Origin: Ascidia mentula
Lineage: Eukaryota > Chordata > Ascidiacea > Phlebobranchia > Ascidiidae
Direction: 5' to 3'
Assembly (NCBI GenBank): GCA_947561715.1
Contig: OX387200.1
Coordinates: forward strand, 10,108,501 to 10,172,500
DNA: 64,000 nt
Shown: positions 1 through 64,000 of the stretch, one piece after another
Position numbering within the stretch: the stretch's first letter is position 1
Layout of the letters: each line of letters begins with the position of its first letter
The notes under the pieces: generated by a model
Database searches by the model: none
The model's input: the letters and a program-made list of their open reading frames with translations, nothing else
Told to the model about the DNA's origin: nothing
Position numbers and translations under genes: made by a program

Positions 1-1648
1 ACAATTTACGAAAGCCCACAAAGAACACAATGTTACTGTAGAAGCAGAAAATGGAAAAATATCAGACCTAAAAGGTGTGCAAACATATTTTTGCTTCTTG
101 CATGCCATTTGTGATCTCTGGCTAGAGACTGTGTGTTTAAGTGTTAACTACATTTATTATTCACTGCTTTAAAAATTCTTTTTATTCACTGAGTTTGTGA
201 TTTTTATGGCGACCTTTCTTATGTTTTGGAAAACAATTTATAAAGATAATGTGGGCTGATCAATACTTAATTGTTAATCAATATTTTTGCACCCATTGCT
301 GTCGTATTATTATCTAGGCCACTTTCATGGTCTTGTTTTCTTTTTCAGATATATTTTCATTTATAAGTGAGGATAAAGAACGAGATTTCATTTATGACCT
401 TACCCTCAGTCCTGAAGAAAACCAGGCTAAATCCAAAAAAATATCCTGTTATGCTTATGCATACGAAGAGGGTGTTTGTATGAATGTCAACACAATATCC
501 TCATATGTTGAAGCTAACAGACTTGTAAGCCAAGTTTGAATAAGTTAATACCTTTTGTATGTCATCATGTTTGCTTTGTAGGTTTCTAAACCAGATTCTT
601 TGTTTGTCTCTTCACAAAATCGCATTCATCCTACAAGTAAAGTCGATGAAAAGTCACAGGTTGTAATAATCATTTACTAATTTAAGCTAAATTAAATTTG
701 TTTGGTATTTGGTACGTTCTGCTGTGTATTGTATTGCAATGTATATTGCTTTTGATCATTACCATACCAGGGCATCTCAATTTTCGGGCTGCCAGATTTG
801 CCTTTGTTGGGACAATTCACTATTTTACACTTTTAGTTGTCACAAAAAATTATTTTTATTATCTTTTAAAATGAAGTCACATGACAAAAAAATTGCGCTG
901 ATAAATACAGTGTTTTGTGTGTATTGGACAATTTGCAACGAAAACCTCTATTGGCTGAACTAAAACCTTTTCAGCTAATGTCATGTTTAAGTTAAATTGA
1001 CCATGATCAAAAATTAAGTTCGGGAGAGCACCAAGGTTTGACAAAAACTAATCGTCAGCAACTCGTCAGGTGGGAACGGATTGCTTGGTTGGAGAACGAA
1101 CGGAGATCCTCAGCCGATCATCGGTGAAGCGATCAGTTGTCGGTCGCAACTGCGTCATAGGTACGGGAGTGAGATTATCAAACTGCATTATTATGGACCG
1201 GGTTCACGTTGAGAACGGGTAAAATGATCACTGGGTTTGAAAATCTTGTGCAGAGGTAACATCTTTCAATTTTTCCAGATGTAACGTAAACGGTTGTATT
1301 ATTTGCGACGATGTTTTGATTGGGGAAAAAGGCGAATTAAAAGACTGTTTTGTTGGTACACAGATGAAGTTGCCCGCTGCATGTAAGTTGGCTTTTAAAT
1401 ATTTACAAGTCCTTAAACACTTTTTGTAAACTATTTGAACGTGGTGTCCTGTAACTAGTACGGGAAAAAAAGTGGAATTTCAGTCTTAAATGTGCCTTGC
1501 AATAACATATTCCTTGAAAAACAAAACACTTATCCGCTATTGTAAGGCAAATAGATCCGTAGAACATCTAATAACTTATCTGTATGTTACAGCTCGTCTG
1601 TCAAAAGAATCTATGGTTGAAAATCAAACTATGATGGAATTTGAGTAA
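1..1648 (+). CDS. EIF2B3: eIF2B gamma subunit, C-terminal exons
   Basis: Subunit of eIF2B, the cytosolic guanine-nucleotide exchange factor for initiation factor eIF2. Six exons are readable: 1-74 (cut by the window edge), 349-524, 582-659, 1070-1218, 1279-1382 and 1593-1648, all with GT/AG borders and intron phases that match at every junction. The product follows the vertebrate EIF2B3 C-terminus as I remember it: a linker ending in DIFSF, a stretch with CYAYAYEEG and VEANR, then left-handed beta-helix type repeats (VGTDCLVGERT, VKRSVVGRNCVIG, NCIIMD, KDCFVG) and a short end MVENQTMMEFE before TAA at 1646-1648. The N-terminal nucleotidyltransferase-like domain lies outside the window. The gene converges on AMPD about 470 bases downstream. 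Identification is from remembered family sequence, not a search. Confidence 0.9.
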
Positions 1649-2111
1649 ATGTCGTATTTTGCTGCTAATGGTATGTTTCGTTGGTTTGTGATCTGACGGA
1701 ACATCAATAGGAATTGCGCTGCTTTGAATTTGCGACGTAATATTTTTTTGAAATGTTGTTTTTAAGGATTGTTGCGGGTTGTCTGTTTTGTTACTGCTGA
1801 AGATACATGCCATTTACGTTTGATTACATCAAAACGGTTTATTTGCGGTATTTCTTGTTCCGAAGCAAGATATTGGTATTACAAAGTTCTCCCATATGGT
1901 TTTGCAATTTCAGTTGTTAGATCCTCTTTTCTACAAACGTTTTCCTTTTGTTTTGTTGTGGTTTGCGGCACAACAGGGACTTAATACGGTGTTGGTAATA
2001 TAATGTGCAAACTCTGCGTCACCATGTTTACGATGATCGTGGATGCTGAATATACTGCTGAAAAACTGATGTTTGTTTGAATTTGTTTCACCAAAACCAA
2101 ACAAGTTTAGG
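1649..2111 (+). other. EIF2B3 3' UTR / intergenic space
   Basis: About 460 bases between the EIF2B3 stop and the convergent poly(A) signal. I see no AATAAA on the plus strand before 2112, so this is probably all EIF2B3 3' UTR. Short open frames on both strands look like chance. Confidence 0.5.
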
Positions 2112-2123
2112 AATAAATTTATT
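2112..2123. terminator. Palindromic poly(A) signal shared by two convergent genes
   Basis: AATAAATTTATT reads AATAAA on both strands: 2112-2117 for EIF2B3 (plus) and 2118-2123 for AMPD (minus). The AMPD copy overlaps the AMPD stop codon (TGA at 2125-2123), so the AMPD 3' UTR would be only some 10-30 bases. The role as poly(A) signal is inferred from sequence and position. Confidence 0.6.
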
Positions 2124-5100
2124 CAAGAAGCAACATTTTCACGGTGCGAGGTAACCCCATTGGATTCGAAATGCCCGGTGGAGTCGCGTTTTTCCAATTC
2201 TCCAAATGAATGGGGTTGACGAAGCAAATCATGCGAGAGAAGCAGAAGTTCATCAGCCAATGTTTCCTCTCGAAACGCAAGTCTTATATCCGGAACATTT
2301 GTTTTTGAAATATCGTTTCCCGCTGAACCGTCATTTCTACACGACATAAGCAATTTCTTACAGTGACAATTTGAAGATTGAGTCGTCATTAAAAGAGAAA
2401 AGATTACAAAAACGCAATTTTTTTTAAAGGTTTGAAAATCTTAGGAAACTTATTTTACTAACCTGTAATCGTCTCCGAGCCATCTCATTTTTTCTTCGTG
2501 CGAAAATCCACTTAAACGAACGCTGGTTCGCGAAAGCTCACACATATCGCAAACACTAAGCTTCCAAACCTGCAAATAACCGGTGCGAATTTAGCGTTTT
2601 AAAATGTCAGCTCGATTAACACAACATAGACGGTGACGCAAGTGATAAGTCAGGCCCTACTTACGTTACATCAATTTCAACTAACCTGCGCTGCTACAGC
2701 GTATTCCTCCATAAGGGGCTCCATAGTAAAATGAAACTGAAGCGGATCGTCAGTTGACAGACATACGTTAAGGCCTCTGGCAAAGTAGTCAGGGAATGGA
2801 CTTTTGTTGTACTCGAGAAAGAGGTGGTTGTTGCTGAGTGGAGACATGCAGATGCCGACTTGAGCAAGATAGTACAAGTACTGCAGAACCGGCACCTAAA
2901 AGTGTATTTACAAAGTGTATCATGCGAAAAAAGTGATTTTATCTTTTCAAACATAATCTGTTTATGTCGTCGAAACGCTCGTGATTTTTGTCAATATTTA
3001 GTACCTTCTTTAAAACCAGGCCGTGTGAGATGTTTTCGGCGAGCAAAAACCCAGTCAGTAGGTGGTCTAAATGACCTGCCTCTCCACAATGTGGACGTAA
3101 CGCAAATGTATTCATTCCTCGAGAACTGAAAGCAAATTGGTGAGTTGCGACCAATATACAAATTATAAATAAACTTGTTTAAACCATGTCGACTTACTGC
3201 CGAAGGTAATTAATCCTCATCACGTTGGCGTACATATAGAATATGTAATAAGTGTAAGAAGGGTTTGAATCTCTTCTCCACTGATCTGGAGTTGGAGAGG
3301 ATTTCTTCATGAAACCAGCTTCTTGCTTTGATTCATCATCGACGCTGTCGAATCCTATTACATGCCTGTCGTATCGAGAGCTGTTACAACTTGTAATAAC
3401 TTTTCAGACAACATGCACGTAACAATTCCAAGGAAACAAAATTTACACTTGCTAACCAAATACAACAGTCGGTGCCGACAAATAGACTAAGTTTATACCT
3501 AAGAAACATGCTGATATCTTTGTGCTTGTGGGGTTTAACGCTGGCTTCCATCACTGGACGAAAGACGTTGTCCAAAATTTGTTGAAACGTTTCAACGGCG
3601 CCTTTGGATTTATACATGTCGCTGCATCAACATTAAAAACGACATGCTATATGACAAAGGCACTCTGTTTGACTTATCCAACCACATAGCCAGAGTTAAC
3701 GAAATCTAATTGAAATGTCATATTGATTTTACATTGCTGGACAACAGAACAAACAATTTTTCATCGTTATTGATAACATCACACGTCTTACTAAAGTCGA
3801 GGAACTTGTATAAGCCAACGTATGTGAGTGCTTTCAAGCTTGTGGGAGCAAAACCAATGTGCCAGGTTTTCCCATTCATCGTAACTCTTTCCATAAATTG
3901 AGATCCGTAATTCAAGAAGATGATACTTCTGCTCAGTCAAGTTTTGTTCAACTTGCTGTGGATAGTTTGTATATGTTATATTACATAAGTTATATTTTGT
4001 ATGTTTAAGGTATAGGATCGGCTGATTGTGTAGGTATTTTGTTGGCAGTCCAGCGTATGCGAATCTTCTATAATGGCATGGTGGTAACGCAGACAGTTGT
4101 AGATCAGAGAATTTCACTTGATGAACAGGAGCGAGATAACTCAGTCCCCACCCAACAGATAAGTATCATTTCCGTCCACCCACCTGCACTGATGTATGTA
4201 TTAGGCCACTGTAGGCCACTGATAGTTAGTGTGGGTTTGGAGGTCAACTTATGCAGGCACACAACTTTTACATTTATTGAGATTTGGTGCCACCGTATTA
4301 CAGTAACGTAGATATATTACTCTATGCAGGAGGGGGGTCACACCATGAAACGCACAAATTCCCCAAATTTTTGTGGCACCCTCCCATGTAGAGAAGGTTT
4401 CACTTACACTTATTATTTCTGCAAAGTAGTCCCCATTGATATCGTTATTGGTTTTCAGAAAGATTTCTCGCAGTTCTGATGCTCCCATTGGGCTGTACAA
4501 GTTGTTAAAGCGATCGAACCGATGAAATGTTTGCCTGTCCTGCCAAAATTACATACATTTATTTAAATGGATAAAATCTACCAACCTGAACTATGCACTT
4601 ACTGCGTGGACATCCAATGAGTCAACGTTTAAATGAAAAGGGTCAAGATGAAGAAAATGGAAAACCTGTTCAATAGATTGTTTTTCAGTAAGTTACAGTT
4701 TACACATACCAGTTCTCCTTAAACTTTTTTTGACCATGACAATTTTTTGACAATGCTACATTCCATTCACCCAAATGCAAACCAACATGACCGCAATATC
4801 CCAACTATACAGAATAATGTTATTTCGATTTTTGTGCATTGTTCAGAATCTACTCAAGCTATTTGCTGCGATTAGAGAAAACCTCATCAATATCTACAGA
4901 CGATGTTTGTTGAAGTTTTTTGGATAGGCACAGATTTAGCATTGCGAACAAACAGCAGTATAAAAAAGAAATTATTTACTCTATTCTGTTGGTCACCCTT
5001 GCAAAAATCCATTCACCTTGTGGTGTGAACCATTCACCAGAAATACTGGTTTATGCTGTGGATTCTCTCACGCTAATAGTTGCTCGTGTATGTTTAATCG

Positions 5101-8100
5101 TAGAAAAATTTCCTCACCTCTCTGAGAGTCATTTTTCTGCCTTCCTTTTTTAAAACCATCCTCTCAGGTTCTTTCTTAGCTTTTTCTTGTATAAATCCAA
5201 GCAAATGCTTTTGACTCATGCAAGCAGCAGCGTGTATATGGGTGTCTACCTACGAAAAACGTTACATATATGTGTGAGCTCTTGGCCATTTTTTTGGTTT
5301 TTATTTATAAAGCGCTTTGTTCGATTAACCTTTCTGACGTTGTAAAAATCTCTCCGACAAGAACGTCCAGGATTTTTCATCATTTCCAGCTCAGTTTCTT
5401 CGTTAAGAAGGCGATGCATTCCAAATTTGTTTTTCAAATATGATAATCGCTGATAGCAGAACGACTTGCTAAAAACAACATATAGTACAGCGTAAAGCAG
5501 TGTGGTGGCAAACTTTTCGACTCACAGGCAAGGAATTAAAATTTACAAGCGGACTATGACCCATGCAAGTATAAAGTGTACAAATAACGTTTACAACAAT
5601 GTAAACTATGACTTTTCCATTCTTTGTACACTTCTGTACTAACCCATTGACAATAATTGGAGTTTAAAAGTTGTAACTGAAAAGAAAAAAAAAACGTGCA
5701 CCAAAATTATACGACGCTTATTTGTACCAAGTTCTGGTGGGCCAGGTTAAAAGGCCTAACGAGCCAGATTTGTCTGGTGTAAAGACAGTACTTAAAATCT
5801 AAAAATTTACTCCATTAAAGTACTTCTATGTGATATACAAACACAATGATATTCTTTGTACCTACAGGGGCCCGTCAGCAACGAGTGCATACAGAAGGTT
5901 TCGATTGGTGATAAAGGTATCGCGGTTGGCAAGGGGCAAGTAAATCTCTTTTCCGTTTTCGCCGTCGATTACGGTCACTACTCCCTTGCAACATGTAACC
6001 TCCCAATGTTTCTCGTCGTTAGGAATACTCGGTTTCTCCATTGGATACAAATAGTCTACAAAAAAAACCTATTATTAAATATAACACTTCTAGTATATTA
6101 TTCATTATACATTAAGTATATTATTATACTACTAAATGTACGAATAACGTTATATGGTGAGTATTATTTTTAAAACTATTTATTACCCGGATATGATGCA
6201 GGCCTAAATGTAGAGTGAGTCGCTTTCGAAGTAAACTGGGCCACAACGTTGGGGAAATTCTGTCTCGCAAGTCTCATGTAGTACTGTCTAGTTTTTAAGG
6301 CGTGGATTAGGCTAACGCAAGAGTCGCGTAGTTCCTGTAAATTACAATGCATATATTTACCACTTCCATCAATCATGTCACAAGCAAATCCAACAGAACG
6401 CATTTATACCGGAAAAGCAAAGTCTTCGCTTTCTCCAGAGACAAAAACACGTTGAAATGGAATGGTTTCAGTACTTCTTTCCAATTCGTTTGAAGGTTTT
6501 GTGTGCATCGTATGTTGAGGTTCTGAAGACTGCGTTTCCGCCTCTTCAATTTCCACTACGCTCATTCGCTCGGGTTTATGCAAGTTGTTTACAGATTCCC
6601 TAAATTCAAATTTATTTCACCCAATGTGATTAGTAAATCAAATCTGGATCAAAAAAACCAAAGGCCCCTGGCAGGCTGTCGATCGCACACCGTATCAATA
6701 ATAATGTATTAAAATCCAAACACAGCGATCTTCAGACAGCTCAGATCGATTTATTTAGAGAAAAATATATTTCGCCTAAAACGGCATCATCAGTTTCTCC
6801 ATTTACCAAAACTGCCAAAAAGGAAAAACAGAAAGGAAAAAGTCAAGAATGTAACGCAAAAAGGTTACGCAAGCTAAAAATAAATAAAAATTAATAAAAA
6901 CTATAAAAATATTCAGGTTTCAAGCATTAACTAAAAAATAATAAAAGTATGAATTAACTGCATGTGGTCAGACCTGTCTGTACTACTTTGCTTTCAAAAA
7001 CCACTGGCGCTGACACCGAGTGAGCACACAAACATACAGAAGCAACTGAATGTAAAAACAGAACAAAAGTGGAAGGGGAATGGACGTCACGAACTGCAGA
7101 CAGGTAGGCCTGTGGGCGAACAGGTGTGACCGATAAGACTCGGTGAATGATAAGACGATAAAAACAGGTTAACAACACAGGAAAAGTCATCAACCCGTTA
7201 CAGCGAAAACAAGCGCAAACAAAAACATAGTCCTACGGGCGGGGAATAGCAAAACAAACTATTTGCATGATGGTGTTACCATGGTTTGCACATTGATTTG
7301 TGCCCGTATTCTGTGCAACCATAAGTCCTCATATAGATCCAAACTCCCTGCAGGTGGTTTTTGCACGAACGTCACGTCATAGCAACTTGGCAATATGGGT
7401 CTTTGCTGGAATGTTTCGCTATGCTTCTTCAGGTAGTGGTTACCCAGCGCCGTAGCATCGCTATCTAGCGAGCACTCGAACTGGTACCAAGTAGACCTGT
7501 GAGCATTCCAGCGAGTGGAGAACTTGTTTTTCGTCTGCCCAACATACTGGGCTCCGCAGGTTTTGCACGAGGCCACATATATCCCATAGTCGCGACATGT
7601 TAGTCGCTGACGCAACATTATTCTGCCTTTGGGGGTACACAGGAAGGTAGTTGTGGGCACCATGGGCTCGTGGTTACCATGGTGCCCGCACAGCGCACAG
7701 TGGCCGCAAGGGGCCGATTGGCCAGTGTCCCGAGGCTCGGTGCGATGGGCAAGCTGCTTGTAGTGGCATAGTTTGTTAAACATCGTTGGTCCTCTCCGAT
7801 AAACGATGGAAGCATTTGCCTGGAGGCTCAATTCATTGGGCGAAAGACGCAGTATATGAGGGAATGCTGTTGCCCAGATAAGTTTGTGCAGGCTTGGAAG
7901 CGAGTCTACCGACTTGTTGTGGAAGAATCTAGACTTCCAAGCGCTGGCTGTTGCTAACACATCGCATGTCATCCTCACCGGGAAATTGGATTTCACAGCT
8001 TTATCTTTCAGCCACAATAGGGCCTTTTTGTAGTCGCTTTCATTCTCGTTTAAGCGCCGCATCCGTATGGCTTCGGAAAACACAATTGATTTAAACACAT

Positions 8101-11100
8101 GGATTGGGTGGTGGGAACGCCTATTAAGAAAACAACGGTCAAGTGCTGTGGGCTTAGTGTGATTGGTGGTTTTGAAGCCCGCCAGTGACACGGGGTCGAT
8201 AATGTGGCACACATCAAGAAATTCAACTCCAGTGCATGGCTTTGCCGTTGTGGCTTGGCGGAAAGTTAGTTCCAAGCCTGCGTTACGAAAGCATTCCACC
8301 AACTTCTGTTGTATGACATTGGTTGTTTTAACCCCAAGCGACACCCATATAATGTCATCAATGAACCTCTTAAATATGTACGCCTTGTTTATTGCTGTGG
8401 CAGCTTTGCAAACAATGAAGTGAACAGCAATGTTAGCCACCGATACTGAGTTATTGTCACCTGTGACAATGCCTTCTTTTTGGCAATAAAAAGAATCTGC
8501 ATTCCTCAATATGGCGTTGTCAATGCAAAACATTGTCAATTCGATGATGGTGTTTCTTGCCTGCGCGGTGAATGTTGAGTGACCATTCAAAGCCGCCTTC
8601 AAAGCCTGGCGTATAATGGATCTGGGAAGGTTGGGATATAATGATTTTACATCCCCTGCCACAATGCATAGTTCCTGGCGCCGCATTTTCTTGGAGAGGT
8701 GTTGCGCATTTTCCATTTTCCACTTGTGGAGTTCTTCTAAATAATCTTTACTGTCCCGGGAATATTCATTTACGTTTGCCTTGCAGTAGAGTACACTGAT
8801 CGGCTGCAAAATGCTTTCCAGGAAAATCGTAGTTCGGGACGTCGTGGTGTTTCCAGATGCTTGCACCAGTCTCACTGGCATCTCTCCAATACTGCAATGC
8901 AGCAGCTCTTCAGGTGCGAGCTTGTGGGTTTTGAACAACGGATACGCATATCCGGGTTCGTTGCACGCAAAGAATTTTGCTGTAGTCTGGTCCTACATCT
9001 GGAAACACCACGACGTCCCGAACTACGATTTTCCTGGAAAGCATTTTGCAGCCGATCAGTGTACTGCAGATTCTTTTTATTGCCAAAAAGAAGGCATTGT
9101 CACAGGTGACAATAACTCAGTATCGGTGGCTAACATTGCTGTTCACTTCATTGTTTGCAAAGCTGCCACAGCAATAAACAAGGCGTACATATTTAAGAGG
9201 TTCATTGATGACATTATATGGGTGTCGCTTGGGGTTAAAACAACCAATGTCATACAACAGAAGTTGGTGGAATGCTTTCGTAACGCAGGCTTGGAACTAA
9301 CTTTCCGCCAAGCCACAACGGCAAAGCCATGCACTGGAGTTGAATTTCTTGATGTGTGCCACATTATCGACCCCATGTCACTGGCGGGCTTCAAAACCAC
9401 CAATCACACTAAGCCCACAGCACTTGACCGTTGTTTTCTTAATGGGCGTTCCCACCACCCAATCCATGTGTTTAAATCAATTGTGTTTTCCGAAGCCATA
9501 CGGATGCGGCGCTTAAACGAGAATGAAAGCGACTACAAAAAGGCCCTATTGTGGCTGAAAGATAAAGCTGTGAAATCCAATTTCCCGGTGAGGATGACAT
9601 GCGATGTGTTAGCAACAGCCAGCGCTTGGAAGTCTAGATTCTTCCACAACAAGTCGGTAGACTCGCTTCCAAGCCTGCACAAACTTATCTGGGCAACAGC
9701 ATTCCCTCATATACTGCGTCTTTCGCCCAATGAATTGAGCCTCCAGGCAAATGCTTCCATCGTTTATCGGAGAGGACCAACGATGTTTAACAAACTATGC
9801 CACTACAAGCAGCTTGCCCATCGCACCGAGCCTCGGGACACTGGCCAATCGGCCCCTTGCGGCCACTGTGCGCTGTGCGGGCACCATGGTAACCACGAGC
9901 CCATGGTGCCCACAACTACCTTCCTGTGTACCCCCAAAGGCAGAATAATGTTGCGTCAGCGACTAACATGTCGCGACTATGGGATATATGTGGCCTCGTG
10001 CAAAACCTGCGGAGCCCAGTATGTTGGGCAGACGAAAAACAAGTTCTCCACTCGCTGGAATGCTCACAGGTCTACTTGGTACCAGTTCGAGTGCTCGCTA
10101 GATAGCGATGCTACGGCGCTGGGTAACCACTACCTGAAGAAGCATAGCGAAACATTCCAGCAAAGACCCATATTGCCAAGTTGCTATGACGTGACGTTCG
10201 TGCAAAAACCACCTGCAGGGAGTTTGGATCTATATGAGGACTTATGGTTGCACAGAATACGGGCACAAATCAATGTGCAAACCATGGTAACACTATCATG
10301 CAAATAGTTTGTTTTGCTATTCCCCGCCCGTAGGACTATGTTTTTGTTTGCGCTTGTTTTCGCTGTAACGGGTTGATGACTTTTCCTGTGTTGTTAACCT
10401 GTTTTTATCGTCTTGTCATTCACCGAGTCTTATCGGTCACACCTGTTCGCCCACAGGCCTACCTGTCTGCAGTTCGTGACGTCCATTCCCCTTCCACTTT
10501 TGTTCTGTTTTTACATTCAGTTGCTTCTGTATGTTTGTGTGCTCACTCGGTGTCAGCGCCAGTGGTTTTTGAAAGCAAAGTAGTACAGACAGGTCTGACC
10601 ACATGCAGTTAATTCATACTTTAATTATTTTTTAGTTAATGCTTGAAACCTGAATATTTTTATAGTTTTTATTAATTTTTATTTATTTTTAGCTTGCGTA
10701 ACCTTTTTGCGTTAGATTCTTGACTTTTTCCTTTCTGTTTTTCCTTTTTGGCAGTTTTGGTAAATGGAGAAACTGATGATGCCGTTTTAGGCGAAATATA
10801 TTTTTCTCTAAATAAATCGATCTGAGCTGTCTGAAGATCGCTGTGTTTGGATTTTAATACATTATTATTTCACCCAATTTAAGTTATAGCCTACATATTT
10901 TGTTACAAAAATAAACGATTTTATCGTGTTTTTAATTGCAAAAAAAAACTCAGGACCGAATTTGTTTAAATTTATTAAAACTTACGTGGGGAAAGTCTGC
11001 GATAGGTCTGGATCGGCAACAATGGGAATTATACTTGGTCTGGGCCAACTTGTCACCAGGTTCGTACCGGATCCAACACTTATTGAAGCTCTGTGCTTTT

Positions 11101-11897
11101 GCATACGACGCCTCGCCTGTTCAGATTCCAACTCTATAGGCTTCTCATTTCCCATTTCGACGTGTCGCTTGGTTTCCATCTTAAGGTCCTCCTGGAAGGC
11201 ACTTGTTAAAGTAAACAATGGCTTTTATTTTGAATTAAAATTTAAATACAATAAAATTCACAACTAACTGCAACACCAATAAAGCAATCTTCATTTTAGG
11301 GGAAATTTGATTTCGCTTCCCTTATAATCTCTTATCTTGTCTATTTGCAGGTGCATTGTAGTCTGAAGTTACAGTCGACCATGCACGTGTATAAACCTAG
11401 TACAGCATTTTAAATTCTTGTTTATTCTCCCGCCCCAAACACTCAGTCAAAAAGAAATCGCTCGTCTTTAAATATTTGTTAGCTTAACACAGTTGATTTC
11501 AGCTGGGAGTCTGCAAAACATTTTTAATGCTGGGTCCGCTAATAAATAACAATCCACAAAGTTCAGTTGCTGTACAACGTTTTTAAGCAAAAGTATTGTT
11601 TGCAAAACTGCCCCATTGGTATAAAACAACAATAAAAAAATGCTATTTAACACCTCTATATCAACCAGCAATCTTTTTTGTTTATTTTTATTTTTACCAT
11701 AAAGAGACGTTCAGCGATTTCTGAAAGCCGTTTCGTGTACTGTTCCTCATCGGTAAGAATCACACTGCTTCCTGCTGTCTCTTCAACCTGTGCAGCAAGA
11801 ATGCGCACAATATCATTTGCCAGGGCTGCCGAAGCTGTTTTTCCAATATCATCACAGCTTGATGTCGTGGGTGAAGCAAGAAATAGAGTCTTATTTT
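2123..11897 (-). CDS. AMPD: AMP deaminase (AMPD2-like)
   Basis: Deaminates AMP to IMP in the cytosol (purine nucleotide cycle). Exons in transcript order: 11698-11897, 10986-11191, 6410-6599, 6187-6334, 5866-6055, 5330-5468, 5118-5249, 4603-4665, 4408-4539, 3792-3955, 3499-3621, 3198-3365, 3005-3125, 2686-2895, 2463-2569, 2123-2336. Intron phases agree across every junction checked, including the one spanning the 4.4 kb intron that holds the Penelope-like insert. Catalytic-domain landmarks are all present: zinc-site [40 protein letters not shown], and WKLS near the end. The first coding exon was not found, and an extra small exon between 11698 and 11191 cannot be excluded. The two 5'-most exons are weakly conserved and rest on splice phase plus copies in units 2 and 3. 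Resemblance is closer to vertebrate AMPD2 than AMPD3, judged from memory. Confidence 0.93.
6770..6793 (-). ncRNA. Hammerhead-like ribozyme core in Penelope-like element (left arm)
   Basis: On the minus strand CTGATGA is followed by one base, a GCC/GGC stem with a six-base loop, then GAAA. Flanking GAGAAA and TTTCTC could form stem I, with an AT-only stem III of about two pairs. Penelope-like elements are known to carry minimal hammerhead motifs. The extra base between CTGATGA and stem II departs from the textbook core, so activity is uncertain. Confidence 0.45.
7259..8985 (-). CDS. Penelope-like RT / GIY-YIG endonuclease, 5'-truncated copy
   Basis: Copies element RNA into DNA and nicks the target. 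Reading the minus strand, the frame is open from about 8985 with no start codon of its own (5'-truncated). In order: a PLFKTHKL motif, RT block [13 protein letters not shown] catalytic block [11 protein letters not shown] (FIDD in place of YADD), a Cys/His-rich linker ([13 protein letters not shown], possible zinc site), then GIY-YIG motifs [11 protein letters not shown] and AQYVGQTKN with the expected downstream Arg/His (RWNAHRS). The first residues of the RT domain are missing. Confidence 0.85.
9050..10307 (+). CDS. Penelope-like RT / GIY-YIG endonuclease, internally deleted copy
   Basis: Mirror copy of the minus-strand gene. Relative to it about 285 bases are absent around 9062-9066, removing the GDVKSLYP block; the break lies at a short CTGCA match, suggesting microhomology joining. 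Open plus-strand sequence before 9050 is only read-through of the inverted RT segment and not a real N-terminus. FIDD, the Cys/His linker and the GIY-YIG domain are intact. Few differences from the other arm, e.g. DPM for DPV. Confidence 0.8.
10773..10796 (+). ncRNA. Hammerhead-like ribozyme core in Penelope-like element (right arm)
   Basis: Mirror copy of the motif at 6770-6793, identical in core and stem II, near the 3' side of the plus-strand element copy. Confidence 0.45.
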
Positions 11898-12255
11898 CTG
11901 AAAAAAATATCAACTGTTGTGTTATAGTGCCCGTAAAGTAAACGTCAATTTGTTAATTCGTGCTTATTGTAGCATCCTAGTGCCTTTTTTACTTTTTGCA
12001 CCAGTGCTTAACATTGTAACAATAAAGACTGATTAGTTGTCTAGTTCAGGGATCACTAAGGGCTTCGCGAACCTGCGGGGGTCGCACGGCGAATTTAATG
12101 GATTGCGAAGATTACGGTAATTTCTAAATACATTAGCACAAAATACGCACGTGCTATTTCACACGCCACGTACTCGTATGCATTCTTGTATGTTCCCTAA
12201 GTTCTAGAAGTTTTCAGTAGATGCCAAAAAGTATTAGAGTCTATAGCTCTGGCCT

Positions 12256-12418
12256 AGTTAACACAGCTATCCACTAATTAACACAGCTATCCACTAATTA
12301 ACACAGCTATCCACTAGTTAACACAACTATCTACTATTTAACACAGCTATTCACCAGTTAACACAGCTATCCACCAGTTAACACAACTATCCACAAGTTA
12401 ACATAACTATCCACTAAA
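12256..12418. repeat. 20-bp minisatellite, unit 1
   Basis: About eight imperfect copies of TTAACACAGCTATCCACTAA, with decayed copies at the right end (AACTATCCACTAAA). Confidence 0.85.
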
Positions 12419-13423
12419 AAGGCTAAACTATCCACTAAAGGCTAAAAAAGTGAACACCACATAGCACAGATACCGCTGTTAGTCTTACAATAAGACCACA
12501 AGTCGAGATGAGATAACCTACCGGTTTGAACTTTCGTTCGAGATAAGCAGTTACCCATGTTTTAAATCAAATATTTTGATAAAAAAATTCAGAATCTTTT
12601 CTGTAGCCCAAAACCAATTGTTTGCAAAAAACGTTTCTTTCGTCATAGTTACCTAAAGTCAATTGAGGTAGAAATAGGTATTGTGCCAATCAGGCAAGAT
12701 ATGTTCTCACGGTTCCATAGTTCCCGACACAACTCAAAAATACAGGCGCAATTAGACTTTTCAGCAGAACTCACACAGCCTTCTGACATCCGGCACGACG
12801 GAAGACCTTTTTCCTTGCACTGTACTATGAATGTTTTGTTACCCGTCGGTACCGTTGTGTAAGAGACTCAACTCAACTAAAATATCAGCACGCTCACTTG
12901 GATTCTGAAAGTTAGTTATTACTCGCTCGATCGGTAAAGACTATAGTTTTTCGCTCCTCGGTTATCAGTTCGCCAAGTGGTCACTTTGATAGCCGCCTGG
13001 CATCGCAACACGTGTTTCTACTTGCTTATACTGCGTCAGATTAGTAGTAGATTTTAAAAAACGCTCCAAGCAAACTTGGAACACTTTGATTGCCAGATCT
13101 GAACAATTGTTATGGGTCCGAGAGTAAAGGCAATTTAGAACCAGTACGAATTGCGCTCCATTGGCATAGTAGACGCCGACAGTCATTCTTGGATAGGCTA
13201 TATGGGGGCGGAAATGAACCCGAAAAGTTAAGCGAATTTGAGCACTTTAATTTTGTGAAACGGAGCTTAATCTGAACCTGTTGTTGTTTATCTAACAACC
13301 CGAACCGGAATTGAAAGATCAAACAAACCTACTATGGTATGTCGTCACATTCGTTGTCGACATTTGCAGCATCGTTTGTCAAACAAAACGTTTGAAATCC
13401 ATAGTCGCTTGCACAATATAATT

Positions 13424-13488
13424 TTACGGGTCTCGAACCTTGCGTTATTAATACAACGCTCTAATCTAACCAACTGAGCTAACCGGCC
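13424..13488 (-). tRNA. tRNA-Ile(AAT)-like sequence, probably dead (unit 1)
   Basis: Minus strand starts GGCCGGTTAGCTCAGTTGG like eukaryotic tRNA-Ile and has anticodon-loop TTAATAA and T-arm GGTTCGAGACC. The D-arm has a few extra bases and the 3' acceptor strand is not complementary, so a relic or tRNA-derived repeat is likelier than a working gene. Confidence 0.5.
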
Positions 13489-13730
13489 TCACGTAAAGCC
13501 ATCTTCTATTTGAGATTGCATTCAGAGAATATATGTGAAGAGGTTTCTTTATGAGAAGTGTTCTCCTTTCTCAAATAAAATTAATTCCTTTGAAACTGTT
13601 TTTAAAACCACGTGTTCCCTCTTTGAAGTAGTAAGGAAGGTGCAATGGGTGCAGAAGACAAACAGGATGAAAATGAATGTATACTCGATATTTAAAATAG
13701 CATTGAATCCAACGAAACAAAGTTCAAATT

Positions 13731-13801
13731 TGCATTGGCCGGGAAACGAACTCTAGCCTCCCGCGTGGCAGGCGAGAATTCTACCACTGAACTACCAATG
13801 C
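13731..13801 (-). tRNA. tRNA-Gly(GCC)-like, decayed T-arm (unit 1)
   Basis: 71 bases matching the eukaryotic tRNA-Gly layout: GCATTGG acceptor pairing with CCAATGC, D-arm GTTCAGTGG, anticodon loop with GCC. The T-stem has two mismatches, so probably inactive. Confidence 0.6.
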
Positions 13802-15056
13802 TAAGCTTTCAAAACTGGGAAAGCCAGGAATCCTGAAATTTTGTAAATTCCTCTACCCGGGATTGGAGCAGGGACGTTTAAATCTTCAATCTAAGGTTTT
13901 CCTGCAACTACAGACTTTCTCACATTACATCGAAACTACTCATGCGCATTACATAGTTATTTATGCTGAACGTTAATCGTAACTAATAGAGATCAGTATG
14001 TGGCCTACCGTATGTGTGCAACATATAAACAAATCAGGGATTTAAATGGAATCGAAAACAGTTATTAATCTACAAATATAATTAAATAGCATTTGAAAAG
14101 TATTCCACAAATGCAAAGCGATATGAAAAGTTTCTTGCTGTCTGTGTAGTTGCACATTGACCACTCTCTGGTCGGCTGAACAACAAGACTATTTATTCCA
14201 CTTTGTGGTCACTTTGCAGTCGACATCGATCTGTAATGTACTAAACTTGTTGTGAACTACCATAGATCTCATCGTTATTGCTTCATGAGTACATAAAATA
14301 AAATTTTATACTGACCGTGACTAAAATATTTTTTTTACCGCACTGGTATTTGAACCCATATCAGGTTTGGCTTATTTCTCATAAATAACGACAATAGAAT
14401 AGAATTTCTCGCTACAGCGAATGTACAAACAGTGCGTGGTATTTATCGACTGATATGCAAATTTATGGCGCCATTAAAAATTAGAATTCGACCGAATACG
14501 GGTTGCAGGTATTCGGATTAGGCCGAATCCCAATCTTTTTAGGGTAAGGTGATCTCTGATATTTATAAATGAACATGTTTTCTCCGGCTAATGTTATCTC
14601 TTCCCGAATTGTCAGTGGAGCAGAATGTAATTTTTGCTCAAATATATTCTGCAGCAAATCCATCAATAGAGAACAAAAATGTTGATTTTTCTACAGTTGG
14701 AAACTGTGACGTTTATTTCGCATACGCAAGCATTTTGATATTTCTTACAATAATCATTCGTAGTGATTTGGGCTTTTTTCATTTAATGGAAAGCAACGAG
14801 TAAGAATAAACATAAGACTATGAACAGAATCAATTGAAAATAATCGATACGAGGAAATTCAGTGCATGGCGTCATATGTGACGTCAATGGTGCTTTAAAG
14901 CAGTTTTAAGTGGTTCTGCAACTCCAGAACCTGCAAATGTTTGTGACTAAAACAATGATTGCATTCTGCGATGTCATCTATCCACGTTTTTACATTGTTC
15001 AGTGACGCCAGGTTGATTTGAGGGCAAGGAAATCACGTGATAACGATATACTGATA

Positions 15057-17138
15057 TCAGATTAATATTTCGTAATGTCCCTCGTCCTCCGGAAGAGCTG
15101 CAGGACCAGCCCTGAGGTTCAGATAAACACTTTCGACAGCAGAGAACTCGGCTTCTCGTCCAGGTGGTAATCGATGTTGATCATTTACGCTGCAACAAGG
15201 GTTACGTCATCACTCGAACACAAGCGAAACATAGTTACAAAGATTTAATCCTTACTAAATGGGTTGTGTTTTTGGGGTCTCGACTGTTGCAACCATCTCC
15301 ATTCCTTCAGGTTTCGCGACTGCATAAAAACATATAGGTCGTGAAGTGAGGAAGAAAGTGGTGTATATTCTTTGCATGGTCGCGTCGATTCGAACAAGTT
15401 ACAATGCTTGTATGCTGTGAGGTTGGATATGAGCAACTTAAACGCTAGGAAAAAGGGAGCCTGGCACAGTGCTTGCAGCGATATGGTATCGGTGAGGAAA
15501 TGCCGTCATATCTACCGACAACAATAGAACGTGGACAAGAAACCAAAATATCAAGATAAGATTTCGCAAATATAATCGCCAAGCTCAATTCTTTATTCTC
15601 CGGTGATTTCTAATAGGTGCAACAGAAGCGAACCCAGCGATTAAAACCACAATCATACGTAAGTTAAATACTTACTTCTTCTGGAGGCTGCAAGGCGATG
15701 ACGTCGAACACCAATAATCACACCCGCTACTATTATAACAACACACACAACCAACACTATTGGTAGAATGATATCAAGTATAGAATGTAATTTATTTTTG
15801 TCAGGGGAATTGTTTACAAAAGTTGGTGATTCGTATTTTAGTGTCAGCTCTATTGTGTGCGCAGCATTAAACGGAGGTCCGGAGATGATTTTATTGGACG
15901 TGAGGTTCGAAGTTACCACCACGTTTTTCGTGGTTGTTCCTCCTGTAATAAAATCGATTTCTTAACAAGTGGCATTTGACATAGTGTGAGTGCAACATTT
16001 GTGAGGCAATTACAGTTTGTTTAAAAATTATAAAATCGTGAGTTAACTTTTAACCAATAATGACTCATATTATTGCCTTGTCTGCTGTCTGAAATCTCAT
16101 CAAAATAAGTGATGACAAAAAAAAATTGGTTACTGGGCTATACTAATAAGTTCAATGGTTCTGAGGAACTTTTCAGTTTTCCAGCGTGTTTTACCACAAA
16201 AAAATAGGCCTTTATAACGTGCTTTGAAATTAAAGTAGTGTCTCGTGATAGGACAAATACATAAATGTTTGCTTCGAACAAACCTGGCTTGGTAACTTGC
16301 ACTTTACCATTTCCTGCTGTTGGTGGATTCGATGTGAATCCCAAGCTGACAAATGTTTCCTGGTGCAAGGTGACACTTTTTCGAATTACTTTGTCATGAA
16401 TTATGGGCCGATCTGCAAGGAATAACAAGAATTTTAAAAGATCCCGAAACCAAGTTTCGTGACAAGTATTACTTTGAACAGTATTTTGAATAGGGTTCGT
16501 TTTTTCTGTACGGTCATGACACAGAGCAATAATCAATATGATAAACACCAGGCATTAATCAAACACAAAGCGAGGAAGTTACGATAAAACAAACCCAATT
16601 TATGAAACGAGCTTTCTATAAAAAAATGCGAAACCGAAAATGAGTAATTTGGAAACAACCCAGAGAATCTCCACACAACAATGGTGATATCTTAGAAATA
16701 GTTTTGTCCACAATACTTGGTTGCGAATGCGAATTTCTTTGGTGTATACTGTTTAAGGGTGACGAGTTTCCTTACATTGAACGTTAAGTTTCAGATATCT
16801 TGATGTCGATTGTTTGTGTTCCTTGGAGTTTTGGTAACACGACACCAAGGTACCGTGGTCTGAAGCCGTCACTTGAATGAACGCAAATGCGAACTGAAAC
16901 GAAATGTATAATTTACTTAATTTCTTTTGACTTTGTTCTGAAATCAGTTCACATTTGTGGATAAGTTAGTAACATAGGTTTAATCTAAATCATAAACATA
17001 CTTCTTTGACCCAATACACTTGGTTGCCCACGCTTATATAAACAGAATTCATGTCATCGCTCAATTTCTTGCAATAAAACAGAGCTTTTCCCTCGGTCAA
17101 CGTAGTTGTGTTGGAGGAGTTGATATCCACAAACAAAC
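15057..17138 (-). CDS. Receptor 3' cassette a (Ig-Ig-TM-ITIM tail)
   Basis: Alternative 3' cassette of the unit 1 receptor gene. Exons in transcript order: 17002-17138 and 16776-16893 (Ig-like 1, with FYC and GTLVSCYQ giving the B and F strand cysteines), 16284-16412 (start of Ig-like 2), 15676-15942 (rest of Ig-like 2 plus transmembrane helix ILPIVLVVCVVIIVAG), 15256-15319 and 15057-15189 (tail with IYVND, SVYLNL, HYEIL). The first Ig exon, near 17220-17300, has lost its acceptor AG and contains a stop where d has Trp. Since that exon has phase 1 at both ends, skipping it keeps frame from the CUB part. No signal peptide or start of its own. Whether it is spliced to the CUB exons, which lie beyond c and b, is inference. 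Confidence 0.65.
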
Positions 17139-18352
17139 CTGTAAAATTCCCCATTAATTGAAAGAAAATGCTAATTATCAAATTTTCGGCAATCCCAAAT
17201 ATATTAAAGTCACCTTTCCAACACGATTCATTGTTCAATCCGGCAGTCGCCTGGTTTTTGTAAAATCAGTTTTTGTGGCTTGCAAGTTGAACAATAGTGA
17301 GATTTGGAAGATGTAGGCAACATAATACAAGATAAATGTTAATATCTTATTCGTCCATTTGGCGAACTAGGCAAACACCAATGGGGCGCATAATTTGTCT
17401 GGTGGTTACGCATCAGGACGACCTTTCCTACTGTGACTAAACTATTTTTTTCCGCACTGGTATTTGAACCCAGATTAGGTTTTCTTCTAGGTATATGATC
17501 GTATACTTGAACGATGTGTTTTGTAAACTGTCGTGTGCACTTTGTGGAATGGGAATAACAAAAATCGAAACATATTATCCGAGTTTTTACAACGACAGTT
17601 AGAATTGGACATTGCCGTTAACTGGAATTTATGCACGAAACTTGAATTTTACAAAACAAACACTGGCTTATTTCTCATAAATAACGACAACAGAATAGAA
17701 TTTCTCGCGACAGCGAACATACAAACGGTGCGTGGTATTTATCGACTGATATGCAAATTTATGACGCCATTAAAAATTCGAATTCGACCGAATACGGGTT
17801 GCAGGTATTCGGATTAGTTCGAATCCCATTCTTTTTAGGGTAAGGTGATCTCTGATATTTATAAATGAACATGTTTTCTCCCGCTAATGTTATCTCTTCC
17901 CGAATTGTCAGTGGAGCAGAATGTAATTTTTGCTCAAATATGTTCAGCAGCAAGTCCATCAATAGAGAACAAAAATGTTGATTTTTCTACAGTTGGAAAC
18001 TGTGACGTTTATTTCGCATACGCAAGCATTTTGATATTTCTTACAATAATCATTCGTAGTGATTTGGGCTTTTTTCATTTAATGGAAAGCAACGAGTAAG
18101 AATAAACGTAAGACTATGAACAGAATCAATTGAAATTAATCAATACGAGGAAATACAGTGCATGGCGTCATATGTGACGTCAATAGTGCTTTAAAGCAGT
18201 TTTAAGTGGTTCTGCAACTCCAGAACCTGCAAATGTTTGTGACTAAAACAATGATTGCATTCTGCGATGTCATCTATCCACGTTTTTACATTGTTCGGTG
18301 ACGCCAGGTTGATTTGAGGGAAAGGAAATCACGTGATAACGATATACTGATA

Positions 18353-20437
18353 TCAGATTATTATTTCGTAATGTCCCTCGTCCTCCGGTAGAGCTGCAGG
18401 ACCAGCCCTGAGGTTCAGATAAACACTTTCGACAGCAGAGAACTCGGCTTCTCGTCCAGGTGGTAATCGACGTTGATCATTTACGCTGCAACAAGGGTTA
18501 CGTCATCACTCGAACACAAGCGAAACATAGTTACAAAGATTTAATCCTCACTAAATGGGTTGTGTTTTTGGGGTCTCGACTGTTGCAACCATCTCCATTC
18601 CTTCGGGTTTCGCGACTGCACAAAAACATATAGGTCGTGAAGTGAGGAAGAAAGTGGCGTATATTCTTTGCATGGTCGCGTCGATTCGAACAAGTTTCAA
18701 TGCTTGTATGCTGTGAGGTTAGATATGAGCAACTTAAACGTTGGGAAAAAGGGAGCCTGGCACAGTGCTTGCAGCGATATGGTATCGGTGAGGAAATGCC
18801 GTCATATCTACCGACAACAATAGAACGTGGACAAGAAACCGAAATATCAAGATAAGATTTCGCAAATATAATCGCCAAGCTCAATTCTGTATTCTCCGGT
18901 GATTTCTAATAGGCGCAACAGAAGCGAACCCAGCGATTAAAACTACAATCATACGTAAGTTAAATACTTACTTCTTCTGGAGGCTGCAAGGCGATGACGT
19001 CGAACACCAACAATCACACCCGCTACTATTATAACAACACACACAACCAACACTATTGGTAGAATGATATCAAGTATAGAAATATATTTTTGTCAGGGGA
19101 ATTGTTTACGGCAGTTGGTGATTCGTTTTTTAGTGTCAGCTCTATTGTGTGCGCAGCATTAAACGGAGGTCCAGAGATGATTTCATTGGACGTGAGGTTT
19201 GAAGTTATCACCACGTTTTTCGTGGTTGTTCCTCCTGTAATAAAATCGATTTCCTAATAAGTGGCATTTGACATAGTGTGAGTGCAACATTTGTGAGGCA
19301 ATTACAATTTGTTTAAAAATTATAAAATAGTTTTATATGAGTTAACTTTTAACCAATAATGACCCATATTATTGCCTTGTCTGCTGTCTGAAATCTCATC
19401 AAAATAAGTGATGACAAAAAAAAATTGGTTACTGGGCTATACTAATAAGTTCAATGGTTCTGAGGAACTTTTCAGTTTTCCAGCGTGTTTTACCACAAAA
19501 AAATAGGCCTGTATAACGTGCTTTGAAATTAAAGTAGTGTCTCGTGATAGGACAAATACATAAATGTTTGCTTCGAACAAACCTGGCTTGGTAACTTGCA
19601 CTTTACCATTTCCTGCTGTTGGTGGATTCGATGTGATTCCCAAGCTGACAAATGTTTCCTGGTGCAAGGTTACATATTTTCGAATTACTTTGTCAGGGAT
19701 TATGGACCGATCTGCAAGGAATGATAAGAATTTTAAAAGATCCCGAAACCAACTTACGCGACAAGTATTACTTTGAACAGTATTTTGAACAGGGTTCGTT
19801 TTTTCTGTACGGTCATGATACGGAGCAATAATCAATATGATAAACACCAGACATTAATCAAACACAAAGCGAGGAAGTTACGATAAAACAAACCCAATTT
19901 ATGAAACGAGCTTTCTATAAAAAAATGTGAAACCGAAAATGAGTAATTTGGAAACAACCCAGAGAATCTCCACACAACAATGGTGATATCTTAGAAATAG
20001 TTTTGCCCACAATACTTGGTTGCGAAAGCGAATTTCTTTGGTGTATACTGGTTAAGGGTGACGAGTTTCCTTACATTGAACGTTAAGTTTCAGATATCTT
20101 GATGTCGATTGTTTGTGTTCCTTGGAGTTTTGGTAACACGACACCAAGGTTCCGTGGTCTGAAGCCGTCACTTGAATGAACGCAAATGCGAACTGAAACG
20201 AAATGTATAATTTACTTAATTTCTTTTGACTTTGTTCTGAAATCAGTTCACATTCGTGCATAAGTTAGTAACATAGGTTTAATCTAAATCATAAACATAC
20301 TTCTTTGCCCCAATACACTTGGTTGCCCACGCTTATATAAACAGAATTCATGTCATCGCTCAATTTCTTGCAATAAAACAGAGCTTTTCCCTCGGTCAAC
20401 GTAGTTGTGTTGGAGGATTTGATATCCACAAACAAAC
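18353..20437 (-). pseudogene. Receptor 3' cassette b, transmembrane frame lost
   Basis: Exons 20301-20437, 20075-20192, 19583-19711, 18972-19234, 18552-18615, 18353-18485. Like a, its first Ig exon (near 20520-20600) has no acceptor and an internal stop. The transmembrane exon is 4 bases shorter than in a, c and d, shifting frame just before the helix and stopping shortly after PDKN. The tail exons remain open with all tyrosine motifs. It is either a decayed copy or a source of a soluble form; decay is the simpler reading. Confidence 0.6.
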
Positions 20438-21645
20438 CTATAAAATTCCCCATTAATTAAAAGAAAATGCTCAAATTTTCAACAATCCCAAATATATTTA
20501 AGTCACCTTTCCAACACGATTCATTGTTCAATCCGGCAGTCGCCTGGTTTTTGTAAAATCAGTTTTTGTGGCTTGCAGGTTGAACAATAGTGAGATTTGG
20601 AAGATGTAGGCAACATAATACAAGATAAATGTTAATATCTTATTCGTCCATTTGGCGAACTAGACAACCACCAATGGGGCGCATAATTTGTCTGGTGGTT
20701 ACGCATCAGGATGACCTTTCCTACTGTGACTAAACTATTTTTTTCCGCACTGGTATTTGAACCCAGATTAGGTTTTCTTCTAGGTATATGATCGTATACT
20801 TGAACGATGTGTTTTGTAAACGGTCGTGTGCACTTTGTGGAATGGGAATAACAAAAATCGAAACATATTATCCGAGTTTTTACAACGACAGTTAGAATTG
20901 GACATTGCCGTTAACTGGAATTTATGCACGAAACTTGAATTTTACAAAACAAACACTGGCTTATTTCTCATAAATAACGACAACAGAATAGAATTTCTCG
21001 CGACAGCGAACATACAAACGGTGCGTGGTATTTATCGACTGATATGCAAATTTATGACGCCATTAAAAATTCGAATTCGACCGAATACGGGTTGCAGGTA
21101 TTCGGATTAGTTCGAATCCCATTCTTTTTAGGGTAAGGTGATCTCTGATATTTATAAATGAACATGTTTTCTCCCGCTAATGTTATCTCTTCCCGAATTG
21201 TCAGTGGAGCAGAATGTAATTTTTGCTCAAATATGTTCAGCAGCAAGTCCATCAATAGAGAACAAAAATGTTGATTTTTCTACAGTTGGAAACTGTGACG
21301 TTTATTTCGCATACGCAAGCATTTTGATATTTCTTACAATAATAATTCGTAGTGATTTGGGCTTTTTTCATTTAATGGAAAGCAACGAGTAAGAATAAAC
21401 GTAAGACTATGAACAGAATCAATTGAAAATAATCAATACGAGGAAATACAGTGCATGGCGTCATATGTGACGTCAATAGTGCTTTAAAGCAGTTTTAAGT
21501 GGTTCTGCAACTCCAGAACCTGAAAATGTTTGTGACTAAAACAATGATTGCATTCTGCGATGTCATCTATCCACGTTTTTACATTGTTCGGTGACGCCAG
21601 GTTGATTTGAGGGCAAGGAAATCACGTGATAACGATATACTGATA

Positions 21646-24600
21646 TCAGATTATTATTTCGTAATGTCCCTCGTCCTCCGGTAGAGCTGCAGGACCAGCC
21701 CTGAGGTTCAGATAAACACTTTCGACAGCAGAGAACTCCTCGGCTTCTCGTCCAGGTGGTAATCGACGTTGATCATTTACGCTGCAACAAGGGTTACGTC
21801 ATCACTCGAACACAAGCGAAACATGATTACAAAGATTTAATCCTCACTAAATGGGTTGTGTTTTTTGGGTCTCGACTGTTGCAACCATCTCCATTCCTTC
21901 GGGTTTCGCGACTGCATAAAAACATATAGGTCGTGAAGTGAGGAAGAAAGTGGCGTATATTCTTTGCATGGTCGCGTCGATTCGAACAAGTTTCAATGCT
22001 TGTATGCTGTGAGGTTAGATATGAGCAACTTAAACGTTGGGAAAAAGGGAGCCTGGCACAGTGCTTGCAGCGTTATGGTATCGGTGAGGAAATGCCGTCA
22101 TATCTACCGACAACAATAGAACGTGGACAAGAAACCGAAATATCAAGATAAGATTTCGCAAATTTAATCGCCAAGCTCAATTCTTTATTCTCCGGTGATT
22201 TCTATTAGGTGCAACAGAAGCGAACCCAGCGATTAAAACTACAATCATACGTAAGTCAAATACTTACTTCTTCTGGAGGCTGCAAGGCGATGACGTCGAA
22301 CACCAACAATCACACCCGCTACTATTATAACAACACACACAACTAACACTATTGGTAGAATGATATCAAGTATAGAATGTAATTTATTTTTGTCAGGGGA
22401 ATTGTTTACAAAAGTTGGTGATTCGTATTTTAGTGTCAGCTCTATTGTGTGCGCAGCATTAAACGGAGGTCCGGAGATGATTTCATTGGACGTGAGGTTC
22501 GAAGTTACCACCACGTTTTTCGTGGTTGTTCCTCCTGTAATAAAATCGATTTCTTAACAAGTGGCATTTGACATAGTGTGAGTGCAACATTTGTGAGGCA
22601 GTTACAGTTTGTTTAAAAATTATAAAATAGTTTTATATGAGTTAACTTTTAACCAATAATGACTCATATTATTGCCTTGTCTGCTGTCTGAAATCTCATC
22701 AAAATAAGTGATGACAAAAAAAAATTGGTTACTGGGCTATACTAATAAGTTCAATTGTTCTGAGGAACTTTTCAGTTTTCCAGCGTGTTTTACCACAAAA
22801 AAATAGGCCTTTATAACGTGCTTTGAAATTAAAGTAGTGTCTCGTGATAGGACAAATACATAAATGTTTGCTTCGAACAAACCTGGCTTGGTAACTTGCA
22901 CTTTACCATTTCCTGCTGTTGGTGGATTCGATGTGAATCCCAAGCTGACAAATGTTTCCTGGTGCAAGGTGACACTTTTTTGAATTACTTTGTCATGAAT
23001 TATGGGCGGATCTGCAAGGAATGATAAGAATTTTAAAAGATCCCGAAACCAAGTTTCGTGACAAGTATTACTTTGAACAGTATTTTGAACAGGGTTCGTT
23101 TTTTCTGTACGGTCATGATACGGAGCAATAATCAATATGATAAACACCAGACATTAATCAAACACAAAGCGAGGAAGTTACGATAAAACAAACCCAATTT
23201 ATGAAACGAGCTTTCTATAAAAAAAATGCGAAACCGAAAATGAGTAATTTGGAAACAACCCAGAGAATCTCCACACAACAATGGTGATATCTTAAAAATA
23301 GTTCTGCCCACAATACTTGGTTGCGAAAGCGATTTTTTTGATTGATACTGTTCAAGGGTGACGAGTTTCCTTACATTGAACGTCAAGTTTCACATATCTT
23401 GATGTCGATTGTTTGTGTTCCTTGGAGTTTTGGTAACACGACACCAAGGTACCGTGGTCTGAAGCCGTCACTTGAATGAACGCAAATGCGAACTGAAACG
23501 AAATGTATAATTTACTTAATTTATTTAAACTTTGTTCTGAAATCAGTTCACATTTGTGCATAAGTTAGTAACATAGGTTTAATCTAAATCATAAACATAC
23601 TTCTTTGCCCCAATACACTTGGTTGCCCACGCTTATATAAACAGAATTCATGTCATCGCTCAATTTCTTGCAATAAAACAGAGCTTTTCCCTCGGTCAAC
23701 GTAGTTGTGTTGGATGAGTTGATATCCACAAACAAACCTGTAAAATTCCCCATTAATTAAAAGAAAATGCTAATTATCAAATATTCGGCAATCCCAAATA
23801 TATTAAAGTCACCTTTCCAACACGATTCATTGTTCAATCCGGCAGTCGCCTGGTTTTTGTAAAACCAGTTTTTCTGGTTTGCTGGTTGAACAATCGTGAG
23901 ATTTGGGAGATGTAGGCAATCTATAATGTAAGAAAAATGTCAATATCTTATTCGTGCATTTTGCGAACTAGGCAACCACCAATAGGGCGGACCATAATGG
24001 GTCGCATAATTTGCCTGGTGATTACGCATCGAGGTTGACATTTCCAATTGGTTCGTTAAAACATTGTTATCTACCATAGCAATTTAATACACAACGATTT
24101 GGCGAACCAAGGTAACCTTCGCGTGCTGTCGATCATGATATGTCTTTATATGTAAATTCAACACGGCGATTATGCCGACAGCTCAGATAGTTGATGTTTC
24201 CAAACAACTCACTTTCATCAGAATTTCCTTGACTCCTTATCGTTGCATCGTTGTAACGACAAAAGGCAATTTCGCGAAAACTGCTGCCAAATAGTTCCGA
24301 AGACAGTATTGTTACATTTGGCGTTTTATCCACGTCCACTCTCATATCGTTGCTTGGAGTTTTAAAAGTAACATTAGGACAGAAACTTGCCACGACCTTG
24401 CTTACATTTAAGTTTTTTGCAATCAAATATAATTTTAGCTCGTCAGGTTCGCATCCACGATACGACAGAGTGGAGGAAACCGTGCTGTTCAGGACCCCCC
24501 CAGCCCATGAAGAAGTCGTATTGATGAAACTTTCATTTGACTTGAAATCAGTCCAACATTTTACTGCAAAAGCATATTATGTCATATATAAGGTCAAGAA

Positions 24601-27600
24601 ATTTTGGGCACGGCATTAAATACCATCCACAACTTGACGCAAACTGTTTAGGATTACATTATGAACTCAGGGTTTGACGTTATTGCACAATTTAATGCTG
24701 CAGTGTATATATTGCAAAAACACGTAGAGAAATGAAACAGCTCAAAACCAAGTTACAGTGGTAGCAACTCAACCAAATATACCTCAGAAATATTAACTTC
24801 ATCATCATCTAATATTCGTATTCCTACCTGCTTTGTATCCAATGGAGAAACCTGGGTTTGTTCCAACGGAAGAAGTAAATCTATATGAAGTAAACGTAAG
24901 TCGAACTGCATTGTTAGGTGATGTGAAATTGAAACCAGGTTGCAGATTTCCATGATAATAATCCAACCGCGTTTTTAAGTCCTTGTCGTAAACCTGTTAT
25001 TATTTTTAATTTATGTTTAGTACACAAAAGATAAAAATGCAGTAGGTAAAATATTCAAAGCAACACTCTTAGATGAAAACGTTACGTGCTTTAGGGTGGA
25101 CATAATTAAAACAACTGCTGACAACAAAAGTAAACACATAACTAAAAAAATATTCCAGTTACTTTTATCTAACCTGCAGTTTGTCACCACGAGACTTAGT
25201 TGAAAACGAAACAACCTCGAACAAGATCACATGATTTGTTGGTGCTTCGATAAACCACTCGCAATCTTCAAGATATTTATATTTACCAGGCCAACCTGGT
25301 GACGTCAAATGTTTCGTTACATCAACGTATGCTATGCGGTTTCTTTCGCCGCATCGATGCAAAGGTGGATATAAACCTGATGCAACTGCAAGAAAATAAT
25401 AAATACTTCACTTTTTAATCATGTTGTGTTTTAGTGATACATTCGGCTACAACCAACATTGGTCTTCCTACCTGCTTTATATTCAATGGAGAAACCTGGG
25501 TATGTTCCAGAACTACTCGAAGTAAATGTAAGTCGAACTACATTGTTGGGTGATGTGAAATTAAATGGTTGCACATTTCCACAATAATAATCCAACCGTG
25601 TTTTCCCGTCCTTGTCGTAAACCTGTTATTGTTATGAGGTTATTTCAAGTACCTACATGACAGTTAAAAAAAAGCAAGAAAACCAAAATTCGTAAAAATC
25701 TTTGTTGAAAACGCTACAGGCTCCTCTTTAAGATAGGCCTCGTTAAAACAACTGTTCAATGATAAAAAAAGTACTCACAAAAAAGGCTATTTTAATCTAA
25801 CCTGTAGTTTATGATTATAGCAACTAGTTGAAAACGAAACAACCTCGAACAAGATCTCGTGATTTGTTGGAGCTTCGATAAACCACTCACAGTCTTCATT
25901 GTTGTTATAGTTACCAGGCCAACCTGGTGAGGTCAGACGTTTCGTCACACCTACCTTTGCTGTGCGATTTCTTTGTCCACAACCACAACCTGGTTGAAGT
26001 GTTGTGTATACACCAGGAAGTGCTGAAACTAGTTTAAATTCCGAGATTGGAATTTGACAGGAAATGGTTTGTTTTACAATAGGGTTGGAAACTGATGTCC
26101 ACCAACCAGCTTTGAAGCTAAGCATGAAGCCTTGTTGGGGTCCAAAGTTAGATGTAAACCTCAATCGCGCAACATGTTTTAATGACGTAAAGTTGAAACG
26201 CGGCAATTTTCCAGAAAACTTCACAATTGGATATGGACCACTGTCATTGTAAATCTGTTAATGAAATTGATTATTTCCATTCGCATTCTTCATAAAACAT
26301 ATAGAGCATTCTAAATACAAATATAGACTATGAAATCGGAACTAGAGGATTGTACTAATTAGCTCAAAAACAAGAAAAAATACTAGAAGAGATTTTTCTT
26401 TGATCAAAACAATGTAGGACTTCGGCGTGTTTTGTTATAGTCCTGGTAAATACGCGTTTCATCGCATTTAAAAAAAAATCTAACCTTCAGATAATCGCAA
26501 CATGAGTGGGTTGAAAACGAAATAACTTCGAACAAAATCACGTGGTTTATGGGAGCTTCGATAAACCACTCGCATTCTTCGTCGAATTTATAGTTACCAA
26601 GCCAACCCGGTGACGTCAGACGTTTCGTCACATCAACGTATGCTGTGCGGTTTCTTTCGCCGCATCGGTTTTGCAAAGGTGGATACAAACCAGACAAAAC
26701 TACAAGAAAATAATAAATATTTCACTTTGTGAACATGTTGGCTTTTAGTGATTACATGTGAAACAACTAACATTGGTCGCGAACCTGCTTTATATTCAAT
26801 GTTGAAACCTGGGCCTGTTGTATAAGTCTCTGAAGTAAACGTAAGTCGAAAAACATTGTTGGGTGATGTGAAATAGAATGGTGACAGATTTCCATAATAA
26901 TAATAATCCAACCGCGTATTCCCGTCTTTGTCGTAAACCTGTTATTAATTGGTATTAATATTTGGTAAACCACGGATAAAAATGTAACAAGAAAAAAAAC
27001 ATGGGCAATAGTCTTTGTTGAATAAGCATTATGTGGTTTAGTTTAGGATTGGCCCAGATAAAAACAACTATAACACAATCATAATAAAAGTAAAAACAAA
27101 ACTTCATAATTTTCTGACAACGCAGAAGTAATGCCATGCTTACGCATAGCAAGGCGGGATCGCCTCACTGCGCAGGCCCTTTATATTTGGCGATCACAGC
27201 TCTAATATTCTGATCATAAGGTTCACAGGCTTCGCAGCCAAGGCATTGCAGCCAAGCTGGATCAGCCACTTTTCCCGACAAGTCGGAGCGAGATCTGAAA
27301 AATCAAGCTCCCGGTGAGGTTTGAACTCACGACCCTGGGATAACCAGGCCCAACGCTCTACCAACTGAGCTGCAGGAGCTCAGTGGCTTCACGGGGTATA
27401 TTGTGGCCAAGGCACACTGGTGCGCAAGCGCACAACTTGTCAGGCGACCTTCACATGCGTAGAGGATCTCCACCACCGTAATCAGACAACGCAGAAGTAA
27501 TGCCATGCTTACGCATAGCAAGGCGGGATCGCCCCACTGCGCAGGCCCTTTATATTTGGCGATCACAGCTCTAATATTCTGATCATAAGGTTCACAGGCT

Positions 27601-29792
27601 TCGCAGCCAAGGCATTGCAGCCAAGCTGGATCAGCCACTTTTCCCGACAAGTCGGAGCGAGATCTGAAAAATCAAGCTCCCGGTGAGGTTTGAACTCGGA
27701 GCGAGATCTCCTGTAGCTCAGTTGGTAGAGCGTTGGGCCTGGTTAGCCCAGGGTCGTCAGTTCAAACGTCACCGGGAGCTTGATTTTTCAGATCTCGCTC
27801 CGACTTGTCGGGAAAAGTGGCTGATCCAGCTTGGCTGCAATGCCTTGGCTGCGAAGCCTGTGAACCTTATGTTCATATTTTTCTCGGTTCTTTTCATCTA
27901 ACCTGTAGTTGATTCGAATAAAAATGTGTTGCAAACGAAACAAACTTGAACAAGATCACGTGATTTGTGGGAGCTTCGATAAACCACTCGCAGTATTCAT
28001 TGTATTTGAAGTTACCAGGCCAACCAGGTGACGTCAGACGTTGCATCACACCGACGTTTGCTGTGCGGTTTCTTTCGCCGCAACGGTTTCGCAAAGGTGG
28101 GTACAAACCGGTTAAAACTAGAAGAAATCAATTAATATTTCACTTAGTAATGTTTTGTCTTTGTGAGTAATTCTGAAACAAGCAGTATTGGTATTCCTAC
28201 CTGCTTTATATTCAATTAAGAAACCTGGGTTTGTTTTAAATCTATATGAAGTAAACCTAAGTCGAACTACATTGTTAGGTGATGTAAAATTCAAACCAGG
28301 TGGCAGATGTCCATCATAAAAATCCAACCGCGTTTCATCATCTTTGTCGTAAACCTGTTATTGTTTTGAGTTCATCTTTAGTACATGGTAGACAAAAATG
28401 AAACGAGAAAAAAACGAAAGTAACTATGATAATAAAAGTGATTACAAAACTAAATAATTCTTCCGGTTCTTTTCATCTAACCTGCAGTTTGTCGTTTCTG
28501 TAATAAATTGAAAACGAAACCACTCGGAACAAGATCACGTGATTTTTGGGTGCTTCGATAAACCACTCGCAATCTTCATTGTTTTTGTAATTACCAGGCC
28601 AACCCGGTGACGTCAGATTTTTCGTCACATCAACGTTTGCTGTGCGGTTTCTATCACCGCATCGGTTTTGCATAGGTGGATACAAACCTGATGCAACTAC
28701 AAGAAAACCAAAAATAGTTCACTCAAACATGCTGTGTTTTAGTGAATAATTCTGCAACAACCAACATTGGTCTTCCTACCTGCTTTATATTCAATGGAAA
28801 AACCTGGGTATGTTTCATAAATATCTGAAGTAAATCTAAGTCGAACTACATTGTTGGGTGATGTGAAATTGAATGGTGACAGCTTTCCATAAAAATAATC
28901 CAACCGCGTTTGTCTGTCCTTGTCGTAAACCTGTTATTGTTTTGATTTCATCTTTAGTACACGACAGATAAAAATGCAACAAGGAAAAAACAAAAGCAAC
29001 TATGATAATAAAAGTAATTACAAAAGTACATAATTTTTTTCCGTTTTTTTTAATCTAACCTGTAGTTTATCCCTAAAATTACCAGTTGAAAACGATACCA
29101 CTTTGAACAAGATCACGTGATTTGTGGGTGCTTCGATAAACCACTCGCAATCTTCATTGTTTTTGTAATAACCAGGCCAACCGGGAGACATGAGATTTTT
29201 CATCACATCAACGTATGCTGTGCGGTTTCTTTCGCCGCATCGGTTTTGCAAAGGTGGATACAAACCAGAAAAAACTAAAAGAAAACAATTATTGTTTCAC
29301 TAAAACATGTTTAGTGATAAAATCCGAAATATGCAGCATTAGTCGTCTTACCTGCTTTATATTCAATGGAGAAACCTGGGTTTGATCGAATAAAATGTGA
29401 AGTAAACGTAAGTCGAACTACATTGTTCGGTGATGTGAAATCGAATGGTGACAGAATTCCATAATAATAATCCAACCGTGTTTTCCCGTCCTTGTCGTAA
29501 ACCTGTTATTGTTTGGAGTTCATCAAAAATGCAACAAGAAAAAAACTAAAGCAATTTTGATTAAAAAGTTTACATATAACCTGCAGTTTGTCCCATATTT
29601 CTGTTGAAAACGAAACCACTCGGAACAAGATCACTTGATTTTTGGGTGCTTCGATAAACCACTCGCAGTTTTCATTGTTTTTACAGTTACCATACCAACC
29701 TGCTGACGTCAGACGTTTCGTCACACCAAAGTTTGCTGTGCGGTTTCTTTCGCCGCATCGATTTTGCAAAGGTCGATATAAACCAGATAGAA
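21646..29792 (-). CDS. CUB7-X-Ig2-TM receptor with ITIM-like tail, unit 1
   Basis: Predicted cell-surface receptor. CUB exon pairs (transcript order): A 29581-29792/29352-29502, B 29060-29274/28780-28930, C 28482-28696/28201-28354, D 27903-28117/26785-26938, E 26485-26699 then a fused E-F exon 25802-26254, F 25472-25622, G 25174-25385/24828-24993. Then X exon 24213-24563, and cassette c: 23813-23920, 23601-23737, 23375-23492, 22883-23011, 22268-22534, 21848-21911, 21646-21781. Every CUB starts and ends in phase 1, and X joins the first Ig exon in phase 1, which is why I join CUB and Ig parts into one gene. CUB hallmarks: RCGERN, SPGWPGNY, CEWFIEAP, FTSPNNVVRL, PGFSIEYKAG; the third and fourth CUB cysteines are mostly missing. 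X (about 117 residues, four Cys) is unrecognised. No start codon located; see 30282-30800. Confidence 0.8.
27114..27871. mobile_element. tRNA-bearing fold-back insert in CUB-D intron (unit 1 only)
   Basis: 758-base insert flanked by an imperfect copy of TTCATATTTT (27103-27113, 27872-27882). The unit 2 intron (45574-45769) is empty. It holds a repeat of about 369 bases in tandem on the minus strand (27117-27485 and a partial copy), then turns round into a plus-strand copy. Each full repeat includes a tRNA-like sequence (27307-27379 minus; 27707-27779 plus). It looks like a non-autonomous tRNA-derived (SINE-like) element. I recognise no named family. Confidence 0.65.
27307..27379 (-). tRNA. 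tRNA-like sequence, anticodon reads GGT (Thr)
   Basis: Cloverleaf-like: acceptor GCTCCTG with CGGGAGC, D-arm GCTCAGTTGGTAGAGC, T-arm GTGAG-TTCAAAC-CTCAC, intact A and B boxes. The anticodon stem is shifted or one pair longer than normal; with loop CTGGTTA the anticodon is GGT (here loop CTGGTTA is altered to end in T). Same sequence at 31094-31166 and 48977-49049. Best read as the head of a tRNA-derived repeat. Confidence 0.5.
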
Positions 29793-30281
29793 CTAGAAGA
29801 AGAAAGTCAATATTTACTCAATAAACATGTTGTGTTTTTTTTTCGGAAGCAACCAACATTCGCTGCAACGAGTTACCCGACCTGCAAGTATTAAAAACTT
29901 ACAGTTTGGTGAATTTTTCTCATAAATGTGACAAAGTTTTAAAGTGAAAAGTACGTGAGCTCTCATTTGTCAACATAATAAAGTTATACATTTATAATAT
30001 AAATGCACGCTTCGTTATTTGTTGACAATTGTATTGAAACGAAAATTATTTTTTGAGTTTATTGTTGTTTGTGTCCTAAATATTACACGAACCTGGAGAG
30101 CAAACCTGAAATAATCCCAACACAACAAATTGCAGAAGAATTGTTCGAATCATTACCAGATATTCCCTGGCTGCATCGGCAGTATATACATGTAATTTAT
30201 TATCGTATTTTCTTCTTTGGCTTAAAAGAAAACTTTCGGTTAGTTTTAAAGTTATACCAACGATTCGCAAAAAAGACTTAC

Positions 30282-30455
30282 CATCAGACAAATCACAATC
30301 CAAGGTAATGTTTTTATGAACCCGATATTCACGACGTGATATATGTTGCGCAACAACAATCGAAACACTGCAAGGAGGCTTTCGACCTATATGCAACAAA
30401 ATAGCTGTGCAAGCGACAAACCAATGGCAGCGACCGAAATAATCAAAAGTTAGCA
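30282..30455 (-). other. Candidate first exon of unit 1 receptor gene, no ATG
   Basis: A strong donor (GTAAGT after 30282) ends, in phase 1, an open frame finishing in NITLDCDLSD. That phase fits the first CUB exon at 29792. A TATA-like ATCTATAAAA lies about 30 bases upstream (30483-30492). The stretch has no ATG in any useful frame, in either unit. A second frame reads hydrophobic and signal-like (VAAIGLSLAQLF) but stops soon after. The true start could be an upstream exon, a non-ATG codon, or lost. Confidence 0.35.
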
Positions 30456-30479
30456 GTCTTTGAAGCCAGTTCAGTGGAG

Positions 30480-30800
30480 ACGTTTTATAGATGGAGAAGC
30501 GATGACATCATATCCGTTATTGCATTCTCCCTTTTTCTAATGCCGATGGCACCTGTAAGGTATTTACCTACCTCACCCCGATTAAACAGTTTATTATCAG
30601 GCTGTGGGAATAAATCCCAAGCCGGCGAATAGCTTGTAGAGTCTCAGTAATAATAGCAGTGTAACAGTAATACGATGAAACAAGTAGAATCGAATGGAAT
30701 CAAATAGAATGAATTTACCGGTCTAAACTGGGATTTTTAAAGCTCTCCAAACTGAGAGCTGATTGGTCAAAAATCGCACGTGATATCACGAACCGCTCGA
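30480..30800 (-). promoter_or_regulatory. Candidate receptor promoter region, unit 1
   Basis: Minus-strand elements: TATA-like ATCTATAAAA (30483-30492); TTTAAAAAT (about 30733-30741); CCAAT box GACCAATCAG (about 30761-30770); palindrome CGTGATATCACG (30779-30790) overlapping an E-box CACGTG; inverted repeat AGCTCTC/GAGAGCT. All recur in unit 2 near 48360-48680. Position upstream of the first CUB exon suggests a promoter; no transcription start can be proved. Confidence 0.4.
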
Positions 30801-31000
30801 AGTAATATAATACAAGAACATAGATGTGATGTGACCTTAAGCATAGGAGAACATTTTATGTGGCAAACAGGATGTTAAATGAATCACTAAACTCGAGAAC
30901 ATTCGATGGTTAAATCATTTGGGTCACATTATGGGATTATGCAGTACATGTGCAAAGCTGCACGCAAAACATTACGCAATTCAAGCACTGGTTTATGTGA

Positions 31001-31644
31001 TCATAAGGTTCACAGGCTTCGCAGCCAAGGCATTGCAGCCAAGCTGGATCAGCCACTTTTCCCGACCAGTCGGAGCGAGATCTGAAAAATCAAGCTCCCG
31101 GTGAGGTTTGAACTCACGACCCTGGGCTAACCAGGCCCAACGCTCTACCAACTGAGCTACAGGAGCTCACTGGCTTCACGGGGTATATTGTGGCCAAGGT
31201 ACACTGGTGCGCAAGCGCACAACTTGTCAGGCGACCTTCACATGCGTAGAGGATCTCCACCACCGTAATCAGACAACGCAGAAGTAATGCCATACTTACG
31301 CATAGTAAGGCGGGATCGCCCCACTGCGCAGGCCCTTTATATTTGGCGATCACAGCTCTAATATTCTGATCATAAGGTTCACAGGCTTCGCAGCCAAGGC
31401 ATTGCAGCCAAGCTGGATCAGCCACTTTTCCCGACAAGTCGGATCGAGATCTGAAAAATCAAGCTCCCGGTGAGGTTTGAACTCACGACCCTGGGCTAAC
31501 CAGGCTGATCCAGCTTGGCTGCAATGCCTTGGCTGCGAAGCCTGTGAACCTTATGATCAGAATATTAGAGCTGTGATCGCCAAATATAAAGGGCCTGCGC
31601 AGTGGGGCGATCCCGCCTTGCTATGCGTAAGCATGGCATTACTT
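31001..31644. mobile_element. tRNA-bearing fold-back insert (units 1 and 2)
   Basis: 644 bases with 13-base flanking repeats reading CTGGTTTCTGTGA (30988-31000 with one change; 31645-31657). Contains the same tRNA-bearing repeat as 27114-27871: minus strand first, then a turn near 31506 into plus orientation. Present at the same site in unit 2, so it predates the duplication. tRNA-like at 31094-31166 (minus). Confidence 0.65.
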
Positions 31645-31657
31645 CTGGTTTCTGTGA

Positions 31658-33355
31658 CGTATGTTACACACCGTTTATTTACTGGAAGTTCGATTACTCG
31701 ACAAATTCGACAGGTTCGCACTCTACAGAAATTTGTGTGAATATTAACGATTATGTGTGAATAAAGCAGCCACTATATTTTTAGTTATATATTTGAGTTG
31801 AAATGCTATACTAAATTATAGCGTTAATATTCGCAAAGATTTCTATGTTGCATATAAACATATGTGTTGGATCAAGTTTACTGAAAACTTTGTGTCCCTG
31901 TGTATAAGTATCTTCCTTCACATACGGATTAATCATAATTACCATTCTTGCGCCAATTTTATTTAATATTAAAACGTAACTACTAATGCGTATCACTTGC
32001 TTATTCATGCTGAACTTCGATTTATTCACAATAGAGATTAGTGATGCTAAACGAAATGTTTCCATAAATATAAATAATATTTAATCAAAATTACTGATCT
32101 TGAAAGTGCATCTATTGAATTTTACTGTTCAAAAGTTTACTTGAATGTTTAAAAACATTGTTTTGCAACTTGCAAACATATCTCTACTTTGGTCTGCGTC
32201 ACCTCTTTTTTTATTTGGACGTCTGTAACGTTTCTGAATCAGCATTTCGTAAGCCTTGGATAGAGCTTTCGAATGTCTTTCATTAGACGAACCATAATCG
32301 GGGAATCACATTTATGTATTATGTAAACGTATCGTGAATCGCCAAATCGAAACAAAAATAGGCCGCAGGGGAACGAACTTTTTAATTACTCACAACAAAA
32401 CTGCAGGTTGCGTAATATTCTGCTGCCAGTACTGAATGTTGTTTGGCCGAACAAGATATAATAATTCTAGATAACTTCATGCGTGACGCCAGTAATGTAA
32501 CATGGCATATAGGTAAACCTCGGCCCACCAGCGGTTGGCTTAAATTTGTGCCACATCAGATCGTTTATACTGCACTTTAATGTAATTCTAATGCAGGTAT
32601 TTTCGCTTTTTTTTGCAATATTTTAAACTTATAATTATTATACATTGCTTAGTTCACTGTATACTGCTCGCATGACACGACGGCTAGCCTGTATTTTTTG
32701 CAATTACTGGGCCGTGAGACAAAAAACGTCCTGTTTTAACAACAAGTGCACTTGGAAATCGGCAAAATACGATAAAATTCCAAGACGTATTTAACAAATG
32801 TTTGTACACATAAATTATTCGTTTCATAGCTAGCTCTGCGCTTCGAAGGCTTGGGTGCTACATTATCCCCACGTTTTCGGTTTTTAGAAATGAACTACAA
32901 AAATTTCAAAATGTGATGAAGAAGTGTGAAATGGCCGCTTATATGTCAAAAATAAAAGTTTCTGGGTTTTTGTCGCCGTAGTCAGGTTTGTGATAGTTAG
33001 TATATCACACCATATGTCCATGCATACACGATTGCCCCAACAAACACCGCGATGGGAATAGGGGGGCTGGGGATACAGACAAAAGGAGCGTTTGCAGAGT
33101 TATGCCCTGCAAAAGGTAAGGAAATTACGTTGAAAGAAATTACGTATTAAGATCTAAACACATTGTTTCTTTATTTTACTGTTAGAAAGATGGATTTAAA
33201 ACTCCGTACAATTGCAGCCAATTTACCACTGCTTTTGACTTCGCATGGAAGAATTCTGGTGAACAACGAATGCATAATGACGATGAGAATTTTCTGTGTT
33301 ATTTTTGCAGAAGATTTTCATTTGAAACGTCAATGATCATCGCAAGGATGCAGCA
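31658..33355. other. No recognised gene; conserved between units
   Basis: About 1.7 kb with its counterpart at 49541-51122. It contains an 84-codon minus-strand open frame (31811-32065, same in unit 2) and a short plus-strand frame starting ATGGATTTAAAACTC near 33190. Neither matches a family I know. Unit 1 has some 140 bases near 32260-32390 that unit 2 lacks. Confidence 0.4.
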
Positions 33356-34442
33356 TGTTATCATTCGAAGACGTTGCTATATAGAATTTCCGTGATTGTT
33401 TGATCAATCATGCTAAAATTTTTGTTGTGGAACGTAGTATCAATGAACACAAGCATACAATAATATGAAATTCCTGTTGCTGCCAGGCATATTGCAATTA
33501 AAAATGTACTGATCTTCTGGCATAAACGTACTGTATTTTTACGACGTTTCGTCTGCCATGCCAAAATTTAAAGACATGACAGTATACTCGTTTCAAAATG
33601 TGCATCCGGAAGTATAGGCTAAGCAGTGACACCGCAAAAAAACAGGAAAATGCATTTCATGATACTTTGCCTCAAAATTATTGGTCTTTGGTGTTAACAA
33701 ACATACATTTCTTAACGTAAAAATTATTGAATTAACACCTTTGCGACCACGAAAATTATAGTAACGTACACTCGGATTTCATGCAGAAATTTGCAAGTTC
33801 ATTATCACTTGGTTGGAAAGACTCTTTTTGGTAAATCCTGTGGTAATCCAGTAAACATATTTTTTTTTATCAATAAAGCGGGTTTGGGAACAGGTCATCA
33901 GTAAATATAAAGCAAATCTTTCTCACGACAATTAATTTAAATGTTTGAAACCTAGTTTATCTTGTTCTTTTAGGTAACACTTACATGTTGAAGTTTTACT
34001 ATTCATACAAACACTAGTGAATTTATGGGGGTCATTTGGCAATACCATAAAGTAACTTACTTCAAAAATATTTTGCAATCCACATTGGATGAAGTGTGTT
34101 TAACTAACTTTTAATTTTAAATAAGCTTATTACTATAATGACTCTGTGTCAACGCTTCTATTTTTAATTTTAAATGTTACTAGAACAACTTTGTGTCCAC
34201 GCTTCTAGTTTTAGAAAACATGTTTCGCTTTTTATTAAAGCATTTTCAGTTCTACAAACAAAATAAACAGAAAAGACATAGTTGGATGCTAAAAATGATA
34301 AAACGATAAAACTGACCGAACAGTAGAAACCTCTGGTGCTAACATACTGGACGACGCTCTGATCAGATGTTACAAGTGACCTACTTTTTTATCACCCCAG
34401 ACATACATTGGTTAATCAGGTGAAGCAACGATAAAAAGATTA

Positions 34443-35410
34443 TTATGTTTGTGACGCGACAGTAGTGAGAGCATTTGGCGCTTGGGGCAGAGGGTAGTGT
34501 AAAAGCGTCGCGCGCACAAGTGGTGCCTTCGTTTTTTCAAATGCTGAAGTCAGGCGATTGTTCCAGACGAGCTGTGTCGCTTTGCCCGAAAACGCTTCAT
34601 AGATTGGGGACATGATGCGTGCTGCGTTTGGTATGAACCTGTGATAGATATTTATCATACCCGCGAATTCCTGGAGCCCCTTGATAGTTGTTGGACGAGG
34701 AAAATGCTGGTTGGTTTCACTTTGTGAGGCAGCGGACACGCACCATGCACATTGACTCTGTGACCGAGAAAATCAATTTGGTCGTTGAAGATCAACTAAC
34801 AAAGAATGGGCTCTTAAAAAGTAGGAGCCGAGCAGTGGCCTGGAGACATCCGCCAAAGCAAAATTCCATTTAAACTTTCCAGCGGGCGAATTTAGCGAGA
34901 TCAGACGTGAGCCGTACGTCCGAATACTGTTGCCGTTCGCAGCCACAAAGGCTTGCCGGACCTGTTTGGCAGTGGGCATCTTTTCCACGAATAATTGTTT
35001 GAACAAAAAACAAGGTTCCTTACTCCCAAGCAACGCCAGCATTTCGTCCATTAGGGCAGTTGGCAGCCGGTCACCCAAAGTTGACATGTGGAGTAGGTGT
35101 TGAAATCTTTGCGATGGTGTTAAAGTAAAAGTAGTCAGCAATCGCTCCTTAATTGCTGCGTACTTCTTGCGGCGGTTGTTCAACAAATTAATCAAACGAC
35201 TTGATGTGTTCTGTTCGAGAGCTGACACTTCCTAAAAGTATTTTGTTCCGTCAGCTGAGCTTCCGCTTGTTGGAACCAAACATGTGGTTGCGACATCCAA
35301 AACGTGCGAAGCTTAATAGCCACAGCGTTCTGACTATAACAGCCTTCCATCATCAGCATGTTATCATTCGAAGACGTTGCTATATAGAATTTCCGTGATT
35401 GTTTGATCAA
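34443..35410 (-). mobile_element. Ty3/gypsy-type LTR retrotransposon fossil, unit 1
   Basis: Broken remnant. Gag-like part on the right (35410-34773; FWMSQPHVWFQQAEAQ, ERLLTTFTLTP, DEMLALLG) next to an RT/RNase H connection part on the left (34739-34443; EFAGMINIYHRFIPNAARI, AFEKTK). Most of the element, including protease, RT core and integrase, is absent. A related sequence of about 205 bases lies on both sides (33356-33560 and 35358-35560). Older than the segmental duplication, since both units carry it. Confidence 0.85.
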
Positions 35411-35494
35411 TCATGCTAAAATTTTTGTTGTGGAACGTAGTATCAATGAACACAAGCATACAATAATATGAAATTCCTGTTGCTGCCAGGCATA

Positions 35495-35620
35495 TTGCAA
35501 TTAAAAATGTACTGATCTTCTGGCATAAACGTACTGTATTTTTACGACGTTTCGTCTGCCATGCGGCGAGACTTCATCAGGTACGTTTATGCCAGAAGAT
35601 CAGTACATTTTTAATTGCAA
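35495..35620 (-). ncRNA. 40-bp-arm hairpin with hammerhead-like core, unit 1/2 junction
   Basis: Perfect inverted repeat, arms 35495-35534 and 35581-35620, loop 46 bases. On the minus strand the loop starts CTGATGA, then one base, a GTCT/AGAC stem, and GAAAC: the same core layout as in the Penelope-like element at 6770. The long arms could act as stem I. I cannot fit a clean stem III and cleavage base. Probably a terminal piece of another Penelope-like family. Confidence 0.45.
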
Positions 35621-35627
35621 TTATTAC

Positions 35628-37093
35628 CCGGATATGATGCAGGCCTAAATGTAGAGTGAGTCGCTTTCGAAGTAAACTGGGCCACAACGTTGGGGAAATT
35701 CTGTCTCGCAAGTCTCATGTAGTACTGTCTAGTTTTTAAGTCGTGGATTAGGCTAACGCAAGAGTCGCGTAGTTCCAGTAAATTTCAATGGATATCTTTA
35801 TACATGCAACCACTTCCATCAATCATTTCAGCAACTTCTTGTCACAAAGAAATCCAACAGAACGCATTTATACCGGAAAAGCAAAGTCTTCGCTTTCTCC
35901 AGAGACAAAAACACGTTGAAATGGAATGGTTTCAGTACTTCTTTCCAATTCGTTTGAAGGTTTTGTGTGCATCGTATGTTGAGGTTCTGAAGACTGCGTT
36001 TCCGCCTCTTCAATTTCCACTACGCTCATTCGCTCGGGTTTATGCAAGTTGTTTACAGATTCCCGAAAATCAAATTTATTTCACCCAATTATTTCACATA
36101 TATTGTTACAAAAATAAACGATTTTATCGTGTTTTTAATTGCAAAAAAAGTCAGGACCGAATTTGTTTAAATTTATTAAAACTTACGTGGGGAAAGTCTG
36201 CGATAGGTCTGGATCGGCAACAATGGGAATTATACTTGGTCTGGGCCAACTTGTCACCAGGTTCGGATCCAACACTTATTGAAGCTCTGTGCTTTTGCAT
36301 ACGACGCCTCGCCTGTTCAGATTCCAACTCTATAGGCTTCTCATTTCCCATTTCAACGTGTCGCTTGGTTTCCATCTTAAGGTCCTCCTGGAAGGCACTT
36401 GTTAAAGTAAACAATGACTTTTATTTTGAATTAAAATTTAAATACAATAAAATTCACAACTAACTGCAACACCAATAAAGCAATCTTCAGTTTAGGGGAA
36501 ATTTGATTTCGCTTCCCTTATAATCTCTTATCTTGTATATTTGCAGGTGCATTGTAGTCTGAAGTTACAGTCGACCATGCACGTGTATAAACCTAGTACA
36601 GCATTTTAAATTCTTGTTTATTCTCCTGCCCCAAACACTCAGTCAAAAAGAAATCGCTCGTCTTTAAATATTTGTTAGCTTAACACAGTTGATTTCAGCT
36701 GGGAGTCTGCAAAACATTTTTAATGCTGGGTCCGCTAATAAATAATAATCCACAAAGTTCAGTTGCTGTTCAACGTTTTTAAGCAAAAGTATTGTTTGCA
36801 AAACTGCCCCATTGGTATAAAACAACAATAAAAAAATGTTATTTAACACCTCTATACCAACCAGCGATCTTTTTTATTCATTTTTATTTTTACCATAAAG
36901 AGACGTTCAGCGATTTCTGAAAGCCGTTTCGTGTACTGTTCCTCATCGGTAAGAATCACACTGCTTCCTGCTGTCTCTTCAACCTGTGCAGCAAGAATGC
37001 GCACAATATCATTTGCCAGGGCAGCCGAAGCTGTTTTTCCAATATCATCACAGCTTGATGTGGTGGGTGAAGCAAGAAATAGAGTCTTATTTT
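35628..37093 (-). pseudogene. AMPD 5' exon relics, unit 2
   Basis: Copies of the first four recognised AMPD exons: 36894-37093, 36187-36387, 35874-36063, 35628-35775. They cannot make AMPD: the second copy is 5 bases shorter than the working exon and shifts frame, the acceptors of the third and fourth are changed (AG to CG, and ACAG to ACTG), and no catalytic exons follow. They were carried along when the receptor locus was duplicated. Confidence 0.85.
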
Positions 37094-37431
37094 CTGAAAA
37101 AAATATCAACTGTTGTGTTATAGTGCCCGTAAAGTAAATGTCAATTTGTTAATTCGTGCTTATTGTAGCATCATAGTGCCTTTTTTACTTTTTGCACCAG
37201 TGCTTTACATTGTAACAATAAAGACTGATTAGTCGTCTAGTTCAGGGATCACTAAGGGCTTCGCGAACCTGCGGGGGTCGCACGGCGAATTTCATGGATT
37301 GCGAAGATTACGGTAACGTGCTATTTCACACGCCACGTATTCGTATGCATTCTTGTATGTTCCCTAAGTTCTAGAAGTTTTCAGTAGACGCCAAAAAGTA
37401 TTAGAGTCTATAGCTCTGGCCTAGTTAACAC

Positions 37432-37580
37432 AGCTATCCACTAATTAACACAGCTACCCACTAATTAACACAGCTATCCACTAGTTACCACAACTATCTA
37501 CTATTTAACACAGCTATTCACCGGTTAACACAGCTATCCACCAGTTAACACAACTATCCACAAGTTAACATAACTTTCCA
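37432..37580. repeat. 20-bp minisatellite, unit 2
   Basis: Same array as at 12256 with point differences and the same copy order, so it was duplicated as a block. Confidence 0.85.
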
Positions 37581-38458
37581 GCTAAAAGGCTAAACTATCC
37601 ACTAAAGGCTAAAAAAGTGAACACCACATAGCACAGATACCACTGTTAGTCTTACAATAAGACCACAAGTCGAGATGAGATAACCTACCGGTTTGAACTT
37701 TTGTTCGAGATAAGCAGTTACCCATGTTTTTAATCAAATATTTTGATAAAAAAATTCAGAATCTTTTCTGTAGCCCAAAACCAATTGTTTGCAAAAAATC
37801 GTTTCTTTCGTCATAGTTACCTAAAGTCAATTGAGGTAGAAATAGGTATTGTGCCAATCAGGCAAGATATGTTCGCACGGTTCCATAATTCCCTACACGA
37901 CTCAACTCAACAAAAATATCAGCACGCTCACTTGGATTCTGAAAGTTAGTTATTACTCGCTCGATCGGTAAAGACTATAGTTTCTCGCTCCCTCGGTTAT
38001 CAGTTCGCCCAGTGGTCACTATGATAGCCGCCTGGCATCGCAACACGTGTTTCTACTTGCTTATACGGCGTCAGATTAGTAGTAGATTTTAAAGAACACT
38101 CCAAGCAAACTTGGAACACTTTGATTGCCAGATCTGAACAATTGCTATGGGTCCGAGAGTAAAGACAATTTAGAATCAGTACAAATTGCGCTCCATTGAC
38201 ATAGTAGACGCCGACAGTCATTCTTGGATAGGCTATATGGGGGCGGAAATGAACCCGAAAAGTTAAGCGAATTTGAGCACTTTATTTTTGTGAAACGGAG
38301 CTTAATCTGAACCTGTTGTTGTTTATCTGACAACCCGAACCGGAATTGAAAGATCAAACAAACCTACTATGGTATGTCGTCACATTCCTTGTCAACATTT
38401 GCAGCATCGTTTGTCAAACAAAACGTTTGAAATCCATAGTCGCTTGCACAATATAATT

Positions 38459-38523
38459 TTACGGGTCTCGAACCTTGCGTTATTAGTACAACGCTCTAAT
38501 CTAACCAACTGAGCTAACCGGCC
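38459..38523 (-). tRNA. tRNA-Ile(AAT)-like sequence, probably dead (unit 2)
   Basis: Copy of the unit 1 sequence with anticodon loop CTAATAA, closer to true tRNA-Ile, but with the same D-arm insertion and unpaired acceptor end. Confidence 0.5.
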
Positions 38524-38765
38524 TCACGTAAAGCCATCTTCTATTTGAGATTGCATTCAGAGAATATATGTGAAGAGGTTTCTTTATGAGAAGTGTTCTC
38601 CTTTCTCAAATAAAATTAATTCCTTTGAAACTGTTTTTCCAACCGCGTGTTCCCTCTTTGAAGTAGTAAGGAAGGCGCAATGGGTGCAGAAGACAAACAG
38701 GATGAAAATGAATGTATACTCGATATTTAAAATAGCATTGAATCCAACGAAACAAACTTCAAATT

Positions 38766-38836
38766 TGCATTGGCCGGGAAACGAACTCGAGCCTCCCGCG
38801 TGGCAGGCGAGAATTCTACCACTGAACTACCAATGC
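38766..38836 (-). tRNA. tRNA-Gly(GCC) (unit 2)
   Basis: Same tRNA as at 13731 with a better T-arm (one A-C mismatch). Acceptor, D and anticodon arms fold normally and length is the usual 71. Could be functional. The unit 3 counterpart has been deleted. Confidence 0.7.
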
Positions 38837-40092
38837 TAAGCTTTCAAAACCGGGAAAGCCAGGAACCCTGAAACTTTTGGAAATTCCTCTACCCGGGATT
38901 GGAGCAGGGACGTTTAAATCTTCAATCTAAGGTTTTCCTGCAACTACAGATTTTCTCACATTACATCGAAACTACTCATGCGTATTACATGGTTATTCAT
39001 GCTGAACGTTAATCGTAACTAATAGAGATCAGTATAGTGGCCTACCGTATGTGTGCAACATATAAACAAATCAGGGATTTAAATGGAATCGAAAACGGTT
39101 ATTAATCTACAAATAGAATTAAATAGCTTTTGAAAAGTATTCCACAAATGCAAAGCGATATGAAAAGTTTCTTGCTGTCTGTGTAGTTGCACATTGACCA
39201 CTCTCTGGTCGGCTGAACAACAAGACTATTTATTCCACTTTGTGGTCACTTTGCAGTCGACATCGATCTGTAATGTACTAAACTTGTTGTGAACTACCAT
39301 GCATCTCATCGTTATTGCCTCATGAGTACATAAAATAAAATTTTATACTGACCGTGACTAAAATATTTTTTTTACCGCACTGGTATTTGAACCCATATCA
39401 GGTTTGGCTTATTTCTCATAAATAACGACAATAGAATAGAATTTCTCGCTACAGCGAATATACAAACGGTGCGTGGTATTTATCGACTGATATGCAAATT
39501 TATGACGCCATTAAAAATTCGAATTCGACCGAATAAGGGTTGCAGGTATTCGGATTAGTAAAATCCCATTCTTTTTAGGGTAAGGTGATCTCTGATATTT
39601 ATAAATGAACATGTTTTCTCCCGCTAATGTTATCTCTTCCCGAATTGTCAGTGGAGCAAAATGTAATTTTAGCTCAAATATATTCAGCAGCAAATCCATC
39701 AATAGAGAACAAAAATGTTGATTTTTCTACAGTTGGAAACTGTGACGTTTATTTCGCATACGCAAGCATTTTGATATTTCTTACAATAATCATTCGTAGC
39801 GTTTTTGACTTTTTTCATTTCATGGAAAGCAACCAGTAAGAATAAACACAAGACTATGAACAGAATCAATTGAAAATAATCAATACGAGGAAATACAGTG
39901 CATGGCGTCATATGTGACGTCAATAGTGCTTTAAAGCAGTTTTAAGTGGTTCTGCAACTCCAGAACCTGCAAATGTTTGTGACTAAAACAATGATTGCAT
40001 TCTGCGATGTCATCTATCCACGTTTTTACATTGTTCGGTGACGCCAGGTTGATTTGAGGGCAAGGAGATCACGTGATAACGATATACTGATA

Positions 40093-43000
40093 TCAGATTA
40101 TTATTTCGTAATGTCCCTCGTCCTCCGGTAGAGCTGCAGGACCAGCCCTGAGGTTCAGATAAACACTTTCGACAGCAGAGAACTCGGCTTCTCGTCCAGG
40201 TGGTAATCGACGTTGATCATTTACGCTGCAACAAGGGTTACGTCATCACTCGAACACAAGCGAAACATGATTACAAAGATTTAATCCTCACTACATGGGT
40301 TGTGTTTTTGGGGTCTCGACTGTTGCAACCATCTCCGTTCCTTCGGGTTTCGCGACTGCACAAAAACATATAGGTCGTGAAATGAGGAAGAAAGTGGCGT
40401 ATTTTCTTTGCATAGTCGCGTCGATTCGAACAAGTTACAATCCTTGCATGCTGTGAGGGTGGATATGAGCAACTTAAACGCTGGGAAAAAGGGAGCCTGG
40501 CACAGTGCTTGCAGCAATATGGTATCGGTGAGGAAATGCCGTCATATCTACCGACAACAATAGAACGTGGACAAGAAACCGAAATATCAAGATAAGATTT
40601 CGCAAATATAATCGCCAAGCTCAATTGTTTATTCTCCGGTGATTTCTAATAGGCGCAACAGAAGCGAACCCAGCGATTAAAACTACAATCATACGTAAGT
40701 TAAATACTTACTTCTTCTGGAGGCTGCAAGGCGATGACGTCGAACACCAACAATCACACCCGCTACTATTATAACAACACACACAACCAACACTATTGGT
40801 AGAATGATAACAAGTATAGAATGTAATTTATTTTTGTCAGGGGAATTGTTTACAAAAGTTGGTGATTCGTATTTTAGTGTCAGCTCTATTGTGTGCGCAG
40901 CATTAAACGGAGGTCCGGAGATGATTTTATTGGACGTGAGGTTCGAAGTTACCACCACGTTTTTCGTGGTTGTTCCTCCTGTAATAAAATCGATTTCTTA
41001 ACAAGTGGCATTTGACATAGTGTGAGTGCAACATTTGTGAGGCAGTTACAGTTTGTTTAAAAATTATAAAATTGTTTTATATGAGTTAACTTTTAACCAA
41101 TAATGACTCATATTATTGCCTTGTCTGCTGTCTGAAATCTCATCAAAATAAGTGATGACAAAAAAAAATTGGTTACTGGGCTATACTAATAAGTTCAATG
41201 GTTCTGAGGAACTTTTCAGTTTTCCAGCGTGTTTTACCACAAAAAAATAGGCCTTTATAACGTGCTTTGAAATTAAAGTAGTGTCTCGTGATGGGACAAA
41301 TACATAAATGTTTGCTTCGAACAAACCTGGCTTGGTAACTTGCACTTTACCATTTCCTGCTGTTGGTGGATTCGATGTGAATCCCAAGCTGACAAATGTT
41401 TCCTGGTGCAAGGTGACACTTTTTCGAATTACTTTGTCATGAATTATGGGCGGATCTGCAAGGAATGATAAGAATTTTAAAAGATCCCGAAACCAAGTTT
41501 CGTGACAAGTATTACTTTGAACAGTATTTTGAACAGGGTTCGTTTTTTCTGTACGGTCATGATACGGAGCAATAATCAATATGATAAACACCAGACATTA
41601 ATCAAACACAAAGCGAGGAAGTTACGATAAAACAAACCCAATTTATGAAACGAGCTTTCTATAAAAAAAATGCGAAACCGAAAATGAGTAATTTGGAAAC
41701 AACCCAGAGAATCTCCACACAACAATGGTGATATCCTAAAAATAGTTCTGCCCACAATACTTGGTTGCGAAAGCGATTTTTTTGATTGATACTGTTCAAG
41801 GGTGACGAGTTTCCTTACATTGAACGTCAAGTTTCACATATCTTGATGTCGATTGTTTGTGTTCCTTGGAGTTTTGGTAACACGACACCAAGGTACCGTG
41901 GTCTGAAGCCGTCACTTGAATGAACGCAAATGCGAACTGAAACGAAATGTATAATTTACTTAATTTATTTAAACTTTGTTCTGAAATCAGTTCACATTTG
42001 TGCATAAGTTAGTAACATAGGTTTAATCTAAATCATAAACATACTTCTTTGCCCCAATACACTTGGTTGCCCACGCTTATATAAACAGAATTCATGTCAT
42101 CGCTCAATTTCTTGCAATAAAACAGAGCTTTTCCCTCGATCAACGTAGTTGTGTTGGATGAGTTGATATCCACAAACAAACCTGTAAAATTCCCCATTAA
42201 TTAAAAGAAAATGCTAATTATCAAATATTCGGCAATCCCAAATATATTAAAGTCACCTTTCCAACACGATTCATTGTTCAATCCGGCAGTCGCCTGGTTT
42301 TTGTAAAACCAGTTTTTCTGGTTTGCTGGTTGAACAATCGTGAGATTTGGGAGATGTAGGCAATCTATAATGTAAGAAAAATGTCAATATCTTATTCGTG
42401 CATTTTGCGAACTAGGCAACCACCAATAGGGCGGACCATAATGGGTCGCATAATTTGCCTGGTGATTACGCATCGAGGTTGACATTTCCAATTGGTTCGT
42501 TAAAACATTGTTATCTACCATAGCAATTTAATACACAACGATTTGGCGAACCAAGGTAACCTTCGCGTGCTGTCGATCATGATATGTCTTTATATGTAAA
42601 TTCAACACGGCGATTATGCCGACAGCTCAGATAGTTGATGTTTCCGAATTAAAGATCAACTAACTGAGCTGTCTGCATGATGGTTGTATTAAACTTTTTT
42701 TTTGGTAGCAGTAAGTGGTTCAATGGCAGTAAAAGAAACTGAAACTTGCCTATGGCGCCAAATAAGCTTACATGTGGCCTACTGAAGGCCAACTGACACA
42801 TAGGCATCAGTGCATTCGTCCGAAATATTATTTACGGGCATCAAACAACTCACTTTCATCAGAATTTCCTTGACTCCTTATCGTTGCATCGTTGTAACGA
42901 CAAAAGGCAATTTCGCGAAAACTGCTGCCAAATAGTTCCGAAGACAGTATTGTTACATTTGGCGTTTTATCCACGTCCACTCTCATATCGTTGCTTGGAG

Positions 43001-46000
43001 TTTTAAAAGTAACATTAGGACAGAAACTTGCCACGACCTTGCTTACATTTAAGTTTTTTGCAATCAAATATAATTTTAGCTCGTCAGGTTCGCATCCACG
43101 ATACGACAGAGTGGAGGAAACCGTGCTGTTCAGGACCCCCCCAGCCCATGAAGAAGTCGTATTGATGAAACTTTCATTTGACTTGAAATCAGTCCAACAT
43201 TTTACTGCAAAAGCATATTATGTCATATATAAGGTCAAGAAATTTTGGGCACGGCATTAAATACCATCCACAACTTGACGCAAACTGTTTAGGATTACAT
43301 TATGAACTCAGGGTTTGACGTTATTGCACAATTTAATGCTGCAGTGTATATATTGCAAAAACACGTAGAGAAATGAAACAGCTCAAAACCAAGTTACAGT
43401 GGTAGCAACCCAACCAAATATACCTCAGAAATATTAACTTCATCATCATCTAATATTCGTATTCCTACCTGCTTTGTATCCAATGGAGAAACCTGGGTTT
43501 GTTCCAACGGAAGAAGTAAATCTATATGAAGTAAACGTAAGTCGAACTGCATTGTTAGGTGATGTGAAATTGAAACCAGGTTGCAGATTTCCATGATAAT
43601 AATCCAACCGCGTTTTTAAGTCCTTGTCGTAAACCTGTTATTATTTTTAATTTATGTTTAGTACACAAAAGATAAAAATGCAGTAGGTAAAATATTCAAA
43701 GCAACACTCTTAGATGAAAACGTTACGTGCTTTAGGGTGGACATAATTAAAACAACTGCTGACAACAAAAGTAAACACATAACTAAAAAAATATTCCAGT
43801 TACTTTTATCTAACCTGCAGTTTGTCACCACGAGACTTAGTTGAAAACGAAACAACCTCGAACAAGATCACATGATTTGTTGGTGCTTCGATAAACCACT
43901 CGCAATCTTCAAGATATTTATATTTACCAGGCCAACCTGGTGACGTCAAATGTTTCGTTACATCAACGTATGCTATGCGGTTTCTTTCGCCGCATCGATG
44001 CAAAGGTGTATACAAACCTGATGCAACTGCAAGAAAACAATAAATACTTCACTTTGTAATCATGTTGTGTTTTAGTGATAAATTCGGCTACAACCAACAT
44101 TGGTCTTCCTACCTGCTTTATATTCAATGGAGAAACCTGGGTGTGCCCTATAACTATGCGAAGTAAATGTAAGTCGAACTACATTGTTGGGTGATGTGAA
44201 ATTAAATGGTTGCAAAATTCCACAATAATAATCCAACCGTGTTTTCCCGTCCTTGTCGTAAACCTGTTATTGTTATGAGGTCATCATTAGTACATGACAG
44301 TTAAAAAAACAAGAAAACCAAAATACGTAAAATTCTTTGTTGAAAACGCTACAGGCTCCTCTTTAAGATAGGCCTCGTTAAAACAACTGTTCAATGATAA
44401 AAAAAGTACACACAAAAAAAGGCTATTTTAATCTAACCTGCAGTTGATCATTATAGCAACCAGTTGAAAACGAAACAACCTCGAACAAGATCACGTAATA
44501 TGTTGGAGCTTCGATAAACCACTCACAGTCTTCATTGTAGTTATAGTTACCAGGCCAACCTGGTGAGGTCAGACGTTTCGTCACACCGACGTTTGCTGTG
44601 TGGTTTCTTTCTCCGCAACTACAACCTGGTTGAAGTGTTGTGTATACACCAGGAAGTGCTGAAACTAGTTTAAATTCCGAGATTGGAATTTGACAGGAAA
44701 TGGTTTGTTTTACAATAGGGTTGGAAACTGATGTCCACCAACCAGCTTTGAAGCTAAGCATGAAGCCTTCTTGGGTTCCCATGCGGCTAGATGTAAACCT
44801 CAATCGCGCAACATGTTTTAATGACGTAAAGTTGAAACGCGGCAATTTTCCTGAAAACTTCACAATTGGATATGGACCACTGTCATTGTAAATCTGTCAA
44901 TGAAATTGATTATTTCCATTCGCATTCTTCATAAAACATATAGAGCATTCTAAATACAAATATAGACTATGAAATCGGAACTAGAGGATTGTACTAATTA
45001 GCTCAAAAACAAGAAAAAATATTAGAAGTGATTTTTCTTTAATCAAAACAATGTAGGACTTCGACGTGTTTTGTTATAGTCCTGGTAAGTACGCGTTTCA
45101 CCACATTTAAAAAAAATCTAACCTTCAGATAATCGCAACATGGGTGGGTTGAAAACGAAATAACTTCGAACAAGATCACGTGGTTTATGGGAGCTTCGAT
45201 AAACCACTCGCATTCTTCGTGGTATTTATAGTTACCAAGCCAACCCGGTGACGTCAAACGTTTCGTCACATCAAAGTATGCTGTGCGGTTTCTTTCGCCG
45301 CATCGGTTTTGCAAAGGTGGATACAAACCAGGCAAAACTACAAAAAAATAATAAATATTTCACTTTGTAAACATGTTGGCTTTTAGTGATAACATGTGAA
45401 ACAACTAACATTGGTCGCGAACCTGCTTTATATTCAATGTTGAAACCTGGGCCTGTTATATAAGTCTCTGAAGTAAACGTAAGTCGAAAAACATTGTTTG
45501 GTGATGTGAAATAGAATGGTGAGAGATTTCCATAATAATAATCCAACCGCGTATTCCCGTCCTTGTCGTAAACCTGTTATTGATTGGAATTAAGATTTGA
45601 TAAACCACGGATAAAAATGTAACAAGTAAAAATAACATAAGCAATAGTCTTTGTTAAAAAAACCTTATGTGGTTTAGTTTAGGATTGGCCCAGATAAAAA
45701 CAACTATAACACAATCATAATAAAAGTAAAAACAAAACTTCATGTTTTTCCCGGTTCTTTTCATCTAACCTGTAGTTGATTCTCATAAAAACGTGTTGCA
45801 AACAAAACAAACTTGAACAAGATCACGTGATTTGTGGGAGCTTCGACAAACCACTCGCAGTATTCATTGTATTTGAAGTTACCAGGCCAACCAGGTGACG
45901 TCAGACGTTGCATCACACCGACGTTTGCTGTGCGGTTTCTTTCGCCGCAACGGTTTTGCAAAGGTGGATACAAACCGGTTAAAACTAGAAGAAATCAATT

Positions 46001-47676
46001 AATATTTCACTTAGTAATGTTTTGTCTTAGTGAGTACTTATGAAACAAGCAGTATTGGTATTCCTACCTGCTTTATATTCAATTAAGAAACCTGGGTTTG
46101 TTTTAAATCTATATGAAGTAAACGTAAGTCGAACTACATTGTTGGGTGATGTAAAATTCAAACCAGGTGGCAAATTTCCATCAAAAAAATCCAACCGCGT
46201 TTCATCATCCTTGTCGTAAACCTGTTATTGTTATGAGTTCATCTTTAGTACACGTTAGATAAAAATGCAACGAGAAAAAAACGAAAGCAACTATGATAAT
46301 ATAAGGGATTACAAAACTAAATAATTCTTCCGGTTCTTTTCATCTAACCTGCAGTTTGTCGTTTCTGTAATAAATTGAAAACGAAACCACTTTGAACAAG
46401 ATCACGTGATTTGTAGGTGCTTCGATAAACCACTCGCATTCTTCATTGTTTTTGTAATTACCAGGCCAACCTGGAGACGTCAGATTTTTCGTCACATCAA
46501 CGTTTGCTGTGCGGTTTCTATCACCGCATCGGTTTTGCAAAGGTGGATGCAAACCTGATGCAACTGCAAGAAAACAAGAAATATTTCACTCAAACATGCT
46601 GTGTTTTAGTAAATAATTATGCAACAACCAACATTGGTCTTCCTACCTGCTTTATATTCAATGGAAAAACCTGGGTATGTTTCATAAATATCTGAAGTAA
46701 ATCTAAGTCGAACTACATTGTTGGGTGATGTGAAATTGAATGGTGACAGCTTTCCATAAAAATAATCCAACCGCGTTTGTCTGTCCTTGTCGTAAACCTG
46801 TTATTGTTTTGATTTCATCTTTAGTACACGACAGATTAAAATGCAACAAGAAAAAAATCAAAAGCAACTATGATAATAAAAGTAATTACAAAAGTACATA
46901 ATTTTTTTCCGTTTTTTTAATCTAACCTGTAGTTTATCCTCAAAATCAACAGTTGAAAACGAAACCACTTTGAACAAGATCACGTGATTTGTGGGTGCTT
47001 CGATAAACCACTCGCAATCTTCATTGTTTTTGTAATAACCAGGCCAACCGGGAGACATCAGATTTTTCATCACATCAACGTATGCTGTGCGGTTTCTTTC
47101 GCCGCATCGGTTTTGCAAAGGTGGATACAAACCAGAAAAAACTAAAAGAAAACAATTATTGTTTCACTAAAACATGTTTAGTGATAAAATCCGAAATATG
47201 CAGCATTGGTCGTCTTACCTGCTTTATATTCAATGGAGAAACCTGGGTTTGATCGAATAAAACGTGAAGTAAACGTAAGTCGAACTACATTGTTCGGTGA
47301 TGTGAAATCGAATGGTGACAGAATTCCATAATAATAGTCCAACCGTGTTTTCCCGTCCTTGTCGTAAACCTGTTATTGTTTGGAGTTCATCATTAGTACA
47401 AGACAGATAAAAATGCAACAAGAAAAAAACAAAAGCAATTTTGATTAAAAAGTTTACATATAACCTGCAGTTTGTCCCATATTTCTGTTGAAAACGAAAC
47501 CACTCGGAACAAGATCATTTGATTTTTGGGTGCTTCGATAAACCACTCGCAGTTTTCATTGTTTTTACAGTTACCATACCAACCTGCTGACGTCAGACGT
47601 TTTGTCACACCAAAGTTTGCTGTGCGGTTTCTTTCGCCGCATCGATTTTGCAAAGGTCGATATAAACCAGATAGAA
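40093..47676 (-). CDS. CUB7-X-Ig2-TM receptor with ITIM-like tail, unit 2
   Basis: Most complete copy. CUB exons: 47465-47676/47219-47369, 46927-47141/46647-46797, 46349-46563/46068-46221, 45770-45984/45423-45573, 45123-45337, fused 44438-44893, 44113-44263, 43815-44026/43469-43634. X 42854-43204. Ig-like 1: 42257-42364, 42045-42181, 41819-41936. Ig-like 2: 41327-41455 and part of 40712-40978, which also holds the helix ILPIVLVVCVVIIVAG and a basic stop-transfer RRHR. Tail: 40292-40355, 40093-40225. All exons are open and in phase, giving about 1,320 residues without a start exon. Ig 1 has both cysteines; Ig 2 lacks them. Tail motifs: MYVND (YxN, Grb2-SH2 type), SVYLNL (fits ITIM), HYEII (YxxI). 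Inferred role: adhesion or recognition receptor with inhibitory-type signalling. Exon joins rest on splice-site reading, not transcripts. Confidence 0.82.
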
Positions 47677-48165
47677 CTAGAAGAAGAAAGTCAATATTTA
47701 CTCAATAAACATGTTGTGTTTTTTTTTCAGAAGCAACCAACATTCGCTGCAACGAGTTACCCGACCTGCAAGTATTAAAAACTTACAGTTTGGTGAATTT
47801 TTCTCATAAATGTGACAAAGTTTTAAAGTGAAAAGTACGTGAGCTCTCATTTGTCAACATAATAAAGTTATACATTTATAATATAAATGCACGCTTCGTT
47901 ATTTGTTGACAATTGTATTGAAACGAAAATTATTTTTTGAGTTTATTGTTGTTTGTGTCCTAAATATTACACGAACCTGGAGAGCAAACCTGAAATAATC
48001 CCAACACAACAAATTGCAGAAGAATTGTTCGAATCATTACCAGATATTCCCTGGCTGCATCGGCAGTATATACATGTAATTTATTATCGTATTTTCTTCT
48101 TTGGCTTAAAAGAAAACTTTCGGTTAGTTTTAAAGTTATACCAACCATTCGCAAAAAAGACTTAC

Positions 48166-48680
48166 CATCAGACAAATCACAATCCAAGGTAATGTTTTTA
48201 TGAACCCGATATTCACGACGTGATATATGTTGCGCAACAACAATCGAAACACTGCAAGGAGGCTTTCGACCTATATGCAACAAAATAGCTGTGCAAGCGA
48301 CAAACCAATGGCAGCGACCAAAATAATCAAAAGTTAGCAGTCTTTGAAGCCAGTTCAGTGGAGACGTTTTATAGATGGAGAAGCGATGACATCATATCCG
48401 TTATTGCATTCTCCCTTTTTCTAATGCCGATGGCACCTCTAAGGTTTTTACCTACCTCACCCCGATTAAACAGTTTATTATCAGGCTGTGGGAATAAATC
48501 CCAAGCCGGCGAATAGCTTGTAGAGTCTCAGTAATAATAGCAGTGTAACAGTAATACGATGAAACAAGTAGAATCGAATGGAATCAAATAGAATGAATTT
48601 ACCGGTCTAAACTGGGCTTTTTAAAGCTCTCCAAACTGAGAGCTGATTGGTCAAAAATCGCACGTGATATCACGAACCGC
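48166..48680 (-). promoter_or_regulatory. Candidate promoter and first exon, unit 2 receptor gene
   Basis: Duplicate of 30282-30800: donor after 48166 in phase 1, TATA-like and CCAAT elements and the CGTGATATCACG palindrome. The exon again has no ATG. One change turns the alternative hydrophobic frame from IIS to IIL. Confidence 0.38.
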
Positions 48681-48883
48681 TCGAAGTAATATAATACAAG
48701 AACATAGATGTGATGTGACCTAAGCATAGGAGAACATTTTATGTGGCAAACAGGATGTTAAATGAATCACTTTACTCGAGAACATTCGATGGTTAAATCA
48801 TTTGGGTCACATTATGGGATTATGCAGTACATGTGCAAAGCTGCACGCAAAACATTACGCAATTCAAGCACTGGTTTCTGTGA

Positions 48884-49527
48884 TCATAAGGTTCACAGGC
48901 TTCGCAGCCAAGGCATTGCAGCCAAGCTGGATCAGCCACTTTTCCCGACCAGTCGGAGCGAGATCTGAAAAATCAAGCTCCCGGTGAGGTTTGAACTCAC
49001 GACCCTGGGCTAACCAGGCCCAACGCTCTACCAACTGAGCTACAGGAGCTCACTGGCTTCACGGGGTATATTGTGGCCAAGGTACACTGGTGCGCAAGCG
49101 CACAACTTGTCAGGCGACCTTCACATGCGTAGAGGATCTCCACCACCGTAATCAGACAACGCAGAAGTAATGCCATACTTACGCATAGCAAGGCGGGATC
49201 ACCCCACTGCGCAGGCCCTTTATATTTGGCGATCACAGCTCTAATATTCTGATCATAAGGTTCACAGGATTCGCAGCCAAGGCATTGCAGCCAAGCTGGA
49301 TCAGCCACTTTTTCCGACAAGTCGGATCGAGATCTGAAAAATCAAGCTCCCGGTGAGGTTTGAACTCACGACCCTGGGCTAACCAGGCTGATCCAGCTTG
49401 GCTGCAATGCCTTGGCTGCGAAGCCTGTGAACCTTATGATCAGAATATTAGAGCTTTGATCGCCAAATATAAAGGGCCTGCGCAGTGGGGCGATCCCGCC
49501 TTGCTATGCGTAAGCATGGCATTACTT
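48884..49527. mobile_element. tRNA-bearing fold-back insert, unit 2 copy
   Basis: Same insert as 31001-31644, flanked by exact CTGGTTTCTGTGA repeats (48871-48883, 49528-49540). tRNA-like at 48977-49049 (minus). Confidence 0.65.
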
Positions 49528-49540
49528 CTGGTTTCTGTGA

Positions 49541-51122
49541 CGTATGTTACACAACGTTTATTTACTGGAAGTTCGATTACTCGACAAATTCGACAGGTTC
49601 GCACTCTACAGAAATTTGTGTGAATATTAACGATTATGTGTGAATAAAGCAGCCACTAGATTTTTAGTTATATATTTGAGTTGAAATGCTATACTAAATT
49701 ATAGCGTTAATATTCGCAAAGATTTCTATGTTGCATATAAACATATGTGTTGGATCAAGTTTACTGAAAACTTTGTGTCCCTGTGTATAAGTATCTTCCT
49801 TCACATACGGATTAATCATAATTACCATTCTTGCGCCAATTTTATTTAATATTAAAACGTAACTACTAATGCGTATCACTTGCTTATTCATGCTGAACTT
49901 CGATTTATTCACAATAGAGATTAGTGATGCTAAACGAAATGTTTCCATAAATATAAATAATATTTAATGAATAATTATTGATCTTGAAAGTGCATCTATT
50001 GAATTTTACTCTTCAAAAGTTTACTTGAATGTTTAAAAACATTGTTTTGCAACTTGCAAACATATCTCTACTTTGGTCTGCGTCACCTCTTTTTTTATTT
50101 GGACGTCTGTAACGTTTCTGAATCAGCATTTCGTAAGCCTTGGATCGAACTTTTTAATTACTCACAATACCCAATTACTCACAACAAAACTGCAGGTTGC
50201 GTAATATTCTGCTGCCAGTACTGAATGTTGTTTGGCCGAACAAGATATAATAATTCTAGATAACTTCATGCGTGACGCCAGTAATGTAACATGGCATATA
50301 GGTAAACCTCGGCCCACCAGCGGTTGGCTTAAATTTGTGCCACATCAGATCGATTATACTGCACTTTAATGTAATTCTAATGCAGGTATTTTTGCTTTTT
50401 ATTGCAACATTTTAAACTTATAATTATTATACATTGCTTAGTTCACTGTATACTGCTCGCATGACACGACGGCTAGCCTGTATTTTTACAATTACTGGGC
50501 CGTGAGACAAAAAACGTCCTGTTTTAACAACAAGAGCACTTGGAAATCGGCAAAATACGATAAAATTCCAAGACGTATTTAACAAATGTTTGTACACATA
50601 AATTATTCGTTTCATAGCTCTGCGCTTCGAAGGCTTGGGTGCTACATTATCCCCACGTTTTCGGTTTTCAGAAATGAACTACAAAAATTTCAAAATGTGA
50701 TGAAGAAGTGTGAAATGGCCGCTTATATGTCAAAAATAAAAGTTTCTGGGTTTTTGTCGCCGTAGTCAGGTTTGTGGTAGTTAGTATATCACACCATATG
50801 TCCATGCATACACGATTGCCCCAACAAACACCGCGATGGGAATAGGGGGGCTGGGGATACAGACAAAAGGAGCGTTTGCAAAGTTATGCCCTGCAAAAGG
50901 TAATGAAATTACGTATTAAGATCTAAACACATTGTTTCTTTATTTTACTGTTAGAAAAATGGATTTAAAACTCCGTACAATTGCAGCCAATTTACCACTG
51001 CTTTTGACTTCGCATGGAAGAATTCTGGTGAACAACGAATGCATAATGAGGATGAGAATTTTCTGTGTTATTTTTGCAGAAGATTTTCATTTGAAACGTC
51101 AATGATCATCGCAAGGATGCAG
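49541..51122. other. No recognised gene; unit 2 counterpart of 31658-33355
   Basis: Same content as in unit 1, slightly shorter. Nothing I can identify as a gene. Confidence 0.4.
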
Positions 51123-51260
51123 CATGTTATCATTCGAAGACGTTGCTAAATAGAATTTCCGTGATTGTTTGATCAATCATGCTAAAACTTTTGTTGTGGA
51201 ACGTAGTATCAATGAACACAAGCATACAATAATATGAAATTCCTGTTGCTGCCAGGCATA

Positions 51261-51386
51261 TTGCAATTAAAAATGTACTGATCTTCTGGCATAAACGTAC
51301 TGTATTTTTACGACGTTTCGTCTGCCATGCGGCGAGACTTCATCAGGTACGTTTATGCCAGAAGATCAGTACATTTTTAATTTCAA
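51261..51386 (-). ncRNA. Hairpin with hammerhead-like core, internal copy in unit 2
   Basis: Arms 51261-51300 and 51347-51386 with one mismatch, same core. The unit 1 counterpart near 33490-33560 has lost the second arm by a short deletion. Confidence 0.45.
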
Positions 51387-52304
51387 TTGTAATGTTTACT
51401 TAAAGAAAGTTAACACAAACATTGCAAAATTTAAAGACATGACAGTATACTCGTTTCAAAATGTGCATCCGGAAATATAGGCTAAGCAGTGACACCGCAA
51501 AAAAACAGGAAAATGCATTTCATGATACTTTGCCTCAAAATTATTGGTCTTTGGTGTTAACAAACATACATTTCTTAACGTAAAAATTATTGAAGTAACA
51601 CCTTTGCGACCACGAAAATTATAGTAACGTACACTCGGATTTCATGCAGAAATTTGCAAGTTCATTATCACTTGGTTGGAAAGACTCTTTTTGGTAAATC
51701 CTGTGGTAATCCAGTAAACATATTTTTTTTATCAATAAAGCGGGTTTGGGAACAGGTCATAAGTAAATATAAAGCAAATCTTTCTCACGACAATTAATTT
51801 AAATGTTTGAAACCTAGTTTATCTTGTTCTTTTAGGTGACACTTACATGTTGAAGCTTTACTATTCATACAAACACTAGTGAATTTATGGGGGTCATTTG
51901 GCAATACCATAAAGTAACTTACTTCAAAAATATTTTGCAATCCACATTGGATGAAGTGTGTTTAACTAACTTTTAATTTTAAATAATCTTATTACTATAA
52001 TGACTCTGTGTCAACGCTTCTATTTTTAATTTTAAATGTTACTAGAACAACTTTGTGTCCACGCTTCTAGTTTTAGAAAACATGTTTCGCTTTTTATTAA
52101 AGCATTTTCAGTTCTACAAACAAAATAAACAGAAAAAACATAGTTGGATGCTAAAAATGATAAAACGATAAAACTGACCGAACAGTAGAAACCTCTGGTG
52201 CTAACATACTGGACGACGCTCTGATCAGATGTTACAAGTGACCTACTTTTTTATCACCCCAGACATACATTGGTTAATCAGGTGAAGCAACGATAAAAAG
52301 ATTA

Positions 52305-53272
52305 TTATGTTTGTGACGCGACAGTAGTGAGAGCATTTGGCGCTTGGGGCAGAGGGTAGTGTAAAAGCGTCGCGCGCACAAGTGCTGCCTTCGTTTTTTC
52401 AAATGCTGAAGTCAGGCGATTGTTCCAGACGAGCTGTGTCGCTTTGCCCGAAAACGCTTCATAGATTGGGGACATGATGCGTGCTGCGTTTGGTATGAAC
52501 CTGTGATAGATATTTATCATACCCGCGAATTCCTGGAGCCCCTTGATAGTTGTTGGACGAGGAAAATGCTGGTTGGTTTCACTTTGTGAGGCAGCGGACA
52601 CGCACCATGCACATTGACTCTGTGACCGAGAAAATCAATTTGGTCGTTGAAGATCAACTAACAAAGAATGGGCTCTTAAAAAGTAGGAGCCGAGCAGTGG
52701 CCTGGAGACATCCGCCAAAGCAAAATTCCATTTAAACTTTCCAGCGGGCGAATTTAGCGAGATCAGACGTGAGCCGTACGTCCGAATACTGTTGCCGTTC
52801 GCAGCCACAAAGGCTTGCCGGACCTGTTTGGCAGTGGGCATCTTTTCCACGAATAATTGTTTGAACAAAAAACAAGGTTCCTTACTCCCAAGCAACGCCA
52901 GCATTTCGTCCATTAGGGCAGTTGGCAGCCGGTCACCCAAAGTTGACATGTGGAGTAGGTGTTGAAATCTTTGCGATGGTGTTAAAGTAAAAGTAGTCAG
53001 CAATCGCTCCTTAATTGCTGCGTACTTCTTGCGGCGGTTGTTCAACAAATTAATCAAACGACTTGATGTGTTCTGTTCGAGAGCTGACACTTCCTAAAAG
53101 TATTTTGTTCCGTCAGCTGAGCTTCCGCTTGTTGGAACCAAACATGTGGTTGCGACATCCAAAACGTGCGAAGCTTAATAGCCACAGCGTTCTGACTATA
53201 ACAGCCTTCCATCATCAGCATGTTATCATTCGAAGACGTTGCTATATAGAATTTCCGTGATTGTTTGATCAA
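52305..53272 (-). mobile_element. Ty3/gypsy-type fossil, unit 2 copy
   Basis: Duplicate of the unit 1 fossil with the same parts in the same order, nearly identical, again broken, and again between two copies of the roughly 205-base repeat (51123 onward and 53220 onward). Confidence 0.85.
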
Positions 53273-53356
53273 TCATGCTAAAATTTTTGTTGTGGAACGT
53301 AGTATCAATGAACACAAGCATACAATAATATGAAATTCCTGTTGCTGCCAGGCATA

Positions 53357-53482
53357 TTGCAATTAAAAATGTACTGATCTTCTGGCATAAACGTACTGTA
53401 TTTTTACGACGTTTCGTCTGCCATGCGGCGAGACTTCATCAGGTACGTTTATGCCAGAAGATCAGTACATTTTTAATTGCAA
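53357..53482 (-). ncRNA. Hairpin with hammerhead-like core, unit 2/3 junction
   Basis: Arms 53357-53396 and 53443-53482, loop and core as at 35495-35620. The duplication junction follows directly at 53483. Confidence 0.45.
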
Positions 53483-54274
53483 TTATTACCCGGATATGAT
53501 GCAGGCCTAAATGTAGAGTGAGTCGCTTTCGAAGTAAACTGGGCCACAACGTTGGGGAAATTCTGTCTCGCAAGTCTCATGTAGTACTGTCTAGTTTTTA
53601 AGTCGTGGATTAGGCTAACGCAAGAGTCGCGTAGTTCCAGTAAATTTCAATGGATATCTTTATACATGCAACCACTTCCATCAATCATTTCAGCAACTTC
53701 TTGTCACAAAGAAATCCAACAGAACGCATTTATACCGGAAAAGCAAAGTCTTCGCTTTCTCCAGAGACAAAAACACGTTGAAATGGAATGGTTTCAGTAC
53801 TTCTTTCCAATTCAATTCAATTCAATTCATTTTATTTCTCGCAAACGTCATCGAATACGCACAACAACTTGCAGCAATCATTTCGACTGGTGACGTGACG
53901 AAGGACCGGTGGAACCATTCTTGGTCATATGACCGGCCCTATGGAAGGTACGGGCGTTGCAAAAAGACAAACACATATCGGCAACTGGAAGAAAAACTTT
54001 TCATTTTTTTTTCCTTTTATATCAACTAGTTTTATATTTTTTTGTTTTTTTTGAAAAAAAAACAAAACAACAATAACAAAAGATGTGTTACGTATCTATC
54101 ATTAATAAGCTTGGCAGAACACATTAGACGGTGTGAAGATATATCTAGGCACGTCTGTGGAGTGTGGACTTATGTTGAGGCACGTGATGGCGGCACGTGC
54201 TGGCGGCAGGTTTGCGATAATTATTTGATTAATTGGTGTCGTGTCTGATTGAATTATAACATTCCTGGGGGTGT

Positions 54275-57214
54275 TTACCTCGCCCACGTGTTGTTGTTTA
54301 GATTTTTGTCAAGCGATTCGATGAGGAATGCGTGCAGTGCTTTGTGGAATCCGACCAAACTGAACTTTTTTATGTTTTCAGGAATGTTGTTCCAAATTTC
54401 TACGCCTTTGTAATTTAAGTTTTTTTTGCCCAATTCCGTTGATGCACGTGGAAGAAAATATTTGAGGTTGGTATGACTTCTGGTTGTGTGGGCATGAACT
54501 CTAGCAACTGGTGTGAAATAATTTTTGAAAACTGGTGGCAAACGTTGATTTTTGTACTTGTGTACGAACCTTCCAATTTGTAAATTATGCATTAAGTGAA
54601 TCGGCAGAATTTTGGTGTTTAAATGTAGTTGCCAGGTGTGGGTGCGAAAAGGACTATTGGTAACTAAGCGCAGTGCCCGATTCTGCATAACCACTAGAGG
54701 ATGTAGCAGTGACGGACTAGCAAAACCCCATGTTAGAAGACCATATCTTAGGTGAGAGTGTACTAGTGCATGATACACAATTCGAAGTGTGTCTTGGCCT
54801 AAGTGGTGCTTGAGCTTGTACATGATAGCGATGGTTTTGGCTATTTTTTTGCAGAGCATGCTGATGTGCGGACCCCATAAAAGTTGGCTATCGAACTCAA
54901 TGCCAAGATATTTAGCTGTTTCAACTTGTTCAAGTGTGACGCCATTGATTTTCAGGTGAAATGACTTATTGTTTAATTTTTTACATCTGGAGAAGAGCAT
55001 GAACTTGGTTTTCTGGCAATTAACTGTTAGTTTGTTGGACTGCATCCATGTATTGACCTTGTCAATTTCAATATTGGTATATTTCTCCAAATCCTCTATG
55101 TTTTTATGTGACATGATTAGACATGTGTCATCTGCAAATAATGTTGTGTGGAATGTGGAGGCGCAAGGCAAGTCATTGATGTATATAAGGAAGAGGAGGG
55201 GTCCTAAAGGCGATCCCTGAGGTACGCCGCAAACCACATTGGAAACATTGGAGTGTGAATTGGCAATTTTTGTATATTGCTGTCGGCCTGTTAGGTAGCT
55301 CTTAAGGAAGGTTATAATTTTACCCCGAAAACCATGAAATTCTAGTTTTTGTAGTATGATGTCATGATTGACTGTGTCGAACGCTTTTTGGAGGTCAAGG
55401 AATATTGCGCATGTTTTCTGTTGGTGGTCTAACAAATTGGCTATGTGATCATAGATGTGTGCTATGGCTAAGTCGGTTGAATGTCCAGGTCTAAATCCAT
55501 TTTGAAATTTGGTGAGTAGGTCAAATTTTAGTAAATAGTCCATCATCCTTTTATGTATAATTGTTTCAAATATTTTGGCAAAGATTGGTATTAATGATAT
55601 TGGTCTGTAATTACTTAAGTTTTCAGAGTCCCCTCCCTTAAATAGTGGTATCACTTTAGATATTTTTAAGCATTTAGGATATGTTGCTGTTTGGATGCAG
55701 CGGTTTAGCAATTGGCAAAGGATTGGTGAAATAACTGGTGCTGCTAATTTAACTAGTTTAATGGGAATGTCATGAGGGCCTGTTGATTTATTTATGTCTA
55801 ATTGTGCAATGGTGTTAAATATTTCGTTTATTTCCACAGTGTGGAAAAAGAAGGATGCTGATGGACTGTTTGTGAGGTAGTCTATTGGTTTTGTGAGAGT
55901 TGGAGGAACAAGTAGTGCCATATTTTTCCCAATGTTGGTGAAAAAATTGTTAAATTCACTTGCAATGTGCGTTGGATCTTTAACTGTGCCATTGGGTGTG
56001 GTAATTTGTGATATGGGTGTTTTCTTTGTGGCGTTATTTGTGGTTATTTTGTTAATAAGTTTCCAGGTTTGCTTTGGGTTTGCCTTGTTAACATTAAATA
56101 AGTTTTTGTAGTGATTTTGCTTGGCTGCTCTTATAACTGATTTTAGTTTATTGGAATATAATTTGAAGTTGGGTGTGAGATTTCCTTTTTGAATGAGTTT
56201 CCTATAAAGTTTGTTTTTATGTTTTATAGATTTTAGGATACCCTTGGTGATCCAAGGCTTTGCCTTGCGCCTTCTGTGTTGTAGTGTGTATGGAGCATGC
56301 TCTTCTACAGTGTTTTGAAAAATGTGGATGAAGGTTGCAAATTGATCCTGAACATCTGATTCATTCCAAATAATGCCGGCTCTGTTTTCAATCATAAGTA
56401 GGAAACTGTCTGTGTCAAATTTGAAATAATTTCTAGTAAGTGTAGGGTATTCCATGATTTGGGGTTCGGACTTGTGAATAATGGCAAAAATAGGCAAGTG
56501 GTCTGATATGTTGAATGTAATGAGACCAGGTGTAATAGCATTTGAAAAATTGTTTGTGTAGATATGGTCTATAGTGGATTGTCTCTGTGATGGGGCTGTG
56601 TGGGATGCTTTGTCTATTATAATTTTGGTGTTCAGGCTCTCTATCATCAGTTTGTATTCTTGTACATGAGGTGTTTTTCTTGAAATGTCGATGTTGAAGT
56701 CACCAAGAATGTAAAAGGTTTTGTTTTTTTTGTTTAAAGTATGGATAGTGTGTTCTAAATGTGAAGCGAAAATTGTTATGTTGTGATCTGGGTGTCGGTA
56801 GATTATTCCAATTACCATTGATTTCTGTTTGTTTTTTTGTTTCAGGTCAACTTCAATCCACAAATTTTCGCAACGAGGTATATGAATTTTATACTGGTCG
56901 CTTCTACGGTAAACCAGTGGTCTTTTAACATATATGCCCACACCACCAGCATGTGTTGGGGAGTTTTCTCCAAGGAAGTCATATCCATCTAAAGATATGT
57001 TGGTTGCTGTGTTTTTTTTAAGTTTTGTTTCGGAGATTCCAATTATATGAGGTAGTACACTGCACGCATTAGCAAAGGCTTCTAGAATAGGTAGATTATG
57101 AGGCAAACTTCTTACATTAAAATGAGTCATAACGAAATTTTGTTGGTGTGGTTGTTTGGTTGCAGCATCAAATTCTTGCATACTATAATATTTGCTACAC
57201 ATGTTTGTGTTCAT
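54275..57214 (-). CDS. LINE ORF2 protein (AP endonuclease and reverse transcriptase)
   Basis: About 979 residues from the first ATG (57214). N-terminal AP-type endonuclease: FNVRSL, GISETKL, YRHPDH, LGDFNID, STIDHIYT, ISDHLPIF. Reverse transcriptase in the middle third: NYRPISLIPIF, FRPGHST, FLDLQKAFDTVNH, GVPQGSPLGPLLF, catalytic FADDT. C-terminal region with YKGVEIWNNIPENIK, as in CR1/L2-like clades. Everything needed for target-primed reverse transcription seems present and uninterrupted, so the copy may be able to move. Clade assignment is by eye. Confidence 0.9.
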   Translation of the reverse strand: MNTNMCSKYYSMQEFDAATKQPHQQNFVMTHFNVRSLPHNLPILEAFANACSVLPHIIGISETKLKKNTATNISLDGYDFLGENSPTHAGGVGIYVKRPLVYRRSDQYKIHIPRCENLWIEVDLKQKNKQKSMVIGIIYRHPDHNITIFASHLEHTIHTLNKKNKTFYILGDFNIDISRKTPHVQEYKLMIESLNTKIIIDKASHTAPSQRQSTIDHIYTNNFSNAITPGLITFNISDHLPIFAIIHKSEPQIMEYPTLTRNYFKFDTDSFLLMIENRAGIIWNESDVQDQFATFIHIFQNTVEEHAPYTLQHRRRKAKPWITKGILKSIKHKNKLYRKLIQKGNLTPNFKLYSNKLKSVIRAAKQNHYKNLFNVNKANPKQTWKLINKITTNNATKKTPISQITTPNGTVKDPTHIASEFNNFFTNIGKNMALLVPPTLTKPIDYLTNSPSASFFFHTVEINEIFNTIAQLDINKSTGPHDIPIKLVKLAAPVISPILCQLLNRCIQTATYPKCLKISKVIPLFKGGDSENLSNYRPISLIPIFAKIFETIIHKRMMDYLLKFDLLTKFQNGFRPGHSTDLAIAHIYDHIANLLDHQQKTCAIFLDLQKAFDTVNHDIILQKLEFHGFRGKIITFLKSYLTGRQQYTKIANSHSNVSNVVCGVPQGSPLGPLLFLIYINDLPCASTFHTTLFADDTCLIMSHKNIEDLEKYTNIEIDKVNTWMQSNKLTVNCQKTKFMLFSRCKKLNNKSFHLKINGVTLEQVETAKYLGIEFDSQLLWGPHISMLCKKIAKTIAIMYKLKHHLGQDTLRIVYHALVHSHLRYGLLTWGFASPSLLHPLVVMQNRALRLVTNSPFRTHTWQLHLNTKILPIHLMHNLQIGRFVHKYKNQRLPPVFKNYFTPVARVHAHTTRSHTNLKYFLPRASTELGKKNLNYKGVEIWNNIPENIKKFSLVGFHKALHAFLIESLDKNLNNNTWAR

Positions 57215-57362
57215 GGAGGTGTTTGTTAATATGGTGTTGTGCAAAGCTGTTGTAAAACATTAAACAAAATAAAAATACACTGACAGACAAAATATCACAA
57301 TGATTGTTTTTGCAGGTGAACATCATCATTTTTACACTAATTGACTGCATCATTACAGTACC

Positions 57363-58142
57363 TTATTGGATGCTTGGTATTTTGTACTTCCGTAGATCAT
57401 CTTCATTTTTGATCCACAACGCCGGAGTGCCTTCATCTTTTTTGAGTAGTGTTGTACCATTTTTAGTCCAAATAAACTTGAATCCGTGGTTTCTTTTATA
57501 TGCAAGGCAAGTATTGAATATTTTTCTATTTACTTTTGTTAAGCTTTCATTGATAAAGATTTTGTTGACCATATTTTCCATGTTTATTTTTCGTAGCTTT
57601 GCCCGATTCTGAAACAGACTATCTCGAGTTTTTCTTGACAAAAACTTTGCTATTATAGTTGGCGGTTGCTGAGTATTGTGCTTATGCATTTGCAGTCTGT
57701 GGGATATGCTGATGTCACTTTTGTTGATAATCACTCCCACTTTTTTTGCAATGGAGACAACAATCTCATCTGTGCATTCCTCCTTTGTGTGAGGAATGCC
57801 TTTAAACTCCAGACAATCTCGCCTCCCATACTGTTCCAATGCATTGACTTCATCAGAACAGGCAGCCATTCCAATTCTTAATCGTTTGACATTTTCCTTC
57901 AGTTCCAAGTTTTCTTTTTTGACTGTTTTTAGTTCTTCTTCAGTTTGATTCAGTTTTTTTTCCAGAGTATCAAATTTTTGTGACATGAAATTTTGACTTT
58001 CTTTGATTGCTTGTAAATCTGCCAATGCTGAGTTAAGTTTGTCAGTTACGTGATTTTTGTTCTGCTGCACTTGCTCAATTAAAATGTCCACTTTTGCAGA
58101 GAGTGTTGATCCAGGTAGTTTTTTTGGAGTATGTGGTGACAT
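57363..58142 (-). CDS. LINE ORF1 protein (coiled coil plus RRM-like)
   Basis: 259 residues from ATG at 58142. Probably the RNA-binding chaperone of the element's ribonucleoprotein particle. Residues about 40-100 form a Lys/Glu-rich heptad stretch (KKLNQTEEELKTVKKEN) typical of a trimerising coiled coil. Then YGRRDCLEFKGIP, SISHRL and IIAKFLSRKTRD resemble the RRM-like and C-terminal domains of L1-type ORF1 proteins. No zinc knuckle seen. Confidence 0.8.
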   Translation of the reverse strand: MSPHTPKKLPGSTLSAKVDILIEQVQQNKNHVTDKLNSALADLQAIKESQNFMSQKFDTLEKKLNQTEEELKTVKKENLELKENVKRLRIGMAACSDEVNALEQYGRRDCLEFKGIPHTKEECTDEIVVSIAKKVGVIINKSDISISHRLQMHKHNTQQPPTIIAKFLSRKTRDSLFQNRAKLRKINMENMVNKIFINESLTKVNRKIFNTCLAYKRNHGFKFIWTKNGTTLLKKDEGTPALWIKNEDDLRKYKIPSIQ

Positions 58143-58200
58143 AACACAGTTTCAGCTAGGCTTGATTAAGTGTAATTCAAATTTAACACCACTCTAATAC

Positions 58201-58216
58201 CTTATTCAAATAGAAT
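58201..58216 (-). other. Spliced-leader sequence at LINE 5' end
   Basis: Minus strand reads ATTCTATTTGAATAAG, all 16 bases of the Ciona spliced leader as I remember it. It sits exactly at the LINE's 5' boundary. The first three bases (ATT) also belong to the target duplication, so 13 bases are independent evidence. Confidence 0.8.
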
Positions 58217-59678
58217 TCGTTTGAAGGTTTTGTGTGCATCGTATGTTGAGGTTCTGAAGACTGCGTTTCCGCCTCTTCAATTTCCACTACGCTCATTCGC
58301 TCGGGTTTATGCAAGTTGTTTACAGATTCCCTAAAATCAAATTTATTTCACCCAATTATTTCACATATATTGTTACAAAAATAAACGATTTTATCGTGTT
58401 TTTAATTGCAAAAAAAGTCAGGACCGAATTTGTTTAAATTTATTAAAACTTACGTGGGGAAAGTCTGCGATAGGTCTGGATCGGCAACAATGGGAATTAT
58501 ACTTGGTCTGGGCCAACTTGTCACCAGGTTCGGATCCAACACTTATTGAAGCTCTGTGCTTTTGCATACGACGCCTCGCCTGTTCAGATTCCAACTCTAT
58601 AGGCTTCTCATTTCCCATTTCAACGTGTCGCTTGGTTTCCATCTTAAGGTCCTCCTGGAAGGCACTTGTTAAAGTAAACAATGACTTTTATTTTGAATTA
58701 AAATTTAAATACAATAAAATTCACAACTAACTGCAACACCAATAAAGCAATCTTCAGTTTAGGGGAAATTTGATTTCGCTTCCCTTATAATCTCTTATCT
58801 TGTATATTTGCAGGTGCATTGTAGTCTGAAGTTACAGTCGACCATGCACGTGTATAAACCTAGTACAGCATTTTTTTTCTCCTGCCCCAAACACTCAGTC
58901 AAAAAGAAATCGCTCGTCTTTAAATATTTGTTAGCTTAACACAGTTGATTTCAGCTGGGAGTCTGCAAAACATTTTTAATGCTGGGTCCGCTAATAAATA
59001 ATAATCCACAAAGTTCAGTTGCTGTTCAACGTTTTTAAGCAAAAGTATTGTTTGCAAAACTGCCCCATTGGTATAAAACAACAATAAAAAAATGTTATTT
59101 AACACCTCTATACCAACCAGCGATCTTTTTTATTCATTTTTATTTTTACCATAAAGAGACGTTCAGCGATTTCTGAAAGCCGTTTCGTGTACTGTTCCTC
59201 ATCGGTAAGAATCACACTGCTTCCTGCTGTCTCTTCAACCTGTGCAGCAAGAATGCGCACAATATCATTTGCCAGGGCAGCCGAAGCTGTTTTTCCAATA
59301 TCATCACAGCTTGATGTGGTGGGTGAAGCAAGAAATAGAGTCTTATTTTCTGAAAAAAATATCAACTGTTGTGTTATAGTGCCCGTAAAGTAAATGTCAA
59401 TTTGTTAATTCGTGCTTATTGTAGCATCATAGTGCCTTTTTTACTTTTTGCACCAGTGCTTTACATTGTAACAATAAAGACTGATTAGTCGTCTAGTTCA
59501 GGGATCACTAAGGGCTTCGCGAACCTGCGGGGGTCGCACGGCGAATTTCATGGATTGCGAAGATTACGGTAACGTGCTATTTCACACGCCACGTATTCGT
59601 ATGCATTCTTGTATGTTCCCTAAGTTCTAGAAGTTTTCAGTAGACGCCAAAAAGTATTAGAGTCTATAGCTCTGGCCT

Positions 59679-59828
59679 AGTTAACACAGCTATCCACTAA
59701 TTAACACAGCTACCCACTAATTAACACAGCTATCCACTAGTTACCACAACTATCTACTATTTAACACAGCTATTCACCGGTTAACACAGCTATCCACCAG
59801 TTAACACAACTATCCACAAGTTAACATA
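59679..59828. repeat. 20-bp minisatellite, unit 3
   Basis: Copy of the unit 2 array; I see no differences from it by eye. Confidence 0.85.
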
Positions 59829-60714
59829 ACTTTCCAGCTAAAAGGCTAAACTATCCACTAAAGGCTAAAAAAGTGAACACCACATAGCACAGATACCACT
59901 GTTAGTCTTACAATAAGACCACAAGTCGAGATGAGATAACCTACCGGTTTGAACTTTTGTTCGAGATAAGCAGTTACCCATGTTTTTAATCAAATATTTT
60001 GATAAAAAAATTCAGAATCTTTTCTGTAGCCCAAAACCAATTGTTTGCAAAAAATCGTTTCTTTCGTCATAGTTACCTAAAGTCAATTGAGGTAGAAATA
60101 GGTATTGTGCCAATCAGGCAAGATATGTTCGCACGGTTCCATAATTCCCTACACGACTCAACTCAACAAAAATATCAGCACGCTCACTTGGATTCTGAAA
60201 GTTAGTTATTACTCGCTCGATCGGTAAAGACTATAGTTTCTCGCTCCCTCGGTTATCAGTTCGCCCAGTGGTCACTATGATAGCCGCCTGGCATCGCAAC
60301 ACGTGTTTCTACTTGCTTATACGGCGTCAGATTAGTAGTAGATTTTAAAGAACACTCCAAGCAAACTTGGAACACTTTGATTGCCAGATCTGAACAATTG
60401 CTATGGGTCCGAGAGTAAAGACAATTTAGAATCAGTACAAATTGCGCTCCATTGACATAGTAGACGCCGACAGTCATTCTTGGATAGGCTATATGGGGGC
60501 GGAAATGAACCCGAAAAGTTAAGCGAATTTGAGCACTTTATTTTTGTGAAACGGAGCTTAATCTGAACCTGTTGTTGTTTATCTGACAACCCGAACCGGA
60601 ATTGAAAGATCAAACAAACCTACTATGGTATGTCGTCACATTCCTTGTCAACATTTGCAGCATCGTTTGTCAAACAAAACGTTTGAAATCCATAGTCGCT
60701 TGCACAATATAATT

Positions 60715-60779
60715 TTACGGGTCTCGAACCTTGCGTTATTAGTACAACGCTCTAATCTAACCAACTGAGCTAACCGGCC
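60715..60779 (-). tRNA. tRNA-Ile(AAT)-like sequence, probably dead (unit 3)
   Basis: Copy of the unit 2 tRNA-Ile-like sequence with the same defects. Confidence 0.5.
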
Positions 60780-61802
60780 TCACGTAAAGCCATCTTCTAT
60801 TTGAGATTGCATTCAGAGAATATATGTGAAGAGGTTTCTTTATGAGAAGTGTTCTCCTTTCTCAAATAAAATTAATTCCTTTGCTGTCTGTGTAGTTGCA
60901 CATTGACCACTCTCTGGTCGGCTGAACAACAAGACTATTTATTCCACTTTGTGGTCACTTTGCAGTCGACATCGATCTGTAATGTACTAAACTTGTTGTG
61001 AACTACCATGCATCTCATCGTTATTGCCTCATGAGTACATAAAATAAAATTTTATACTGACCGTGACTAAAATATTTTTTTTACCGCACTGGTATTTGAA
61101 CCCATATCAGGTTTGGCTTATTTCTCATAAATAACGACAATAGAATAGAATTTCTCGCTACAGCGAATATACAAACGGTGCGTGGTATTTATCGACTGAT
61201 ATGCAAATTTATGACGCCATTAAAAATTCGAATTCGACCGAATAAGGGTTGCAGGTATTCGGATTAGTAAAATCCCATTCTTTTTAGGGTAAGGTGATCT
61301 CTGATATTTATAAATGAACATGTTTTCTCCCGCTAATGTTATCTCTTCCCGAATTGTCAGTGGAGCAAAATGTAATTTTAGCTCAAATATATTCAGCAGC
61401 AAATCCATCAATAGAGAACAAAAATGTTGATTTTTCTACAGTTGGAAACTGTGACGTTTATTTCGCATACGCAAGCATTTTGATATTTCTTACAATAATC
61501 ATTCGTAGCGTTTTTGACTTTTTTCATTTCATGGAAAGCAACCAGTAAGAATAAACACAAGACTATGAACAGAATCAATTTAAAATAATCAATACGAGGA
61601 AATACATTGCATGGCGTCATATATGACGTCAATGGTGCTTTGAAGCAGTTTTAAGTGGTTCTGTAAACTACAGAACTTGCAAATGTTTGTGACTAAAAAA
61701 ATGATTGCATTCTGCGATGTCATCTATCCACGTTTTTACATTGTTCGGTGACGCCAGGTTGATTTGAGGGCAAGGAGATCACGTGATAACGATATACTGA
61801 TA

Positions 61803-64000
61803 TCAGATTATTATTTCGTAATGTCCCTCGTCCTCCGGTAGAGCTGCAGGACCAGCCCTGAGGTTCAGATAAACACTTTCGACAGCAGAGAACTCCTAGG
61901 CTTCTCGTCCAGGTAGTAATCGACGTTGATCATTTGCGCTGCAACAAGGGTTACGTCATCACTCGAACACAAGCGAAACATGATTACAAAAATTTAATCC
62001 TCACTACATGGGTTGGCTTTCTGGGGTCTCGACTGTTGCAACCATCTCCATTCTTTCGGGTTTCGCGACTGCATAAAAACATATAGGTCGTGAAAGGAGG
62101 AAGAAAGTGGCGTATATTCTTTGCATGGTCGCGTCGATTCGAACAAGTTACAATGCTTGTATGCTGTGAGGTTGGATATGAGCAACTTAAACGCTAGGAA
62201 AAAGGGAGCCTGGCACAGTGCTTGCAGCAATATGGTATCGGTGAGGAAATGCCGTCATATCTACCGACAACAATAGAACGTGGACAAGAAACCAAAATAT
62301 CAAGATAAGATTTCGCAAATTTAATCGCCAAGCTCAATTCTGTATTCTCCGGTGATTTCTAATAGGTGCAACAGAAGCGAACCCAGCGATTAAAACTACA
62401 ATCATACGTAAGTTAAATACTTACTTCTTCTGGAGGCTGCAAGGCGATGACGTCGAACACCAACAATCACACCCGCTACTATTATAACAACACACGCAAC
62501 CAACACTATTGGTAGAATGATATCAAGTATAGAAATATATTTTTGTCAGGGGAATTGTTTACGGCAGTTGGTGATTCGTTTTTAGTGTCAGCTCTATTGT
62601 GTGCGCAGCATTAAACGGAGGTCCAGAGATGATTTCATTGGACGTGAGGTTCGAAGTTATCACCACATTTTTCGTGGTTGTTCCTCCTGTAATAAAATCG
62701 ATTTCCTAATAAGTGGCATTTGACATAGTGTGAGTGCAACATTTGTGAGGCAATTACAATTTGTTTAAAAATTATAAAATAGTTTTATATGAGTTAACTT
62801 TTAACCAATAATGACCCATATTATTGCCTTGTCTGCTGTCTGAAATCTCATCAAAATAAGTGATGACAAAAAAAAATTGGTTACTGGGCTATACTAATAA
62901 GTTCAATGGTTCTGAGGAACTTTTCAGTTTTCCAGCGTGTTTTACCACAAAAAAATAGGCCTGTATAACGTGCTTTGAAATTAAAGTAGTGTCTCGTGAT
63001 AGGACAAATACATAAATGTTTGCTTCGAACAAACCTGGCTTGGTAACTTGCACTTTACCATTTCCTGCTGTTGGTGGATTCGATGTGATTCCCAAGCTGA
63101 CAAATGTTTCCTGGTGCAAGGTTACATATTTTCGAATTACTTTGTCAGGGATTATGGACCGATCTGCAAGGAATGATAAGAATTTTAAAAGATCCCGAAA
63201 CCAACTTACGCGACAAGTATTACTTTGAACAGTATTTTGAACAGGGTTCGTTTTTTCTGTACGGTCATGATACGGAGCAATAATCAATATGATAAACACC
63301 AGACATTAATCAAACACTAAGCGAGGAAGTTACGATAAAACAAACCCAATTTATGAAACGAGCTTTCTATAAAAAAATGTGAAACCGAAAATGAGTAATT
63401 TGGAAACAACCCAGAGAATCTCCACACAACAATGGTGATATCTTAGAAATAGTTTTGCCCACAATACTTGGTTGCGAAAGCGAATTTCTTTGGTGTATAC
63501 TGGTTAAGGGTGACGAGTTTCCTTACATTGAACGTTAAGTTTCAGATATCTTGATGTCGATTGTTTGTGTTCCTTGGAGTTTTGGTAACACGACACCAAG
63601 GTTCCGTGGTCTGAAGCCGTCACTTGAATGAACGCAAATGCGAACTGAAACGAAATGTATAATTTACTTAATTTATTTAAACTTTGTTCTGAAATCAGTT
63701 CACATTTGTGCATAAGTTAGTAACATAGGTTTAATCTAAATCATAAACATACTTCTTTGCCCCAATACACTTGGTTGCCCACGCTTATATAAACAGAATT
63801 CATGTCATCGCTCAATTTCTTGCAATAAAACAGAGCTTTTCCCTCGGTCAACGTAGTTGTGTTGGAGGATTTGATATCCACAAACAAACCTATAAAATTC
63901 CCCATTAATTAAAAGAAAATGCTCAAATTTTCGACAATCCCAAATATATTTAAGTCACCTTTCCAACACGATTCATTGTTCAATCCGGCAGTCGCCTGGT
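61803..64000 (-). pseudogene. Receptor 3' cassette e, unit 3 (cut by window edge)
   Basis: Exons in transcript order: Ig 1 start exon beginning near 63963 and running off the window, 63753-63889, 63527-63644, 63035-63163, 62425-62686, 62005-62068, 61803-61938. The transmembrane exon is 5 bases shorter than in d (262 versus 267) and meets a stop before the helix. The tail exons are open and keep YVND-, SVYLNL- and HYEI-type motifs, though e has ANDQ where others have VNDQ at the exon start. e shares its 4-base loss with b, so the two are related by copying or conversion. The unit's CUB exons lie beyond the window. Confidence 0.6.

Follow-up and report, generated by a model that had tools for sequence, protein, structure and literature searches.

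The window, by which we mean the whole stretch of 64,000 nucleotides analysed, contains on its minus strand a LINE whose first bases are those of a spliced leader. The parts of this insertion, together with two sites in the window that lack it, are as follows.

58201..58216, minus strand: 16-base spliced leader ATTCTATTTGAATAAG, the first bases of the LINE; exact match with 0 mismatches, identical to the exon of the tandem SL RNA genes
58143..58200, minus strand: 58-base 5' UTR, beginning GTATTAG (from the sequence)
57363..58142, minus strand: ORF1, 259 aa, with a Baculo_FP_2nd domain (Pfam PF25298, E 4.1e-12)
54275..57244, minus strand: ORF2, 989 aa, endonuclease and reverse transcriptase (Pfam PF03372, E 1.8e-10; PF00078, E 1.4e-36)
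53814..54274, minus strand: 3' UTR with a terminal (GAATT)n tail (from the sequence)
53814..58216, minus strand: the whole LINE insertion, 4403 bases, delimited by comparison with the two empty sites
35946..35955, no strand: empty site 1 at about 35950, in a paralogous segment (flank 99.4% identical over 2.3 kb)
6482..6491, no strand: empty site 2 at about 6486, in a paralogous segment (99.3% identical over the first 140 bases)

The presence of PF03372 and PF00078 within one open frame identifies the longer frame as the endonuclease-reverse transcriptase ORF2 of a non-LTR retrotransposon. An earlier sequence-only reading had proposed that the element starts with a 16-base leader within 58195..58218 and continues with a 58-base 5' UTR and ORF1. 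This arrangement is borne out; the leader is exact and confined to 58201-58216, so that the range proposed contains it along with a few extra bases on each side. The boundary is set by the two duplicated segments of the window that still hold the site uninterrupted and free of the LINE: read on the minus strand, the empty site is CCTTCAAACGAATTGGAAAG, and the filled site passes from CCTTCAAACGA into the leader and reads GAATTGAATT, GAATTGGAAAG at the end of the element. By comparison with these uninterrupted sites, the insertion starts with the leader, to within the shared ATT. Because ATT/GAATT is common to target, leader and tail, the ends of the insertion are uncertain by 2-5 bases; the target-site duplication, likewise of 2-5 bases, is ambiguous.

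Two other features of the window lie outside the insertion. A short tandem repeat (units like GTTAACACAGCTATCCACTA) adjoins it at 59677-59836 and is also found in the paralogous segment near 37421-37580. Near-identical reverse-transcriptase-like frames with a GIY-YIG-like end stand head to head at 7259-8938 (minus strand) and 8811-10307 (plus strand); judged by eye, they resemble Penelope-like elements.

The leader and the SL RNA genes of the genome

The leader ATTCTATTTGAATAAG has 2157 exact matches in the 195.8-Mb genome, in which 0.4-0.6 would be expected by chance and the reversed pattern, searched as a control, has 0. Extended by the first 12 bases of the SL RNA intron (GTAAGCATCACG), it has 1661 exact matches genome-wide, leaving about 496 exact leaders outside exact SL RNA gene matches (2157 less 1661), some of which may be variant SL RNA genes. 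In the eight units read, the leader heads tandem units of about 720 bases and is followed by GTAAGCATCACGCCC...ACTTTTTTGA, with a GT donor directly after the leader and an intron that starts GTAAGC. We take these tandem units to be the SL RNA genes and the leader, which the sequence-only reading had named as that of Ciona, to be the genome's own: the same 16 bases head the units and the LINE. The bases after the leader differ between the two, being GTATTAG in the LINE and GTAAGC in the SL RNA intron, a comparison that had been proposed earlier and is of consequence for the origin of the junction discussed below.

In Ciona intestinalis, the 16-base leader is described as part of a 264-bp repeat unit with the Sm motif AGCUUUGG (PMC7986045). 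The leader here consists of the same 16 bases, whereas the unit is longer and AGCUUUGG is absent from the stretch read. The predicted fold of the SL RNA was no better than that of shuffles, and no Rfam family matched L041, which carries tandem SL RNA genes, at E up to 0.5. Within the arrays at C1:15239654-15330939, the run of units of about 720 bp is broken in places; the start-to-start distance is 7573 bases at two of the breaks and 7061 at a third, a spacing that suggests a higher-order repeat.

The leader in copies and relatives of the LINE

A 204-base piece downstream of the leader finds ten matches in the genome, five of them full length at 100%. These correspond to five full-length copies of the window LINE at unrelated sites, all of which start at leader position 1, with the leader exact in four and retained at 14/16 bases in one. 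The first 24 bases of the 5' UTR are identical in 5/5 copies of this family, and the 24 bases upstream are only 27% identical (10 pairs). The sequence-only reading had named shared sequence upstream of the leader in other full-length copies as the observation that would count against it; the upstream bases of the five copies argue otherwise. It had also left conditional whether progeny would keep the leader, and it is found at the start of all five copies and, as described below, in four related groups. The five copies differ by 3-14 bases in 2190 and are therefore recent; both frames are open in all of them, ORF2 being shortened in one. The (GAATT)n tail occurs in 3/5 of the other copies compared, with a variant tail in C71_17 and a match that stops before the tail in C72. 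A target-site duplication (GTAT) is present in C73 and none is clear in C71_18. Copies truncated at the 5' end exist as well: C73_15 begins at element base 893 and L103 inside ORF1.

A search with the ORF1 protein gave at least 100 matches in the genome. Defining as near-complete those in which ORF1 is covered from residue 12 or before to residue 252 or beyond, there are 21 among the matches listed, and these fall into five groups, A (5 copies, the window family), B (5), C (2), D (1) and E (8), with ORF1 identities to the window LINE of 67-68% for B, 58% for C, 49% for D and 42-45% for E. The leader is present at the 5' end in 20/20 near-complete copies read from groups A-E, a set chosen after the fact for its nearly complete ORF1: it is exact in 13, differs at the first base only in 6 and keeps 14/16 bases in 1. 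A lone change of the first base would be expected of a reverse transcript that ends one base before the cap. In all 20 copies the leader is joined at the exact end of the SL exon. The 21st copy, C71:11746789 of group B, has the leader followed by GTACTAG, as seen by pattern match only. Excluded from the count of 20 are the older broken copies L036-L040, L094, L099 and L101; L100, L102 and L104, in which no 5' end was reached, enter no count.

Between groups, the leader is 95.9% identical; the 24 bases on its upstream side reach 26.5% and the 24 on its downstream side 29.7% (145 pairs, with L071 and L087 entered by their outer leader). When 45-base UTR alignments were compared with shuffles, one of ten group comparisons passed the 5% level (B with E, 0.034), so the groups may share an ancestral 5' end.

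Among the eight older broken copies with the 5' region read, three keep 13-14 of the 16 leader bases (L094 14/16, L101 14/16 and L040 13/16 twice). Three others, L038, L039 and L099, have only 9-10/16 and probably derive from one duplicated insertion. No leader was seen at the 5' region of L036, where the likeness sets in 14 bases past the position of the leader, or of L037, in which the start of ORF1 is kept. Truncated copies provide a control, albeit a thin one with one clear case and two probable ones. L103 passes from satellite into ORF1 with no leader at the break; L105 and L106 have no leader in about 120 bases, their 5' breaks are not pinned and truncation is probable, and L105 shows a borderline ORF1 likeness upstream of the break (9/200 shuffles as good). 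Comparing near-complete with truncated copies, the Fisher p value for the leader is 6e-4 with all three truncated copies and 0.05 with L103 alone. L107 was rejected as a truncated control, as ORF1-like sequence continues upstream (0/200 shuffles) and the N-terminal part lies 3.6 kb away.

How the leader may come to head each copy

A few copies carry more than one leader or a leader at a shifted position. The 4/4 group B copies with the 5' end read sit in a satellite with a 138-base unit, in which CCATTTTGCAGTATATGACTTTTCGATAAAAAATATTTTTTTTCAG directly precedes TACAAGCTTTATTATACAG, with variants, some without CAG; in most units TTTCAG or TTTGCAG stands before TACAAGCTTT. In L071, a member of this group, the order is CCATTTTGCAGTA, leader, TACAAGCTTT, leader, GTACTAG. 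Both leaders are exact and the ten bases that separate them are those after the T8-CAG of the satellite. We suggest that the parent of L071 had inserted after TACAAGCTTT of a satellite unit and that its RNA, transcribed from upstream, would have been trans-spliced at the satellite acceptor and reinserted. Alternatively, a leader-only insertion of 16 bases with a 2-base TA duplication could have given the same order. In L086, also of group B, the leader is joined to CCTAGGC; in three sisters it is followed by GTACTAG and then CCTAGGC, i.e. the join of L086 lies after the next AG, and L086 has 0 other differences from one sister in the 54 bases compared. A 7-base deletion between the two AGs could also account for this. 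In L087 of group C, an exact leader is followed by TGATATTGAATAAG, a decayed leader and GTATCC, and in the sister copy L088 only one leader precedes GTATCC; in L087, the inner leader could instead be a mutated local duplication.

Genome-wide, exact tandem leaders at most 30 bases apart give 10 matches at 8 places (control 0), L071 being the only one of these known as a LINE of groups A-E. Two of the eight are triples of period 17, which could be made by slippage. The outer and inner leaders compare as exact and decayed in L087, 14/16 and 12/16 in L094, both exact in L071 and both 13/16 in L040. Another of the tandem leaders, at C69:11508823, lies in an LTR-like repeat of which a relative, L029, reads TTATTAAAG joined to CTAGAGTTGCC at the corresponding place. 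L029 was rejected as the single parent of this tandem leader, its sequence being a repeat with 16 places, and the AG join alone was used. In 3/3 re-additions with the parental sequence known from relatives (L071, L086 and C69:11508823) the join follows AG, which makes up 4.9% of dinucleotides. In total, the layered leaders and the shifted acceptor suggest that in a few copies the leader was added more than once.

The group B elements L058, L066, L071, L086 and L103 all lie within the 138-bp satellite, L058 in the opposite orientation, and the 5' junctions of four of the five fall within about 16 bases of the satellite unit. Group B is perhaps a satellite-targeting LINE.

Combining these data, we are close to certain that the LINE RNA that was inserted bore the leader, and we consider it likely that this LINE group uses host SL trans-splicing to make its 5' end. 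That the RNA was trans-spliced before reverse transcription had been offered as the simplest reading of the window copy. It is the best-supported one, since all five full-length copies and the related groups begin with the leader; what had been described as a single leader-carrying insertion does carry the leader, but the scale is larger, as a whole group of LINEs regularly starts with it. In this model, (i) transcription of a genomic copy would begin upstream, within flanking DNA, (ii) the spliceosome would remove the upstream outron and attach the SL exon after an AG (as a rule the one that closes the old leader, at times one a short way into the upstream flank or the next downstream), and (iii) reverse transcription of the leader-headed RNA to its 5' end would yield a new copy consisting of leader, UTR and ORF1. 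Since AG forms the end of the leader, the acceptor for the next round would be present in every new copy.

Copies with a single leader fit renewal and inheritance alike. On the evidence of the genomic copies, we think it probable that renewal of the leader is the rule, as opposed to inheritance with occasional re-addition, and trans-splicing of the LINE RNA thus probably takes place anew in each cycle. The reading that fares best among the others supposes a single capture of the leader, by trans-splicing, in an ancestor common to groups A-E. From then on it would have been passed down as DNA under selection for a role as transcription start or translation element, and later trans-splicing would be no more than occasional. 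This reading accords with the one leader position common to all groups and with the single leader on the same acceptor in most copies, which plain inheritance predicts as well, and a leader has been proposed to serve as promoter for dinoflagellate retrogenes (PMC6050394). However, the leader is nearly invariant between groups while the bases on both sides of it are near background, the layered leaders and the shifted acceptor point to re-addition, and in L087 it is the inner leader that has decayed and the outer one that is exact. We therefore regard a single capture as unlikely.

Far less probable is a jump of the reverse transcriptase from the LINE RNA to the SL RNA at the end of cDNA synthesis, which the sequence-only reading had listed as an alternative. 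The many SL RNA genes suggest that SL RNA is abundant, and this would favour such template switching. Against it, SL intron sequence follows the leader in 0/20 copies read (GTATTAG rather than GTAAGC in the window), the SL exon ends at the join every time, and the leader is lacking from the clearly truncated L103 and the two probable truncated copies. That the 5' end of the element resembles the leader by chance, short and AT-rich as the leader is, can be dismissed as negligible in view of 2157 genomic matches where 0.4-0.6 are expected, the empty reversed control and the leader at 20/20 near-complete 5' ends.

It is a long-standing question how LINEs preserve an intact 5' end through repeated cycles, and internal promoters and ribozymes are known answers to it. 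Host trans-splicing would, if our model is correct, be a further one: an element of this group could insert anywhere, even within satellite, and never lose its 5' end, the leader that it carries doubling as the acceptor for its own renewal. Judging from the copies in this genome, the balance tips slightly towards LINEs without a 5' terminus of their own, perhaps without a promoter, that live on transcription from the flank and have the 5' end rebuilt by the host trans-spliceosome. We infer that trans-splicing is of benefit to the element. The spread of such retroelements would then be linked to whether a lineage has SL trans-splicing, and the approximately 496 exact leaders outside SL RNA genes would be candidate marks of reverse-transcribed, trans-spliced RNA.

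Known systems and other leader-carrying repeats

In R2-type LINEs, a ribozyme frees the element from a host transcript. The LINEs described here would resemble them in that the element rides on a longer host transcript and its 5' end is made by RNA processing; the difference is that the host spliceosome would do the processing and would add a foreign exon.

Leader sequence adjoining retroelements has been reported in flatworms. In parasitic flatworms, 597 leader loci lying close to mobile elements, most of them LTR and LINE, were set aside, and the authors suggest integration of trans-spliced retrotransposon transcripts (PMC12582326); in S. mansoni, six SL exons are merged with TEs (PMC5832876). 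The flatworm leaders are partial and their loci were filtered out, whereas here the leader stands at every near-complete 5' end read in a defined LINE group; the parts of these accounts covered describe no element 5' end, empty site or re-addition. In C. intestinalis, SL pseudogenes outside the functional repeat units are 'rife' (PMC7986045, citing Yeats 2010), and in the part of that account covered these leader copies are called pseudogenes and not linked to retroelements. Dinoflagellate retrogenes carry relict, sometimes multiple leaders (PMC6050394, citing Slamovits and Keeling 2008). The likeness lies in leader-marked retrocopies with several leaders from repeated rounds; the dinoflagellate copies are, however, host genes, whereas the copies marked here themselves encode reverse transcriptase.

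At the level of RNA, about 30% of the TE Iso-Seq reads of Hydra carry the leader (PMC12220107), and TE RNA therefore enters trans-splicing in an animal. The Hydra evidence is RNA, with no leader in genomic insertions mentioned in the part of the account covered. In the case of Cer1, SL1 is found on the spliced mRNA and not on the 8-kb RNA (PMC3315495, in the part covered). In searches of open-licence full texts, we found no paper on a group of LINEs that regularly starts with the leader. For flatworms, leader-marked retroelements have been suggested, and Hydra is known to have TE transcripts headed by the leader; LINEs with the leader as a regular 5' terminus appear to be new.

Other sequences in the genome carry the leader too. 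At L007, L013, L015, L016 and L025, and similarly at L011 and L017, the leader is followed by a CTGATGA-like motif, a short hairpin and GAAA, resembling a hammerhead core; a loose pattern of this kind occurs after the leader at 5/30 loci on C1. Hammerhead ribozymes, suggested by eye from CTGATGA...GAAA, were rejected, as 20 loci gave no Rfam hammerhead match at E up to 0.5. The same scan gave five weak matches to other families, all below gathering scores, and two short post-leader stretches had no Rfam match at E up to 1. The leader also occupies a fixed inner position in at least three other repeats (L008 and L009; L020, L021, L047, L048 and others; and the 16-place repeat). As LTRs do, these often occur in pairs on the same strand, about 4.5-7 kb from one another, and the frames near them look copia-like and BEL/Pao-like by eye. 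In these LTR-like repeats, the leader may mark the start of R.
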